Both the position numbers and the translations under genes were made by a program. DNA of 39,080 bases, from NCBI GenBank assembly GCA_014729725.1, contig WJJL01000007.1, positions 1 to 39,080 on the forward strand. The letters are read 5' to 3'. Position 1 is the first letter of the stretch. Every line of letters begins with the position of its first letter. This document shows, one piece after another, positions 1 through 39,080 of this stretch. This stretch comes from Candidatus Moraniibacteriota bacterium (GTDB taxonomy: Bacteria; Patescibacteriota; Minisyncoccia; CAIUEV01; JAHKAQ01). The notes below the pieces were generated by a model. That model was not told where the DNA came from and did not search any database. It worked only from the letters and a program-made list of their open reading frames with translations.

Positions 1-366
1 AATGAAAGATATTTATCTCAATATGACCTTCGAAAAACAGCTTTGAATAATATTGAAAAAGCATTCCTTGATATAGAATTTTGTTTTGTCGCAATCATTA
101 ATGATAAAATCGTTGGCATTATTAGAGGTTCAAAATTTAGGCAAGGCACTTTATATGTAGATTCAAAATACCAAAGAAAAGGAATTGCTACTAAATTGAC
201 AAAAAAATTTGAATCTGAAGTAAGAAAACAAGGTAGTCATGAATTAAAACTTATAGCATCTTTATATTCTGTTCCTTTTTATTTATCAATAGGTTACAAA
301 AAAACTACAGGGATGCGAAACCGCCAAGGAATTAAAGTCCAGCCTATGAAAAAAATTTTTAAATAA
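1..366 (+). CDS. GNAT-family N-acetyltransferase, 3' part (partial)
   Basis: The frame is open from base 1, so the gene begins upstream of the window and only the C-terminal ~121 residues are present. The segment YVDSKYQRKGIATKLTKKFE carries the GNAT acetyl-CoA-binding motif A (Q-x-x-G-I-A/G pattern). It is followed by a helix and the typical late strand-turn (YSVPFYLSIGYKK), as in small acetyltransferases of the RimI/ElaA type. By family knowledge it would transfer an acetyl group from acetyl-CoA to an amine; the substrate cannot be read from sequence. A TTG at position 43 could be called as a start, but the coding frame continues upstream and the fold would then be truncated, so I treat it as a partial gene. 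Confidence 0.75.
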   Translation, partial: NERYLSQYDLRKTALNNIEKAFLDIEFCFVAIINDKIVGIIRGSKFRQGTLYVDSKYQRKGIATKLTKKFESEVRKQGSHELKLIASLYSVPFYLSIGYKKTTGMRNRQGIKVQPMKKIFK

Positions 367-492
367 ACAGCAATTAACACCGAACATCTGGTTCACAGAT
401 TTTATGCTTCAATAATCTTTCAAATGAACGCACAAAAATTCAGATGTTCAGATTCGCTATCTGACTGAGAATAAAGAAAAGAAAAAAGTTGA
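367..492. other. Convergent intergenic region with inverted repeat
   Basis: This gap lies between the convergent acetyltransferase and pnp genes. GAACATCTG (382-390) is matched by CAGATGTTC (441-449), a 9-bp inverted repeat with a 50-nt loop. A small CAGAT/ATCTG hairpin lies at 449-463. There is no clear U-tract, so a terminator role is only possible. Confidence 0.3.
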
Positions 493-2610
493 TTATTCAA
501 CCGGGCCCAGATAATCCAAATTATTTCTTCCAAGTTTATCGATTTCTATTAATTTAACCTTTACTTTTTGTCCTACAGATACAACATCAGAAACCCGATT
601 AACTCGCTGCCCTCTGCCTAGTTTGGAAATATGAACCAAACCTTCCTGGCCTGGAAGAAATTCGACAAAAGCTCCAAAATCCATAATTTTTGTCACTTTT
701 CCTATATATTCCTGGCCGACTTCCGGTTCTTTAATTAAGCTTTCAATAATCTGCAAAGCATCTTTCATTGAATCTTCATTATTGGAAGTAACAAAAACAA
801 TACCCTCATCTTCAATGTCTATTTGCACTCCAGTCTGGTCGATAATTGAATTGATCATCTTGCCTCCGGGTCCGATAATGTCTCGAATTTTATCAGGATT
901 AACCTTAATTTTTTCAATTCTTGGAGCATAGGCAGAAAGATTTTTTCTCGGAGAGCTGATAATTTCAAGCATTTTGTCTAAAATATAGATTCTTCCGGCT
1001 TGAGCCTTTTGTAAAGCATCCTTTAATATTTCCAAAGTTAAACCTTTAACCTTAATATCCATCTGCAAAGCGGTAATCCCTTCTTTGGTTCCGGCCACTT
1101 TAAAGTCCATATGCCCCCCGAAATCTTCTTTGGCGCATAAATCGGTTAAAATCTGATAATCGCTTAAATCTTTTTCGTTTACCACTAATCCCATAGCCAC
1201 CCCGGAAACCGGCGATTTAAGGGGAACTCCCGCATCCATTAAAGCCAAAGTACTTCCGCAAACACTGGCCATAGAGGTGGAGCCGTCGGAAGACATTATT
1301 TCAGTGTTCATTAAAATAGTATAAGGAAATTTTTCTTTAGAAGGTATTACCGGTACCAAAGCTTTTTCACCTAGAGCTCCATGACCGATTTCTCTTCTGC
1401 CTGGACCTCTCATCGGCCTGCACTCTCCTACAGAATAAGGTGGGAAGTCATAAAAATGCATATATCTTTGCTGCTTTTCTCTTTCTTCGGTCATCCCTTC
1501 CAAAATCAGCTCGCTTCCCGGAGCCCCCAAAGTGGCTACTGTTAAAGCTTGAGTATCCCCTCTTTTAAATAGAGCGGAACCATGAGTGCGAGATAAAGCC
1601 GAGACTTCAATCTCTAATTCTCTTACTTCATCCATAGCCCTTCCATCTATTCTTTTTTTATTTTTTAAAACATTATTTTGTAAAATCTTTTTATTTATTT
1701 CTTCCACCGCCTCTTTAATATCGTCTTGGTTAAAACCGTTTTCACTTTCTTCCTCGCTGGAGGATTTTTCTTTAATAATAGTTTCAATAATTTCATCCAG
1801 ATTTTTTTCATATTCTGTTTTGCTTTGATAGTTATTGAAATTTTGCTCAAATTTGTCTAAATAATCTTTTTCAATTTCTTTTTTTAAATCTTGATTGGGA
1901 AGAAAAACTTCCGGTTCAATTTTCTTTTTCCCAATTTCCTTGGCAATTTTTTGGATAAACTGAGAAATCTTTTTGTTTTGTTCTTGAGCTTTTGCAAAAG
2001 ATTCAACCAGCAATTCTTCGCTTACCTCTCTTGTGCCGGCCTCAACCATAGAAATATTTTCTCCGACCCCTGCCACAAAAATCTCACTGCCATATTTTTC
2101 CATTTGATCAATAGTGGGAAGATTTATTAATTTATCTTCTTTAACTCCAAATATGCTACAAGCCATAGGTCCCTCAAAAGGAATATCGGAAATTTCCAAA
2201 GCGGCTGAAACCGCAATAAATCCTAAAAATCGAGAATCGCTTACAAAATCAAAACTTAAAACATTGACAATCACCTGAATTTCATTTCGCATACCTTCGG
2301 GGAAAAGCGGCCTGATACTTCGATCAATTAATCTTCCCGATAAAATCGCTTCATCCGAAGGTCGGCCTTTTCTTTTTACAAACCGACTACCTTTAATTTT
2401 GCCGGCTGCCCAGTAATTTTCTTCGTAATCCACGCTTAACGGGAAAAAGCCCAGGTCTTCTTTGGTTTTATCACTCATAACAACGGTTGCCAAAACTTGG
2501 GTTTCACCCATTTTGACTAAAACCGAACCATTGGTGTTTTGAGCCATTTTATTAAAAACAAGCTCGATTTCTTTGTCCGCAATAGTTAATTTGTATGTTT
2601 TTTCTTTCAA
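493..2610 (-). CDS. pnp: Polyribonucleotide nucleotidyltransferase (PNPase)
   Basis: This is a phosphorolytic 3'-5' exoribonuclease of cytoplasmic RNA decay. At 705 residues it has the usual family length and domain order: RNase PH domain 1, helical linker, RNase PH domain 2 ([24 protein letters not shown], keeping the two metal-binding Asp positions), a KH domain ([17 protein letters not shown]) and a C-terminal S1 domain ([19 protein letters not shown]). The start is TTG at 2610; a stop lies nine codons upstream in frame, no better ATG fits the N-terminus, and no Shine-Dalgarno is visible. It lies downstream of rpsO on the same strand, the classic rpsO-pnp order. A long hairpin in the gap could be a processing or autoregulation site, as known for E. 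coli pnp. Confidence 0.97.
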
Positions 2611-2958
2611 GGTTTTAAAATAATTATTAACAATTCACTAAACGCTTTACCCCTATGATAAAAAGTGTGAACAAAAGAAGCCTTTATTAAAAGAATGCTT
2701 TGCTTATAATTTAATTCCTGAATTTATAGGATTAAAGGAAACTGCAAAAAATAAACAAAAAACCCCTTTAATAAAGAACTTGAACAAATTTTGCCAGTAA
2801 ACTTTTTATTTTAAACCGGCCGACTACCGGTATAGACTTTCTAGCGTTTAGATTTTTAAAATACAAAACTCTTTAAATCAAATAAACAAAGAGTTCATAG
2901 ATTATCGAATTTAAGATCATACAAAAACAAACGCATTCGATGATTTTTGAACTCTTTG
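2611..2958 (-). other. rpsO-pnp intergenic region / pnp leader
   Basis: This 348-base gap lies between the two minus-strand genes. Its rpsO-proximal end holds a long nested hairpin (listed separately). A small GC-rich hairpin, ACCGG (2815-2819) with CCGGT (2827-2831), sits in the middle. The rest is AT-rich without an ORF or RNA gene that I can recognise. No convincing separate promoter for pnp was found, so co-transcription with rpsO is likely but not shown. Confidence 0.5.
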
Positions 2959-2960
2959 TT
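2885..2960 (-). promoter_or_regulatory. Long nested hairpin at the rpsO 3' end / pnp 5' leader
   Basis: The outer arms AACAAAGAGTTCA (2885-2897) and TGAACTCTTTGTT (2948-2960) are perfectly complementary over 13 bp. After a symmetric 6+6 nt internal loop, a second stem forms between ATCGAAT (2904-2910) and ATTCGAT (2935-2941), closing a 24-nt loop. The structure starts within the rpsO stop codon. In E. coli the equivalent region carries an RNase III-cleaved hairpin through which PNPase controls its own mRNA. An equivalent role here is inference; it could instead be a weak terminator, although no strong U-tract follows. Confidence 0.6.
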
Positions 2961-3240
2961 ATATTTTAAAGTCAAATTTTTGGGCAAGTTTTTTAACAGC
3001 TTCTTCATCAGAATTTTTTAAGTATTTTATCAATTTTTTACGATGAGCTACCATTTTTAACAAACCTCTTCTGGAATGATCATCTTTAGTATTTTTTTTA
3101 AGATGAACAGAAAGCTTCTTAATACGCTTACTTAAAAGGGATATCTGCACCGCAGCCGAGCCGGTGTCGGTTTGGTGAAGCTGACTTTCTTTAATAACTT
3201 TTGTCTTGGCCACTTTTTTTAACATCTGGCTAAACGTCAA
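2959..3240 (-). CDS. rpsO: 30S ribosomal protein S15
   Basis: S15 is a primary 16S rRNA-binding protein of the small-subunit platform. The DTGSAAVQISLLSKRI segment and the DDHSRRGLLKMVAHRKKLIKYL rRNA-binding helix are diagnostic, and the length (93 residues) is close to the family norm of about 89. The start is TTG at 3240, just after an in-frame TAA; this gives 24 residues before DTGS, as expected. An ATG at 3225 is an alternative but would shorten helix 1. No SD is visible. It is transcribed divergently from polA and precedes pnp. The leader carries a hairpin (3254-3280), and S15 is known in several bacteria to repress its own translation through leader RNA. Confidence 0.95.
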   Translation of the reverse strand: MTFSQMLKKVAKTKVIKESQLHQTDTGSAAVQISLLSKRIKKLSVHLKKNTKDDHSRRGLLKMVAHRKKLIKYLKNSDEEAVKKLAQKFDFKI

Positions 3241-3253
3241 TTCTTAAAAATTA

Positions 3254-3280
3254 TTCCTTAATCCAAAATGAATTAAGGAA
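3254..3280 (-). promoter_or_regulatory. rpsO 5'-leader hairpin
   Basis: TTCCTTAAT (3254-3262) pairs perfectly with ATTAAGGAA (3272-3280) around a 9-nt loop. It sits about 14 nt upstream of the rpsO start in the predicted transcript. The position fits translational control, but an S15-specific fold is not demonstrated. Confidence 0.45.
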
Positions 3281-3299
3281 ATGTTTGCTTAACAATAGT

Positions 3300-3328
3300 A
3301 ATATAGCTCAAATTTAGAAATTTTGCAA
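3300..3328 (-). promoter_or_regulatory. Promoter for rpsO(-pnp)
   Basis: On the minus strand TTGCAA (-35, 3323-3328) and TATATT (-10, 3300-3305) are separated by exactly 17 nt. Transcription would start near 3293, giving a leader of about 50 nt that contains the 3254-3280 hairpin. Confidence 0.6.
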
Positions 3329-3396
3329 GTTAAATTTGTATTAAAGAACAAGATTTGATATTTTTTAAAAAAGCTCTAAAAAATGAAATAAATCGG

Positions 3397-6264
3397 ATGA
3401 AAAAATTAATTATTATCGATGGTAACTCTCTAATTCATCGGGCTTTTCACGCCCTTCCCGATACTCTTAAAACCAAAGACGGGACCCTGACCAATGCGGC
3501 CTACGGTTTTTTACTGGTTTTTTTAAGCGTGCTTGATAAATTTAATCCTGATTATGTAGCGGCGGCTTTTGACAGAAAAGGAAAAACTTTCCGCCATAAA
3601 CTTTTTAAAGAGTACAAAGCCAACCGCAAAAAGGCGCCGGAAGAGCTTTACCGCCAAATTCCCATTGTAAAAGAAATCTTGGAAAACCTCGGAATTCCAA
3701 GGCTTTCAGTGAAAGGTCTTGAAGCGGATGATGTGATAGGAATCCTGGCTAAATCGGAATTAGGGGATAATAAAGATATGGAAACTATAATAGTTACCGG
3801 AGATAACGATGCTTTGCAGCTAGTGGATGAAAAAACCAAAGTTTTTACCTTAAGAAAAGGCGTCAGAGACACTGTTGTTTACGATCGTTCCAAAGTAAAG
3901 GAAAAATTTTCCTTGCGGCCGGATCAAATTGTAGATTTTAAAGCTTTAGCCGGAGATTCATCAGATAATATACCCGGGGTTCCCGGAGTCGGCCCCAAAA
4001 CCGCTCAGGATTTACTGAAAAAATATGACAATCTGGAAAAAATTTACAAAAATCTCAAAAACATTAAGTCAGGAATTGCCGAAAAGCTCAAAAAATCCAA
4101 AGAAAAAGCTTTTCTCAGTCAAAGGCTGGCTAAAATTCAGACCCATGGCAGCGTTAATTTTAATTTAAAAAAAGCCCGACCTTCCAAAACCGGCAAAAAG
4201 CAACTCAAAAAAATTCTGGAAAAGTACGAGTTCACCAGCTTAATTAAAAAATTCAATCTGGATAATGAAGACGAAAACTCGTTAAAAACCAAAAAATCCA
4301 TAGAAGAAAATCCCGAAAACAAAAACCGACCGGAAGTTCTTGATTTAAAAAATGAAACTCCCCAAAAAACAGTTAAAACAATTCAAAAACAAATTAAAAA
4401 AAGCGATAAAATTTTTTTAACAATCTGGGAGAAACCTTTGGAAAAAATTATGGAAAAAGAAGTTTTTGACTGTAATCTAAAATATCTGTTTTTAGCCGGC
4501 AACAAAAAAGAAGAAATTATCTTTATAAAAATTAAGCAAACCGACTTAAAGCACCTGAAAAAAATCAAGGAAAGCCTTAATGCTAAAAAATTGATCGGAT
4601 ATGGTCTAAAAAAAGAATTGGAAATTTTTAGTTTACAAAAAACCGGTCTGGAAAAAATGGTTTTTAAGCACGATCTAAAAATCCTGGATTATTTATTAAA
4701 CGCAGGGAAAAATCATCTTTATTTGGAAAAAAAATTGAAACCTGTTGATAAAAAATCTTTTTATCAACAAATGATTGAATTAAAAAAAGGCCAAACCAAG
4801 CTTTCCTTTGATCAAAATCCCAATGAACAAGAAAATATTACCCGCAATTATCTGGCTCAAAAGCTGAAAGTTTTGACAAATAATTTTAAATCCCTAAAAG
4901 ACAACCTGGAAAAGATATCCAAAAATCAATCGGATATCGGCCTTTTTCCGGTTTGCGAAAAAAAGGACAAGGAAAAATATAACTTAAAATACATTTATAA
5001 CAAAATAGAAATTCCCTTAATCAAGGTTTTGGCGCAAATGGAGTTAACGGGAATTTTGGTTGATAAGAAAATTTTAAAAAAATTAGAGAAAGACTTTAAA
5101 AAGCAAACCGATAAACTTAAACAAAAAGTTTTTAAATTAAGTGGCGAAGAGTTTAATCTGGATTCCAGTCAACAGCTTTCCAGAATCTTATACGAAAAAC
5201 TTAAGCTTTCCACCAACAACATCAAAAAAGGTAAAAGCGGTTTTTATTCCACCTCTCAGGAAGCTTTGGAAATTTTAAGCCAAAAATACGAAATAGCTTC
5301 TTATATAGTTAAATACCGGGAGCTTACCAAATTGATTAACACCTATGTAAAGCCTTTTCCTAAATTAATCAATAATAAAACGGGGCGCCTTCATACCTCT
5401 TTTAACCAGGAAAAAACAACTACCGGCCGGCTTTCTTCAAGCAATCCCAATTTACAAAACATTCCTATTCGCACCAGTGAAGGAAGAAAAATCAGAAAGG
5501 CTTTTACGGCCCCAAAAGGCTATTGTCTGCTTTCCTGCGACTACTCTCAAATAGAACTCAGAATCGCGGCTCATTACTCAAAAGATAAAACCATGATTGA
5601 AACCTTTAGAAAAAAGGGTGATATTCACAGCGAAACCGCGGCTCGAATTCATAAAATTAAAAAACAGCAAGTCAGTAAAAAACTAAGGAGAACCGCTAAA
5701 GAACTAAACTTTGGAATAATTTACGGCATGGGCGTTTACGGTTTTGCTAAAGCCGCTAACATCAGCAGGGAGGAAGCCAAAAAATTCATTGAAAATTATA
5801 AAAACGAATTTCCCCAAATGTTTGATTATCTGGATCAAGCCAAAGATACCGCTAAAGAAATGGGCTATGTGGAAACTTATTTTGGCAGAAGGCGCTATGT
5901 CGAGGAAATTCATTCCGGTAACTGGCAGTTAAAAGCCGCGGGGGAAAGAATGGCGATTAACATGCCTTTACAAGGAACTGCCGCTGATATAATGAAACTA
6001 GCTATAATCAAAGTCAACGATTATTTGATCAAAAATAATTTAACAGATAAAATCAAAATGCTTTTAACGGTTCACGATGAAATTCTTTTTCAAGTTAAAA
6101 TCAGTCAGAAAAAATCCGGGCAAAACAAAATTATTCTTGATAAAGAGGTAAAAAAGGAATTAAGCAATTTAAAAAATATCATGGAAAATGTTATCGAACT
6201 TGAAGTTCCTCTAATCATTGAAAGTTCGATTGGATATAACTGGAAGGAAATGCAGAAATTTTAA
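3397..6264 (+). CDS. polA: DNA polymerase I (inactive proofreading domain)
   Basis: PolA is a repair and Okazaki-fragment-processing polymerase. The 5'-3' nuclease domain comes first (IIDGNSLIHRAF, FKEYKANRKKAP, GLEADDVIG, GDSSDNIPGVPGVGPKTA). The central 3'-5' exonuclease-like region follows, but its DxE catalytic motif is missing (IFLTIWEKPLEK at that place) and the second acidic site reads GYGLKKE. The polymerase domain has RLSSSNPNLQNIP, motif A LSCDYSQIELRIA (residues ~711 on), motif B RRTAKELNFGIIYG (~764 on) and motif C TVHDEIL (~890 on). The ATG at 3397 is chosen because family proteins begin MKKLxIIDGNS; a TTG at 3355 would add 14 unlikely residues. The length of 955 is at the long end of the family. 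Divergent from rpsO. Confidence 0.96.
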   Translation: MKKLIIIDGNSLIHRAFHALPDTLKTKDGTLTNAAYGFLLVFLSVLDKFNPDYVAAAFDRKGKTFRHKLFKEYKANRKKAPEELYRQIPIVKEILENLGIPRLSVKGLEADDVIGILAKSELGDNKDMETIIVTGDNDALQLVDEKTKVFTLRKGVRDTVVYDRSKVKEKFSLRPDQIVDFKALAGDSSDNIPGVPGVGPKTAQDLLKKYDNLEKIYKNLKNIKSGIAEKLKKSKEKAFLSQRLAKIQTHGSVNFNLKKARPSKTGKKQLKKILEKYEFTSLIKKFNLDNEDENSLKTKKSIEENPENKNRPEVLDLKNETPQKTVKTIQKQIKKSDKIFLTIWEKPLEKIMEKEVFDCNLKYLFLAGNKKEEIIFIKIKQTDLKHLKKIKESLNAKKLIGYGLKKELEIFSLQKTGLEKMVFKHDLKILDYLLNAGKNHLYLEKKLKPVDKKSFYQQMIELKKGQTKLSFDQNPNEQENITRNYLAQKLKVLTNNFKSLKDNLEKISKNQSDIGLFPVCEKKDKEKYNLKYIYNKIEIPLIKVLAQMELTGILVDKKILKKLEKDFKKQTDKLKQKVFKLSGEEFNLDSSQQLSRILYEKLKLSTNNIKKGKSGFYSTSQEALEILSQKYEIASYIVKYRELTKLINTYVKPFPKLINNKTGRLHTSFNQEKTTTGRLSSSNPNLQNIPIRTSEGRKIRKAFTAPKGYCLLSCDYSQIELRIAAHYSKDKTMIETFRKKGDIHSETAARIHKIKKQQVSKKLRRTAKELNFGIIYGMGVYGFAKAANISREEAKKFIENYKNEFPQMFDYLDQAKDTAKEMGYVETYFGRRRYVEEIHSGNWQLKAAGERMAINMPLQGTAADIMKLAIIKVNDYLIKNNLTDKIKMLLTVHDEILFQVKISQKKSGQNKIILDKEVKKELSNLKNIMENVIELEVPLIIESSIGYNWKEMQKF

Positions 6265-6401
6265 TTCTTGTCAAGATAACAACAAAAACTCCTTTTACCG
6301 TCAGGTTTTTTTAAAAAAGGTAAAAAAATATTAAAAAATCATTAAATAATTATAAAATAGTTTTTTTTAAAAAAGCAATCAGAAAGGGATTTGAAAACTA
6401 T

Positions 6402-6430
6402 TTGTAAAAAATTCAAATGGCTATTATAAT
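6402..6430 (+). promoter_or_regulatory. Promoter upstream of the pilM leader
   Basis: TTGTAA (6402-6407) and a perfect TATAAT (6425-6430) are 17 nt apart. The predicted start is near 6437, about 190 nt before the pilM start codon. Confidence 0.65.
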
Positions 6431-6436
6431 GGAATG

Positions 6437-6545
6437 TGGTAGGGGTTCAAAAACAAAAACAAAATTTTCCGCCCCTATTTGTTTATCAAACAAAAACAAA
6501 TCTTTTCAAACAGCTCCTTTGGGTGACAGGGAGCTGTTTGATATT
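6437..6545 (+). ncRNA. Structured leader or small RNA upstream of pilM
   Basis: Immediately after the promoter come three hairpins: TAGGGG (6440-6445) with CCCCTA (6472-6477); ATTTGTTT (6477-6484) with AAACAAAT (6494-6501); and CAAACAGCTCC (6507-6517) with GGAGCTGTTTG (6530-6540), extended by a G-U and an A-U pair around TGGGTGAC. The last stem is GC-rich for this genome. No U-tract follows it, so it is not a textbook terminator. The first two hairpins share base 6477 and may compete. I do not recognise a known riboswitch or sRNA family. Confidence 0.4.
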
Positions 6546-6626
6546 TGGAGCAAAATCATTTAAAATAAAAAAGTAAAATTCACAAAAAGCGTAATCGCTC
6601 AAAAAATCTAAAACTAATAAAAAAAT

Positions 6627-7700
6627 ATGGGTCTATTTGACTTTATGGGCACAGGAAAATCAGAGGCAGTGGGAGTTGATATCGGAACTTCATCGATTAA
6701 GGCGGTCCATTTGGATTTAAGAAAAGCCAGGCCGATTTTTAAAAATTTTGCTATAGCCAGATTAAAAAAAGGCTCGATCCAAACCAGTAACAGAATCATC
6801 GCTGGCAAGCAAATTTCGAAAATTTTGAGTTTTTCCTTAAACAAAAGCCAGATTAAATGTAGAACCGCTTCTTTTTCCGTACCAAATTTTTCCAGTTTTA
6901 TATCTTTTGTAACCATTCCCAAAGTAACCGAGGAGCAGCTAAGCTCTAAATTGGAAGAAGAGGCGCGAAAATTTATACCAGTGCCTTTGTCCGAAGTTTC
7001 TTTGGGTTGGGAGATTATTAAAGACTACAATAAAAAAAGGGCGATGGAAATGAAGTCAAAAAAAGATACGATGAAAATTCTTTTAATGGCCATCGCCAAT
7101 GATACTATTAAAAAATATGAAACCATAGCAAAAAAATCCAATTTAAATCTACAATCTATTGAAGCGGAAAATTTCTCATTAATTAGGTGTCTAATCGACA
7201 AGGAAAATAAGAAAAAAACCACATTAATTTTGGACATTGGATCAAGAATATGCAATATACTGGTTGTATATAACGGATTTTTACGAGGCACCAGAAATGT
7301 AGATGTTGGGGGAGGAGATATCAGCAATGCCATTTCCAGAGCCCTAAACATAGATTTACTCAGAGCCGAAGAAATGAAAAAACAAGGCGGGCTACAAGAC
7401 AGTCGAATAAAGGATCTGATTTTACCGATCATAGGCAGGATTTCACAGGAAACTAAAAGAATGCAGGAAACTTATAACAGCAAAAACCCCAACAGCCCAA
7501 TAGAGCAAATTCTTCTAGTTGGGGGAACCTCTAAATTAAAAGGTTTTAAAGAAGTTCTGGCTAAGGATTTAAATATTCCCATCTTTGACGGCGACCCCTG
7601 GACAAGAGTAAAATTTGATAAAGAACAAGAAGCAATTTTGCGCGATCATCAAGATGAATTAGCGGTGGCCATTGGAGTAGCTATGAATGGCTTGGACTAA
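6627..7700 (+). CDS. pilM: Type IV pilus assembly protein PilM-like ATPase
   Basis: PilM is an actin-like cytoplasmic ATPase that links the type IV pilus motor to the inner-membrane PilN/PilO alignment complex. The fold's nucleotide-binding loops are visible: phosphate-1 GVDIGTSSIKAVHL (residues ~16-29), phosphate-2 LILDIGSRICNIL, and the adenosine loop ILLVGGTSKLKGF near the C-terminus. The SHS2-like insertion (FVTIPKVTEEQLSSKLEEEARKFIP) fits PilM rather than FtsA. The length of 357 is normal. The start is ATG at 6627 without an SD. No pilN, pilO or pilQ follows, so the gene stands alone in the window, with its own promoter and long structured leader. Confidence 0.88.
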   Translation: MGLFDFMGTGKSEAVGVDIGTSSIKAVHLDLRKARPIFKNFAIARLKKGSIQTSNRIIAGKQISKILSFSLNKSQIKCRTASFSVPNFSSFISFVTIPKVTEEQLSSKLEEEARKFIPVPLSEVSLGWEIIKDYNKKRAMEMKSKKDTMKILLMAIANDTIKKYETIAKKSNLNLQSIEAENFSLIRCLIDKENKKKTTLILDIGSRICNILVVYNGFLRGTRNVDVGGGDISNAISRALNIDLLRAEEMKKQGGLQDSRIKDLILPIIGRISQETKRMQETYNSKNPNSPIEQILLVGGTSKLKGFKEVLAKDLNIPIFDGDPWTRVKFDKEQEAILRDHQDELAVAIGVAMNGLD

Positions 7701-8023
7701 GGAGCCTCTAAAAAAATAAGTAAAGGCCTAAGAAAATTTTCATTTTTTTTAAGGTAATTTTAAATTCATTAAACAGCTTCTGACAAAACATTACTTTCTT
7801 TAAAATAAATTTTATAATATTATCCATTAGCGGATAATCTTTTAATAATTTCGAATTAGAAAACTTAAAATTAATGATCACAATTAAAGCGTTAGTTACT
7901 GTAATTGTTTTTGAAAGAAACATCTTCTAAGAAAATAAAGCAATTCCGCTACTAATATTAACAAAGAGACGGAAATTATAATAAAGTAAAACTTCCCAGT
8001 AATCAGATTTTTAATTTAAATAT
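7701..8023. other. pilM-pbp intergenic region
   Basis: These 323 AT-rich bases contain no gene I can support. A TATAAT (7977-7982) about 40 nt before the PBP start could be a -10 box, but no convincing -35 lies at the right distance. A 71-codon minus-strand frame here has no homology that I recognise and no RBS. Confidence 0.4.
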
Positions 8024-10381
8024 ATGGCAAGAAAAAGGAAACTCAAAAAACGCAAGTCATCCAAACGCAGGTCAGTGAAAAAGAGTAGAAAACTAGCCCT
8101 TAATAAAGGACGCTATTTGCAAAAAATTATTATTCTGCTTAAGAAACCGGATTATAAAAAATGGTTATTTTTCCTTTTTAAGGCCGGTTTAATTTTAGCG
8201 GCCCTTGGTATAATTTTCGCAGTTGGAGTTTATATTTATTTTTCCAAAGACCTTCAAGATCCAAGTCACGCCCATCAAAGGAATCTTTCTCAATCTACCA
8301 AAATTTTCGACAGAACCGGGAAGGTGCTTTTATATGAAGTACACGGCGAAGAAAAAAGAACCAAAATTTCTTACAAAGAAATGCCCGAAGATGTAAGAGA
8401 AGGATCTATAGCCGCCGAAGATAAACTATTTTACGAGCATCATGGCATTAATTTTAAATCGATAATTCGGGCACTAATCGAAGATATTCGTCATTCCAGC
8501 GCCAAACAGGGAGCTTCCACCATCACTCAACAATTTATTAAAAACGCTTATTTAACGCCGGAAAAAACTATCACCAGAAAAATAAAAGAGCTTATTTTAT
8601 CTATAGAATTAGAGCGTAGATATGAGAAAGATGAAATTTTAGAGATGTATTTAAATCAAATTCCATACGGCTCCAATGCTTACGGCATAGAAGCGGCCGC
8701 TCAAACCTATTTTGAAAAAAACGCCAAAGATTTAACCTTGGATGAAAGCGCCTTGTTGGTTGCCCTTCCCAAAGCGCCTTCCGCCTTATCGCCCTATGGA
8801 AATAACATTGACCGGTTAATTGAACGAAAAAACTGGATATTGGATAGAATGTATGAAGAAGGTTTTATCACTGACCAACAACGCAAAGAAGCTCAGGAAA
8901 CCAAAACCTTGGAAAAAATAAAACCGCCCAAAACTCAAATCAATGCCCCTCATTTTGTTATGTATGTAAAACAATTATTAGTGGAAGATTATGGTTACGA
9001 AGAAGAATTTATCGAAAAAGGGGGTCTGAGAATTTATACCACCCTGGATTGGGAAATGCAGCAAAACGCCGAACAAATTGTCAAATCAAGGGTGGAAAAA
9101 AATATCGTAAATTTCAATGCTCATAATGCTGCTTTAGTGGCAATCAATCCAAAAACCGGAGAGATTTTATCAATGGTCGGCTCTCATGATTATTTTGACA
9201 GAGAAAACGATGGCAATGTCAATGTCGCGCTTCGCGGTAATCAACCAGGTTCCTCTTTTAAACCTTTTGCCTATGCTACCGCTTTTGCCAAAGGTTATAC
9301 TCCTGACACTTTGGTTTATGATGTAAAAACCAATTTTAAGGCCGATAAATTCAGTCCTGATTATGTCCCCCAAAATTATGACGGTAGTTTTAAAGGTCCT
9401 GTAAAATTAAGAGACGCCTTGGCAATGTCGCTTAATATTCCTGCGGTAAAAGTGCTTTATTTGGCAGGAATTGATGACACTATCAATACGGCTGAGGCTA
9501 TGGGGATCACTACTTTAACTGAAAGGCAGCGCTACGGTTTGGCTTTGGTTTTGGGAGGAGGGGATGTAACCCTGCTCGAAGAAACCAGCGCTTTTGGAGT
9601 CTTTGCCAACGACGGGATAAGGCAGGATAAAAAAGCGATTATCAAAATTGAAGATACTAAAGGAAAAATAATCAAAGAAATGCCGACTAATCCCGGGAAA
9701 AGAGTATTGGCCGCTCAGGTAGCCAGGCAAGTTAACGACTGCTTATCTGATAATTCAGCCAGATCACCGGTTTTTGGAGGCCACAGCGATTTATATATTT
9801 CCGGTAAAAAAATCGCGGCTAAAACCGGTACCACTCAGGAATACCGAGACGCTTGGACAGTCGGGTATACTCCCGATGTTGTAGTGGGGGTTTGGGCTGG
9901 TAATAATTATAACGAAAAAATGAGAGAAGGAGCCGGAGGGATAGCGGTTGCAGCGCCAATTTTCCATGATTTCATGGAAAGATTTATCGACAAATTTTCC
10001 AAAACTGATTTTATTAAACCCAAAGAGGAAAAAATTAAAAAACCAATGCTTGGCGGTTATTTGGAAGACACAATAACTCTTGAAATCGATAAAGAATCAG
10101 ATCTGATCGCCACTGATGATTGCAAAGACAAATACACCAAAGAAAGAACTTTCGGCGAAATTCATTGTATCCTATACTATGTAAACAGGGAAAATCCACA
10201 CGGTCCTTTCCCGGAAGATCCTGAAGATGATCCTCAATTTGAAAATTGGGAAAAAGGTGTAAAAGCTTGGGTTAAAGAAAATAAAGACATTAGAGATAAA
10301 GACGAAATCCCCGACCCTGATAAACGAGGTTGTGATGGGGATGAAGAGGATGATGATGATGACGATGATGATGATGACTAA
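8024..10381 (+). CDS. Class A penicillin-binding protein (PBP1A-type)
   Basis: This is a bifunctional peptidoglycan synthase at the cytoplasmic membrane. A very basic cytoplasmic N-terminus (~45 residues) precedes one TM helix (~47-73). The GT51 glycosyltransferase domain has EDKLFYEHHG, GASTITQQ, RKIKE and KDEILEMYLNQIPYG. The transpeptidase domain has the SxxK motif (GSSFKPF, ~410), SLN (MSLNIPAVK) and KTG (AAKTGTTQ, ~599). The protein ends in an acidic tail of Glu residues and ten consecutive Asp residues, encoded by a GAT/GAC tract (10347-10378), which is unusual for the family. The start is ATG at 8024 with no SD. The downstream gene converges on it. Confidence 0.95.
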   Translation: MARKRKLKKRKSSKRRSVKKSRKLALNKGRYLQKIIILLKKPDYKKWLFFLFKAGLILAALGIIFAVGVYIYFSKDLQDPSHAHQRNLSQSTKIFDRTGKVLLYEVHGEEKRTKISYKEMPEDVREGSIAAEDKLFYEHHGINFKSIIRALIEDIRHSSAKQGASTITQQFIKNAYLTPEKTITRKIKELILSIELERRYEKDEILEMYLNQIPYGSNAYGIEAAAQTYFEKNAKDLTLDESALLVALPKAPSALSPYGNNIDRLIERKNWILDRMYEEGFITDQQRKEAQETKTLEKIKPPKTQINAPHFVMYVKQLLVEDYGYEEEFIEKGGLRIYTTLDWEMQQNAEQIVKSRVEKNIVNFNAHNAALVAINPKTGEILSMVGSHDYFDRENDGNVNVALRGNQPGSSFKPFAYATAFAKGYTPDTLVYDVKTNFKADKFSPDYVPQNYDGSFKGPVKLRDALAMSLNIPAVKVLYLAGIDDTINTAEAMGITTLTERQRYGLALVLGGGDVTLLEETSAFGVFANDGIRQDKKAIIKIEDTKGKIIKEMPTNPGKRVLAAQVARQVNDCLSDNSARSPVFGGHSDLYISGKKIAAKTGTTQEYRDAWTVGYTPDVVVGVWAGNNYNEKMREGAGGIAVAAPIFHDFMERFIDKFSKTDFIKPKEEKIKKPMLGGYLEDTITLEIDKESDLIATDDCKDKYTKERTFGEIHCILYYVNRENPHGPFPEDPEDDPQFENWEKGVKAWVKENKDIRDKDEIPDPDKRGCDGDEEDDDDDDDDDD

Positions 10382-10404
10382 AAAAAGACCGGGGGTGGTT
10401 TTTT
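10381..10404. terminator. Weak bidirectional terminator between convergent genes
   Basis: A-tract, ACC, a G-rich loop, GGT and a T-tract lie in the 21-base gap between the PBP and the DciA-like gene. The short stem is extended by A-T pairs, with one bulged G. It would act in both directions because A- and T-tracts flank it. Confidence 0.4.
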
Positions 10405-10699
10405 AAAACATACGGTATCTTATTTTTTCTACATAAAATCCACCCATTTTTTCGTTAATTTTTTCAATTATTTTGGCTTTTTGACTTCTAATAGTATTTC
10501 CAATCAAAACATTGTTAAGGGAAATCTCTAAAGTGTTGGTATGGCGAATATATTTAACCGGTTGGGCTTGATTAAACCGGTCCTTGCAAATTGAATCTAT
10601 ACAATCTTTTGCGTATTTACAAATCATAAAAGCTTCCAATTCATCGGAAACTCCAATCCTGTTAATATATCTTTTTATATCTTTTTTGATTGAAAACAT
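10403..10699 (-). CDS. DUF721 / DciA-like protein
   Basis: A 98-residue protein. The C-terminal half (NTLEISLNNVLIGNTIRSQKAKIIEKINEKMGGFYVEKIRYRM) matches the DUF721/DciA pattern: a beta-strand, a helix carrying ii-x-x-iN, then G-x-x-V-x-x-I-R-F/Y. DciA proteins assist loading of the replicative helicase DnaB in most bacteria lacking DnaC. The N-terminal part is helical with three Cys residues. The start is ATG at 10699; no SD. It converges with the PBP gene. Assignment is by pattern recognition only; another small nucleic-acid-binding protein remains possible. Confidence 0.55.
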   Translation of the reverse strand: MFSIKKDIKRYINRIGVSDELEAFMICKYAKDCIDSICKDRFNQAQPVKYIRHTNTLEISLNNVLIGNTIRSQKAKIIEKINEKMGGFYVEKIRYRMF

Positions 10700-11020
10700 C
10701 TTTGTTTTATTTTATTTGCTTTTTTATTTTCCTTTTAAATATTTTATCTTGATTTTAATTTTGCTGATTTTTTTCAAACTGTTTTTATTTTATCACAATA
10801 AAAAAAATATTTGCAAATCTCCTTTTTCCCATTTTTTGGTCAATTTTAAAAAATAATTTAAAAACCAGAACTGAAAATTTCATTAAAAATTTAATTTCTG
10901 CATCAAAAACAAAATTTGATTATTTAATAAATCAGGTCTATAATTTAATAACCTGAATAATTGCTAAAAATTACTAAAATCAAAGTCGATTTAATTAAAA
11001 TTAATCATTAATTTATTTTT
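10700..11020. other. Divergent intergenic region before the DksA-like gene
   Basis: 321 bases between the DciA-like gene and the DksA-like gene, which are transcribed outward. Most of it is T- or A-rich low-complexity sequence. The only clear signal is the promoter with overlapping dyad at 10916-10956. A 90-codon frame through the region is low-complexity hydrophobic and not credible. Confidence 0.5.
10916..10956 (+). promoter_or_regulatory. Promoter with overlapping dyad for the DksA-like/lspA operon
   Basis: TTGATT (10916-10921) and TATAAT (10939-10944) are 17 nt apart. TCAGGT (10932-10937) and ACCTGA (10951-10956) form an inverted repeat that brackets the -10 box and the expected start point, the position of a repressor operator or an early transcript hairpin. 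Confidence 0.6.
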
Positions 11021-11383
11021 ATGTTTGATAAAGATTTTTTGCAAACTCAAAAAGAAAAGCTCAAACAACAAAAAGAAGAAATTCAAAGCCAATTGGAAAA
11101 CATCGCGCAAAAGGATGATGAAATTGAGGGAAACTACAAAACTAAATTCCCCGATTATGGCGAGAAAATGGAAGATAACGCGGAAGAATACGAGACTTAC
11201 GAAAGCAATGTGGCTATTGAACAAAATCTGGAAATAGAACTCCAAAAAATTAACGAAGCCTTGGAAAAAATCGAAAATAAACCTGAAGAATATGGGATTT
11301 GCTCTAATTGCAATAAACAAATTAAAAAAGAACGTTTGGAAATAAGACCTCAGGCTAAAAAATGTATGAGTTGCAAAACTTAA
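11021..11383 (+). CDS. DksA/TraR-family C4 zinc-finger protein
   Basis: A 120-residue protein. A long charged coiled-coil N-terminal half is followed by the C4 zinc finger YGICSNCNKQIKKERLEIRPQAKKCMSCK (Cys pairs near residues 92/95 and 114/117). DksA/TraR proteins insert into the RNA polymerase secondary channel and change promoter response. The pair of acidic residues at the coiled-coil tip of true DksA cannot be confirmed by eye, so the wider family name is safer. Its TAA overlaps the lspA ATG (TAATG), so translation is probably coupled. A good promoter lies ~70 nt upstream. Confidence 0.82.
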   Translation: MFDKDFLQTQKEKLKQQKEEIQSQLENIAQKDDEIEGNYKTKFPDYGEKMEDNAEEYETYESNVAIEQNLEIELQKINEALEKIENKPEEYGICSNCNKQIKKERLEIRPQAKKCMSCKT

Positions 11384-11796
11384 TGAAAAACAAAATTTTC
11401 ATAATTTTCGGATTTCTCCTCTTTATTCTAGATCAATTAATAAAACAAACCCTGGTTGGCAAACCAAGTTTTTTAAATTGGGATTTTGTCTGTAATAAAG
11501 GCGTGGCTTTTGGTGTGGAAATAAATTTTTTGTTTATTTTTCTAAGCAACATTTTGATAATTTTTTTAATAATCATTTTTTTGATTAAAAAAAATCAAAG
11601 TTTTATTTACAAAAATCAGATTTTTTTCATAATTATTCTGCTTGGAGCCTTTTCCAATCTAATAGATAGGGCGCTATGGGGTTGTGTAATTGATTATATT
11701 GATTTTAAAATCTGGCCTGTTTTTAATTTAGCTGATGTTTTAATCTCCGGATCCGCTTTATTAATTGTCATTAAGACTTTTTTAAAAAAAACATAG
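11383..11796 (+). CDS. lspA: Lipoprotein signal peptidase (signal peptidase II)
   Basis: LspA is an integral membrane aspartyl protease that cleaves the signal peptide of prolipoproteins before the lipid-modified Cys. Four hydrophobic segments are present. The family motifs CNKGVAFG, SNLIDRALWGCVIDYIDF and FNLADVLI are intact, with the two catalytic Asp at about residues 104 and 118. The ATG at 11383 is chosen because it gives MKNKIFIIFGFLL directly before TM1 and overlaps the upstream stop (TAATG). An ATG at 11362 would add seven residues inside the upstream gene. The length of 137 is slightly short but complete. Likely substrates here are the lipoproteins at 17365 and 32751. Confidence 0.92.
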   Translation: MKNKIFIIFGFLLFILDQLIKQTLVGKPSFLNWDFVCNKGVAFGVEINFLFIFLSNILIIFLIIIFLIKKNQSFIYKNQIFFIIILLGAFSNLIDRALWGCVIDYIDFKIWPVFNLADVLISGSALLIVIKTFLKKT

Positions 11797-11947
11797 ACAA
11801 AACTGTTGCCTTATTTATCAACATTTTCATAGGATTATAAAATCAAAAATTCCTCAAAATAAATCTGATTTTTAAGATATTGGGGTTAAAAAACTTCATC
11901 AAATTTTTAAAAGTTTTTTAATTTTTTTTAATAATTTTTTGCTAAAG

Positions 11948-12055
11948 TTGAATTTAAATATAGAGAGAGCCTATTACAAAATAAGGGAAGGCCGCTATAG
12001 AGAAAGCTTGATTTATTTAAAGCTTTGCTGCTTAATTTGATAAATTTAAATTCGA
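11948..12055 (+). promoter_or_regulatory. Possible three-way-junction leader RNA upstream of comM
   Basis: The closing helix pairs TTGAATTTAAAT (11948-11959) with ATTTAAATTCGA (12044-12055), 12 bp including one G-U, and ends one base before the comM ATG. Inside are P2 (ATAG 11960-11963 with CTAT 11995-11998, then GCCT 11969-11972 with AGGC 11989-11992) and P3 (AAAGCTT 12003-12009 with AAGCTTT 12020-12026). The fold would bury the ribosome-binding region. No known riboswitch family is recognised. Confidence 0.4.
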
Positions 12056-12056
12056 C

Positions 12057-13577
12057 ATGTTTTGCAAAACCAAATCCTTTGTGTTAGCCGGACTAGAATG
12101 CTGTCAGGTGGAAATTGAAGCTGACAGAAGCGGGGGGCTCCATACTTTTACTATTGTCGGCCTGCCCGATGCTGCGGTTAGGGAAAGTAAAGAAAGAGTT
12201 ACCTCGGCCTTAAAAAACAGCGGTTTTAATCCTCCCTATCATTACGGCAGAATAACGGTCTCCTTGGCTCCCTCCAATATCAGAAAAAGCGGCTGCGGCC
12301 TTGATCTGGCCATTGCGGTTTCCATTCTACAATCAACGGAACAAATAACAGTTTTAAAAGAAAAAGCCATCTATATCGGCGAACTTTCCCTGGACGGTAC
12401 GCTTAGAGAGACTACCGGTATTCTTCCAATCGTTATCGCTGCCTTGCAGGCTGGTTATAAACAAATTTTTGTACCCAAAATTAATTTTAAAGAAGCCTCG
12501 CTTATAAAAGGTATAAAGGTTATTCCTCTAAAATCATTGAATGATTATGTTAGGTATTTAAAAGGTTGTCTTAAAATTAAAATCCCTAAAAATACAAACC
12601 AGCACCGCCCAAATGTTAAATATAGTCCTGATTTATCCGACATCAAGGGTCAGGAAAAAGCCAAAAGAGCCTTGGAAATTATCGCCAGCGGAGGGCATAA
12701 TTTACTTTTCAGCGGACCTCCCGGCACCGGAAAAACCTTTTTGGCCAAAGCTCTTCCCTCTATTCTGCCTCCCCTTAGTTTTAAGGAAAAATTGGAAATC
12801 ACTAAAATCTACTCTATAGCCGGAATCCTTCCGCAGGACCAACCTTTGATTAATCTGAGACCTTTTAGATCCCCGCATCACAGCGCTTCAAGCGCGGCTC
12901 TTGTTGGAGGGGGATCAAAAATAAGCCCCGGCGAAATTACGCTAGCTCATCGAGGTGTCTTATTTTTGGATGAAATTTTGGAATTTCCACAAAAAACTCT
13001 GGAAAATTTAAGGCAACCTTTAGAGGATAATAAAATCTGTATTTCCAGAGCTTCTGGGTCAGTTGAGTTTCCGGCTAATTTTATTTTAATCGCGGCTATG
13101 AATCCTTGTCCCTGCGGTTATTTTGGGGATTTCAGCAAAGAATGCACCTGTTCAAAACCCGCTTTACTAAGATACCGTCAAAGAATGTCCGGACCTATAA
13201 TCGATAGGATTGATCTTTTTTTAGAAATTAACCGAATAAAGTTTAAAAAATTAAAACAAGTTAACGATCAGAAACAAACTGAAATTATAAGAAAAAAAAT
13301 TAAAAAAACAAGAGAAATCCAAAACCAGAGATTTAAAGACAAAAAAATCTTTTCCAACAGCGAAATGGACATTAAAGATATAGAGAAATACGCTAATTTG
13401 GGTCAACAATCCCAATCTTTTATCAAAAAAGCGGTCGAATCATTAAATCTTTCCACCAGATCCTATTTTAGGGTTTTAAAGGTGGCCCGAACCATAGCCG
13501 ATTTGGAAAATTCTCAAAATATAAAAAAAGATCATATTGCTGAAGCTCTTCAATTTAGAAAAACCGACTGGAATTAA
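12057..13577 (+). CDS. comM: YifB/ComM-family Mg-chelatase-like AAA+ ATPase
   Basis: A 506-residue protein of normal family length. The N-terminal ChlI-like domain (GLHTFTIVGLPDAAVRESKERV, GYRITVSLAP-like RITVSLAPSNIRKSG) is followed by an AAA+ domain with Walker A GPPGTGKT (~219-226), the RSPHHSASSAALVGGG loop, Walker B GVLFLDEILEF, and a Cys-containing CPCGYFGD segment. The C-terminal domain has LSTRSYFRVLKVARTIADL. In naturally transformable bacteria ComM is a hexameric helicase that promotes branch migration of incoming DNA. Type IV pilus components also occur in this genome (PilM), which fits a competence role, but that is inference. The start is ATG at 12057; no SD, with a structured leader directly upstream. 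Confidence 0.92.
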   Translation: MFCKTKSFVLAGLECCQVEIEADRSGGLHTFTIVGLPDAAVRESKERVTSALKNSGFNPPYHYGRITVSLAPSNIRKSGCGLDLAIAVSILQSTEQITVLKEKAIYIGELSLDGTLRETTGILPIVIAALQAGYKQIFVPKINFKEASLIKGIKVIPLKSLNDYVRYLKGCLKIKIPKNTNQHRPNVKYSPDLSDIKGQEKAKRALEIIASGGHNLLFSGPPGTGKTFLAKALPSILPPLSFKEKLEITKIYSIAGILPQDQPLINLRPFRSPHHSASSAALVGGGSKISPGEITLAHRGVLFLDEILEFPQKTLENLRQPLEDNKICISRASGSVEFPANFILIAAMNPCPCGYFGDFSKECTCSKPALLRYRQRMSGPIIDRIDLFLEINRIKFKKLKQVNDQKQTEIIRKKIKKTREIQNQRFKDKKIFSNSEMDIKDIEKYANLGQQSQSFIKKAVESLNLSTRSYFRVLKVARTIADLENSQNIKKDHIAEALQFRKTDWN

Positions 13578-13799
13578 ACAAGCAGCTTGGTTTGTAAAAA
13601 AATACGATTAGTTTAACAACTGCAATCAGAATTAATTGAAATAATATTGCCTTGAAAATGTTAATTTTATAAGTCAAAGTAATTTATTAACAACTCTAAA
13701 ATTACAGATTTTCTCCTAAAAATAAGCGATTTTAGTTGCTAGACTTAAACTCAAGTTATGCTAAGCTAGTTAATAATCCAAAAAATAAAAAATGAATTT

Positions 13800-14951
13800 A
13801 TGTATAAAATCGCCCTAGATATTAGAAAAATCGGTAAAAAAGAAACCGGCAGTGAGATTTACTTTGTAAACTTAATAAAAAATCTTTCCAAGATCGATAA
13901 AAACAATACTTATTTTTTATGCACCGATTCTTCCCACAGCGAAGCAATCGCTAGAAGGGTTTTAAAAAAAATAGGAAAAAACTTTAAATTTAGAACTTTA
14001 AAGCCAAGCTCTAAACTGTTCTGGACCCAAAAAGCCTTGCCGCAATTTTGCAAAAAAAATAAAATCGATTTAGTCCATGTTGAGTACATAAGTCCGCTTA
14101 GACTTCCCTCAAAAACTAAATTGATTACCACTATCCACGATGTTTCTTTCAAAAGACACGGAGAGTTTATTAAAAGATTGGATAGAATGATCTTAAATTT
14201 CTTTATCCCCAAAAGCCTAAAAAAAGCCGATAAAATAATCAGTGTTTCCCGGTTCACCAAAAAGGAAATTCTCGATATTTATAAATTCATACCTTCCTCT
14301 AAGGTTAAAGTGATTTATAACGGGATCGACGAAAAAAACTTTAAACCCAAAAACCGCTTTGATAAAGAGAAAATAATTTCTTTGAAAAATAAATTTTCCT
14401 TAAAAAAGAAATTTATTTTAAATGTCAGTTCACTTCAACCAAGAAAAAACCTCCCGGCCCTGATTAAAGCTTTTAGAGATTTTATCACTAAATACGGAGA
14501 TGAAGAGACCATTTTGGCCATCGGCGGCAGGAAAGCTCATAATTATGATTATCGGATTGATTATTTTTTTAGAGATCCCACTTTAAAAAAAAGAGTGAAA
14601 TTTTTGGGTTACATAAAAGACGAAGAATTACCCATTCTTTATTCCATGGCCTCTTTATATGTTTCTCCCAGCATTTACGAAGGCTTTAATTTACCGCTGG
14701 TTGAAGTAATGAAAAGTGCTGTTCCAATTATCGCTTCAAACCTGTCTTGTCATAAAGAAATTTTAGAAGACGCAGGAGTTTTAATAGATCCTTTTGATAG
14801 CGAAAAATTTAGTGAAAAAATCCATCAAATGCTAAGTGATGACAAGCTTAGAAAAAAACTAGTTAAAAAAGGCCTGGAAAGAGTGGAGAAATTTAATTGG
14901 CAAAAATGCGCTAAAAATACTTTAAAGACTTATCTGGAATTTTTAAATTAA
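13800..14951 (+). CDS. GT4-family glycosyltransferase
   Basis: A 383-residue GT-B fold protein. The N-terminal half has the acceptor-side Rossmann domain (ETGSEIYFVNLIKNL; TIHDVSF). The C-terminal half has the GT4 signature: SSLQPRKNLPALIKAF, a KFLGY strand and SPSIYEGFNLPLVEVMKSAVPIIASNLSCHKEIL with the EGFNLP/E donor-sugar site. By family it transfers a sugar from a nucleotide-sugar donor, probably onto a cell-surface glycan; donor and acceptor cannot be told. The start is ATG at 13800. It stands alone between comM and the convergent IrrE pair. Confidence 0.9.
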   Translation: MYKIALDIRKIGKKETGSEIYFVNLIKNLSKIDKNNTYFLCTDSSHSEAIARRVLKKIGKNFKFRTLKPSSKLFWTQKALPQFCKKNKIDLVHVEYISPLRLPSKTKLITTIHDVSFKRHGEFIKRLDRMILNFFIPKSLKKADKIISVSRFTKKEILDIYKFIPSSKVKVIYNGIDEKNFKPKNRFDKEKIISLKNKFSLKKKFILNVSSLQPRKNLPALIKAFRDFITKYGDEETILAIGGRKAHNYDYRIDYFFRDPTLKKRVKFLGYIKDEELPILYSMASLYVSPSIYEGFNLPLVEVMKSAVPIIASNLSCHKEILEDAGVLIDPFDSEKFSEKIHQMLSDDKLRKKLVKKGLERVEKFNWQKCAKNTLKTYLEFLN

Positions 14952-14972
14952 TCTTTATTTTTCTTATAAATT

Positions 14973-15338
14973 TTATTCATGTTCCTCGTTTTTTTTGGAG
15001 AAAAAATTTAAAATTTCATTTTCCAGTTTGTTTTCCGGAAAAAGATTTTTTACAACAATCCTAATAGTTACGGCAGTCTGAACTAAAACTGTTTCGGCAA
15101 ACAAAGCCACCACCCATTCCTCAAATTTCAACCAGCCCAGCCCGCTAAAAATTAAAACCAAACTCATTGCCAGAATTTCGCCTGATAAAAGCCAAAAAAG
15201 TTTGGTGGCATAACTTCTTCTTAGTTTTCTTAATCCGTCAAAATAACTTATTAAACTGGTTTCTATAGAATCGGATTTTTCAAAATCGCTTCGCCTTTCG
15301 CTTTTTTTCTTAAATTTAAATTCCGCTTTTTTGACCAT
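14973..15338 (-). CDS. Two-TM membrane protein paired with ImmA/IrrE
   Basis: A 121-residue protein with a basic cytoplasmic N-terminus of about 45 residues, two hydrophobic segments (~46-68 and ~74-96) separated by a short turn, and a charged tail. I do not recognise a family. Its start lies 10 nt downstream of the irrE-like stop on the same strand, so the two are almost surely co-transcribed. The context suggests a membrane partner, substrate or effector of the protease, which is inference only. The start is ATG at 15338 with no SD. Confidence 0.75.
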   Translation of the reverse strand: MVKKAEFKFKKKSERRSDFEKSDSIETSLISYFDGLRKLRRSYATKLFWLLSGEILAMSLVLIFSGLGWLKFEEWVVALFAETVLVQTAVTIRIVVKNLFPENKLENEILNFFSKKNEEHE

Positions 15339-15348
15339 AATTCTTAAC

Positions 15349-15873
15349 TTAAATTAAAGACAGACTTTCTAATCTAACCACAGCCGCTTTGGGAGAAACA
15401 GTGAAAAAATTAGCCATTTCATCAACATCTTTTTTGAAATCCCAGAACTTCCGGGTTAAATGTTCCGGCATCAAAAGCTCTGCGGCAAACATATTAGCCT
15501 GAATTTCCCTCCTAAGCTCAGCGGAGTTTTCATAATCGGTTAAAGGTTTTCTGTAATCCACAATTCTTTTTTCTTTCTTGAGTTTTTTATGATGTAAAAT
15601 TGCATGAGCCAATTCATGAGCTATGGTAAATCTTTTTCGTCCTTCATTGTCCTGTTTGGAAACATAAATGCTTTTTTCTTTATCTGAATCCACTGTCATG
15701 CCTGCAATATCTTTATCATCGAACAATACTTCATAAACTTTATAACCTTGCTTTTGAGCTAATAAAGTAACATCAATCGGTCTGTCTGTAGGCAACCCGC
15801 TATTTAGCAAAACATCTTTTGCTTTCTTTTTTATTTTTTCCGAGTCCATTTTTTTAACTTTTTGCTTGGCCAT
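15349..15873 (-). CDS. ImmA/IrrE-family metallopeptidase
   Basis: A 174-residue protein with the gluzincin motif HELAH (residues 86-90, in FTIAHELAHAILHH) and a downstream helix ANMFAAELLMP whose Glu (~132) is the likely third zinc ligand. A short helical C-terminal region (FFTVSPKAAVVRLESL) is also typical. Known members (B. subtilis ImmA, Deinococcus IrrE) cleave an HTH-type repressor in response to DNA damage or stress. No HTH domain is fused here and no XRE gene is adjacent; instead the partner is a two-TM protein. The start is ATG at 15873. The leader has a promoter (15968-15996) and pseudoknot-capable repeats. Confidence 0.88.
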   Translation of the reverse strand: MAKQKVKKMDSEKIKKKAKDVLLNSGLPTDRPIDVTLLAQKQGYKVYEVLFDDKDIAGMTVDSDKEKSIYVSKQDNEGRKRFTIAHELAHAILHHKKLKKEKRIVDYRKPLTDYENSAELRREIQANMFAAELLMPEHLTRKFWDFKKDVDEMANFFTVSPKAAVVRLESLSLI

Positions 15874-15888
15874 ATTATTTAATTAACT

Positions 15889-15963
15889 CTTTTTTGAAAA
15901 TTAGATACAATAATTTCGTCGACCCATTTTCAAAAAGTCCTTTATCAATGGGATCTTATCTAA
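15889..15963 (-). promoter_or_regulatory. Pseudoknot-capable leader of the IrrE-like gene
   Basis: TTTTTGAAAAT (15891-15901) and ATTTTCAAAAA (15926-15936) form an 11-bp inverted repeat. A second set pairs TTAGATA (15901-15907) with TATCTAA (15957-15963), and GACCCA (15921-15926) with the segment 15949-15955 apart from one bulge. The two sets interleave, so they could form a pseudoknot or compete. As DNA, the 11-bp repeat could equally be an operator. Confidence 0.4.
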
Positions 15964-15967
15964 CTTA

Positions 15968-15996
15968 AATATAATACAAAAAAGAATTTTTGTCTA
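15968..15996 (-). promoter_or_regulatory. Promoter for the IrrE-like/two-TM operon
   Basis: On the minus strand TAGACA (15991-15996) and TATATT (15968-15973) are 17 nt apart. This predicts a transcript start near 15961 and a leader of roughly 88 nt. Confidence 0.5.
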
Positions 15997-16062
15997 ATTT
16001 TAGCAAAAAAATTATCTTTAAAAAAAATTCTCGAATTATAAAATTAAAAGATCAGCTTTGTC

Positions 16063-16779
16063 TTAAAATCCAAACCGAAAATAATCTCTCCATATCTTAT
16101 AAAGCTCCGCAGTGGCGACTACATCCCTTACATTATACTCGGCAATTTGGCGATAATAACCTCTGGTAAAGAGTTTGGCTACATCATCGCCTGCCACTCC
16201 TTCCTGTTTTGGGCTTTTAATTCCAAAAGCCCGACAAGCCATATGAAGTTTGGGACGACTCATTACAGCCCCGTAAAAAGTCAATTGATCCATTAAATCA
16301 ACATGTTTGGCCTTAGGGTCTTGACTGCGGTAATAACGATTACTCATAATATTTTTGGTGGGTTTTACTTTGTTGGCAGCGGAGCGGATAATTATGTATG
16401 GAACATCAAAAGACTGTCCATTATAAGTGACAAATTCATCGTATTTTTCAGCTACTTTCCAAAAATTTTTCAATATTGTTTTTTCCTCCAAAGGAACAAA
16501 GTCAATATTGTTTTTACTGAATTTTTTTAATCTTTTTCTGGGCGATTGAAAATATACCGCTCCTTTTTTTGTATCCGGATTTAAAACCGCAATAGACACA
16601 ATTCTGCCGGTAAACGGCGAAAGGCCTAATCTTTCTTTTACTTTGTCAATATTTTTTTTATACTCTGTTTCGCTCATGGATTCGCGTTCAATCCAATAAG
16701 TCAAAGCTTCTTTTGTGTTTTTATCCATTTTGTCAAAATCTTCTCCAATGGTTTCAATATCAAAAACTAGGCTGGACAT
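16063..16779 (-). CDS. PolB-like predicted 3'-5' exonuclease (DnaQ-like fold)
   Basis: A 238-residue stand-alone exonuclease of the group related to the proofreading domain of B-family DNA polymerases. Exo I is LVFDIET (Asp7, Glu9), Exo II is TYNGQSFDVPYI, and Exo III is AEYNVRDVVATAELY; all catalytic acidic residues are in place. The family is expected to degrade or trim DNA or RNA 3' ends with two metal ions; the cellular substrate is unknown. It might supply 3'-5' activity missing from PolA here, which is speculation. The start is ATG at 16779. It sits 17 nt downstream of a 45-codon ORF on the same strand. Confidence 0.85.
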   Translation of the reverse strand: MSSLVFDIETIGEDFDKMDKNTKEALTYWIERESMSETEYKKNIDKVKERLGLSPFTGRIVSIAVLNPDTKKGAVYFQSPRKRLKKFSKNNIDFVPLEEKTILKNFWKVAEKYDEFVTYNGQSFDVPYIIIRSAANKVKPTKNIMSNRYYRSQDPKAKHVDLMDQLTFYGAVMSRPKLHMACRAFGIKSPKQEGVAGDDVAKLFTRGYYRQIAEYNVRDVVATAELYKIWRDYFRFGF

Positions 16780-16796
16780 TTTTGATTGTTTAAAAT

Positions 16797-16934
16797 TTAA
16801 AATATTTTTTTTAAAAACCTAATTGTAGCCGCAGGAACAAATAAGACTAAATCTTGTTTTTTAATTTTCTCTAAAAAAAACTGATCAATTTTTCTTAAAT
16901 TAAGCCAATAAGCCCCGCCATTGATAATTATCAT
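16797..16934 (-). pseudogene. 45-codon ORF resembling the N-terminus of peptidase E (S51)
   Basis: It reads from ATG (16934) to TAA (16797). MIIINGGAY, then a helix, then KKQDLVLFVPAAT resembles the first two strands and helix of S51/type-1 glutamine-amidotransferase-like proteins, which start with a strand, a GG turn, a helix and a hydrophobic strand ending in P-x-A-S/T. The catalytic Ser region is absent, so this looks like a truncated remnant. A purine-rich AGAGGGG about 10 nt upstream resembles an RBS, so a small expressed protein cannot be ruled out. It lies directly upstream of the exonuclease gene. Confidence 0.4.
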
Positions 16935-17154
16935 TTAAATATTTCCCCTCTTTAAAACTATTAAACTTTAATTTGACTCTTCTTTTACTTAAACCATAGC
17001 AAAAAAATATGAAAAAAAACAGAAAAAAAGATTAAATTTCTCTAAAAATTTACCAAAAATATTGCTTACAGTTTGAATAAAATCATATATTCTGTATGAT
17101 AATGATAGTTAAGTGCTGGATTTAAAAATACCTAAAATAAATAAAATATTTTTG
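16935..17154 (+). promoter_or_regulatory. Promoter region of tRNA-Pro
   Basis: Within this AT-rich gap TTGAAT (17073-17078) and TATGAT (17095-17100) are 16 nt apart, giving a start near 17107 and a 5' leader of about 48 nt before the mature tRNA. Nothing else in the gap is recognised. Confidence 0.45.
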
Positions 17155-17231
17155 CGGGCTGTGGCGCAGTTGGCTAGCGCGTACGCATGGGGTGCGTGAG
17201 GTCGCGGGTTCAAGTCCCGCCAGCCCGACCA
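17155..17231 (+). tRNA. tRNA-Pro(GGG)
   Basis: The cloverleaf folds fully. The acceptor CGGGCTG (17155-17161) pairs with CAGCCCG (17221-17227). The D stem is GCGC/GCGC, the anticodon stem TACGC/GCGTG, and the anticodon loop ATGGGGT with anticodon GGG at 17189-17191 and G37. The T stem GCGGG/CCCGC carries the loop TTCAAGT. The C1-G72 pair and A73 match bacterial tRNA-Pro identity. The CCA end (17229-17231) is encoded. Confidence 0.97.
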
Positions 17232-17271
17232 TTAAAACTTTTTGGACAAAACTCAAAGCTTTTTTAAACAA

Positions 17272-17299
17272 TAATTTCTGGCCTGAAGGCCAGAAATTA
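17272..17299 (+). terminator. Perfect 12-bp hairpin after tRNA-Pro
   Basis: TAATTTCTGGCC (17272-17283) pairs perfectly with GGCCAGAAATTA (17288-17299) around a TGAA tetraloop. It lies 40 nt after the tRNA and 65 nt before the rhodanese gene. No U-tract follows, so it could be a terminator or a processing and stability hairpin. Confidence 0.55.
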
Positions 17300-17364
17300 C
17301 AACTGCGATTAAACCCTATTAATTAAAAAATAAAAAATAAATTTAAAGAAAGGAGGTGAATAAT

Positions 17365-17865
17365 ATGAAAAACAAAATAAAACTTTTAAGCCTGGCTTTT
17401 ATCATTTCAGCGATTATTTTGGGTTGTGATAATTCACAAATGCCTCAAGAAGAACAAACAGATAGGCAAGATCAGAAACAGCAAGCGCAACCAGAAATGA
17501 TGCAAGAGCAAAAAGATATGGAAATGGCGCAAGAATCAACACCTGAAACCGGCTATGTTGACATTGGTGTCGAAAAAGCCAAGGAAATGATTAAAGAAAA
17601 AAGCGATCTAATCATTGTTGATGTTTCTCCAAAATATGACCAAGGTCATATTCCTGGAGCAGTTAACTATTATGTTGGGGATGGCTCCCTAGACAAAGCA
17701 ATTCCGACCCTTAATAAAGACAAGCCTTATTTAGTCTATTGCCATGTGGACAGCGCTTCCATTGCCGGGGCCCAAAAATTAGTAGATGCCGGTTTTACAG
17801 AAATTTATAGGCTCAAAGGAAATTACAGTGCTTGGAAACAGGCCGGATATAAAATTGAAAAGTAA
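17365..17865 (+). CDS. Rhodanese-domain lipoprotein
   Basis: The signal peptide ends in a lipobox (IILGC, Cys21), so it should be lipid-anchored after LspA cleavage. A Gln/Met/Glu-rich linker (~22-62) leads to one rhodanese domain (~63-166) with DVSPKYDQGHIPGAVNY and the active-site strand YLVYCHVDSAS (Cys126). Rhodaneses carry sulfane sulfur on that Cys; the loop here differs from the common CRSGxRS form. The start is ATG at 17365, set by the strong SD AAGGAGGTG (17350-17358), the only textbook SD I saw in the window; a GTG at 17356 lies inside that SD. The gene converges with creD. Confidence 0.88.
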   Translation: MKNKIKLLSLAFIISAIILGCDNSQMPQEEQTDRQDQKQQAQPEMMQEQKDMEMAQESTPETGYVDIGVEKAKEMIKEKSDLIIVDVSPKYDQGHIPGAVNYYVGDGSLDKAIPTLNKDKPYLVYCHVDSASIAGAQKLVDAGFTEIYRLKGNYSAWKQAGYKIEK

Positions 17866-17870
17866 CTCCT

Positions 17871-19238
17871 TTATTTGTCGCTTTTTTTAGGCTTTTCGGA
17901 ATTCGAATCTGAATACCAGTTAACCTTTCTGGTAAAAAACATAATTGCCGCCAAAATAATAAACAAACCAATACTTCCAATTAAAAGCGAGGTCTCCTGC
18001 ATCTGTAAAATTATGTAAATAAAGACATAAAGCAAAGTCAAAACCAAACTTATCATTAAGGAAAATTTTATTTTTCCCAAAACACTTTTAGAATAAAAAC
18101 CGATTAATCCAATAGTTGCAACAGTGGAAGCAAGATAAGCCCAACCAAAACTAATGTATTCGCTAATAGATAAAAGCAAGGTAAAAAACAATACCAAAGC
18201 CAAACCCACCAAAACATACTGAAGTGGGTGAATTCTGATTTTGTTGATGGTTTCCATAAAAAAGAAGAACAGGAAAGTCAAGGAAATAAACAAGATTGCG
18301 TATTTAACAGAACGCATAGTTTTTTGATAATGATCCACCCCAACAAGCAATTTAATTTTAAAAATGGAATTAAATACTAAATCCACATCCTCTAAAGCTC
18401 CTTTCCAGCTTTGAGGGTAACCTCTGTTTAACTGCAAAATTTTCCAATTAGCGCTAAAACCGGAATCATTCACTTCTCTTTCATCCGGAAGAAAAGCACC
18501 GTCAAAACTCGGATAAGGCCAATCAGAGTTAACAGCTACATTTGTCTGCTTTCCAAAAGGAAGAAAGCTTAACTCTTTACTCCCGTTTAAATCCAGCTCA
18601 AAATAAAAATCATCACTCTGATCAGTATCTTGTAATGTCAAAGGCACCCTGGTGCTTATTCCGGAAAATTTATATAAACGGTTTTTAGGATTAAAAATAA
18701 CATTACCCTCTTTATCGCCGATTCCGGGATTAAAATCAAAATCGCGGTTATTCCATTTTAGCTTAACAGTTTCATTGATTCCCCTCATATCCGGAATAAA
18801 AACCGATATAACGGCTTGATCTGCTAAAACATTTTCTTTTTTTATATTATATTTTTCAAAATTAAGATTTTTAAAATCTCCGGAAAAAAACAGCTTTGAG
18901 TTATAAGTTACTATTTCAAAAATCCCCCGTTTTAAAATCTTTGAATTAACATCCCCTTTAATGTCTAAATTGTTTGGCAAAAAATTAATATAATCTGTCT
19001 GGAAAATATGCTCCCCTTTTTCGTTTTGACCCATATTTTTTTTATAAGGCACCGTTAAAACCGGGCCGGCAAGAATTTGATCCTCTCCCCATTTGGATCC
19101 AACCTCCTCGATTGCCTCGTACTTTCTTTCTTGTCTTTCTTTCACCATAGTTTCCACCATGTTGGCCAGGATCAAAAAAACCAAAATTAACAATCCTCCA
19201 ATCAGTAATTTTAAAGAATTATTTTTATTGTTTTTCAT
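17871..19238 (-). CDS. creD: CreD-family inner membrane protein
   Basis: 455 residues, matching the ~450-residue E. coli CreD. One N-terminal TM (~9-27) is followed by the family segment GSKWGEDQILAGPVLTVPY, a large extracytoplasmic domain (~40-305, with STRVPLTLQ and LPFGKQTNVAVNSDWPYPSFDGAFLP) and about six C-terminal TM helices. CreD is an envelope-stress protein of the CreBC regulon in enterobacteria; its molecular activity is not well defined. No creBC two-component genes lie nearby. The start is ATG at 19238. Convergent with the rhodanese gene, with five bases between the stops. Confidence 0.88.
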   Translation of the reverse strand: MKNNKNNSLKLLIGGLLILVFLILANMVETMVKERQERKYEAIEEVGSKWGEDQILAGPVLTVPYKKNMGQNEKGEHIFQTDYINFLPNNLDIKGDVNSKILKRGIFEIVTYNSKLFFSGDFKNLNFEKYNIKKENVLADQAVISVFIPDMRGINETVKLKWNNRDFDFNPGIGDKEGNVIFNPKNRLYKFSGISTRVPLTLQDTDQSDDFYFELDLNGSKELSFLPFGKQTNVAVNSDWPYPSFDGAFLPDEREVNDSGFSANWKILQLNRGYPQSWKGALEDVDLVFNSIFKIKLLVGVDHYQKTMRSVKYAILFISLTFLFFFFMETINKIRIHPLQYVLVGLALVLFFTLLLSISEYISFGWAYLASTVATIGLIGFYSKSVLGKIKFSLMISLVLTLLYVFIYIILQMQETSLLIGSIGLFIILAAIMFFTRKVNWYSDSNSEKPKKSDK

Positions 19239-19365
19239 GACAATTTTTAATAATTATCCGCATTAAGCTTAAATCTATTTTTTTAAAAAAGCAAGCGATT
19301 AAAAAACCCTTTCCAATTTCTATAAGCATAGTATAATTATTATCAGTTATAATTAAAATTCTAAA

Positions 19366-19890
19366 ATGAAACAAAATCTGAAAATATTTTTTACAGGGTT
19401 CGCCCTTTTTTTAATTGTTCCAATAGAAAAAGCTTTGGCAATCGCTGTTTGTCCGGTTTGTACAGTAGCAGTAGGCGCTGGAGTCGGCCTTTCCCGCTGG
19501 ATTGGAATCGATGATATGATTTCCGGAGTATGGATTGGAGGACTTACTGTAACTGTTATCATCTGGCTTTTAAACTGGCTGAAAAAAAAGAAAATTGAAT
19601 TTTCTTTTAAAAATCCAACAGTAATTAGCCTAACCTATCTGCTTTTAATTCTTCCTCTTTATTGGGCCGACATTATGGGAGCTCCTTTTAATCAATTTTG
19701 CGGAGTGGATAAACTGCTTTTGGGAATTTTAACAGGCAGTTTGATTTTTTGGCTGGCTATAAAACTTCATTATAAGCTCAAGAAAAAAAACAATAATAAA
19801 TCTTATTTTCCTTTTCAGAAAGTCGTTATTCCGGTTTTATCGCTTGTAATTTTAAGTTTAATCTTCTACATTATTACAAAATGCGCTTAA
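19366..19890 (+). CDS. CPVC-motif multi-pass membrane protein
   Basis: 174 residues. A cleavable-looking or first TM segment (~6-27) runs straight into AVCPVCTVAVGAGVGLSRWIGIDD, with Cys29 and Cys32 in a C-P-x-C pair at the membrane face. Three or four further hydrophobic segments (~52-70, 85-101, 114-135, 148-170) and a basic C-terminal stretch follow. A single Cys lies in FNQFCGVDKLL. I do not recognise a named family; the CPVC-to-SRW stretch looks like a conserved motif rather than random. A thiol-redox or metal-handling role is inference from CPxC and from the nearby rhodanese lipoprotein. Start ATG at 19366. Confidence 0.75.
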   Translation: MKQNLKIFFTGFALFLIVPIEKALAIAVCPVCTVAVGAGVGLSRWIGIDDMISGVWIGGLTVTVIIWLLNWLKKKKIEFSFKNPTVISLTYLLLILPLYWADIMGAPFNQFCGVDKLLLGILTGSLIFWLAIKLHYKLKKKNNNKSYFPFQKVVIPVLSLVILSLIFYIITKCA

Positions 19891-20059
19891 AAGTCTTTCA
19901 AGAACAAGTTGCTGTGACAAAAATTATATTTTTTGTAAAAAAGCAAAAATTTTTCTAAAGCCTTAGTTACACGGGGACATAAAAAAACCGCGTTTAAAAA
20001 AAATTACCAAATAGGCAATCCCTAAGTTTTATTAAAAATTAATCAGATTTTTCTAACTT

Positions 20060-20665
20060 ATGAAAAAAAATAAAGCCTCTAAAAATCCTTTCAAAGATTT
20101 AAACGAATTCGTGGAAAAAGTGGATGAGATGAAAAAAAAAGATAAAATGGATTTATCAAGCGATCAGGATCTTTCCATTGCTATTATGAATCTGGTAAGT
20201 ATCGAGGAGCATTTCTTCTTTACCGCTGTTAAAACCGGAAAAGACGATTACTATGATCTTTTGGCGGAAGTGCGCGAAATTAGAAAAGAACTTCTAAAAA
20301 AAATTATTAAGGACTATGAAGGGGAAGTCTGGTGTATTTCCAAACATCTTTTAGCCGCTTCTATGAGAGTAATGGAGGTTGGAACAAAGCTTCTGGGCCA
20401 GGGCAAGAAAAAGCAAGCAAAAAAACTTTTTCAAAGATCTTTTGACTTATATTCGCTTTTTTGGGGTGTTAATATGGAAATAATTGACACCGGAAAGATC
20501 AAAAAAATCGGCAAATTTCAAATCAATAAACATGATAAAAAAAATAAATCTTCAACATCTAAAACAAAAGAAGTTAAAAAAAATTCTCAAAAAAACAAAA
20601 AACAAGGCATAACCGCTAAATTGGGGGCTTTGGTTAAAAAAGCTATTGACTGTTGTATAGAGTAA
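20060..20665 (+). CDS. Conserved hypothetical helical protein
   Basis: 201 residues, soluble and mostly helical. An N-terminal charged region is followed by DLSIAIMNLVSIEEHFFFTAVKTGKDDYYDLLAEVREIRKELLKKI, then EVWCISKHLLAASMRVMEVGTKLL and a helical repeat-like segment (AKKLFQRSFDLYSLFW). The tail from ~155 is lysine/serine-rich, ending in DCCIE. From memory similar proteins occur widely in CPR genomes without an assigned function. The acidic/His pattern EEHFF is not a confirmed metal site. Start ATG at 20060, no SD. Converges with the AI-2E-type permease gene. Confidence 0.7.
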   Translation: MKKNKASKNPFKDLNEFVEKVDEMKKKDKMDLSSDQDLSIAIMNLVSIEEHFFFTAVKTGKDDYYDLLAEVREIRKELLKKIIKDYEGEVWCISKHLLAASMRVMEVGTKLLGQGKKKQAKKLFQRSFDLYSLFWGVNMEIIDTGKIKKIGKFQINKHDKKNKSSTSKTKEVKKNSQKNKKQGITAKLGALVKKAIDCCIE

Positions 20666-20679
20666 GTTAGGCCGGACAA

Positions 20680-21705
20680 TTAAGATTTTGAAGTCATAGG
20701 GGTTTTTTTGTCTAAAACATCTCCTAAAAATTCAGATAAAGCTGTGGCAAAAGGAACGGAAATGATAATACCCACCGCGCCTCCCAATTTGGCTCCGATC
20801 AACAAAGAAATTATAATTACCACCGGATTTAAACCTACCGCTTGTTTCATAACCAATGGCACTACCACATGATTTTCCAGCTGTTGAATTATAATAAAAG
20901 TTATAACCACCAATAAAGCCTTGATGGGACTGACTGTAAAACCTATTATAGCGGCCAGCAAAGTGGCCATTACTGGTCCGATATTGGGAACAAATTCCAA
21001 AGTTCCGGCAATTATAGCCAGGACTAAAGCATACGGTATGCCTAATGATTTTAAAGCCACATAAACCGAAAAACCGATTATTAAATTCAAAAGAAGCTGT
21101 CCCTGAAGCCAGCGTCCCATTTTGTTTTGAATTCGTTTTATTAATCCAACCACATATTGTTCATGCTCTTTAGGAGTTAAAATCCTTATGAAACGCTCCA
21201 AAGCGCTTTTTTGAATGGTCATATAAAAGGACAAAGAAAAAATCAAAGCCAGATAGACCACTCCTTTTATAAAAGATTCCGCTTGAGTAAAAATACCGTT
21301 AGATAAAGAAAGCTGTTTTAAAAAATTTTCTGATACATAACTGCCGGAACTATCTTTTAAATTAAAGACTCTTTTTATAAAAGAATTTTCCGCCAGACTG
21401 TTCCAATAATCAGGGATTTCGTTGACCAACTGTTTTAGCTGAGTAAGCAAAAGCGGAATTATTAATGACAAAAGATAGCCCAATCCCAAAAAAACAATTA
21501 TATAAATCACTAAAGTGCTTAAAATTCTGGGAATTTTCTTTTTTTCAAGTTTGTCCACCAAAGGACTGATAGTAGAAACAATCACAAAAGCAGCAAAAAG
21601 TAAAAATAAAATATCGATAACATAGAAAATAAATAAAACAATCAGTATTAAAATAATAGCTCTGATGATCGTACTGGTAGAAATATTTATAGTTGTTATT
21701 CTCAT
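20680..21705 (-). CDS. AI-2E family transporter (PerM/YdiK-like permease)
   Basis: 341 residues with the family architecture: two to three N-terminal TMs, an amphipathic cytoplasmic helix region (LTQLKQLVNEIPDYWNSL), and a C-terminal membrane half with the signature GTLEFVPNIGPVMATLLAAIIGF and QQLENHVVVPLVMKQAVGLNPVVIII. The family includes TqsA (AI-2 export) and sodium/proton antiporters; substrate cannot be inferred, and signalling by AI-2 should not be assumed. Start ATG at 21705. The M16 peptidase gene ends 103 nt upstream on the same strand, so co-transcription is possible. Confidence 0.9.
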   Translation of the reverse strand: MRITTINISTSTIIRAIILILIVLFIFYVIDILFLLFAAFVIVSTISPLVDKLEKKKIPRILSTLVIYIIVFLGLGYLLSLIIPLLLTQLKQLVNEIPDYWNSLAENSFIKRVFNLKDSSGSYVSENFLKQLSLSNGIFTQAESFIKGVVYLALIFSLSFYMTIQKSALERFIRILTPKEHEQYVVGLIKRIQNKMGRWLQGQLLLNLIIGFSVYVALKSLGIPYALVLAIIAGTLEFVPNIGPVMATLLAAIIGFTVSPIKALLVVITFIIIQQLENHVVVPLVMKQAVGLNPVVIIISLLIGAKLGGAVGIIISVPFATALSEFLGDVLDKKTPMTSKS

Positions 21706-21808
21706 TTATTTTCAAAATTATTAATTCTGTTTATAAGCTTTGGTGGAAAATAAAAATTGCAGTAGTTGATTTTTAAAAATTCTCTTATGTTACCTTGGTC
21801 TTTAGCCA

Positions 21809-23083
21809 CTATTTAAAAGAATGAATGGCTTTTTTTATTAAAGAGTTACTTTTAACCGGACCGATTACAGCCAAATTAAGATTTTGAGGTTTAAACAAAT
21901 TTTCAGCCGTTTTTATAATATCGGCTTTTTTAACTTTATCAATTTGAGCAAATTTTTCGCTTAAACTTTCTATGTTTTTTTTCAAAAGCATTTGGCTACC
22001 ATAATACATAGCCTGCGAATTAGATGACTCCATAGCAATCAAAGTTTGGCCTTTAATATAATTTTTGGCTTTTTTCACCTCTTTGGCCGTAAATTTTCCC
22101 TCAACCATTTTTTTAAACTCGGCTAACATAACCTTTAACGCTTCAGCTAAGTTTTTAGTGTCCAGTCCTGCCTGGCCGCAAATATAACCGCTATCCAGAT
22201 ATAATTCCACATTAGAATTAATATAGTAAGCTAAGCCTCTTTTTTCTCTGATCTCACTGAAAAGTCTGGAGCTCATACCTCCTCCTAAAATTGTGCAAAT
22301 AATATTTAATTCATATCTTCTTTTGTCAAACATATCAAAGGCTCTAAACCCTAATATACAATGACTTTGATCGGTTTTTTTGGTTTTGATTTTTATTCTG
22401 GGTCTTTTTTGATCTTGTTTAATTTTTCCAAGCTTGCTTAAAGCTTTTTTTGAGCTTTTTAATTTGGAAAAATGATCAATTACTTTTTTCTCAATCCTTT
22501 TATCAAATTTTCCGCTAATGCAAAGCACGCAATTTTTTGATCTGTAATTTCGGTTCTTAAATTCCAACAGATCTTTTTTAGTAATTTCTGAAACTGTTTT
22601 TTTATTTCCAATAATATCCCGGCCCGCCGCGTTTCCACAAAATATTAAACTTTCAAAGATATCGTGAATATGCTGCATAGGCGTATCTTCGTACATATTA
22701 ATTTCCTCGATAATGACTTTTTTTTCCTTTTCTATCATTCTTTTTTCAAATTTTGGATTATTCAAAATATCAAACAGCCATTCCAGGCCCAAATCAAAAT
22801 ATTGATAACCTACTTTAACATAATAACCGGTGTACTCCTTACCTGTAAAAGCATTATACTGACCCCCTATCTGATCCAGGGTTTCGGAAAGCTCTTTAGG
22901 AGTCGGTCTTTTTTTTGTACCATTAAAAAGCATGTGCTCTATAAAATGAGAAATTCCCATTTTATCTTTTTTTTCATATTTTGACCCAACACCAAAAAGA
23001 GACATAATGGTCACGCTTTTAATTCCCGGAATGGGAACGGTAACAAGGGTTAATCCGGATTTTAATTTTTTTACCTTATACAT
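21809..23083 (-). CDS. M16-family zinc metallopeptidase
   Basis: 424 residues, a two-domain M16B-type protease. The inverted zinc motif HFIEH (residues 46-50) is followed about 70 residues later by the Glu-rich EEINMYEDTP segment carrying the third ligand. The C-terminal half has the non-catalytic partner pattern (GGGMSSRLFSEIREKRGLAYYI). These proteins act as dimers or pseudo-dimers, degrading peptides or processing precursors; the substrate here is unknown. Start ATG at 23083, three bases after the NIF3 gene stop, so the two form an operon. Confidence 0.92.
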   Translation of the reverse strand: MYKVKKLKSGLTLVTVPIPGIKSVTIMSLFGVGSKYEKKDKMGISHFIEHMLFNGTKKRPTPKELSETLDQIGGQYNAFTGKEYTGYYVKVGYQYFDLGLEWLFDILNNPKFEKRMIEKEKKVIIEEINMYEDTPMQHIHDIFESLIFCGNAAGRDIIGNKKTVSEITKKDLLEFKNRNYRSKNCVLCISGKFDKRIEKKVIDHFSKLKSSKKALSKLGKIKQDQKRPRIKIKTKKTDQSHCILGFRAFDMFDKRRYELNIICTILGGGMSSRLFSEIREKRGLAYYINSNVELYLDSGYICGQAGLDTKNLAEALKVMLAEFKKMVEGKFTAKEVKKAKNYIKGQTLIAMESSNSQAMYYGSQMLLKKNIESLSEKFAQIDKVKKADIIKTAENLFKPQNLNLAVIGPVKSNSLIKKAIHSFK

Positions 23084-23086
23084 TTA

Positions 23087-24031
23087 TTATTTATTTCTGC
23101 TTACTCTGATAAAGCCTCCGGCAGAGATGGTTTCAATACCTTTCTTTTCCAATTTATCCAAAATTAAATTCATACCCAAAGAATCAGAGGCGACATGAGG
23201 GGCTATAACAGTATTTAATAAAGCCTTTTCCGCCTTTTTCTTATGTTCCTCGCTCAAATGCATAGCAATCACAGTTCCTATTCCCGCATTGGCTATTTTT
23301 TCATAAATTTCTACAGAACCTTCGGTTCCACCGGTCATCTCGGTTATGGCAATTTTTCCGGCCCGATTTTGTTCCTCCCCGCTATAAAGTCTGGGAGCCG
23401 AACCTCTTTTGGTTGCTTCCTGGTACTCCGGAATATCCAATAATAAATCCAGAATATCTTTAACATATTTTGGTTTATGTTTGTCAATCAGCTTTCTTAT
23501 AAAAGTTGCCACGCTGTTATCCGCCGGGGTGTGAACATTGATAAAATCAATTCCCAAGGCTGACGCCGCATCCACGCTAATATAAGAATTAGCGGCATGC
23601 ACCCCTCTTGAAACTTCAGAAATTCTTTTTTTTAAAAGAGCTTGAGCAATGTTTATCGGCACTCCATACATCTCCAAAACATCGGCCTGCAATTGCATAA
23701 CATCATCCAACCCCTGCAAAGCCCGGCCAACCGGATGATGAGATATAACCAAATCAGCCCCCAATTCTTTGGCTAAAAGTATTTCCGCTCCGGTAATATC
23801 AATCCCCACCAGAACCTTTTTAAAACTTTTTCTGCCGCTATCAACATGGATACGGGTGTCGGAAAAAGGATTGGTTAATCTTTCCTTGTCAAAAAGTTTT
23901 TTTCTTTTTTTATCTAATTTTTCATAGTTTTTCTTAACTTGCTCTAAATGTTCCTGAATCAAAGGTTTAGATCGAAAATCATTTTTGATTCCTTCATTGA
24001 TGCATAATTCATAAATTTGTTTAAGGTTCAT
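23087..24031 (-). CDS. NIF3-like protein
   Basis: 314 residues. A ~60-residue helical N-terminal extension precedes the NIF3 core: KVLVGIDITGAEILLAKELGADLVISHHPVG with the HH metal pair, HAANSYISVDAASALG, and the C-terminal AMHLSEEHKKKAEKALLNTVIAPHVASDSLGMN. Family members (E. coli YbgI, human NIF3L1) form toroidal hexamers with a di-metal site; their chemical role is unsettled. The N-terminal extension is not part of the classical family and looks like a lineage variant. Start ATG at 24031. It is the promoter-proximal gene of the pair with the M16 peptidase. Confidence 0.85.
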   Translation of the reverse strand: MNLKQIYELCINEGIKNDFRSKPLIQEHLEQVKKNYEKLDKKRKKLFDKERLTNPFSDTRIHVDSGRKSFKKVLVGIDITGAEILLAKELGADLVISHHPVGRALQGLDDVMQLQADVLEMYGVPINIAQALLKKRISEVSRGVHAANSYISVDAASALGIDFINVHTPADNSVATFIRKLIDKHKPKYVKDILDLLLDIPEYQEATKRGSAPRLYSGEEQNRAGKIAITEMTGGTEGSVEIYEKIANAGIGTVIAMHLSEEHKKKAEKALLNTVIAPHVASDSLGMNLILDKLEKKGIETISAGGFIRVSRNK

Positions 24032-24169
24032 AAAAAAAATTAATAGTTAACTTAGCTTGATGATTAAAATTAAAAAAGTTAAAAAAGCAAATCAAATTTT
24101 ACAGATTTAAAAAGCCTGTCTTTTGGATATTAGCAGGCGGAATTAATAATGGCAATAAAAGTCTTGTAC

Positions 24170-24224
24170 AATACAACATGAGCCCCAAATGAAATTGCAT
24201 TCTAATACAAAATGAGCCCCAAAT
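24170..24224 (+). repeat. Two 21-bp direct repeats at the end of a decayed IS
   Basis: AATACAACATGAGCCCCAAAT (21 bases, 24170-24190) recurs at 24204-24224 with one mismatch, a 34-bp period. The copies lie ~40 bp before the transposase remnant. Closely spaced direct copies are typical transposase-binding sites at an IS end. No inverted copy was found on the far side, so the other end is lost. Confidence 0.55.
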
Positions 24225-24262
24225 TGAGACTCATTTTGCTAGAATAGGTAGAATATGATTCT

Positions 24263-24860
24263 ATGACAATCAATATGAATGATTCACATATTACAAGTAT
24301 TTCACAATTAAAAAGATTTTTGCAAGCTTCAATCAATTTCGATTTTAAGGGCATTTCCCAAAAAGAAAAATATATCTGGACAGAACATACCTTAACTAAA
24401 TTTAGATACCTTTCTTTGAGAAAAAAAATAAAAATATTGTAAAAAATTATCTTCATGAAATGACTGGGTGTTGTGATGCTCAACTGACAAGATTAATTGC
24501 TAAAAAGAAATACTTTTCCTACTAAATATGATCCTAAAGATATTGCTCTTCTAGCGGAAACTGATAATGTTCATAATCGCTTATCCGGTAGAGCCACTAA
24601 AGAAATATTCCAAAGACAATATAATAAATTTGGAAACAATAATTTTAAAAAATTAAGTAAAATTTCTGTTTCACATATTTACAATTTAAGAGAAAAAAAT
24701 CAGTATAAATCAAAATGTTTAATCTATTCAAAAACTCAAGCAATTCAAGTTGCGATTGGAGAAAGAAAAAAACCAAATCCAAAAGGCAAGCCCGGTTATA
24801 TAAGAGTTGATAGTGTTCATCAAGGAGATAAAAATAAAGACAAAGGAGTTTGTCATATAA
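24263..24860 (+). pseudogene. Integrase-core transposase remnant (frameshifted, truncated)
   Basis: The reading frame moves at least twice. The first part (ATG 24263) gives SISQLKRFLQAS...GISQKEKYIWTEHTLTKFRYLSLRKK. A second frame continues NIVKNYLHEMTGCCDAQLTRLI from ~24430. A third gives FPTKYDPKDIALLAETDNVHNRLSGRATKEIF...SVSHIYNLREK...GERKKPNPKGKPGYIRVDSVHQGD. Read together this follows, from memory, the transposases with an rve-type integrase core common in CPR genomes. The sequence stops just after the first catalytic Asp (RVDSVHQGD); the rest of the DDE core is missing. It is inactive. Confidence 0.8.
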
Positions 24861-24861
24861 T

Positions 24862-25004
24862 GCCACTGTTCAAATTTATAACAACAAAATCGCTTATCAG
24901 GTCGTCAATAAGGATAATGTATCTCCGTGATTATTGAAGATAAAAACATTCATGGCTTAAATAAAACCATGTTTGAGGCGCTTTGGGGAAACCTCTCTCA
25001 ATAA
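24862..25004 (+). pseudogene. C-terminal remnant of a TrmB-like transcriptional regulator
   Basis: Directly after the transposase remnant, a frame reads ATVQIYNNKIAYQVVNKDNVSP. After a one-base shift near 24927 it continues VIIEDKNIHGLNKTMFEALWGNLSQ and stops at 25002-25004. The pattern IYNNK-strand, then VIIEDK/EI, then MF-x-x-LW matches the C-terminal end of TrmB-type regulators. No N-terminal HTH is present nearby. It was probably cut by the IS event or deletion that removed the 3' half of the transposase. Confidence 0.5.
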
Positions 25005-26224
25005 TTTATTTTTTTAACACTTACAGGAATGACATAAAAATCATCGGAGCAGGACCAACAATCATAAGCCGTATAATAATTCGAGCTCGCTTTGGATTTT
25101 ATTTCCACTGTTAATTTATACTTGCTGTCCAAAGTAAAATAAGTCCAATCAAATGGAATTTTCCTGCTAGTCTCGCTCAGATCTACCGCTAATTCTTCTT
25201 GCCCGCATTCAAAACTGTTTCGAAATAATTTTTGGAACTCTTTATCTTCAACCGAGAACTTGATTTCTTTGGTAGAAGAATCTTTAAATTTGTTTAAGTT
25301 GTCGGTGAAAACCAGATGATCGGGATTGCATTTAACGCAGGAGGCGCCTTCGGGGCAAGGGGGGCAATATGAAATATAGGCTAAATATGCTTCGATAGTA
25401 TATTTACCGGTTTTTTTCAAATTATTAATCTCCTTTATGCTCAAAACGGGATAATCATTGTTTCCTTTCTCGAAATCACTACCTATACTGTTGGGCCCGA
25501 AGGAGATATTTTTTGCCGAATCGGCATTATCTTTCTTCTCAAGAAGCTTTTTTTTATAATTTATAAGTTCTGTTTTTACATTTTTAAATCTAGTTAAGGA
25601 ATCCGCACAGGATTCGCATTCGTATTCCAAGGAGGAAAGGGGGTTTAAAACTCCTACTTCATGATTTTTTTCGCCATAACCTACGATAACGGAAGAGAAT
25701 CCGGCATCCATTAAAGGGTACTCATGATATACCTCCTCGCGTAGATCAAAAAATTTTTGTTTATTTATCACATAATCAATTAATTCAAGGAATTCTTTTT
25801 CCGTAAGCTTTGCCTCGTAATATTCCAGCAATTTATCGTTTGAGCCAAGACGATCCTCCCATTCAACCACTCTAAAAATTGCCGTCGGAGTTACCTCTAT
25901 AACCTCTGTGCCTCCGGAGACCGGCCCCCAAGATGAATAACTTTTGATATAAAAACTTTTTTCCATCAAAGCAGGATTTTGGGTGTTTTTATCTTGGATA
26001 TCCTCTTTGTCGTTTAGGCCTTTTGTGGAGTTTTGATGAAGGTTGTTTGGGAGTCTTTTTTCTGAAATTTGCTGATTTGGTTTGGAATTTTTTGTTTGAT
26101 ATATTAGTATCGCAACTGCAAACAAGATCAATAAAAAGACAAATAAAATTACTAAGCCTGCCATTAAAGCTTTGTTGGACGATATAGAAAACCCAGATGG
26201 AGTATGTTTTTTGAAATAATCCAT
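24998..26224 (-). CDS. Membrane-anchored extracytoplasmic protein, unknown function
   Basis: 408 residues. A ~19-residue cytoplasmic N-terminus is followed by one TM (~20-43), then a low-complexity Asn/Lys/Gln linker (~44-85). An outer domain follows (GTEVIEVTPTAIFRVVEWED...LTEKEFLELIDYVINKQKFFDLRE), and a second domain has Cys pairs in SYCPPCPEGASCVKCNPDH and DCWSCSDDF. The paired Cys could form disulfides outside the membrane. The first outer domain resembles uncharacterised secreted domains with a strand, then a K/E-x-EF-x-x-L helix; I cannot name a family. Start ATG at 26224. Its stop lies just inside the TrmB remnant on the other strand. Confidence 0.7.
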   Translation of the reverse strand: MDYFKKHTPSGFSISSNKALMAGLVILFVFLLILFAVAILIYQTKNSKPNQQISEKRLPNNLHQNSTKGLNDKEDIQDKNTQNPALMEKSFYIKSYSSWGPVSGGTEVIEVTPTAIFRVVEWEDRLGSNDKLLEYYEAKLTEKEFLELIDYVINKQKFFDLREEVYHEYPLMDAGFSSVIVGYGEKNHEVGVLNPLSSLEYECESCADSLTRFKNVKTELINYKKKLLEKKDNADSAKNISFGPNSIGSDFEKGNNDYPVLSIKEINNLKKTGKYTIEAYLAYISYCPPCPEGASCVKCNPDHLVFTDNLNKFKDSSTKEIKFSVEDKEFQKLFRNSFECGQEELAVDLSETSRKIPFDWTYFTLDSKYKLTVEIKSKASSNYYTAYDCWSCSDDFYVIPVSVKKINY

Positions 26225-26372
26225 TTTTTTAAATTATTAAATTATAAAATATATTTTTAGCTTCTATTGGTATGGATATTTATATCGATTAAGTAAATTA
26301 TCTTGTATTATTAGGTTTTTTCATTTTACCATTTTTGAAACGCTTCGGAAAGGAGCAAAAGAGATAAAATAA

Positions 26373-26401
26373 TTGACGGTTACCTTTATTTTTGCTTTTA
26401 T
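26373..26401 (+). promoter_or_regulatory. Extended -10 promoter for rpmE-infB
   Basis: TTGACG (26373-26378) and TTTTAT (26396-26401) are 17 nt apart, with TGC immediately before the -10 box (an extended -10). The predicted start is ~26408, giving a ~60-nt leader before rpmE. Confidence 0.6.
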
Positions 26402-26468
26402 ATGAAGCAAGCAATCCTTGTTGTGTTTTTTTATAGTTAAAGAATTTAAGTAATTATTTTTTACAAAT

Positions 26469-26756
26469 ATGAAAAAAGGAATTCATCCCTCTTACGGTCC
26501 GGCTGTTATCAAATGCGCCTGCGGCAACACGGTTAGAACCCAATCCAACGTATCCGAAATTAACGTGGAAATTTGCAGCGGTTGTCATCCTTTTTATACC
26601 GGAAAAAAGAAAATCGTAGATTCCACCGGAAGAGTGGACCGATTTATGAAACGATTCGAAAAAAGCAAAAGCATGCAAACCCAGAAAACCAAGAAAAAGC
26701 AGGTCAAAGAGACAAAAAATGCCAAAGGCAAAAGCACGGGGAAAAAGAAGCAATAA
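26469..26756 (+). CDS. rpmE: 50S ribosomal protein L31 (zinc type)
   Basis: 95 residues. The core [26 protein letters not shown]...[31 protein letters not shown] has the zinc-binding CxC (16/18) and CxxC (36/39), the C+ form of L31. The family is about 70 residues; a lysine-rich extension of ~25 residues follows the core, as often seen for ribosomal proteins in reduced genomes. Start ATG at 26469. infB begins 30 nt downstream, so the two probably share the 26373-26401 promoter. Confidence 0.95.
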
Positions 26757-26786
26757 GCTTGACCCTAAATTATAATTTGAATATTT

Positions 26787-28601
26787 ATGAGCGATAAAAA
26801 AGCCGATACAATCGAAATTCCTGCCATTATAACCGTCAAGGAATTCGCCGAAAAGCTCGATAAACCGGCTTCGGAAGTGATTAAAGTCCTTTTACAAAAC
26901 GGCTTTATCGCAAATATAAATCAAACTTTGGATTTCGAAACGGCTTCCTTGATCGCGATGGAATTCGATTATAAAACCGAATTAGAAAAAATCAAAGAAT
27001 CCGATGTTAATATAATTGCTCCGGAGCAATTGGCCGAGATTTTAAAACAGGAAAAGGAATCCGGTGAGAATTTAAAAGAACGACCCCCGATTGTGACCAT
27101 CTTAGGTCACGTGGATCACGGAAAAACCACGCTGTTGGATACAATCAGAAAAGCCAAGGTGGCCGAAGGCGAATCCGGAGGCATAACTCAACATATTACA
27201 TCCTATCAGGTTAAAATAAACGATAGATTGATTACCTTCATTGATACCCCCGGTCATGAAGCCTTTAGTCAAATGCGTTCCAGAGGAGCCGGCATTGCCG
27301 ATATTGCGATTTTGATTGTGGCGGCCGACGACGGAGTAAAACCTCAAACCAAAGAAGTAATTAAAAATTTAAAAAAAGGCGAAGTTCCAGTAATAGTTGC
27401 CATTAATAAAATAGACAAAGAGGACGCTAACCCCGAAATGGTTAAAAATCAACTGGCCGAGGCCGGATTGCTTTTGGAAGGCAGGGGCGGCGATATTCCT
27501 TTTGTCGAGATTTCGGCTAAAAATAATTTAAATATCGACAATCTGTTAGAGACGGTCCTTCTTTCGGCGGATATTTTGGAATTAAAAGCTGATTTTCAAA
27601 GAAGAGCTTTGGGAATTATTCTCGAGTCTCACCTGGATCAAAGAAAAGGAGCGGTGGCAACCGCAATTATTAAAACCGGATCTTTGAATGAAGGCGATTA
27701 CATAATCGCGGGCAACGCCGTAGGCACCGTACGCCAAATTCTCGACTACAACGATAAAAGAATAATCAAAGCCGAACCGGCCAGTCCGGTAGTCATTATT
27801 GGATTGGATAAAGTGACTAAAGCGGGATCGGTGCTCCAGGTTGAGGAAAGCAGATCGGCGGTTAAGGCAAAAACCAAGCGCTCCAACCTGGACAGTCATT
27901 ATTTGGATACCGAAAAAAAAGCCGACGTCAGAAAAATTGAAGGCGAATCCGAAGAGCAACAAGTGAAGATTCCCAAATTAAATATCATCCTAAAAGCCGA
28001 TGTGGAAGGATCGGTCGAAGCTATAAACCAAATTCTGTCATCCATCCCCCAAGACGAAATTATTTTAAACATTCTTCAATCCAAAGTCGGCAATATAACC
28101 GAAAACGATATTCAATTAGCAAAAACTTCCAATGCCATTGTGTATGGTTTTAAAACTATGGCTCCGGACAAGATAAAAAAAACCGCTGAAAAAAACAAGG
28201 TTAAAATCAAAATTTTCGATATAATTTATAAATTGGTGGAGGATATTAAGGAAGAGCTTTCCAATCTTTTGGAACCAGAAATAATTCGAGTCGACTTAGG
28301 CAAGTTAAAAGTATTAAAAGTTTTTAGAACCGAAAAAAACAAAATGATTGTCGGAGGCCGAGTTACTTCGGGAAAAGTAACCAAAAACGCTTTTTTTGAA
28401 ATTCTAAGAAACAAGGAATTATTGGGCGAAGGCAAAGTCGTCCAATTAAAGCATCTCGAGGAAAATGTCTCCGAAGTTAAATCGGGCAGCGAATGTGGAA
28501 TCACTTATGCCCCCAAAGAAAAAAAATCCTTCGTGAGAATAGAAGAAAACGATATTTTAAAATTCTATTTAGAGGAAGCAAAAAAAAGAAAAATTGAATA
28601 A
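26787..28601 (+). CDS. infB: Translation initiation factor IF-2 (short form)
   Basis: IF-2 is the GTPase that places fMet-tRNA on the 30S subunit and promotes subunit joining. At 604 residues it is much shorter than E. coli IF-2 (890) because the variable N-terminal region is missing; one IF2_N module (TVKEFAEKLDKPASEVIKVLLQNG, ~16-39) remains. G motifs are all present: GHVDHGKT (107-114), GGITQHI, DTPGHE, NKID, SAK. Domains II, III and the C-terminal fMet-tRNA-binding domain follow (LGEGKVVQLKHLEENVSEVKSG). Start ATG at 26787. It converges with the large membrane protein gene, with four bases between. Confidence 0.97.
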   Translation: MSDKKADTIEIPAIITVKEFAEKLDKPASEVIKVLLQNGFIANINQTLDFETASLIAMEFDYKTELEKIKESDVNIIAPEQLAEILKQEKESGENLKERPPIVTILGHVDHGKTTLLDTIRKAKVAEGESGGITQHITSYQVKINDRLITFIDTPGHEAFSQMRSRGAGIADIAILIVAADDGVKPQTKEVIKNLKKGEVPVIVAINKIDKEDANPEMVKNQLAEAGLLLEGRGGDIPFVEISAKNNLNIDNLLETVLLSADILELKADFQRRALGIILESHLDQRKGAVATAIIKTGSLNEGDYIIAGNAVGTVRQILDYNDKRIIKAEPASPVVIIGLDKVTKAGSVLQVEESRSAVKAKTKRSNLDSHYLDTEKKADVRKIEGESEEQQVKIPKLNIILKADVEGSVEAINQILSSIPQDEIILNILQSKVGNITENDIQLAKTSNAIVYGFKTMAPDKIKKTAEKNKVKIKIFDIIYKLVEDIKEELSNLLEPEIIRVDLGKLKVLKVFRTEKNKMIVGGRVTSGKVTKNAFFEILRNKELLGEGKVVQLKHLEENVSEVKSGSECGITYAPKEKKSFVRIEENDILKFYLEEAKKRKIE

Positions 28602-28605
28602 CAAG

Positions 28606-31026
28606 CTACTTTACTCTTTCTCCCAAGGTCCTTAGATTATAAAATTTAACCCCTCGATCGAATTCATGACCTTTGACCGGAACTCCTTTGGTATCGGTTA
28701 TTTCAAATCTGATTATATTTTCCCCCGGTTTTACCCTGTTCAGATTAACAATATGTTCTTCCTTATCTTCTTCTATGTTTATTTCTTCCACGTATTCTTC
28801 ATTGAGATAAACTTTTACCACTCTTAAATTTTTGATCCTGGTATTAAATAACAATCTCAAATTTTGTTCATAATCCGCCATATTAACCAATCTCAATTTA
28901 GCTCCGTTTATCGCCGATCTTTTCACCGACCTGCCTTTGCCCTCTTTGGTATCCCAATAACTGCCTTTTAAATCCATGGCCAAAAACCATCCGTCGAGGT
29001 GCTCACTTTTGTTGACCCTAAAAGCGATCAGAAAATTATCCTCGTAAACCTTGGTCACATTGATTTCTTGATTAATAAAATCGAGAGTTTTGTTAAAGGC
29101 CTCCTGATCAAATTTTTTATCGTTGGACATCGCCTCCTTGGCGACTATGATATATCTAACATTGTAGAAATTCAATATTTTGGTGCCTAAATTATAATAA
29201 TAATCGTTGATAATCTCTTTTCTCGGCGGCGTGCCCCCCTCCGCAAGAGTATAGAGCAGTTCGGAAATTACAGGAGTGTTTTCCTGAAAATCCCAATTGT
29301 CATCAACCTCTCTGGCAAAATCTTTGCCGGCCAGATTATTTTTCCGATGAATCTGGTTATAGATCATGGATTTGGAGGCATAAGAATAACTGCTGGCCGC
29401 CGGAATCTCAATAATCGAATAGTTCTCTTTATCCGCTTTGATGATATCGAAAAACCGGCTATAGTTCATACTCATAGTCGGAACAGGAAAACTTAAATAT
29501 TCCAGAGTGATCAAAGAGATTATCACGACTGTAATCAATTTGGGAACCCTTGCTTTTAACTGCGCTTTATCAATCTTCTGTTTTGTTTTTCGAGTTTTCT
29601 TTTTGCCCTTTTTGCCGCCTGTTTTTTTCAATTTGTTAATTAAGAAAAGGAAGTCTTTTTTGCTTTTTTCGAAGCGTTTAAAAAAGTCTTTTGTTTCTTC
29701 TTTAAAGCGTTTTACCACAAATTTTTTCAACTGCTTCCAGTTTTTAATTCGGGCTTTTTCTTTTTTAATTCTGTTCTTTTTCCTTTTTTGAATAACCTGT
29801 TTTTTCCTGAATTCGGCCTTTTGTCTAATTATTTCGCGTTTGAAGAAGCGTTTGTTTAATTTTCGAATAATATACTGCGCCCCAAAACCGGCTGAAACGG
29901 AAAAACACATCAGGGAAATAACATATATCCGGCTCACCGTTCTAATATTGGACCAATATTTTATATTGTCGTAATAAAAAGCCCAAGGCATTTGAATATC
30001 CTGATTTATATTGCCCATTGTTATCAAATAAGGACCGAAAGACATCAAGGTGAAATAAATTCCGCTAAAAACAAAAAATAATTTGATCCAGAATCTTCTT
30101 TTGTAGTCGAAGAGGGATAAAAGCGATAAAATCAAGACCGTAAATCCTATATAAGTGGATTTTTGACCTAAACTATTCGAAATCGTATTATCTCTGTATC
30201 GGTTAAAAAAGTCTCCCCAAATCGGATGATAGGCCTGAGGCAAGATGGGTTCAATGAGATCGGCTGAATAGCGAATAACCTGATCTTTTCCGGCATCAAG
30301 ATAGTTGTCTTTGGAGTTGGAAATTACAAACAGCGGACCGAATAAAAATTTTATAAAAACAAAAAAGGTTAAAACGCCTATGCCTATATACAGCCAGATC
30401 TTCCATTCAACCAGTTTTTCACTGTTTTTAATAAAGAAAGCCAAGGTGAAAAAGACAATAAAGGGGAAGATAAAAGCCAATAACTGATGCTCGGCAAAAG
30501 TGACAAAGGCCAGAAACAAACCGGCCAATAAAAAATTTTTAATTTCAAGGGTTCTTAAAAACTTAAAATAGAATAAAACAAAAAAAGGCAGCCATTCGTA
30601 ATGCATCGTGCCGATATTGGTCGAAATCGCCTGCGAAATATGAAAAGGCGAAAAGGCGAAAATGATTCCCGAAATCATAGCCGCCGATTTATTTTTGGTC
30701 AGGTACAAAACTAAAAGGTACATGCCGACCGCGGCTATCAAAAAAGAACCAAGCCACACTATATTATAACCCACAAAATCGTTGGTTAAATATTGGAACC
30801 AGGGAATAACCTCGACCGGAGTGAATTTTAGATTTTTTATTTGAAACCAGATGGTGGAAAAAATCCCATGGTCTGAAATAAAATTTTGAAAAGCCAAAGT
30901 TTTCCCCCAAACCTGATAGGTATCGGAGTATTTGCCGGGAATTCGGTTAAACAGGAAAAGAATTACCGGAAGCGTGAATAAAAAAGTGTAAATTAAAAAA
31001 AAGTTAATAACCTTCTTATTTATCAT
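28606..31026 (-). CDS. Large polytopic membrane protein (GT-C/YfhO-like)
   Basis: 806 residues. About ten N-terminal TM helices (to ~385) begin with a hydrophobic segment followed by an extracytoplasmic loop containing GKYSDTYQVWGK, whose acidic residue is at the place of the GT-C catalytic Asp. A very basic 110-residue stretch (~386-494) lies between TM segments, then one more TM (VPKLITVVIISLITLEYLSF) and a ~300-residue outer domain. The layout resembles YfhO/GT-C membrane glycosyltransferases that use lipid-linked sugars; activity is inferred. Start ATG at 31026, one base after the riboflavin kinase-like gene stop, so the two are co-transcribed. Confidence 0.7.
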   Translation of the reverse strand: MINKKVINFFLIYTFLFTLPVILFLFNRIPGKYSDTYQVWGKTLAFQNFISDHGIFSTIWFQIKNLKFTPVEVIPWFQYLTNDFVGYNIVWLGSFLIAAVGMYLLVLYLTKNKSAAMISGIIFAFSPFHISQAISTNIGTMHYEWLPFFVLFYFKFLRTLEIKNFLLAGLFLAFVTFAEHQLLAFIFPFIVFFTLAFFIKNSEKLVEWKIWLYIGIGVLTFFVFIKFLFGPLFVISNSKDNYLDAGKDQVIRYSADLIEPILPQAYHPIWGDFFNRYRDNTISNSLGQKSTYIGFTVLILSLLSLFDYKRRFWIKLFFVFSGIYFTLMSFGPYLITMGNINQDIQMPWAFYYDNIKYWSNIRTVSRIYVISLMCFSVSAGFGAQYIIRKLNKRFFKREIIRQKAEFRKKQVIQKRKKNRIKKEKARIKNWKQLKKFVVKRFKEETKDFFKRFEKSKKDFLFLINKLKKTGGKKGKKKTRKTKQKIDKAQLKARVPKLITVVIISLITLEYLSFPVPTMSMNYSRFFDIIKADKENYSIIEIPAASSYSYASKSMIYNQIHRKNNLAGKDFAREVDDNWDFQENTPVISELLYTLAEGGTPPRKEIINDYYYNLGTKILNFYNVRYIIVAKEAMSNDKKFDQEAFNKTLDFINQEINVTKVYEDNFLIAFRVNKSEHLDGWFLAMDLKGSYWDTKEGKGRSVKRSAINGAKLRLVNMADYEQNLRLLFNTRIKNLRVVKVYLNEEYVEEINIEEDKEEHIVNLNRVKPGENIIRFEITDTKGVPVKGHEFDRGVKFYNLRTLGERVK

Positions 31027-31027
31027 A

Positions 31028-31804
31028 TTAGAACTTAATTTCCATTAATTGATCGTCTGCTAAATTAAATTTTTTCCTTAAATTTTGGGGATGAATTATC
31101 TCAATTATTTCTTCATTATACATTGTTTTTTGAGCTTTAACCACCCAGGCCCTCAAATCAACTTTTAGTCTCTTAAAAGCTGGCTCTTTGTCAATTATAC
31201 TTTTTATTTTTATAGGATAAATATAAATATCCCCGAATTCCCGATCTCCTTCTTTGAATCCCCTGATTAAAGTCATCTTTTTTTTATTGACATTTTTTAA
31301 ATAGTTCTTATTGCCCAAGTTAAGATTTAAAGTTCCCGGATAAATTTCTTTTTTAATTACGCTTTCTATTTTATTTTTATAAATCGGCGTATTTAAAAAA
31401 CTGCCGGCTTTTTTTTCTCCGCTGAAAATTCTTCCCAAAAAACTGTTAAAATCCTTTTTGTAATCAGGCAGTTTTTTCATGCGTTTTATTTTAATCTTAT
31501 CCTTTTTGATGATCGAAAGCACTTTCGAGGGCAGCTCCTGATCATACCCTAAACAGATTACCTGCGGCTTGATTTTTTTGACGAGCTTTGAAAAATCATC
31601 TTGGCTTCCAATTTTTAGATTTTTGATCATTTTTAAATTTTCCAGCTGGCTTAATCTTTTTTGGGCGCTTATTTTATTCAACTTGTTGTTGTTTTTATCG
31701 TGAGCCACAATTACGAATAATTCTCCATAGGCGGAGCATTGGTTGAAAAAATAAATATGTCCGGGATGAAGATGGTTAAAACAACCGCCGCAAATAACTT
31801 TCAT
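31028..31804 (-). CDS. Archaeal-type FAD synthase / CTP-dependent riboflavin kinase fusion
   Basis: 258 residues in two parts. Residues 1-~115 are a nucleotidyltransferase with the GGCFNHLHPGH signature (GxF-x-x-xHxGH) and a KRLSQLENLK segment, as in archaeal RibL FAD synthases. Residues ~125-258 match archaeal CTP-dependent riboflavin kinase (RibK, DUF120): YPGTLNLNL (155-163), FGDIYIYPIKI, then EEIIEIIHPQNLRKKFNLADDQLMEI (231-256), close to M. jannaschii MJ0056 as I remember it. Together they would convert riboflavin to FMN and FAD. Bacteria normally use RibF with an ATP-dependent kinase of another fold, so this is an unusual form. Start ATG at 31804. Confidence 0.78.
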   Translation of the reverse strand: MKVICGGCFNHLHPGHIYFFNQCSAYGELFVIVAHDKNNNKLNKISAQKRLSQLENLKMIKNLKIGSQDDFSKLVKKIKPQVICLGYDQELPSKVLSIIKKDKIKIKRMKKLPDYKKDFNSFLGRIFSGEKKAGSFLNTPIYKNKIESVIKKEIYPGTLNLNLGNKNYLKNVNKKKMTLIRGFKEGDREFGDIYIYPIKIKSIIDKEPAFKRLKVDLRAWVVKAQKTMYNEEIIEIIHPQNLRKKFNLADDQLMEIKF

Positions 31805-31911
31805 TTTAAAAGATTAATGTTAATATTTAGATATACCTGTCTGCGATTCAAAATGTGTCTTAACTAAAATTTTAGACATCTTTTTGCCTCATCGCAAATA
31901 ATTTTAAATTT

Positions 31912-32751
31912 ATGCAGCCATTTCGAAAAAAAATTATTTTTTTAATTGTTTTTTCTCTAATTTTTTTAGGGATTATTTTTCTTCTTGATAAAAAAAATCC
32001 GGATAATGACCTTAAATTCATCAGGGATATTCCCAGAAATGAAACTGTTGAAACTAAAACTGATAAATCTTCCGATTCGGCAATAGCCATTAATTCCCAG
32101 GAAGATAAAAAGGACAACTCAAAAGCCGAAACTGAAACCTCAGCTAATGATAACCGGGAACAAAAACCAAAGCTCCCTAAAAAAATTATTAACGACGCTC
32201 CCTTCGTTCCTCAAGCCCCTTATAAAAATTGGGACCACCTGCATAACGAGGCTTGTGAAGAAGCGGCTATTATCACGGCTCATTTTTATCTTTTAGGAGA
32301 GGACAAAGTGGACAAAGAAGCGGCCGAGCGTGAAATCCAAAATCTGGTCGATCGTCAAAAGCAAATTTTTGGAGAACATCGAGATATAACGGCTCAGGAA
32401 ATGGTTGACCTGGCCGAAAACTTTTATCAGGAGGAATACGATTTAGTCGAAAATTATTCTTTAGAAAAAATAAAAACTTACTTGGCCGAAGGATCGATTA
32501 TAATCACCCCCGTTGCCGGACGCACTTTGGAAAACCCCTATTTCAAACAACCGGGACCCTTGTATCATGCTGTTGTTTTGATAGGATATGATGAAAAAAG
32601 AAAAGAGTTCATCACTCAAGAGCCCGGCACCAAAAGAGGAGAGAAATACAGGTATTCCTATGACGTGATTTTAAATGCTATCCATGACTTTCCAGGCCAA
32701 AAAGAGGATATCCTTAGTGGCCAAAAAATTATTATTGTTGTTTCAAAATAA
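31912..32751 (+). CDS. C39-like cysteine peptidase, membrane-anchored
   Basis: 279 residues. One N-terminal TM (~7-25) and a Ser/Lys/Glu-rich linker (~26-92) precede a papain-like C39_2 domain with VPQAPY at its start, the active-site Cys115 in HNEACEEAAI, and His219 in PLYHAVVLIGYD. The third residue of the triad is not obvious (FITQEPG). The domain would face outside the membrane. Related domains cleave peptides or bacteriocin leaders; no transporter is fused here. The stop overlaps the next start (TAATG at 32749-32753). Start ATG at 31912. Confidence 0.85.
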   Translation: MQPFRKKIIFLIVFSLIFLGIIFLLDKKNPDNDLKFIRDIPRNETVETKTDKSSDSAIAINSQEDKKDNSKAETETSANDNREQKPKLPKKIINDAPFVPQAPYKNWDHLHNEACEEAAIITAHFYLLGEDKVDKEAAEREIQNLVDRQKQIFGEHRDITAQEMVDLAENFYQEEYDLVENYSLEKIKTYLAEGSIIITPVAGRTLENPYFKQPGPLYHAVVLIGYDEKRKEFITQEPGTKRGEKYRYSYDVILNAIHDFPGQKEDILSGQKIIIVVSK

Positions 32752-33428
32752 TGATAAAAAAAATATTAATTTTCAGTTTATTGAGCTTATGCTGCGGCTG
32801 CGGCTGGATCGAATCAAGAACCGTGGAATACAAGTTCGAAAGAAGCAATGAGGAAACCGAAAAAATAGAAGTCAAGAGTGATCTTCCCGCGAATTTCGAA
32901 ACGGATTTGGCAGTATCGCCCCACATAAAAAACAATTGGTATAAATACGAAAATAAATTGCTCCAATTCAGTTTATATCATCCCAAAGATTTAAGAGTGA
33001 TTGAGAAAAATCCTTTTGTCGACCTGGTGGAGATTGATTACAAAAAAATCAATGATTTCCTATACGAAATGTCAAAAGACGCCGGGGAATTTTCCGGTTA
33101 CCGTATCCAAATTAATATTTTAACCAATCCCGAAAAGATAGCCATAGAAGATTGGTATCAAGATTTTTATAAACAGCAGCAACGAAAAAATCGAAACAAG
33201 CCTTTGCCTTTGCCCAAATCCGGCGAAATGACAAAAATCAATAATCTTTCGGCTTACAAAATTCAAGTCGCCAACAACAGTCATGAAGAGAGACGTTATT
33301 TTATAAAAAACGACAGCATTATTTATTACATCACAATTATCAATCGAGCCAATGTTGAAAAAGAAAGCGAGGAAAACGAGAATCAAATTAACGAAATATT
33401 GAATACTTTTAGCATAATTGAAAAATGA
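32751..33428 (+). CDS. Predicted lipoprotein, PsbP-like outer domain
   Basis: 225 residues. The N-terminus MIKKILIFSLLSLCCGCGW is a lipoprotein signal with Cys at ~15 and ~17 as candidate lipidation sites. The rest is a soluble domain: YENKLLQFSLYHPKDLRVIEK, then strands and SAYKIQVANNSHEERRYFIKNDSIIYYITII, the pattern of PsbP/Mog1-like folds common in CPR extracellular proteins. No enzymatic residues are apparent. Its ATG overlaps the upstream C39 stop and its TGA overlaps the next ATG (ATGA), so translation of all three genes appears coupled. Confidence 0.75.
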   Translation: MIKKILIFSLLSLCCGCGWIESRTVEYKFERSNEETEKIEVKSDLPANFETDLAVSPHIKNNWYKYENKLLQFSLYHPKDLRVIEKNPFVDLVEIDYKKINDFLYEMSKDAGEFSGYRIQINILTNPEKIAIEDWYQDFYKQQQRKNRNKPLPLPKSGEMTKINNLSAYKIQVANNSHEERRYFIKNDSIIYYITIINRANVEKESEENENQINEILNTFSIIEK

Positions 33429-33607
33429 AAGAATCCAAGGATCGAGCTAAAAAAGAGAACAATAACAACACCAATTTAATTTTTTTAATTGTTCTTTTGC
33501 TCTTTTTATTAATCGCTTTTATTTTATTGGATAAAAATAAAAAGGGATTATTGGAAAAAATGCAAAATGAAAAAATGTCCTTAAATTATTTTGCGATTTT
33601 GAATTAG
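33425..33607 (+). CDS. Small single-TM protein coupled to the C39/lipoprotein operon
   Basis: 60 residues: a charged Asn/Lys-rich N-terminus (~16), one strong TM (NLIFLIVLLLFLLIAFILL, ~17-35), then a Lys-rich tail. The ATG lies inside the upstream stop (ATGA, 33425-33428), strong evidence that it is translated. No family recognised. It may anchor or regulate the two preceding envelope proteins (inference). Confidence 0.6.
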   Translation: MKESKDRAKKENNNNTNLIFLIVLLLFLLIAFILLDKNKKGLLEKMQNEKMSLNYFAILN

Positions 33608-33797
33608 TAATGATATTCTAAAATTCAAAAGAAGTTATATTGATTTTTTTAATAAAAGCCTGAGACTAACATCAAATCTTAAAGTATTATCAAAGGAAGA
33701 GTTTAAGAAAAAATTAATATAAGTTAAGGGAATTTTAATGAATTTTTAAAAATTTAATTAAAAACCTTATCAAAAAATTAACTTTTAAATTAAAAAT

Positions 33798-34382
33798 GTG
33801 GAAAAAACAATAAAAAATTTAGCCAAAGCTTTTGTCGGTGAAAGCCAAGCCAGAAATCGTTATACAAATTATGCTAAAGCAGCTAAAAAAGAAGGTTACG
33901 AACAAATAGCGGCCATCTTCCTGGAAACCGCCGAACAGGAAAGAGAACATGCCAAATGGTTGATGCGAATGATCAACCAACTAAAGCAAAAAAACGATGG
34001 CGATTATAAAGAAATTGAGATAGAAGCTCCGGTTCCGACCATAATGGAAGATACGGCAACCAATTTGAAAGCGGCAATTGAAGGTGAGAACTACGAGTAT
34101 TCTTCAATGTATCCCGAATTCGCAAAAACCGCCCGCAAAGAGGGACTGGATAAAATTGCCGATCGACTCGAAGCCATCGCAAAAGCTGAAACCCATCATG
34201 AAGAGCGATACAAAAAACTGCTAAAAGAACTTGAAAAAGAAACTTTGTTTGAAAAAACCGAAACAACTACCTGGATTTGTCGAAAATGCGGCTATATGCA
34301 TGAAGGAGCAAAGGCGGTCGAAGAATGTCCCTCCTGCGGTCATCCTCAAGCTTATTTTCAGCTTAAATGCGAAACTTATTAA
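33798..34382 (+). CDS. Rubrerythrin
   Basis: 194 residues. The N-terminal ferritin-like four-helix domain has the diiron ligands in GESQARNRYTNYAKAAKKEG, ETAEQEREHAKWL, EGENYEYSSMYPEF and KAETHHEERYKKLL. The C-terminal rubredoxin domain has ICRKCGYMHEG...CPSCGHPQAYF with four Cys for one iron. Rubrerythrins reduce hydrogen peroxide in the cytoplasm of anaerobes and microaerophiles, so the host likely lives at low oxygen. Start GTG at 33798; the overlapping ATG at 33796 is out of frame and hits a stop at once. A strong terminator follows at 34456. Confidence 0.96.
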   Translation: MEKTIKNLAKAFVGESQARNRYTNYAKAAKKEGYEQIAAIFLETAEQEREHAKWLMRMINQLKQKNDGDYKEIEIEAPVPTIMEDTATNLKAAIEGENYEYSSMYPEFAKTARKEGLDKIADRLEAIAKAETHHEERYKKLLKELEKETLFEKTETTTWICRKCGYMHEGAKAVEECPSCGHPQAYFQLKCETY

Positions 34383-34455
34383 TTCAAAGCCCTTCCGCAA
34401 TTATTTATATCTTTTATGATTCAAAAATCCAGGCTCTTTGAAAACGGAATTTCTT

Positions 34456-34492
34456 AAATCAAAAAACCGCGCCCTGCGCGGTTTTTTGATTT
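34456..34492. terminator. Strong 16-bp bidirectional terminator
   Basis: AAATCAAAAAACCGCG (34456-34471) pairs perfectly with CGCGGTTTTTTGATTT (34477-34492) around a 5-nt loop. The GC core with A- and T-tracts on either side is the textbook intrinsic form. It ends the rubrerythrin transcript and would also stop minus-strand read-through. Confidence 0.85.
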
Positions 34493-34657
34493 GATTTTTT
34501 TTATTAAATCGTTTTGTATAAAATAAACAACTAATCCCCTCTTGTTTTATTTTTTAAACTAAGTAAAATATTACTAAGCTCATATTTTAAAAGGTTATTC
34601 TGTGTAAATTTATTATTTTATTAATTGTAATTTACAAAAAACAAAATATATAAATCC

Positions 34658-35320
34658 ATGAATGTCGATATTAAAAATCATTTTTTTCTTCTAAATCAAA
34701 TAAGAATCAATGATTATCCCAGCCGAGAGGAAATAGCGGGCCTCAATTTGACTGTTGATTCGGGAGTATGGAACCCGGCCAGAGATCCGGGCAGTAAAAT
34801 GTTTGCTTCTTTATTGGCCAACTATTCTTATCAGAAAATAGAGAGCGTTTTGGATATGGGGACCGGCTGCGGTATTTTGGCTTTGACTATAAATAAAATA
34901 GGCATCTTTAAAATTACGGCAAGCGATATTTCCCCGAAAGCTTTGGATAATACCAGTGCCAATTCCGTTTTTAACAATGCCGGGCATATAAAATTAATCG
35001 ATTCCAATTTATTTGAAAACATCGAGGAAAAATACGATTTAATCGTTTTTAATCCCCCAATCATTCCGTCGCTTGTCTTGAAAAATCATAATGGCTTAAT
35101 TTTTAAACAAAAAAGAGTCGACCTTTATAAAAATTTTTTAAAAGATTTAAAAAAATATTTAACCCCTCAAGGAAAAGCTTTAATTTTGGTAACTAAATTT
35201 GAAAATTTTGATCCTCTGCCTCCAAAAGCCGTTTATAAGCTCCGCTATCGTTTTAAAGAAATCCTGAAAGAAGAATCCACTTGGGGAAAGTCGAGTATAT
35301 TTGAAATCAGTCCAAAGTAA
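34658..35320 (+). CDS. Class I SAM-dependent methyltransferase (PrmC/RsmC-like)
   Basis: 220 residues with the Rossmann SAM motif VLDMGTGCGILAL (motif I, ~65-77), an acidic motif II strand (ITASDISPKAL) and the catalytic-loop NPP motif in LIVFNPPII (NPP 132-134). N/D-PPY/F/I enzymes methylate amino groups of RNA bases, DNA bases or protein glutamines; the isolated MTS-type domain without a recognised partner domain does not identify the target. Start ATG at 34658. Convergent with the thioredoxin-like gene. Confidence 0.85.
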   Translation: MNVDIKNHFFLLNQIRINDYPSREEIAGLNLTVDSGVWNPARDPGSKMFASLLANYSYQKIESVLDMGTGCGILALTINKIGIFKITASDISPKALDNTSANSVFNNAGHIKLIDSNLFENIEEKYDLIVFNPPIIPSLVLKNHNGLIFKQKRVDLYKNFLKDLKKYLTPQGKALILVTKFENFDPLPPKAVYKLRYRFKEILKEESTWGKSSIFEISPK

Positions 35321-35336
35321 GTAAATATCCTGATTT

Positions 35337-35753
35337 TTATTTTTCCTTATCCTTTTTTTCGGAGATTTTCCGAAGTTCGTCAATAATAGGAGTATCGCCT
35401 AAAATGCACTTTTCGTTGTGATAAAGTACCGGAACCGAACCGCCGAGATTCTCCTGACATTTCTCTTCTGCCTCATCATAAAATTTGACATTTTCCTCGT
35501 GAAAAGTAACTTCCAAAATTTTGATATCTAAACTTTCCTTTAACTTATTTTCCTGAATAAATTCCTCGACTTTTCTGCAGTGAGGACAGGTTTCGCCGAC
35601 AAATAAATAATAAAAATCTTTTTTGATCCCGCTGATTGTATCGTAGGGGCTTTCGGAAGCCTCATTTTTTTTCGAATAATCGTTTAATAAGATCAAGCCG
35701 ATAATAACTAGCACTAAAGTTGCGATAATGGCGATAAATGATTTATTGTTCAT
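35337..35753 (-). CDS. Membrane-anchored thioredoxin-like protein (CPHC)
   Basis: 138 residues. One N-terminal TM (~5-23) is followed by a short linker and a compact thioredoxin/glutaredoxin-like domain with FVGETCPHCRKVEEFI (Cys56, Cys59, the DsbA-type CPHC) and a cis-Pro segment GGSVPVLYHNEKCILGDTPI. The domain should face the outside, fitting disulfide exchange on exported proteins. A third Cys (KCQENL) and a fourth (KCIL) may be regulatory. The gene lies 19 nt after tatD and is likely the last gene of the metG-tatD transcript. Start ATG at 35753. Confidence 0.85.
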   Translation of the reverse strand: MNNKSFIAIIATLVLVIIGLILLNDYSKKNEASESPYDTISGIKKDFYYLFVGETCPHCRKVEEFIQENKLKESLDIKILEVTFHEENVKFYDEAEEKCQENLGGSVPVLYHNEKCILGDTPIIDELRKISEKKDKEK

Positions 35754-35772
35754 AGTAATTTTATCAAGTTAA

Positions 35773-36612
35773 TTAAATTCTAAATAAATTTCTGGTGTTC
35801 TCGACTGTTTGCTGTTTTACTTTTTCAACGCCGATATCTTTTAATTGCGCAATCCGTTCGGCAACGTAAAAAACATTTTGCGGCAAATTTCGCTCTCCCC
35901 TTTTTGGCTCCGGCGAAAGATAAGGACAATCGGTCTCCACTAGAATTTTGTCCAAAGGAAGGTTTTTAATCACCTCGTCAAACTGTTTGGAAAAAGTTAT
36001 AATGCCGGTAAAACCGATTAAAAAACCTAAATTTAAAAACATTTTGGCGATGCCTAAATCGGCGGAAAAACAATGAATTACCCCTCTGAGCTCGAAATCA
36101 TGGTGACTCTCCCTAAACTCGTTTAAAATATCGATCATCTCCAAATAGGCGTCGTTTTCTTTTTGGTCCCGGCAGTGGAAAATCAGCGGGAGATTTAAAA
36201 TCCTAGATAATTCAAGATGTTTTCTAAACAGATTTTTTTGCTGCTCCTTGATTTTCTGGGCCTGCGGTTCGCTGATGCCCTTGTTATCAAAATAAATATG
36301 ATAATAATCAAGACCGGTTTCGCCGATGGCTATAACTCTTTCATTATTTTGAGCCAAATCTCTAAAACATTCTTCGTCAAATTCCTCGTTTTGAACGTGA
36401 ATCGGGTGCACTCCGACGGCACTGTAAATGCCGATCGAGTAATCTTGAGCAATTTCCACGGCTTTCCGGCTAGTTTCAAAATTGCTGCCCACATTGATAA
36501 CCCAGGCTCCCCTTTTTTCAGCTTCTTGAATGATTTGATCTTTGTCGTCTTTAAAAACGTAAAAATTTAGGTGGGCGTGCGAATCGATGATTTTGGGGCA
36601 GGTTTTTTCCAT
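35773..36612 (-). CDS. tatD: TatD-family metal-dependent hydrolase
   Basis: 279 residues, family-sized. A TIM-barrel amidohydrolase-like fold with the metal-binding motifs IDSHAHLNF, IAIGETGLDYY, IFHCRD and VETDCPYLSPEPKRGERN. TatD enzymes act as 3'-5' exonucleases or endonucleases in DNA repair and turnover. Start ATG at 36612, 53 nt after the metG stop on the same strand, the common metG-tatD order. No SD. Confidence 0.95.
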   Translation of the reverse strand: MEKTCPKIIDSHAHLNFYVFKDDKDQIIQEAEKRGAWVINVGSNFETSRKAVEIAQDYSIGIYSAVGVHPIHVQNEEFDEECFRDLAQNNERVIAIGETGLDYYHIYFDNKGISEPQAQKIKEQQKNLFRKHLELSRILNLPLIFHCRDQKENDAYLEMIDILNEFRESHHDFELRGVIHCFSADLGIAKMFLNLGFLIGFTGIITFSKQFDEVIKNLPLDKILVETDCPYLSPEPKRGERNLPQNVFYVAERIAQLKDIGVEKVKQQTVENTRNLFRI

Positions 36613-36665
36613 ATTGGAATGTTGATTAATTATTCATTCTTTTAAATTTGCCGAATTAAAAATTT

Positions 36666-38132
36666 TCACTTCTCAAATAAAATTATTTTTTCTAATTTTT
36701 CCAAACTGTTAATCATCTTTTTTGAAATATCAGGCATAAACGGCTCCAGCAAGTGGGCGATAACGACTAACCGGGTGTAAACGTTCTGGAGGACGGCCCG
36801 GCATTTTGCGGGGTCGGTTTTGGCTAATTCCCAGGGCTTGTTTTCTTCCAGGTATTTATTGCTATTGATTATTATTTTTTCGATGATTTCGGTTACCTTG
36901 GTGATCTTGAGATTGTCAAAATGCTTGATGATGGTTTCCTGCGGCGCCTTGAAATGGTCGGTTGAGTCAAAAACAAGCAAATTGTTGGCATCTTGGGAAT
37001 AGGGGTTGCCGCTGAATTGCACAGCGGGAACTTCGTATTTATTCATCATCGCAACGGTTCTTGAAAGTAAGTTGCCCAGATCGTTGGCCAGGCGGCTTTC
37101 GTATCTAGCTTGCATTTTATCGATTGAAAAATCGCCGTCAATACCCAGCGGAAACTGCGAAATGACCAGATAGCGAGTGGCGTCGACTCCCCATTTTTTC
37201 ACTAATTCTTCCGGCGCGATTACATTGCCTAGACTTTTGCTCATTTTTTCACCGTTTATGGTGAAATAGCCGTGGACAAAAATTTCTTTAGGCGTTTCCA
37301 ATTTGCAGGCCATTAGGATGGCGGGCCAGTAAATTGCATGAAACTTGATAATTTCTTTAGCCATTAAATGCAGGTCGGCAGGCCAAAACTTTTTAAACTC
37401 TTCGCTTTCTGCTCCTTTTCGCCCAAAATTAAGCGCTGTTACGTAATTCATCAAAGCTTCAACCCAGACATAAATTTTTTGATTTTTATCAAAAGGCAGA
37501 TCGATTCCCCAGTTGACGTTTTCTCGCGTGATGGAGAAATCTTCAAGATTCTGCTTGAACAAACCAAGTACTTCATTTTTCTTGCTCTTGGGCTTAATTG
37601 AAATTTCGTCTTTTTCGATTTTTTCCTTAATTTTTGGCAAATATTTGGTTAAATTAAAAAAATAATTTCTTTCTTTAACTAATTTTGGTTTGACCTTATG
37701 ATCCGGACATCCGCCCTCAACAAGCTCTTTGTCTGTTTTAAAGCTTTCACAGCCGGTGCAGTAAAGCCCTTGATAGTCTTTTTCGTAGATATCGCCGCTG
37801 GTTTTTAGAAGTTTGAAAAAGTGCTCGACGCCTTTTTTGTGTTCGCTGCTGGTAGTTCGATAAAAAATATCGTATTGAATATTTAAATTGTCCCAGGCTG
37901 TTTTAAATTCGCCGGCAATTTGATCAACAAATTCCCGAGTTTTAAGTCCGTTTTCTTTGGCTTTTTGGGCCACTTTATCGCCATGCTCATCGGTTCCGGT
38001 CAGAAAAAAGACTTCAAAGCCGCGGAGTCTTTTGTATCTGGCCATGATATCGGCGATTAGCGTGGTGTAAGTGTGGCCGATGTGGGGATTGGCATTAACG
38101 TAATAAATTGGAGTAGTTACGTAATATTTCAT
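36666..38132 (-). CDS. metG: Methionyl-tRNA synthetase
   Basis: 488 residues, a class I synthetase of the shorter type without the C-terminal tRNA-binding dimerisation domain. HIGH motif in ANPHIGHTYTTLIADI near the N-terminus, a one-zinc connective insertion (YCTGCESF...GGCPDH), and KMSKS in GEKMSKSLGNVIAP. The helical anticodon-binding domain follows (KYLEENKPWELAK). It charges tRNA-Met with methionine. Start ATG at 38132, no SD. First gene of the metG-tatD-thioredoxin-like cluster. Confidence 0.96.
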   Translation of the reverse strand: MKYYVTTPIYYVNANPHIGHTYTTLIADIMARYKRLRGFEVFFLTGTDEHGDKVAQKAKENGLKTREFVDQIAGEFKTAWDNLNIQYDIFYRTTSSEHKKGVEHFFKLLKTSGDIYEKDYQGLYCTGCESFKTDKELVEGGCPDHKVKPKLVKERNYFFNLTKYLPKIKEKIEKDEISIKPKSKKNEVLGLFKQNLEDFSITRENVNWGIDLPFDKNQKIYVWVEALMNYVTALNFGRKGAESEEFKKFWPADLHLMAKEIIKFHAIYWPAILMACKLETPKEIFVHGYFTINGEKMSKSLGNVIAPEELVKKWGVDATRYLVISQFPLGIDGDFSIDKMQARYESRLANDLGNLLSRTVAMMNKYEVPAVQFSGNPYSQDANNLLVFDSTDHFKAPQETIIKHFDNLKITKVTEIIEKIIINSNKYLEENKPWELAKTDPAKCRAVLQNVYTRLVVIAHLLEPFMPDISKKMINSLEKLEKIILFEK

Positions 38133-38220
38133 TAAAGCTTTTTTTGAATTATTAAAAAAATAGCGTTATTTATTTTTATTAGCATATTTATTGAAATAAG
38201 GGAATGTTAACTTGCTAAAG

Positions 38221-38266
38221 AAACCCTTCCCGGCCTTCCCTTCACAGGGAGGGCCGGGAAGGGTTT
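38221..38266. terminator. 21-bp GC-rich hairpin between the PIN toxin gene and metG
   Basis: AAACCCTTCCCGGCC (38221-38235) pairs with GGCCGGGAAGGGTTT (38252-38266); a G-U pair and five further pairs lead to a TCAC tetraloop. It lies 54 bases after the PIN toxin stop and ~90 bases before metG, both on the minus strand, where a terminator is expected. The U-tract is poor on either strand, so it may also be a repeated or REP-like element. Confidence 0.55.
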
Positions 38267-38319
38267 TGGATCAAGGCCAGATCCTCCTTATAAAACCTCA
38301 GTGAATAATTATTAAAAAA

Positions 38320-38700
38320 TCAAACTCTAGCTGCTTTCACCTCGTATTTTAAAATGTTGGGATCGTCTGTTAGAAGATAGTAATCTTCAATTATGGCTTG
38401 ACTGATTAGCATTCGATCAAAGGGGTCTTTGTGAATTAGGGGTAGATTTTCGATGTTTTTTACGTGTTTAAAATTAATGTCAATAAAAATAAAATTATTT
38501 AACCGGATATTTTTAAGAATTTCGTTGCAGTCTGCATTGAGTTTTTTGACGGATCTTTTTATGACTATTTCCCAAATTGAAACAGGACTTATGAAAATAC
38601 AATTTTTTTGATTCTTGATTAATGCTCTTTGATTTTTTTTAAGTTTTGAACTGTTTTTGAGCCACCAAAGCAGGATATGGGTATCGATTAATATGTTCAT
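38320..38700 (-). CDS. PIN-domain toxin (VapC-like)
   Basis: 126 residues from the ATG at 38700 (MNILIDTHILLWW, the normal PIN start); a TTG at 38718 would add six residues and overlap the antitoxin. The acidic PIN quartet is present: DTH near the start, SIWEI, KDPFDRML and LLTDDPN. PIN toxins are Mg-dependent ribonucleases; VapC types cleave tRNA or rRNA. The Phd-type antitoxin gene ends 10 bases upstream, forming a type II toxin-antitoxin pair. Confidence 0.9.
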   Translation of the reverse strand: MNILIDTHILLWWLKNSSKLKKNQRALIKNQKNCIFISPVSIWEIVIKRSVKKLNADCNEILKNIRLNNFIFIDINFKHVKNIENLPLIHKDPFDRMLISQAIIEDYYLLTDDPNILKYEVKAARV

Positions 38701-38710
38701 GGTTTGAGAT

Positions 38711-38944
38711 TTATTCAAAGTATTTCATAATATCAGGCGGTAATGGTCCGGTGAAATCATCACTCATCCAAATTTTACCTTCCATGCCTCCCGGCTTTCT
38801 CTCTTTTGGCTTTTTGTTATAGGGAACGATTTTGGCGATTGGTTTTCCGGCTTTGGCTAAAATAATAGCTGTATCGTTTTCGACGACTTCTTTTACAAGC
38901 TTGCTTAATTTCGTTTTTGCTTCATGCATATTGATGATTTTCAT
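38711..38944 (-). CDS. Phd/YefM-type antitoxin
   Basis: 77 residues. The N-terminal DNA-binding fold MKIINMHEAKTKLSKLVKEVVENDTAIILAKAGKPIAKIVP is the Phd/YefM signature. The C-terminal part (MSDDFTGPLPPDIMKYFE) is the usual flexible toxin-binding tail of antitoxins paired with PIN toxins. It should neutralise the downstream PIN protein and repress the operon by binding upstream. Start ATG at 38944; a perfect-looking hairpin lies about 50 bases upstream. Confidence 0.92.
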   Translation of the reverse strand: MKIINMHEAKTKLSKLVKEVVENDTAIILAKAGKPIAKIVPYNKKPKERKPGGMEGKIWMSDDFTGPLPPDIMKYFE

Positions 38945-38990
38945 AATATGCTTTTTTTAATTAATAATTTCTAATTTAATTATTTTTTTT

Positions 38991-39025
38991 GATATAGTTT
39001 CCCCGCGTCGCGGGTAAACTATATC
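38991..39025. promoter_or_regulatory. Interrupted palindrome upstream of the toxin-antitoxin operon
   Basis: GATATAGTTT (38991-39000) pairs with AAACTATATC (39016-39025). After a single mismatch, CCCGC (39002-39006) pairs with GCGGG (39010-39014) around a GTC loop. It starts 47 bases before the antitoxin start codon. It could be an operator, an attenuating hairpin or a terminator of an unseen upstream gene. Confidence 0.4.
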
Positions 39026-39080
39026 GGATTTATTTCTTGGATTTAATATAATTGAAATAATCTAGTTAGCTAGGTTAGCT

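Follow-up and report, generated by a model that had tools for sequence, protein, structure and literature searches.

The minus strand of the 39,080-nucleotide stretch of DNA analysed here (the window) carries a gene for a 258-residue protein that is most likely a bifunctional riboflavin kinase/FMN adenylyltransferase: a RibF rebuilt from archaeal parts, in the same domain order. We consider it quite probable that this enzyme forms FMN and FAD, that within a single family of Patescibacteria it stands in for RibF, and that its RibL half was acquired horizontally. The domains are known ones; the architecture and the host lineage are new, and no report of a RibL–RibK fusion, or of a CTP-dependent riboflavin kinase in bacteria, was found in the openly licensed literature. 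The gene and its two domains are located as follows.

31028–31804, minus strand: RibL–RibK fusion gene, predicted bifunctional riboflavin kinase/FMN adenylyltransferase, 258 residues (from the open reading frame, Pfam, orthologs and structure matches)
31451–31804, minus strand: N-terminal RibL-like nucleotidyltransferase domain, residues 1–118 (from PF01467, the match to 3glv, the tree and the AU test)
31031–31429, minus strand: C-terminal RibK (PF01982/DUF120) domain, residues 126–258 (from PF01982, MJ0056 and the Foldseek match to 2vbv)

The open reading frame is intact and begins with ATG. Pfam assigns residues 126–257 to PF01982, the CTP-dependent riboflavin kinase family, with an E value of 1e-22 and 80.8 bits (curated cutoff 25 bits), and the match covers profile positions 1–120 of 121. 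Residues 4–107 match PF01467 with 47.7 bits and an E value of 2.3e-12 (cutoff 21 bits). The N-terminal half displays the motifs GGCFNHLHPGH (HxGH) and LGYDQ, and the C-terminal half displays PGTLNLNL, with the metal-ligand motif PGTLN, and EIIEIIHP (IIEII). The NCBIfam model NF040694 (ribK_Meth) also matches the protein, with a score under its equivalog cutoff, and the RibF domains PF06574 and PF01687 are absent from its Pfam matches. In a sequence search against solved structures the nearest entry to the N-terminal half is 3glv from Thermoplasma volcanium (E value of 4.8e-14), which is labelled as a lipopolysaccharide core biosynthesis protein and is RibL-like by sequence; the C-terminal half matches MJ0056 (1.7e-10) and also the Thermoplasma riboflavin kinase RbkR (3cta/5trd). 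An AlphaFold model, computed from six sequences, has a pLDDT of 78 and a pTM of 0.66, with low values in the linker region around residues 119–133, and its best Foldseek matches are 3glv (1.3e-8) and 2vbv, the complex of MJ0056 with CDP and FMN (2.3e-8). The first-pass annotation, which had read the protein from its motifs as an archaeal FAD synthase joined to an archaeal CTP-dependent riboflavin kinase in one bacterial gene, is thus borne out for the C-terminal half by the whole-profile match and the structural resemblance to MJ0056, for the N-terminal half by PF01467, both motifs and an archaeal position in the tree described below, and for their union by the intact frame and four full-length orthologs.

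These orthologs are the window protein, a second copy on another contig of the same bin (C69) and one protein each from two genomes that share the GTDB family of the bin, one of these genomes being labelled Moraniibacteriota. They are 35–47% identical to one another. Since the same architecture recurs in four proteins as divergent as these, the fusion is neither a product of chance nor an assembly artefact. Their alignment keeps Gly7, Phe9, Asn10, His13, Gly15, His16, GYDQ, PGTLN and Glu235–Ile237 invariant, the pattern that long-term purifying selection on what would be two active sites should produce. The N-terminal domain would adenylylate FMN with ATP to give FAD through its HxGH motif, and the C-terminal domain would turn riboflavin into FMN by phosphorylation, with CTP as the probable phosphate donor, as for MJ0056. 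From the MJ0056 structures we take T-x-N of GTLN to be a metal contact and the glutamate of IIEII a flavin contact, and the glycine-rich CTP loop GLGEGR (GxGxGR) and KLRE to be CDP contacts. The threonine, asparagine and glutamate are kept in all four orthologs. In the window protein GEKKAG stands in place of the CTP loop motif and NLRK in place of KLRE; the two sites differ between the orthologs, being kept in part or not at all, and some archaeal members are divergent there too. CTP use by the kinase is accordingly a prediction.

The poor conservation of the CTP loop and KLRE allows another reading, which we regard as improbable: only the RibL half would be active, converting FMN to FAD, while the degenerate RibK half would bind or sense flavin or FMN, and FMN would come from neighbours. 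Many other Patescibacteria have a standalone RibL-like protein with neither RibK nor RibF, so that a RibL-only life may be common. Against this stand the invariance of T-x-N and of the flavin-side glutamate at 35–47% identity and a PF01982 match that spans the whole profile, and we favor the bifunctional enzyme.

The RibL tree was built from 70 RibL-type domains and 130 columns. The four fusions form a single clade (100/97) nested inside the archaeal RibLs at a node that unites them with 18 archaeal sequences (98/85), and their neighbors are the Aenigmatarchaeota-type sequences L017, L018, L019 and L102; the N-terminal domain is 45–48% identical to the first three. Thirty standalone RibL-like proteins of Patescibacteria fall elsewhere, and forcing the fusions together with them is rejected (p-AU of 0.006, from 130 columns and with the group picked after the tree was seen). 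Because the fusion RibLs are nested in the archaeal ones next to Aenigmatarchaeota-type sequences, the tree points to horizontal acquisition of the RibL half from archaea. The RibK halves also form one clade (94/87); this half has diverged, and the tree does not fix its nearest archaeal group. As the comparators in the RibK tree are nearly all archaeal, that tree alone gives no proof of the direction of transfer. We infer that a DPANN-type (Aenigmatarchaeota-like) archaeon was the horizontal donor of the RibL half, and probably of the whole pair, a reading that stays conditional as to where the RibK half came from and where the two were joined.

The position of the N-terminal domain also bears on its substrate. 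PF01467 is a broad family, and the best NCBIfam equivalog matches of the domain are to HldE- and CoaD-type models, all far under their cutoffs, in a search that returned no archaeal RibL match for comparison. The domain might on these grounds act on a sugar phosphate, glycerol phosphate or phosphopantetheine (cf. HldE, TagD and CoaD) and not as an FAD synthase. We consider this very unlikely, given its nesting within archaeal RibLs, the retention of GYDQ and its union with a riboflavin kinase domain; furthermore, the only matches in a tblastn search of plasmids are Natrinema (haloarchaeal) proteins annotated as FAD synthases. FMN adenylylation accordingly remains the activity that we would assign to it.

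The fusion is confined to one family in all of the sets searched. The source bin (1.14 Mb in 69 contigs, 94.7% complete) contains two PF01982 genes, both of them fusions. Among 93 relatives PF01982 occurs only in the source genome and two others of its family, and a search with the full fusion across the order recovered the same genomes and one weak nucleotidyltransferase match. The fusion was not found in two of the five genomes of the family, both drafts that are 88–92% complete, nor outside the family in any of 286 other sampled Patescibacteria. A scan of 84,980 species located it in JAHKAQ010000052.1 (Patescibacteria) and WJJI01000010.1 (labelled Moraniibacteriota), together with three standalone archaeal RibLs; it gave no fusion outside the family, with patterns drawn from the RibL half only, which would miss fusions with a different RibL. 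Among 156 DPANN-type genomes, with the loci of the best matches inspected, no RibL–RibK fusion was present, and RibK is either standalone or located behind other N-terminal regions. None was found among viral contigs. Across 287 genomes spanning the phylum, PF01982 occurs in only one other, a genome of another family (L004), in which a standalone 117-residue RibK (L004:1316–1669) lies beside phage-like genes; this may be a viral or misbinned contig.

Three further genes of the window define the neighborhood of the fusion.

26787–28601, plus strand: infB (IF-2), bacterial (from Pfam), bordering the block in three loci (window, C69 and L016)
28606–31026, minus strand: large membrane protein of 806 residues, downstream partner in a putative operon (PF10131-like, sub-threshold)
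31912–32751, plus strand: C39-like peptidase gene, divergent neighbor, also beside the fusion in L016 (60% identical)

The membrane-protein gene lies directly downstream of the fusion on the same strand with a 1 bp gap, and the same gene follows the fusion in all four orthologs with a spacing of 1–67 bp. The chaining that had struck the first-pass annotation as odd is therefore a real and conserved adjacency. By its sequence the membrane protein gives no apparent hint of a flavin role, its PF10131 match being below threshold. The infB gene comes next in the three loci whose contig extends that far, and C69 and L016 additionally share a 193-residue protein without a Pfam family, a small protein and dus. 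With a bacterial infB beside the block, the fusion gene sits in a bacterial chromosome. That the contig is archaeal contamination, as the archaeal resemblance of both halves and the duplicate blocks with two infB genes might suggest, is refuted by its bacterial flanks (infB from Pfam; polA, pnp, lspA and a penicillin-binding protein from translations) and by the same gene order in the independent Patescibacteria assemblies L015 and L016, and we give it practically no weight.

The bin holds two syntenic infB–membrane protein–fusion blocks, one in the window (G000:C29) and one on G000:C69 (L003, L129), the latter with its own rpmE–infB–membrane protein block. The infB genes from three loci (window, C69, L016) differ from one another to much the same degree (66–68% identity, with 66% between the window and C69). 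Paralogous duplication is disfavored by these near-equal distances, which are not proof, and for the same reason a foreign contig is likelier: one of the two contigs, C29 or C69, probably belongs to another, related organism. C69 also carries (L129:1556–8632, read from translations) a near-complete tryptophan operon, trpE, trpG, trpD, trpC, trpB and trpA, with a trpS-like gene interposed, which is unusual for so reduced a genome. Elsewhere in the window, the open reading frame at 24497–24937 resembles an integrase-type transposase remnant (RVDSVHQGDKNKDKGVCHI) and is possibly a degraded insertion element.

Bacteria usually make FMN and FAD with RibF. Family profile searches found neither PF06574 nor PF01687 in the bin, and PF06574 is absent from the other members of the fusion-bearing family. 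The first-pass annotation had set the gene against this bacterial norm; the lack of RibF holds for the bin and is not peculiar to it, being usual in this part of Patescibacteria. PF06574 matches occur in 24 of the 93 relatives, with a convincing RibF in only two (L007 and L008), and those of the remaining matches that were inspected are short RibL-like proteins. The unusual trait is thus the possession of a replacement kinase rather than the lack of RibF. The genome encodes the flavin users pyrD (FMN) and pyrK (FAD), both on C31, and therefore needs both cofactors; no FMN riboswitch was found in the window. All Parcubacteria examined at the time of an earlier study were without riboflavin synthesis and without ribKL/ribF, with flavoenzymes such as MurB and TrxB present, and their flavin supply was left unexplained (PMC4508563).

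RibL-type matches occur in 168 of the 287 sampled Patescibacteria genomes (L009–L013 and L070–L098 among them). The best are standalone proteins of about 130–170 residues, several of which were read with HxGH and GYDQ, with no visible riboflavin kinase accompanying them. These proteins are possible FMN adenylyltransferases of lineages in which FAD synthase is said to be missing. Among the weaker matches there are probably other nucleotidyltransferases as well.

The fusion offers a concrete, testable gene for flavin cofactor supply in one family of Patescibacteria, in which it would replace RibF, and one answer to how RibF-lacking CPR bacteria obtain FMN and FAD. It would also be a case in which ultra-small bacteria received a cofactor pathway from archaea, and in which the domain order of RibF arose again, with a kinase unrelated to that of RibF and an adenylyltransferase of archaeal type. 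We lean, by a little over even chances, towards a broader view in which bifunctional riboflavin kinase/FAD synthase was invented a second time, independently, as a fusion that uses both CTP and ATP, joins two archaeal enzymes gained by horizontal transfer and restored FMN and FAD formation from riboflavin after loss of RibF, the RibL-like proteins widespread among other Patescibacteria representing a parallel kinase-less state.

Among known systems, the C-terminal domain resembles MJ0056 RibK (PF01982, DUF120) in its full-length profile match, GTLN, IIEII and fold, and differs in its location behind a RibL domain, some 15 extra residues inserted ahead of the AWVV strand, the degenerate CTP loop and the bacterial host. 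The N-terminal domain has HxGH and GYDQ in common with archaeal RibL (MJ1179 type; 3glv; L017–L019), which is standalone in the sampled archaea and fused in the Patescibacteria family. Archaeal RibL works with ATP and, more slowly, with CTP and GTP as well, as cited in PMC11423594. Bacterial RibF (PF06574 and PF01687) shares the predicted reaction pair and the order of adenylyltransferase followed by kinase, whereas the kinase domain of the fusion is unrelated to it in sequence and the adenylyltransferase belongs to the archaeal branch of the same wide superfamily. RbkR of Thermoplasma (3cta/5trd) likewise combines RibK with an N-terminal partner, which is a DNA-binding winged-helix domain instead of RibL. 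EhFADS of Entamoeba histolytica is also an FAD synthase of archaeal type that an organism outside Archaea acquired by lateral transfer, but it is standalone, eukaryotic and without a fused kinase (PMC11423594).
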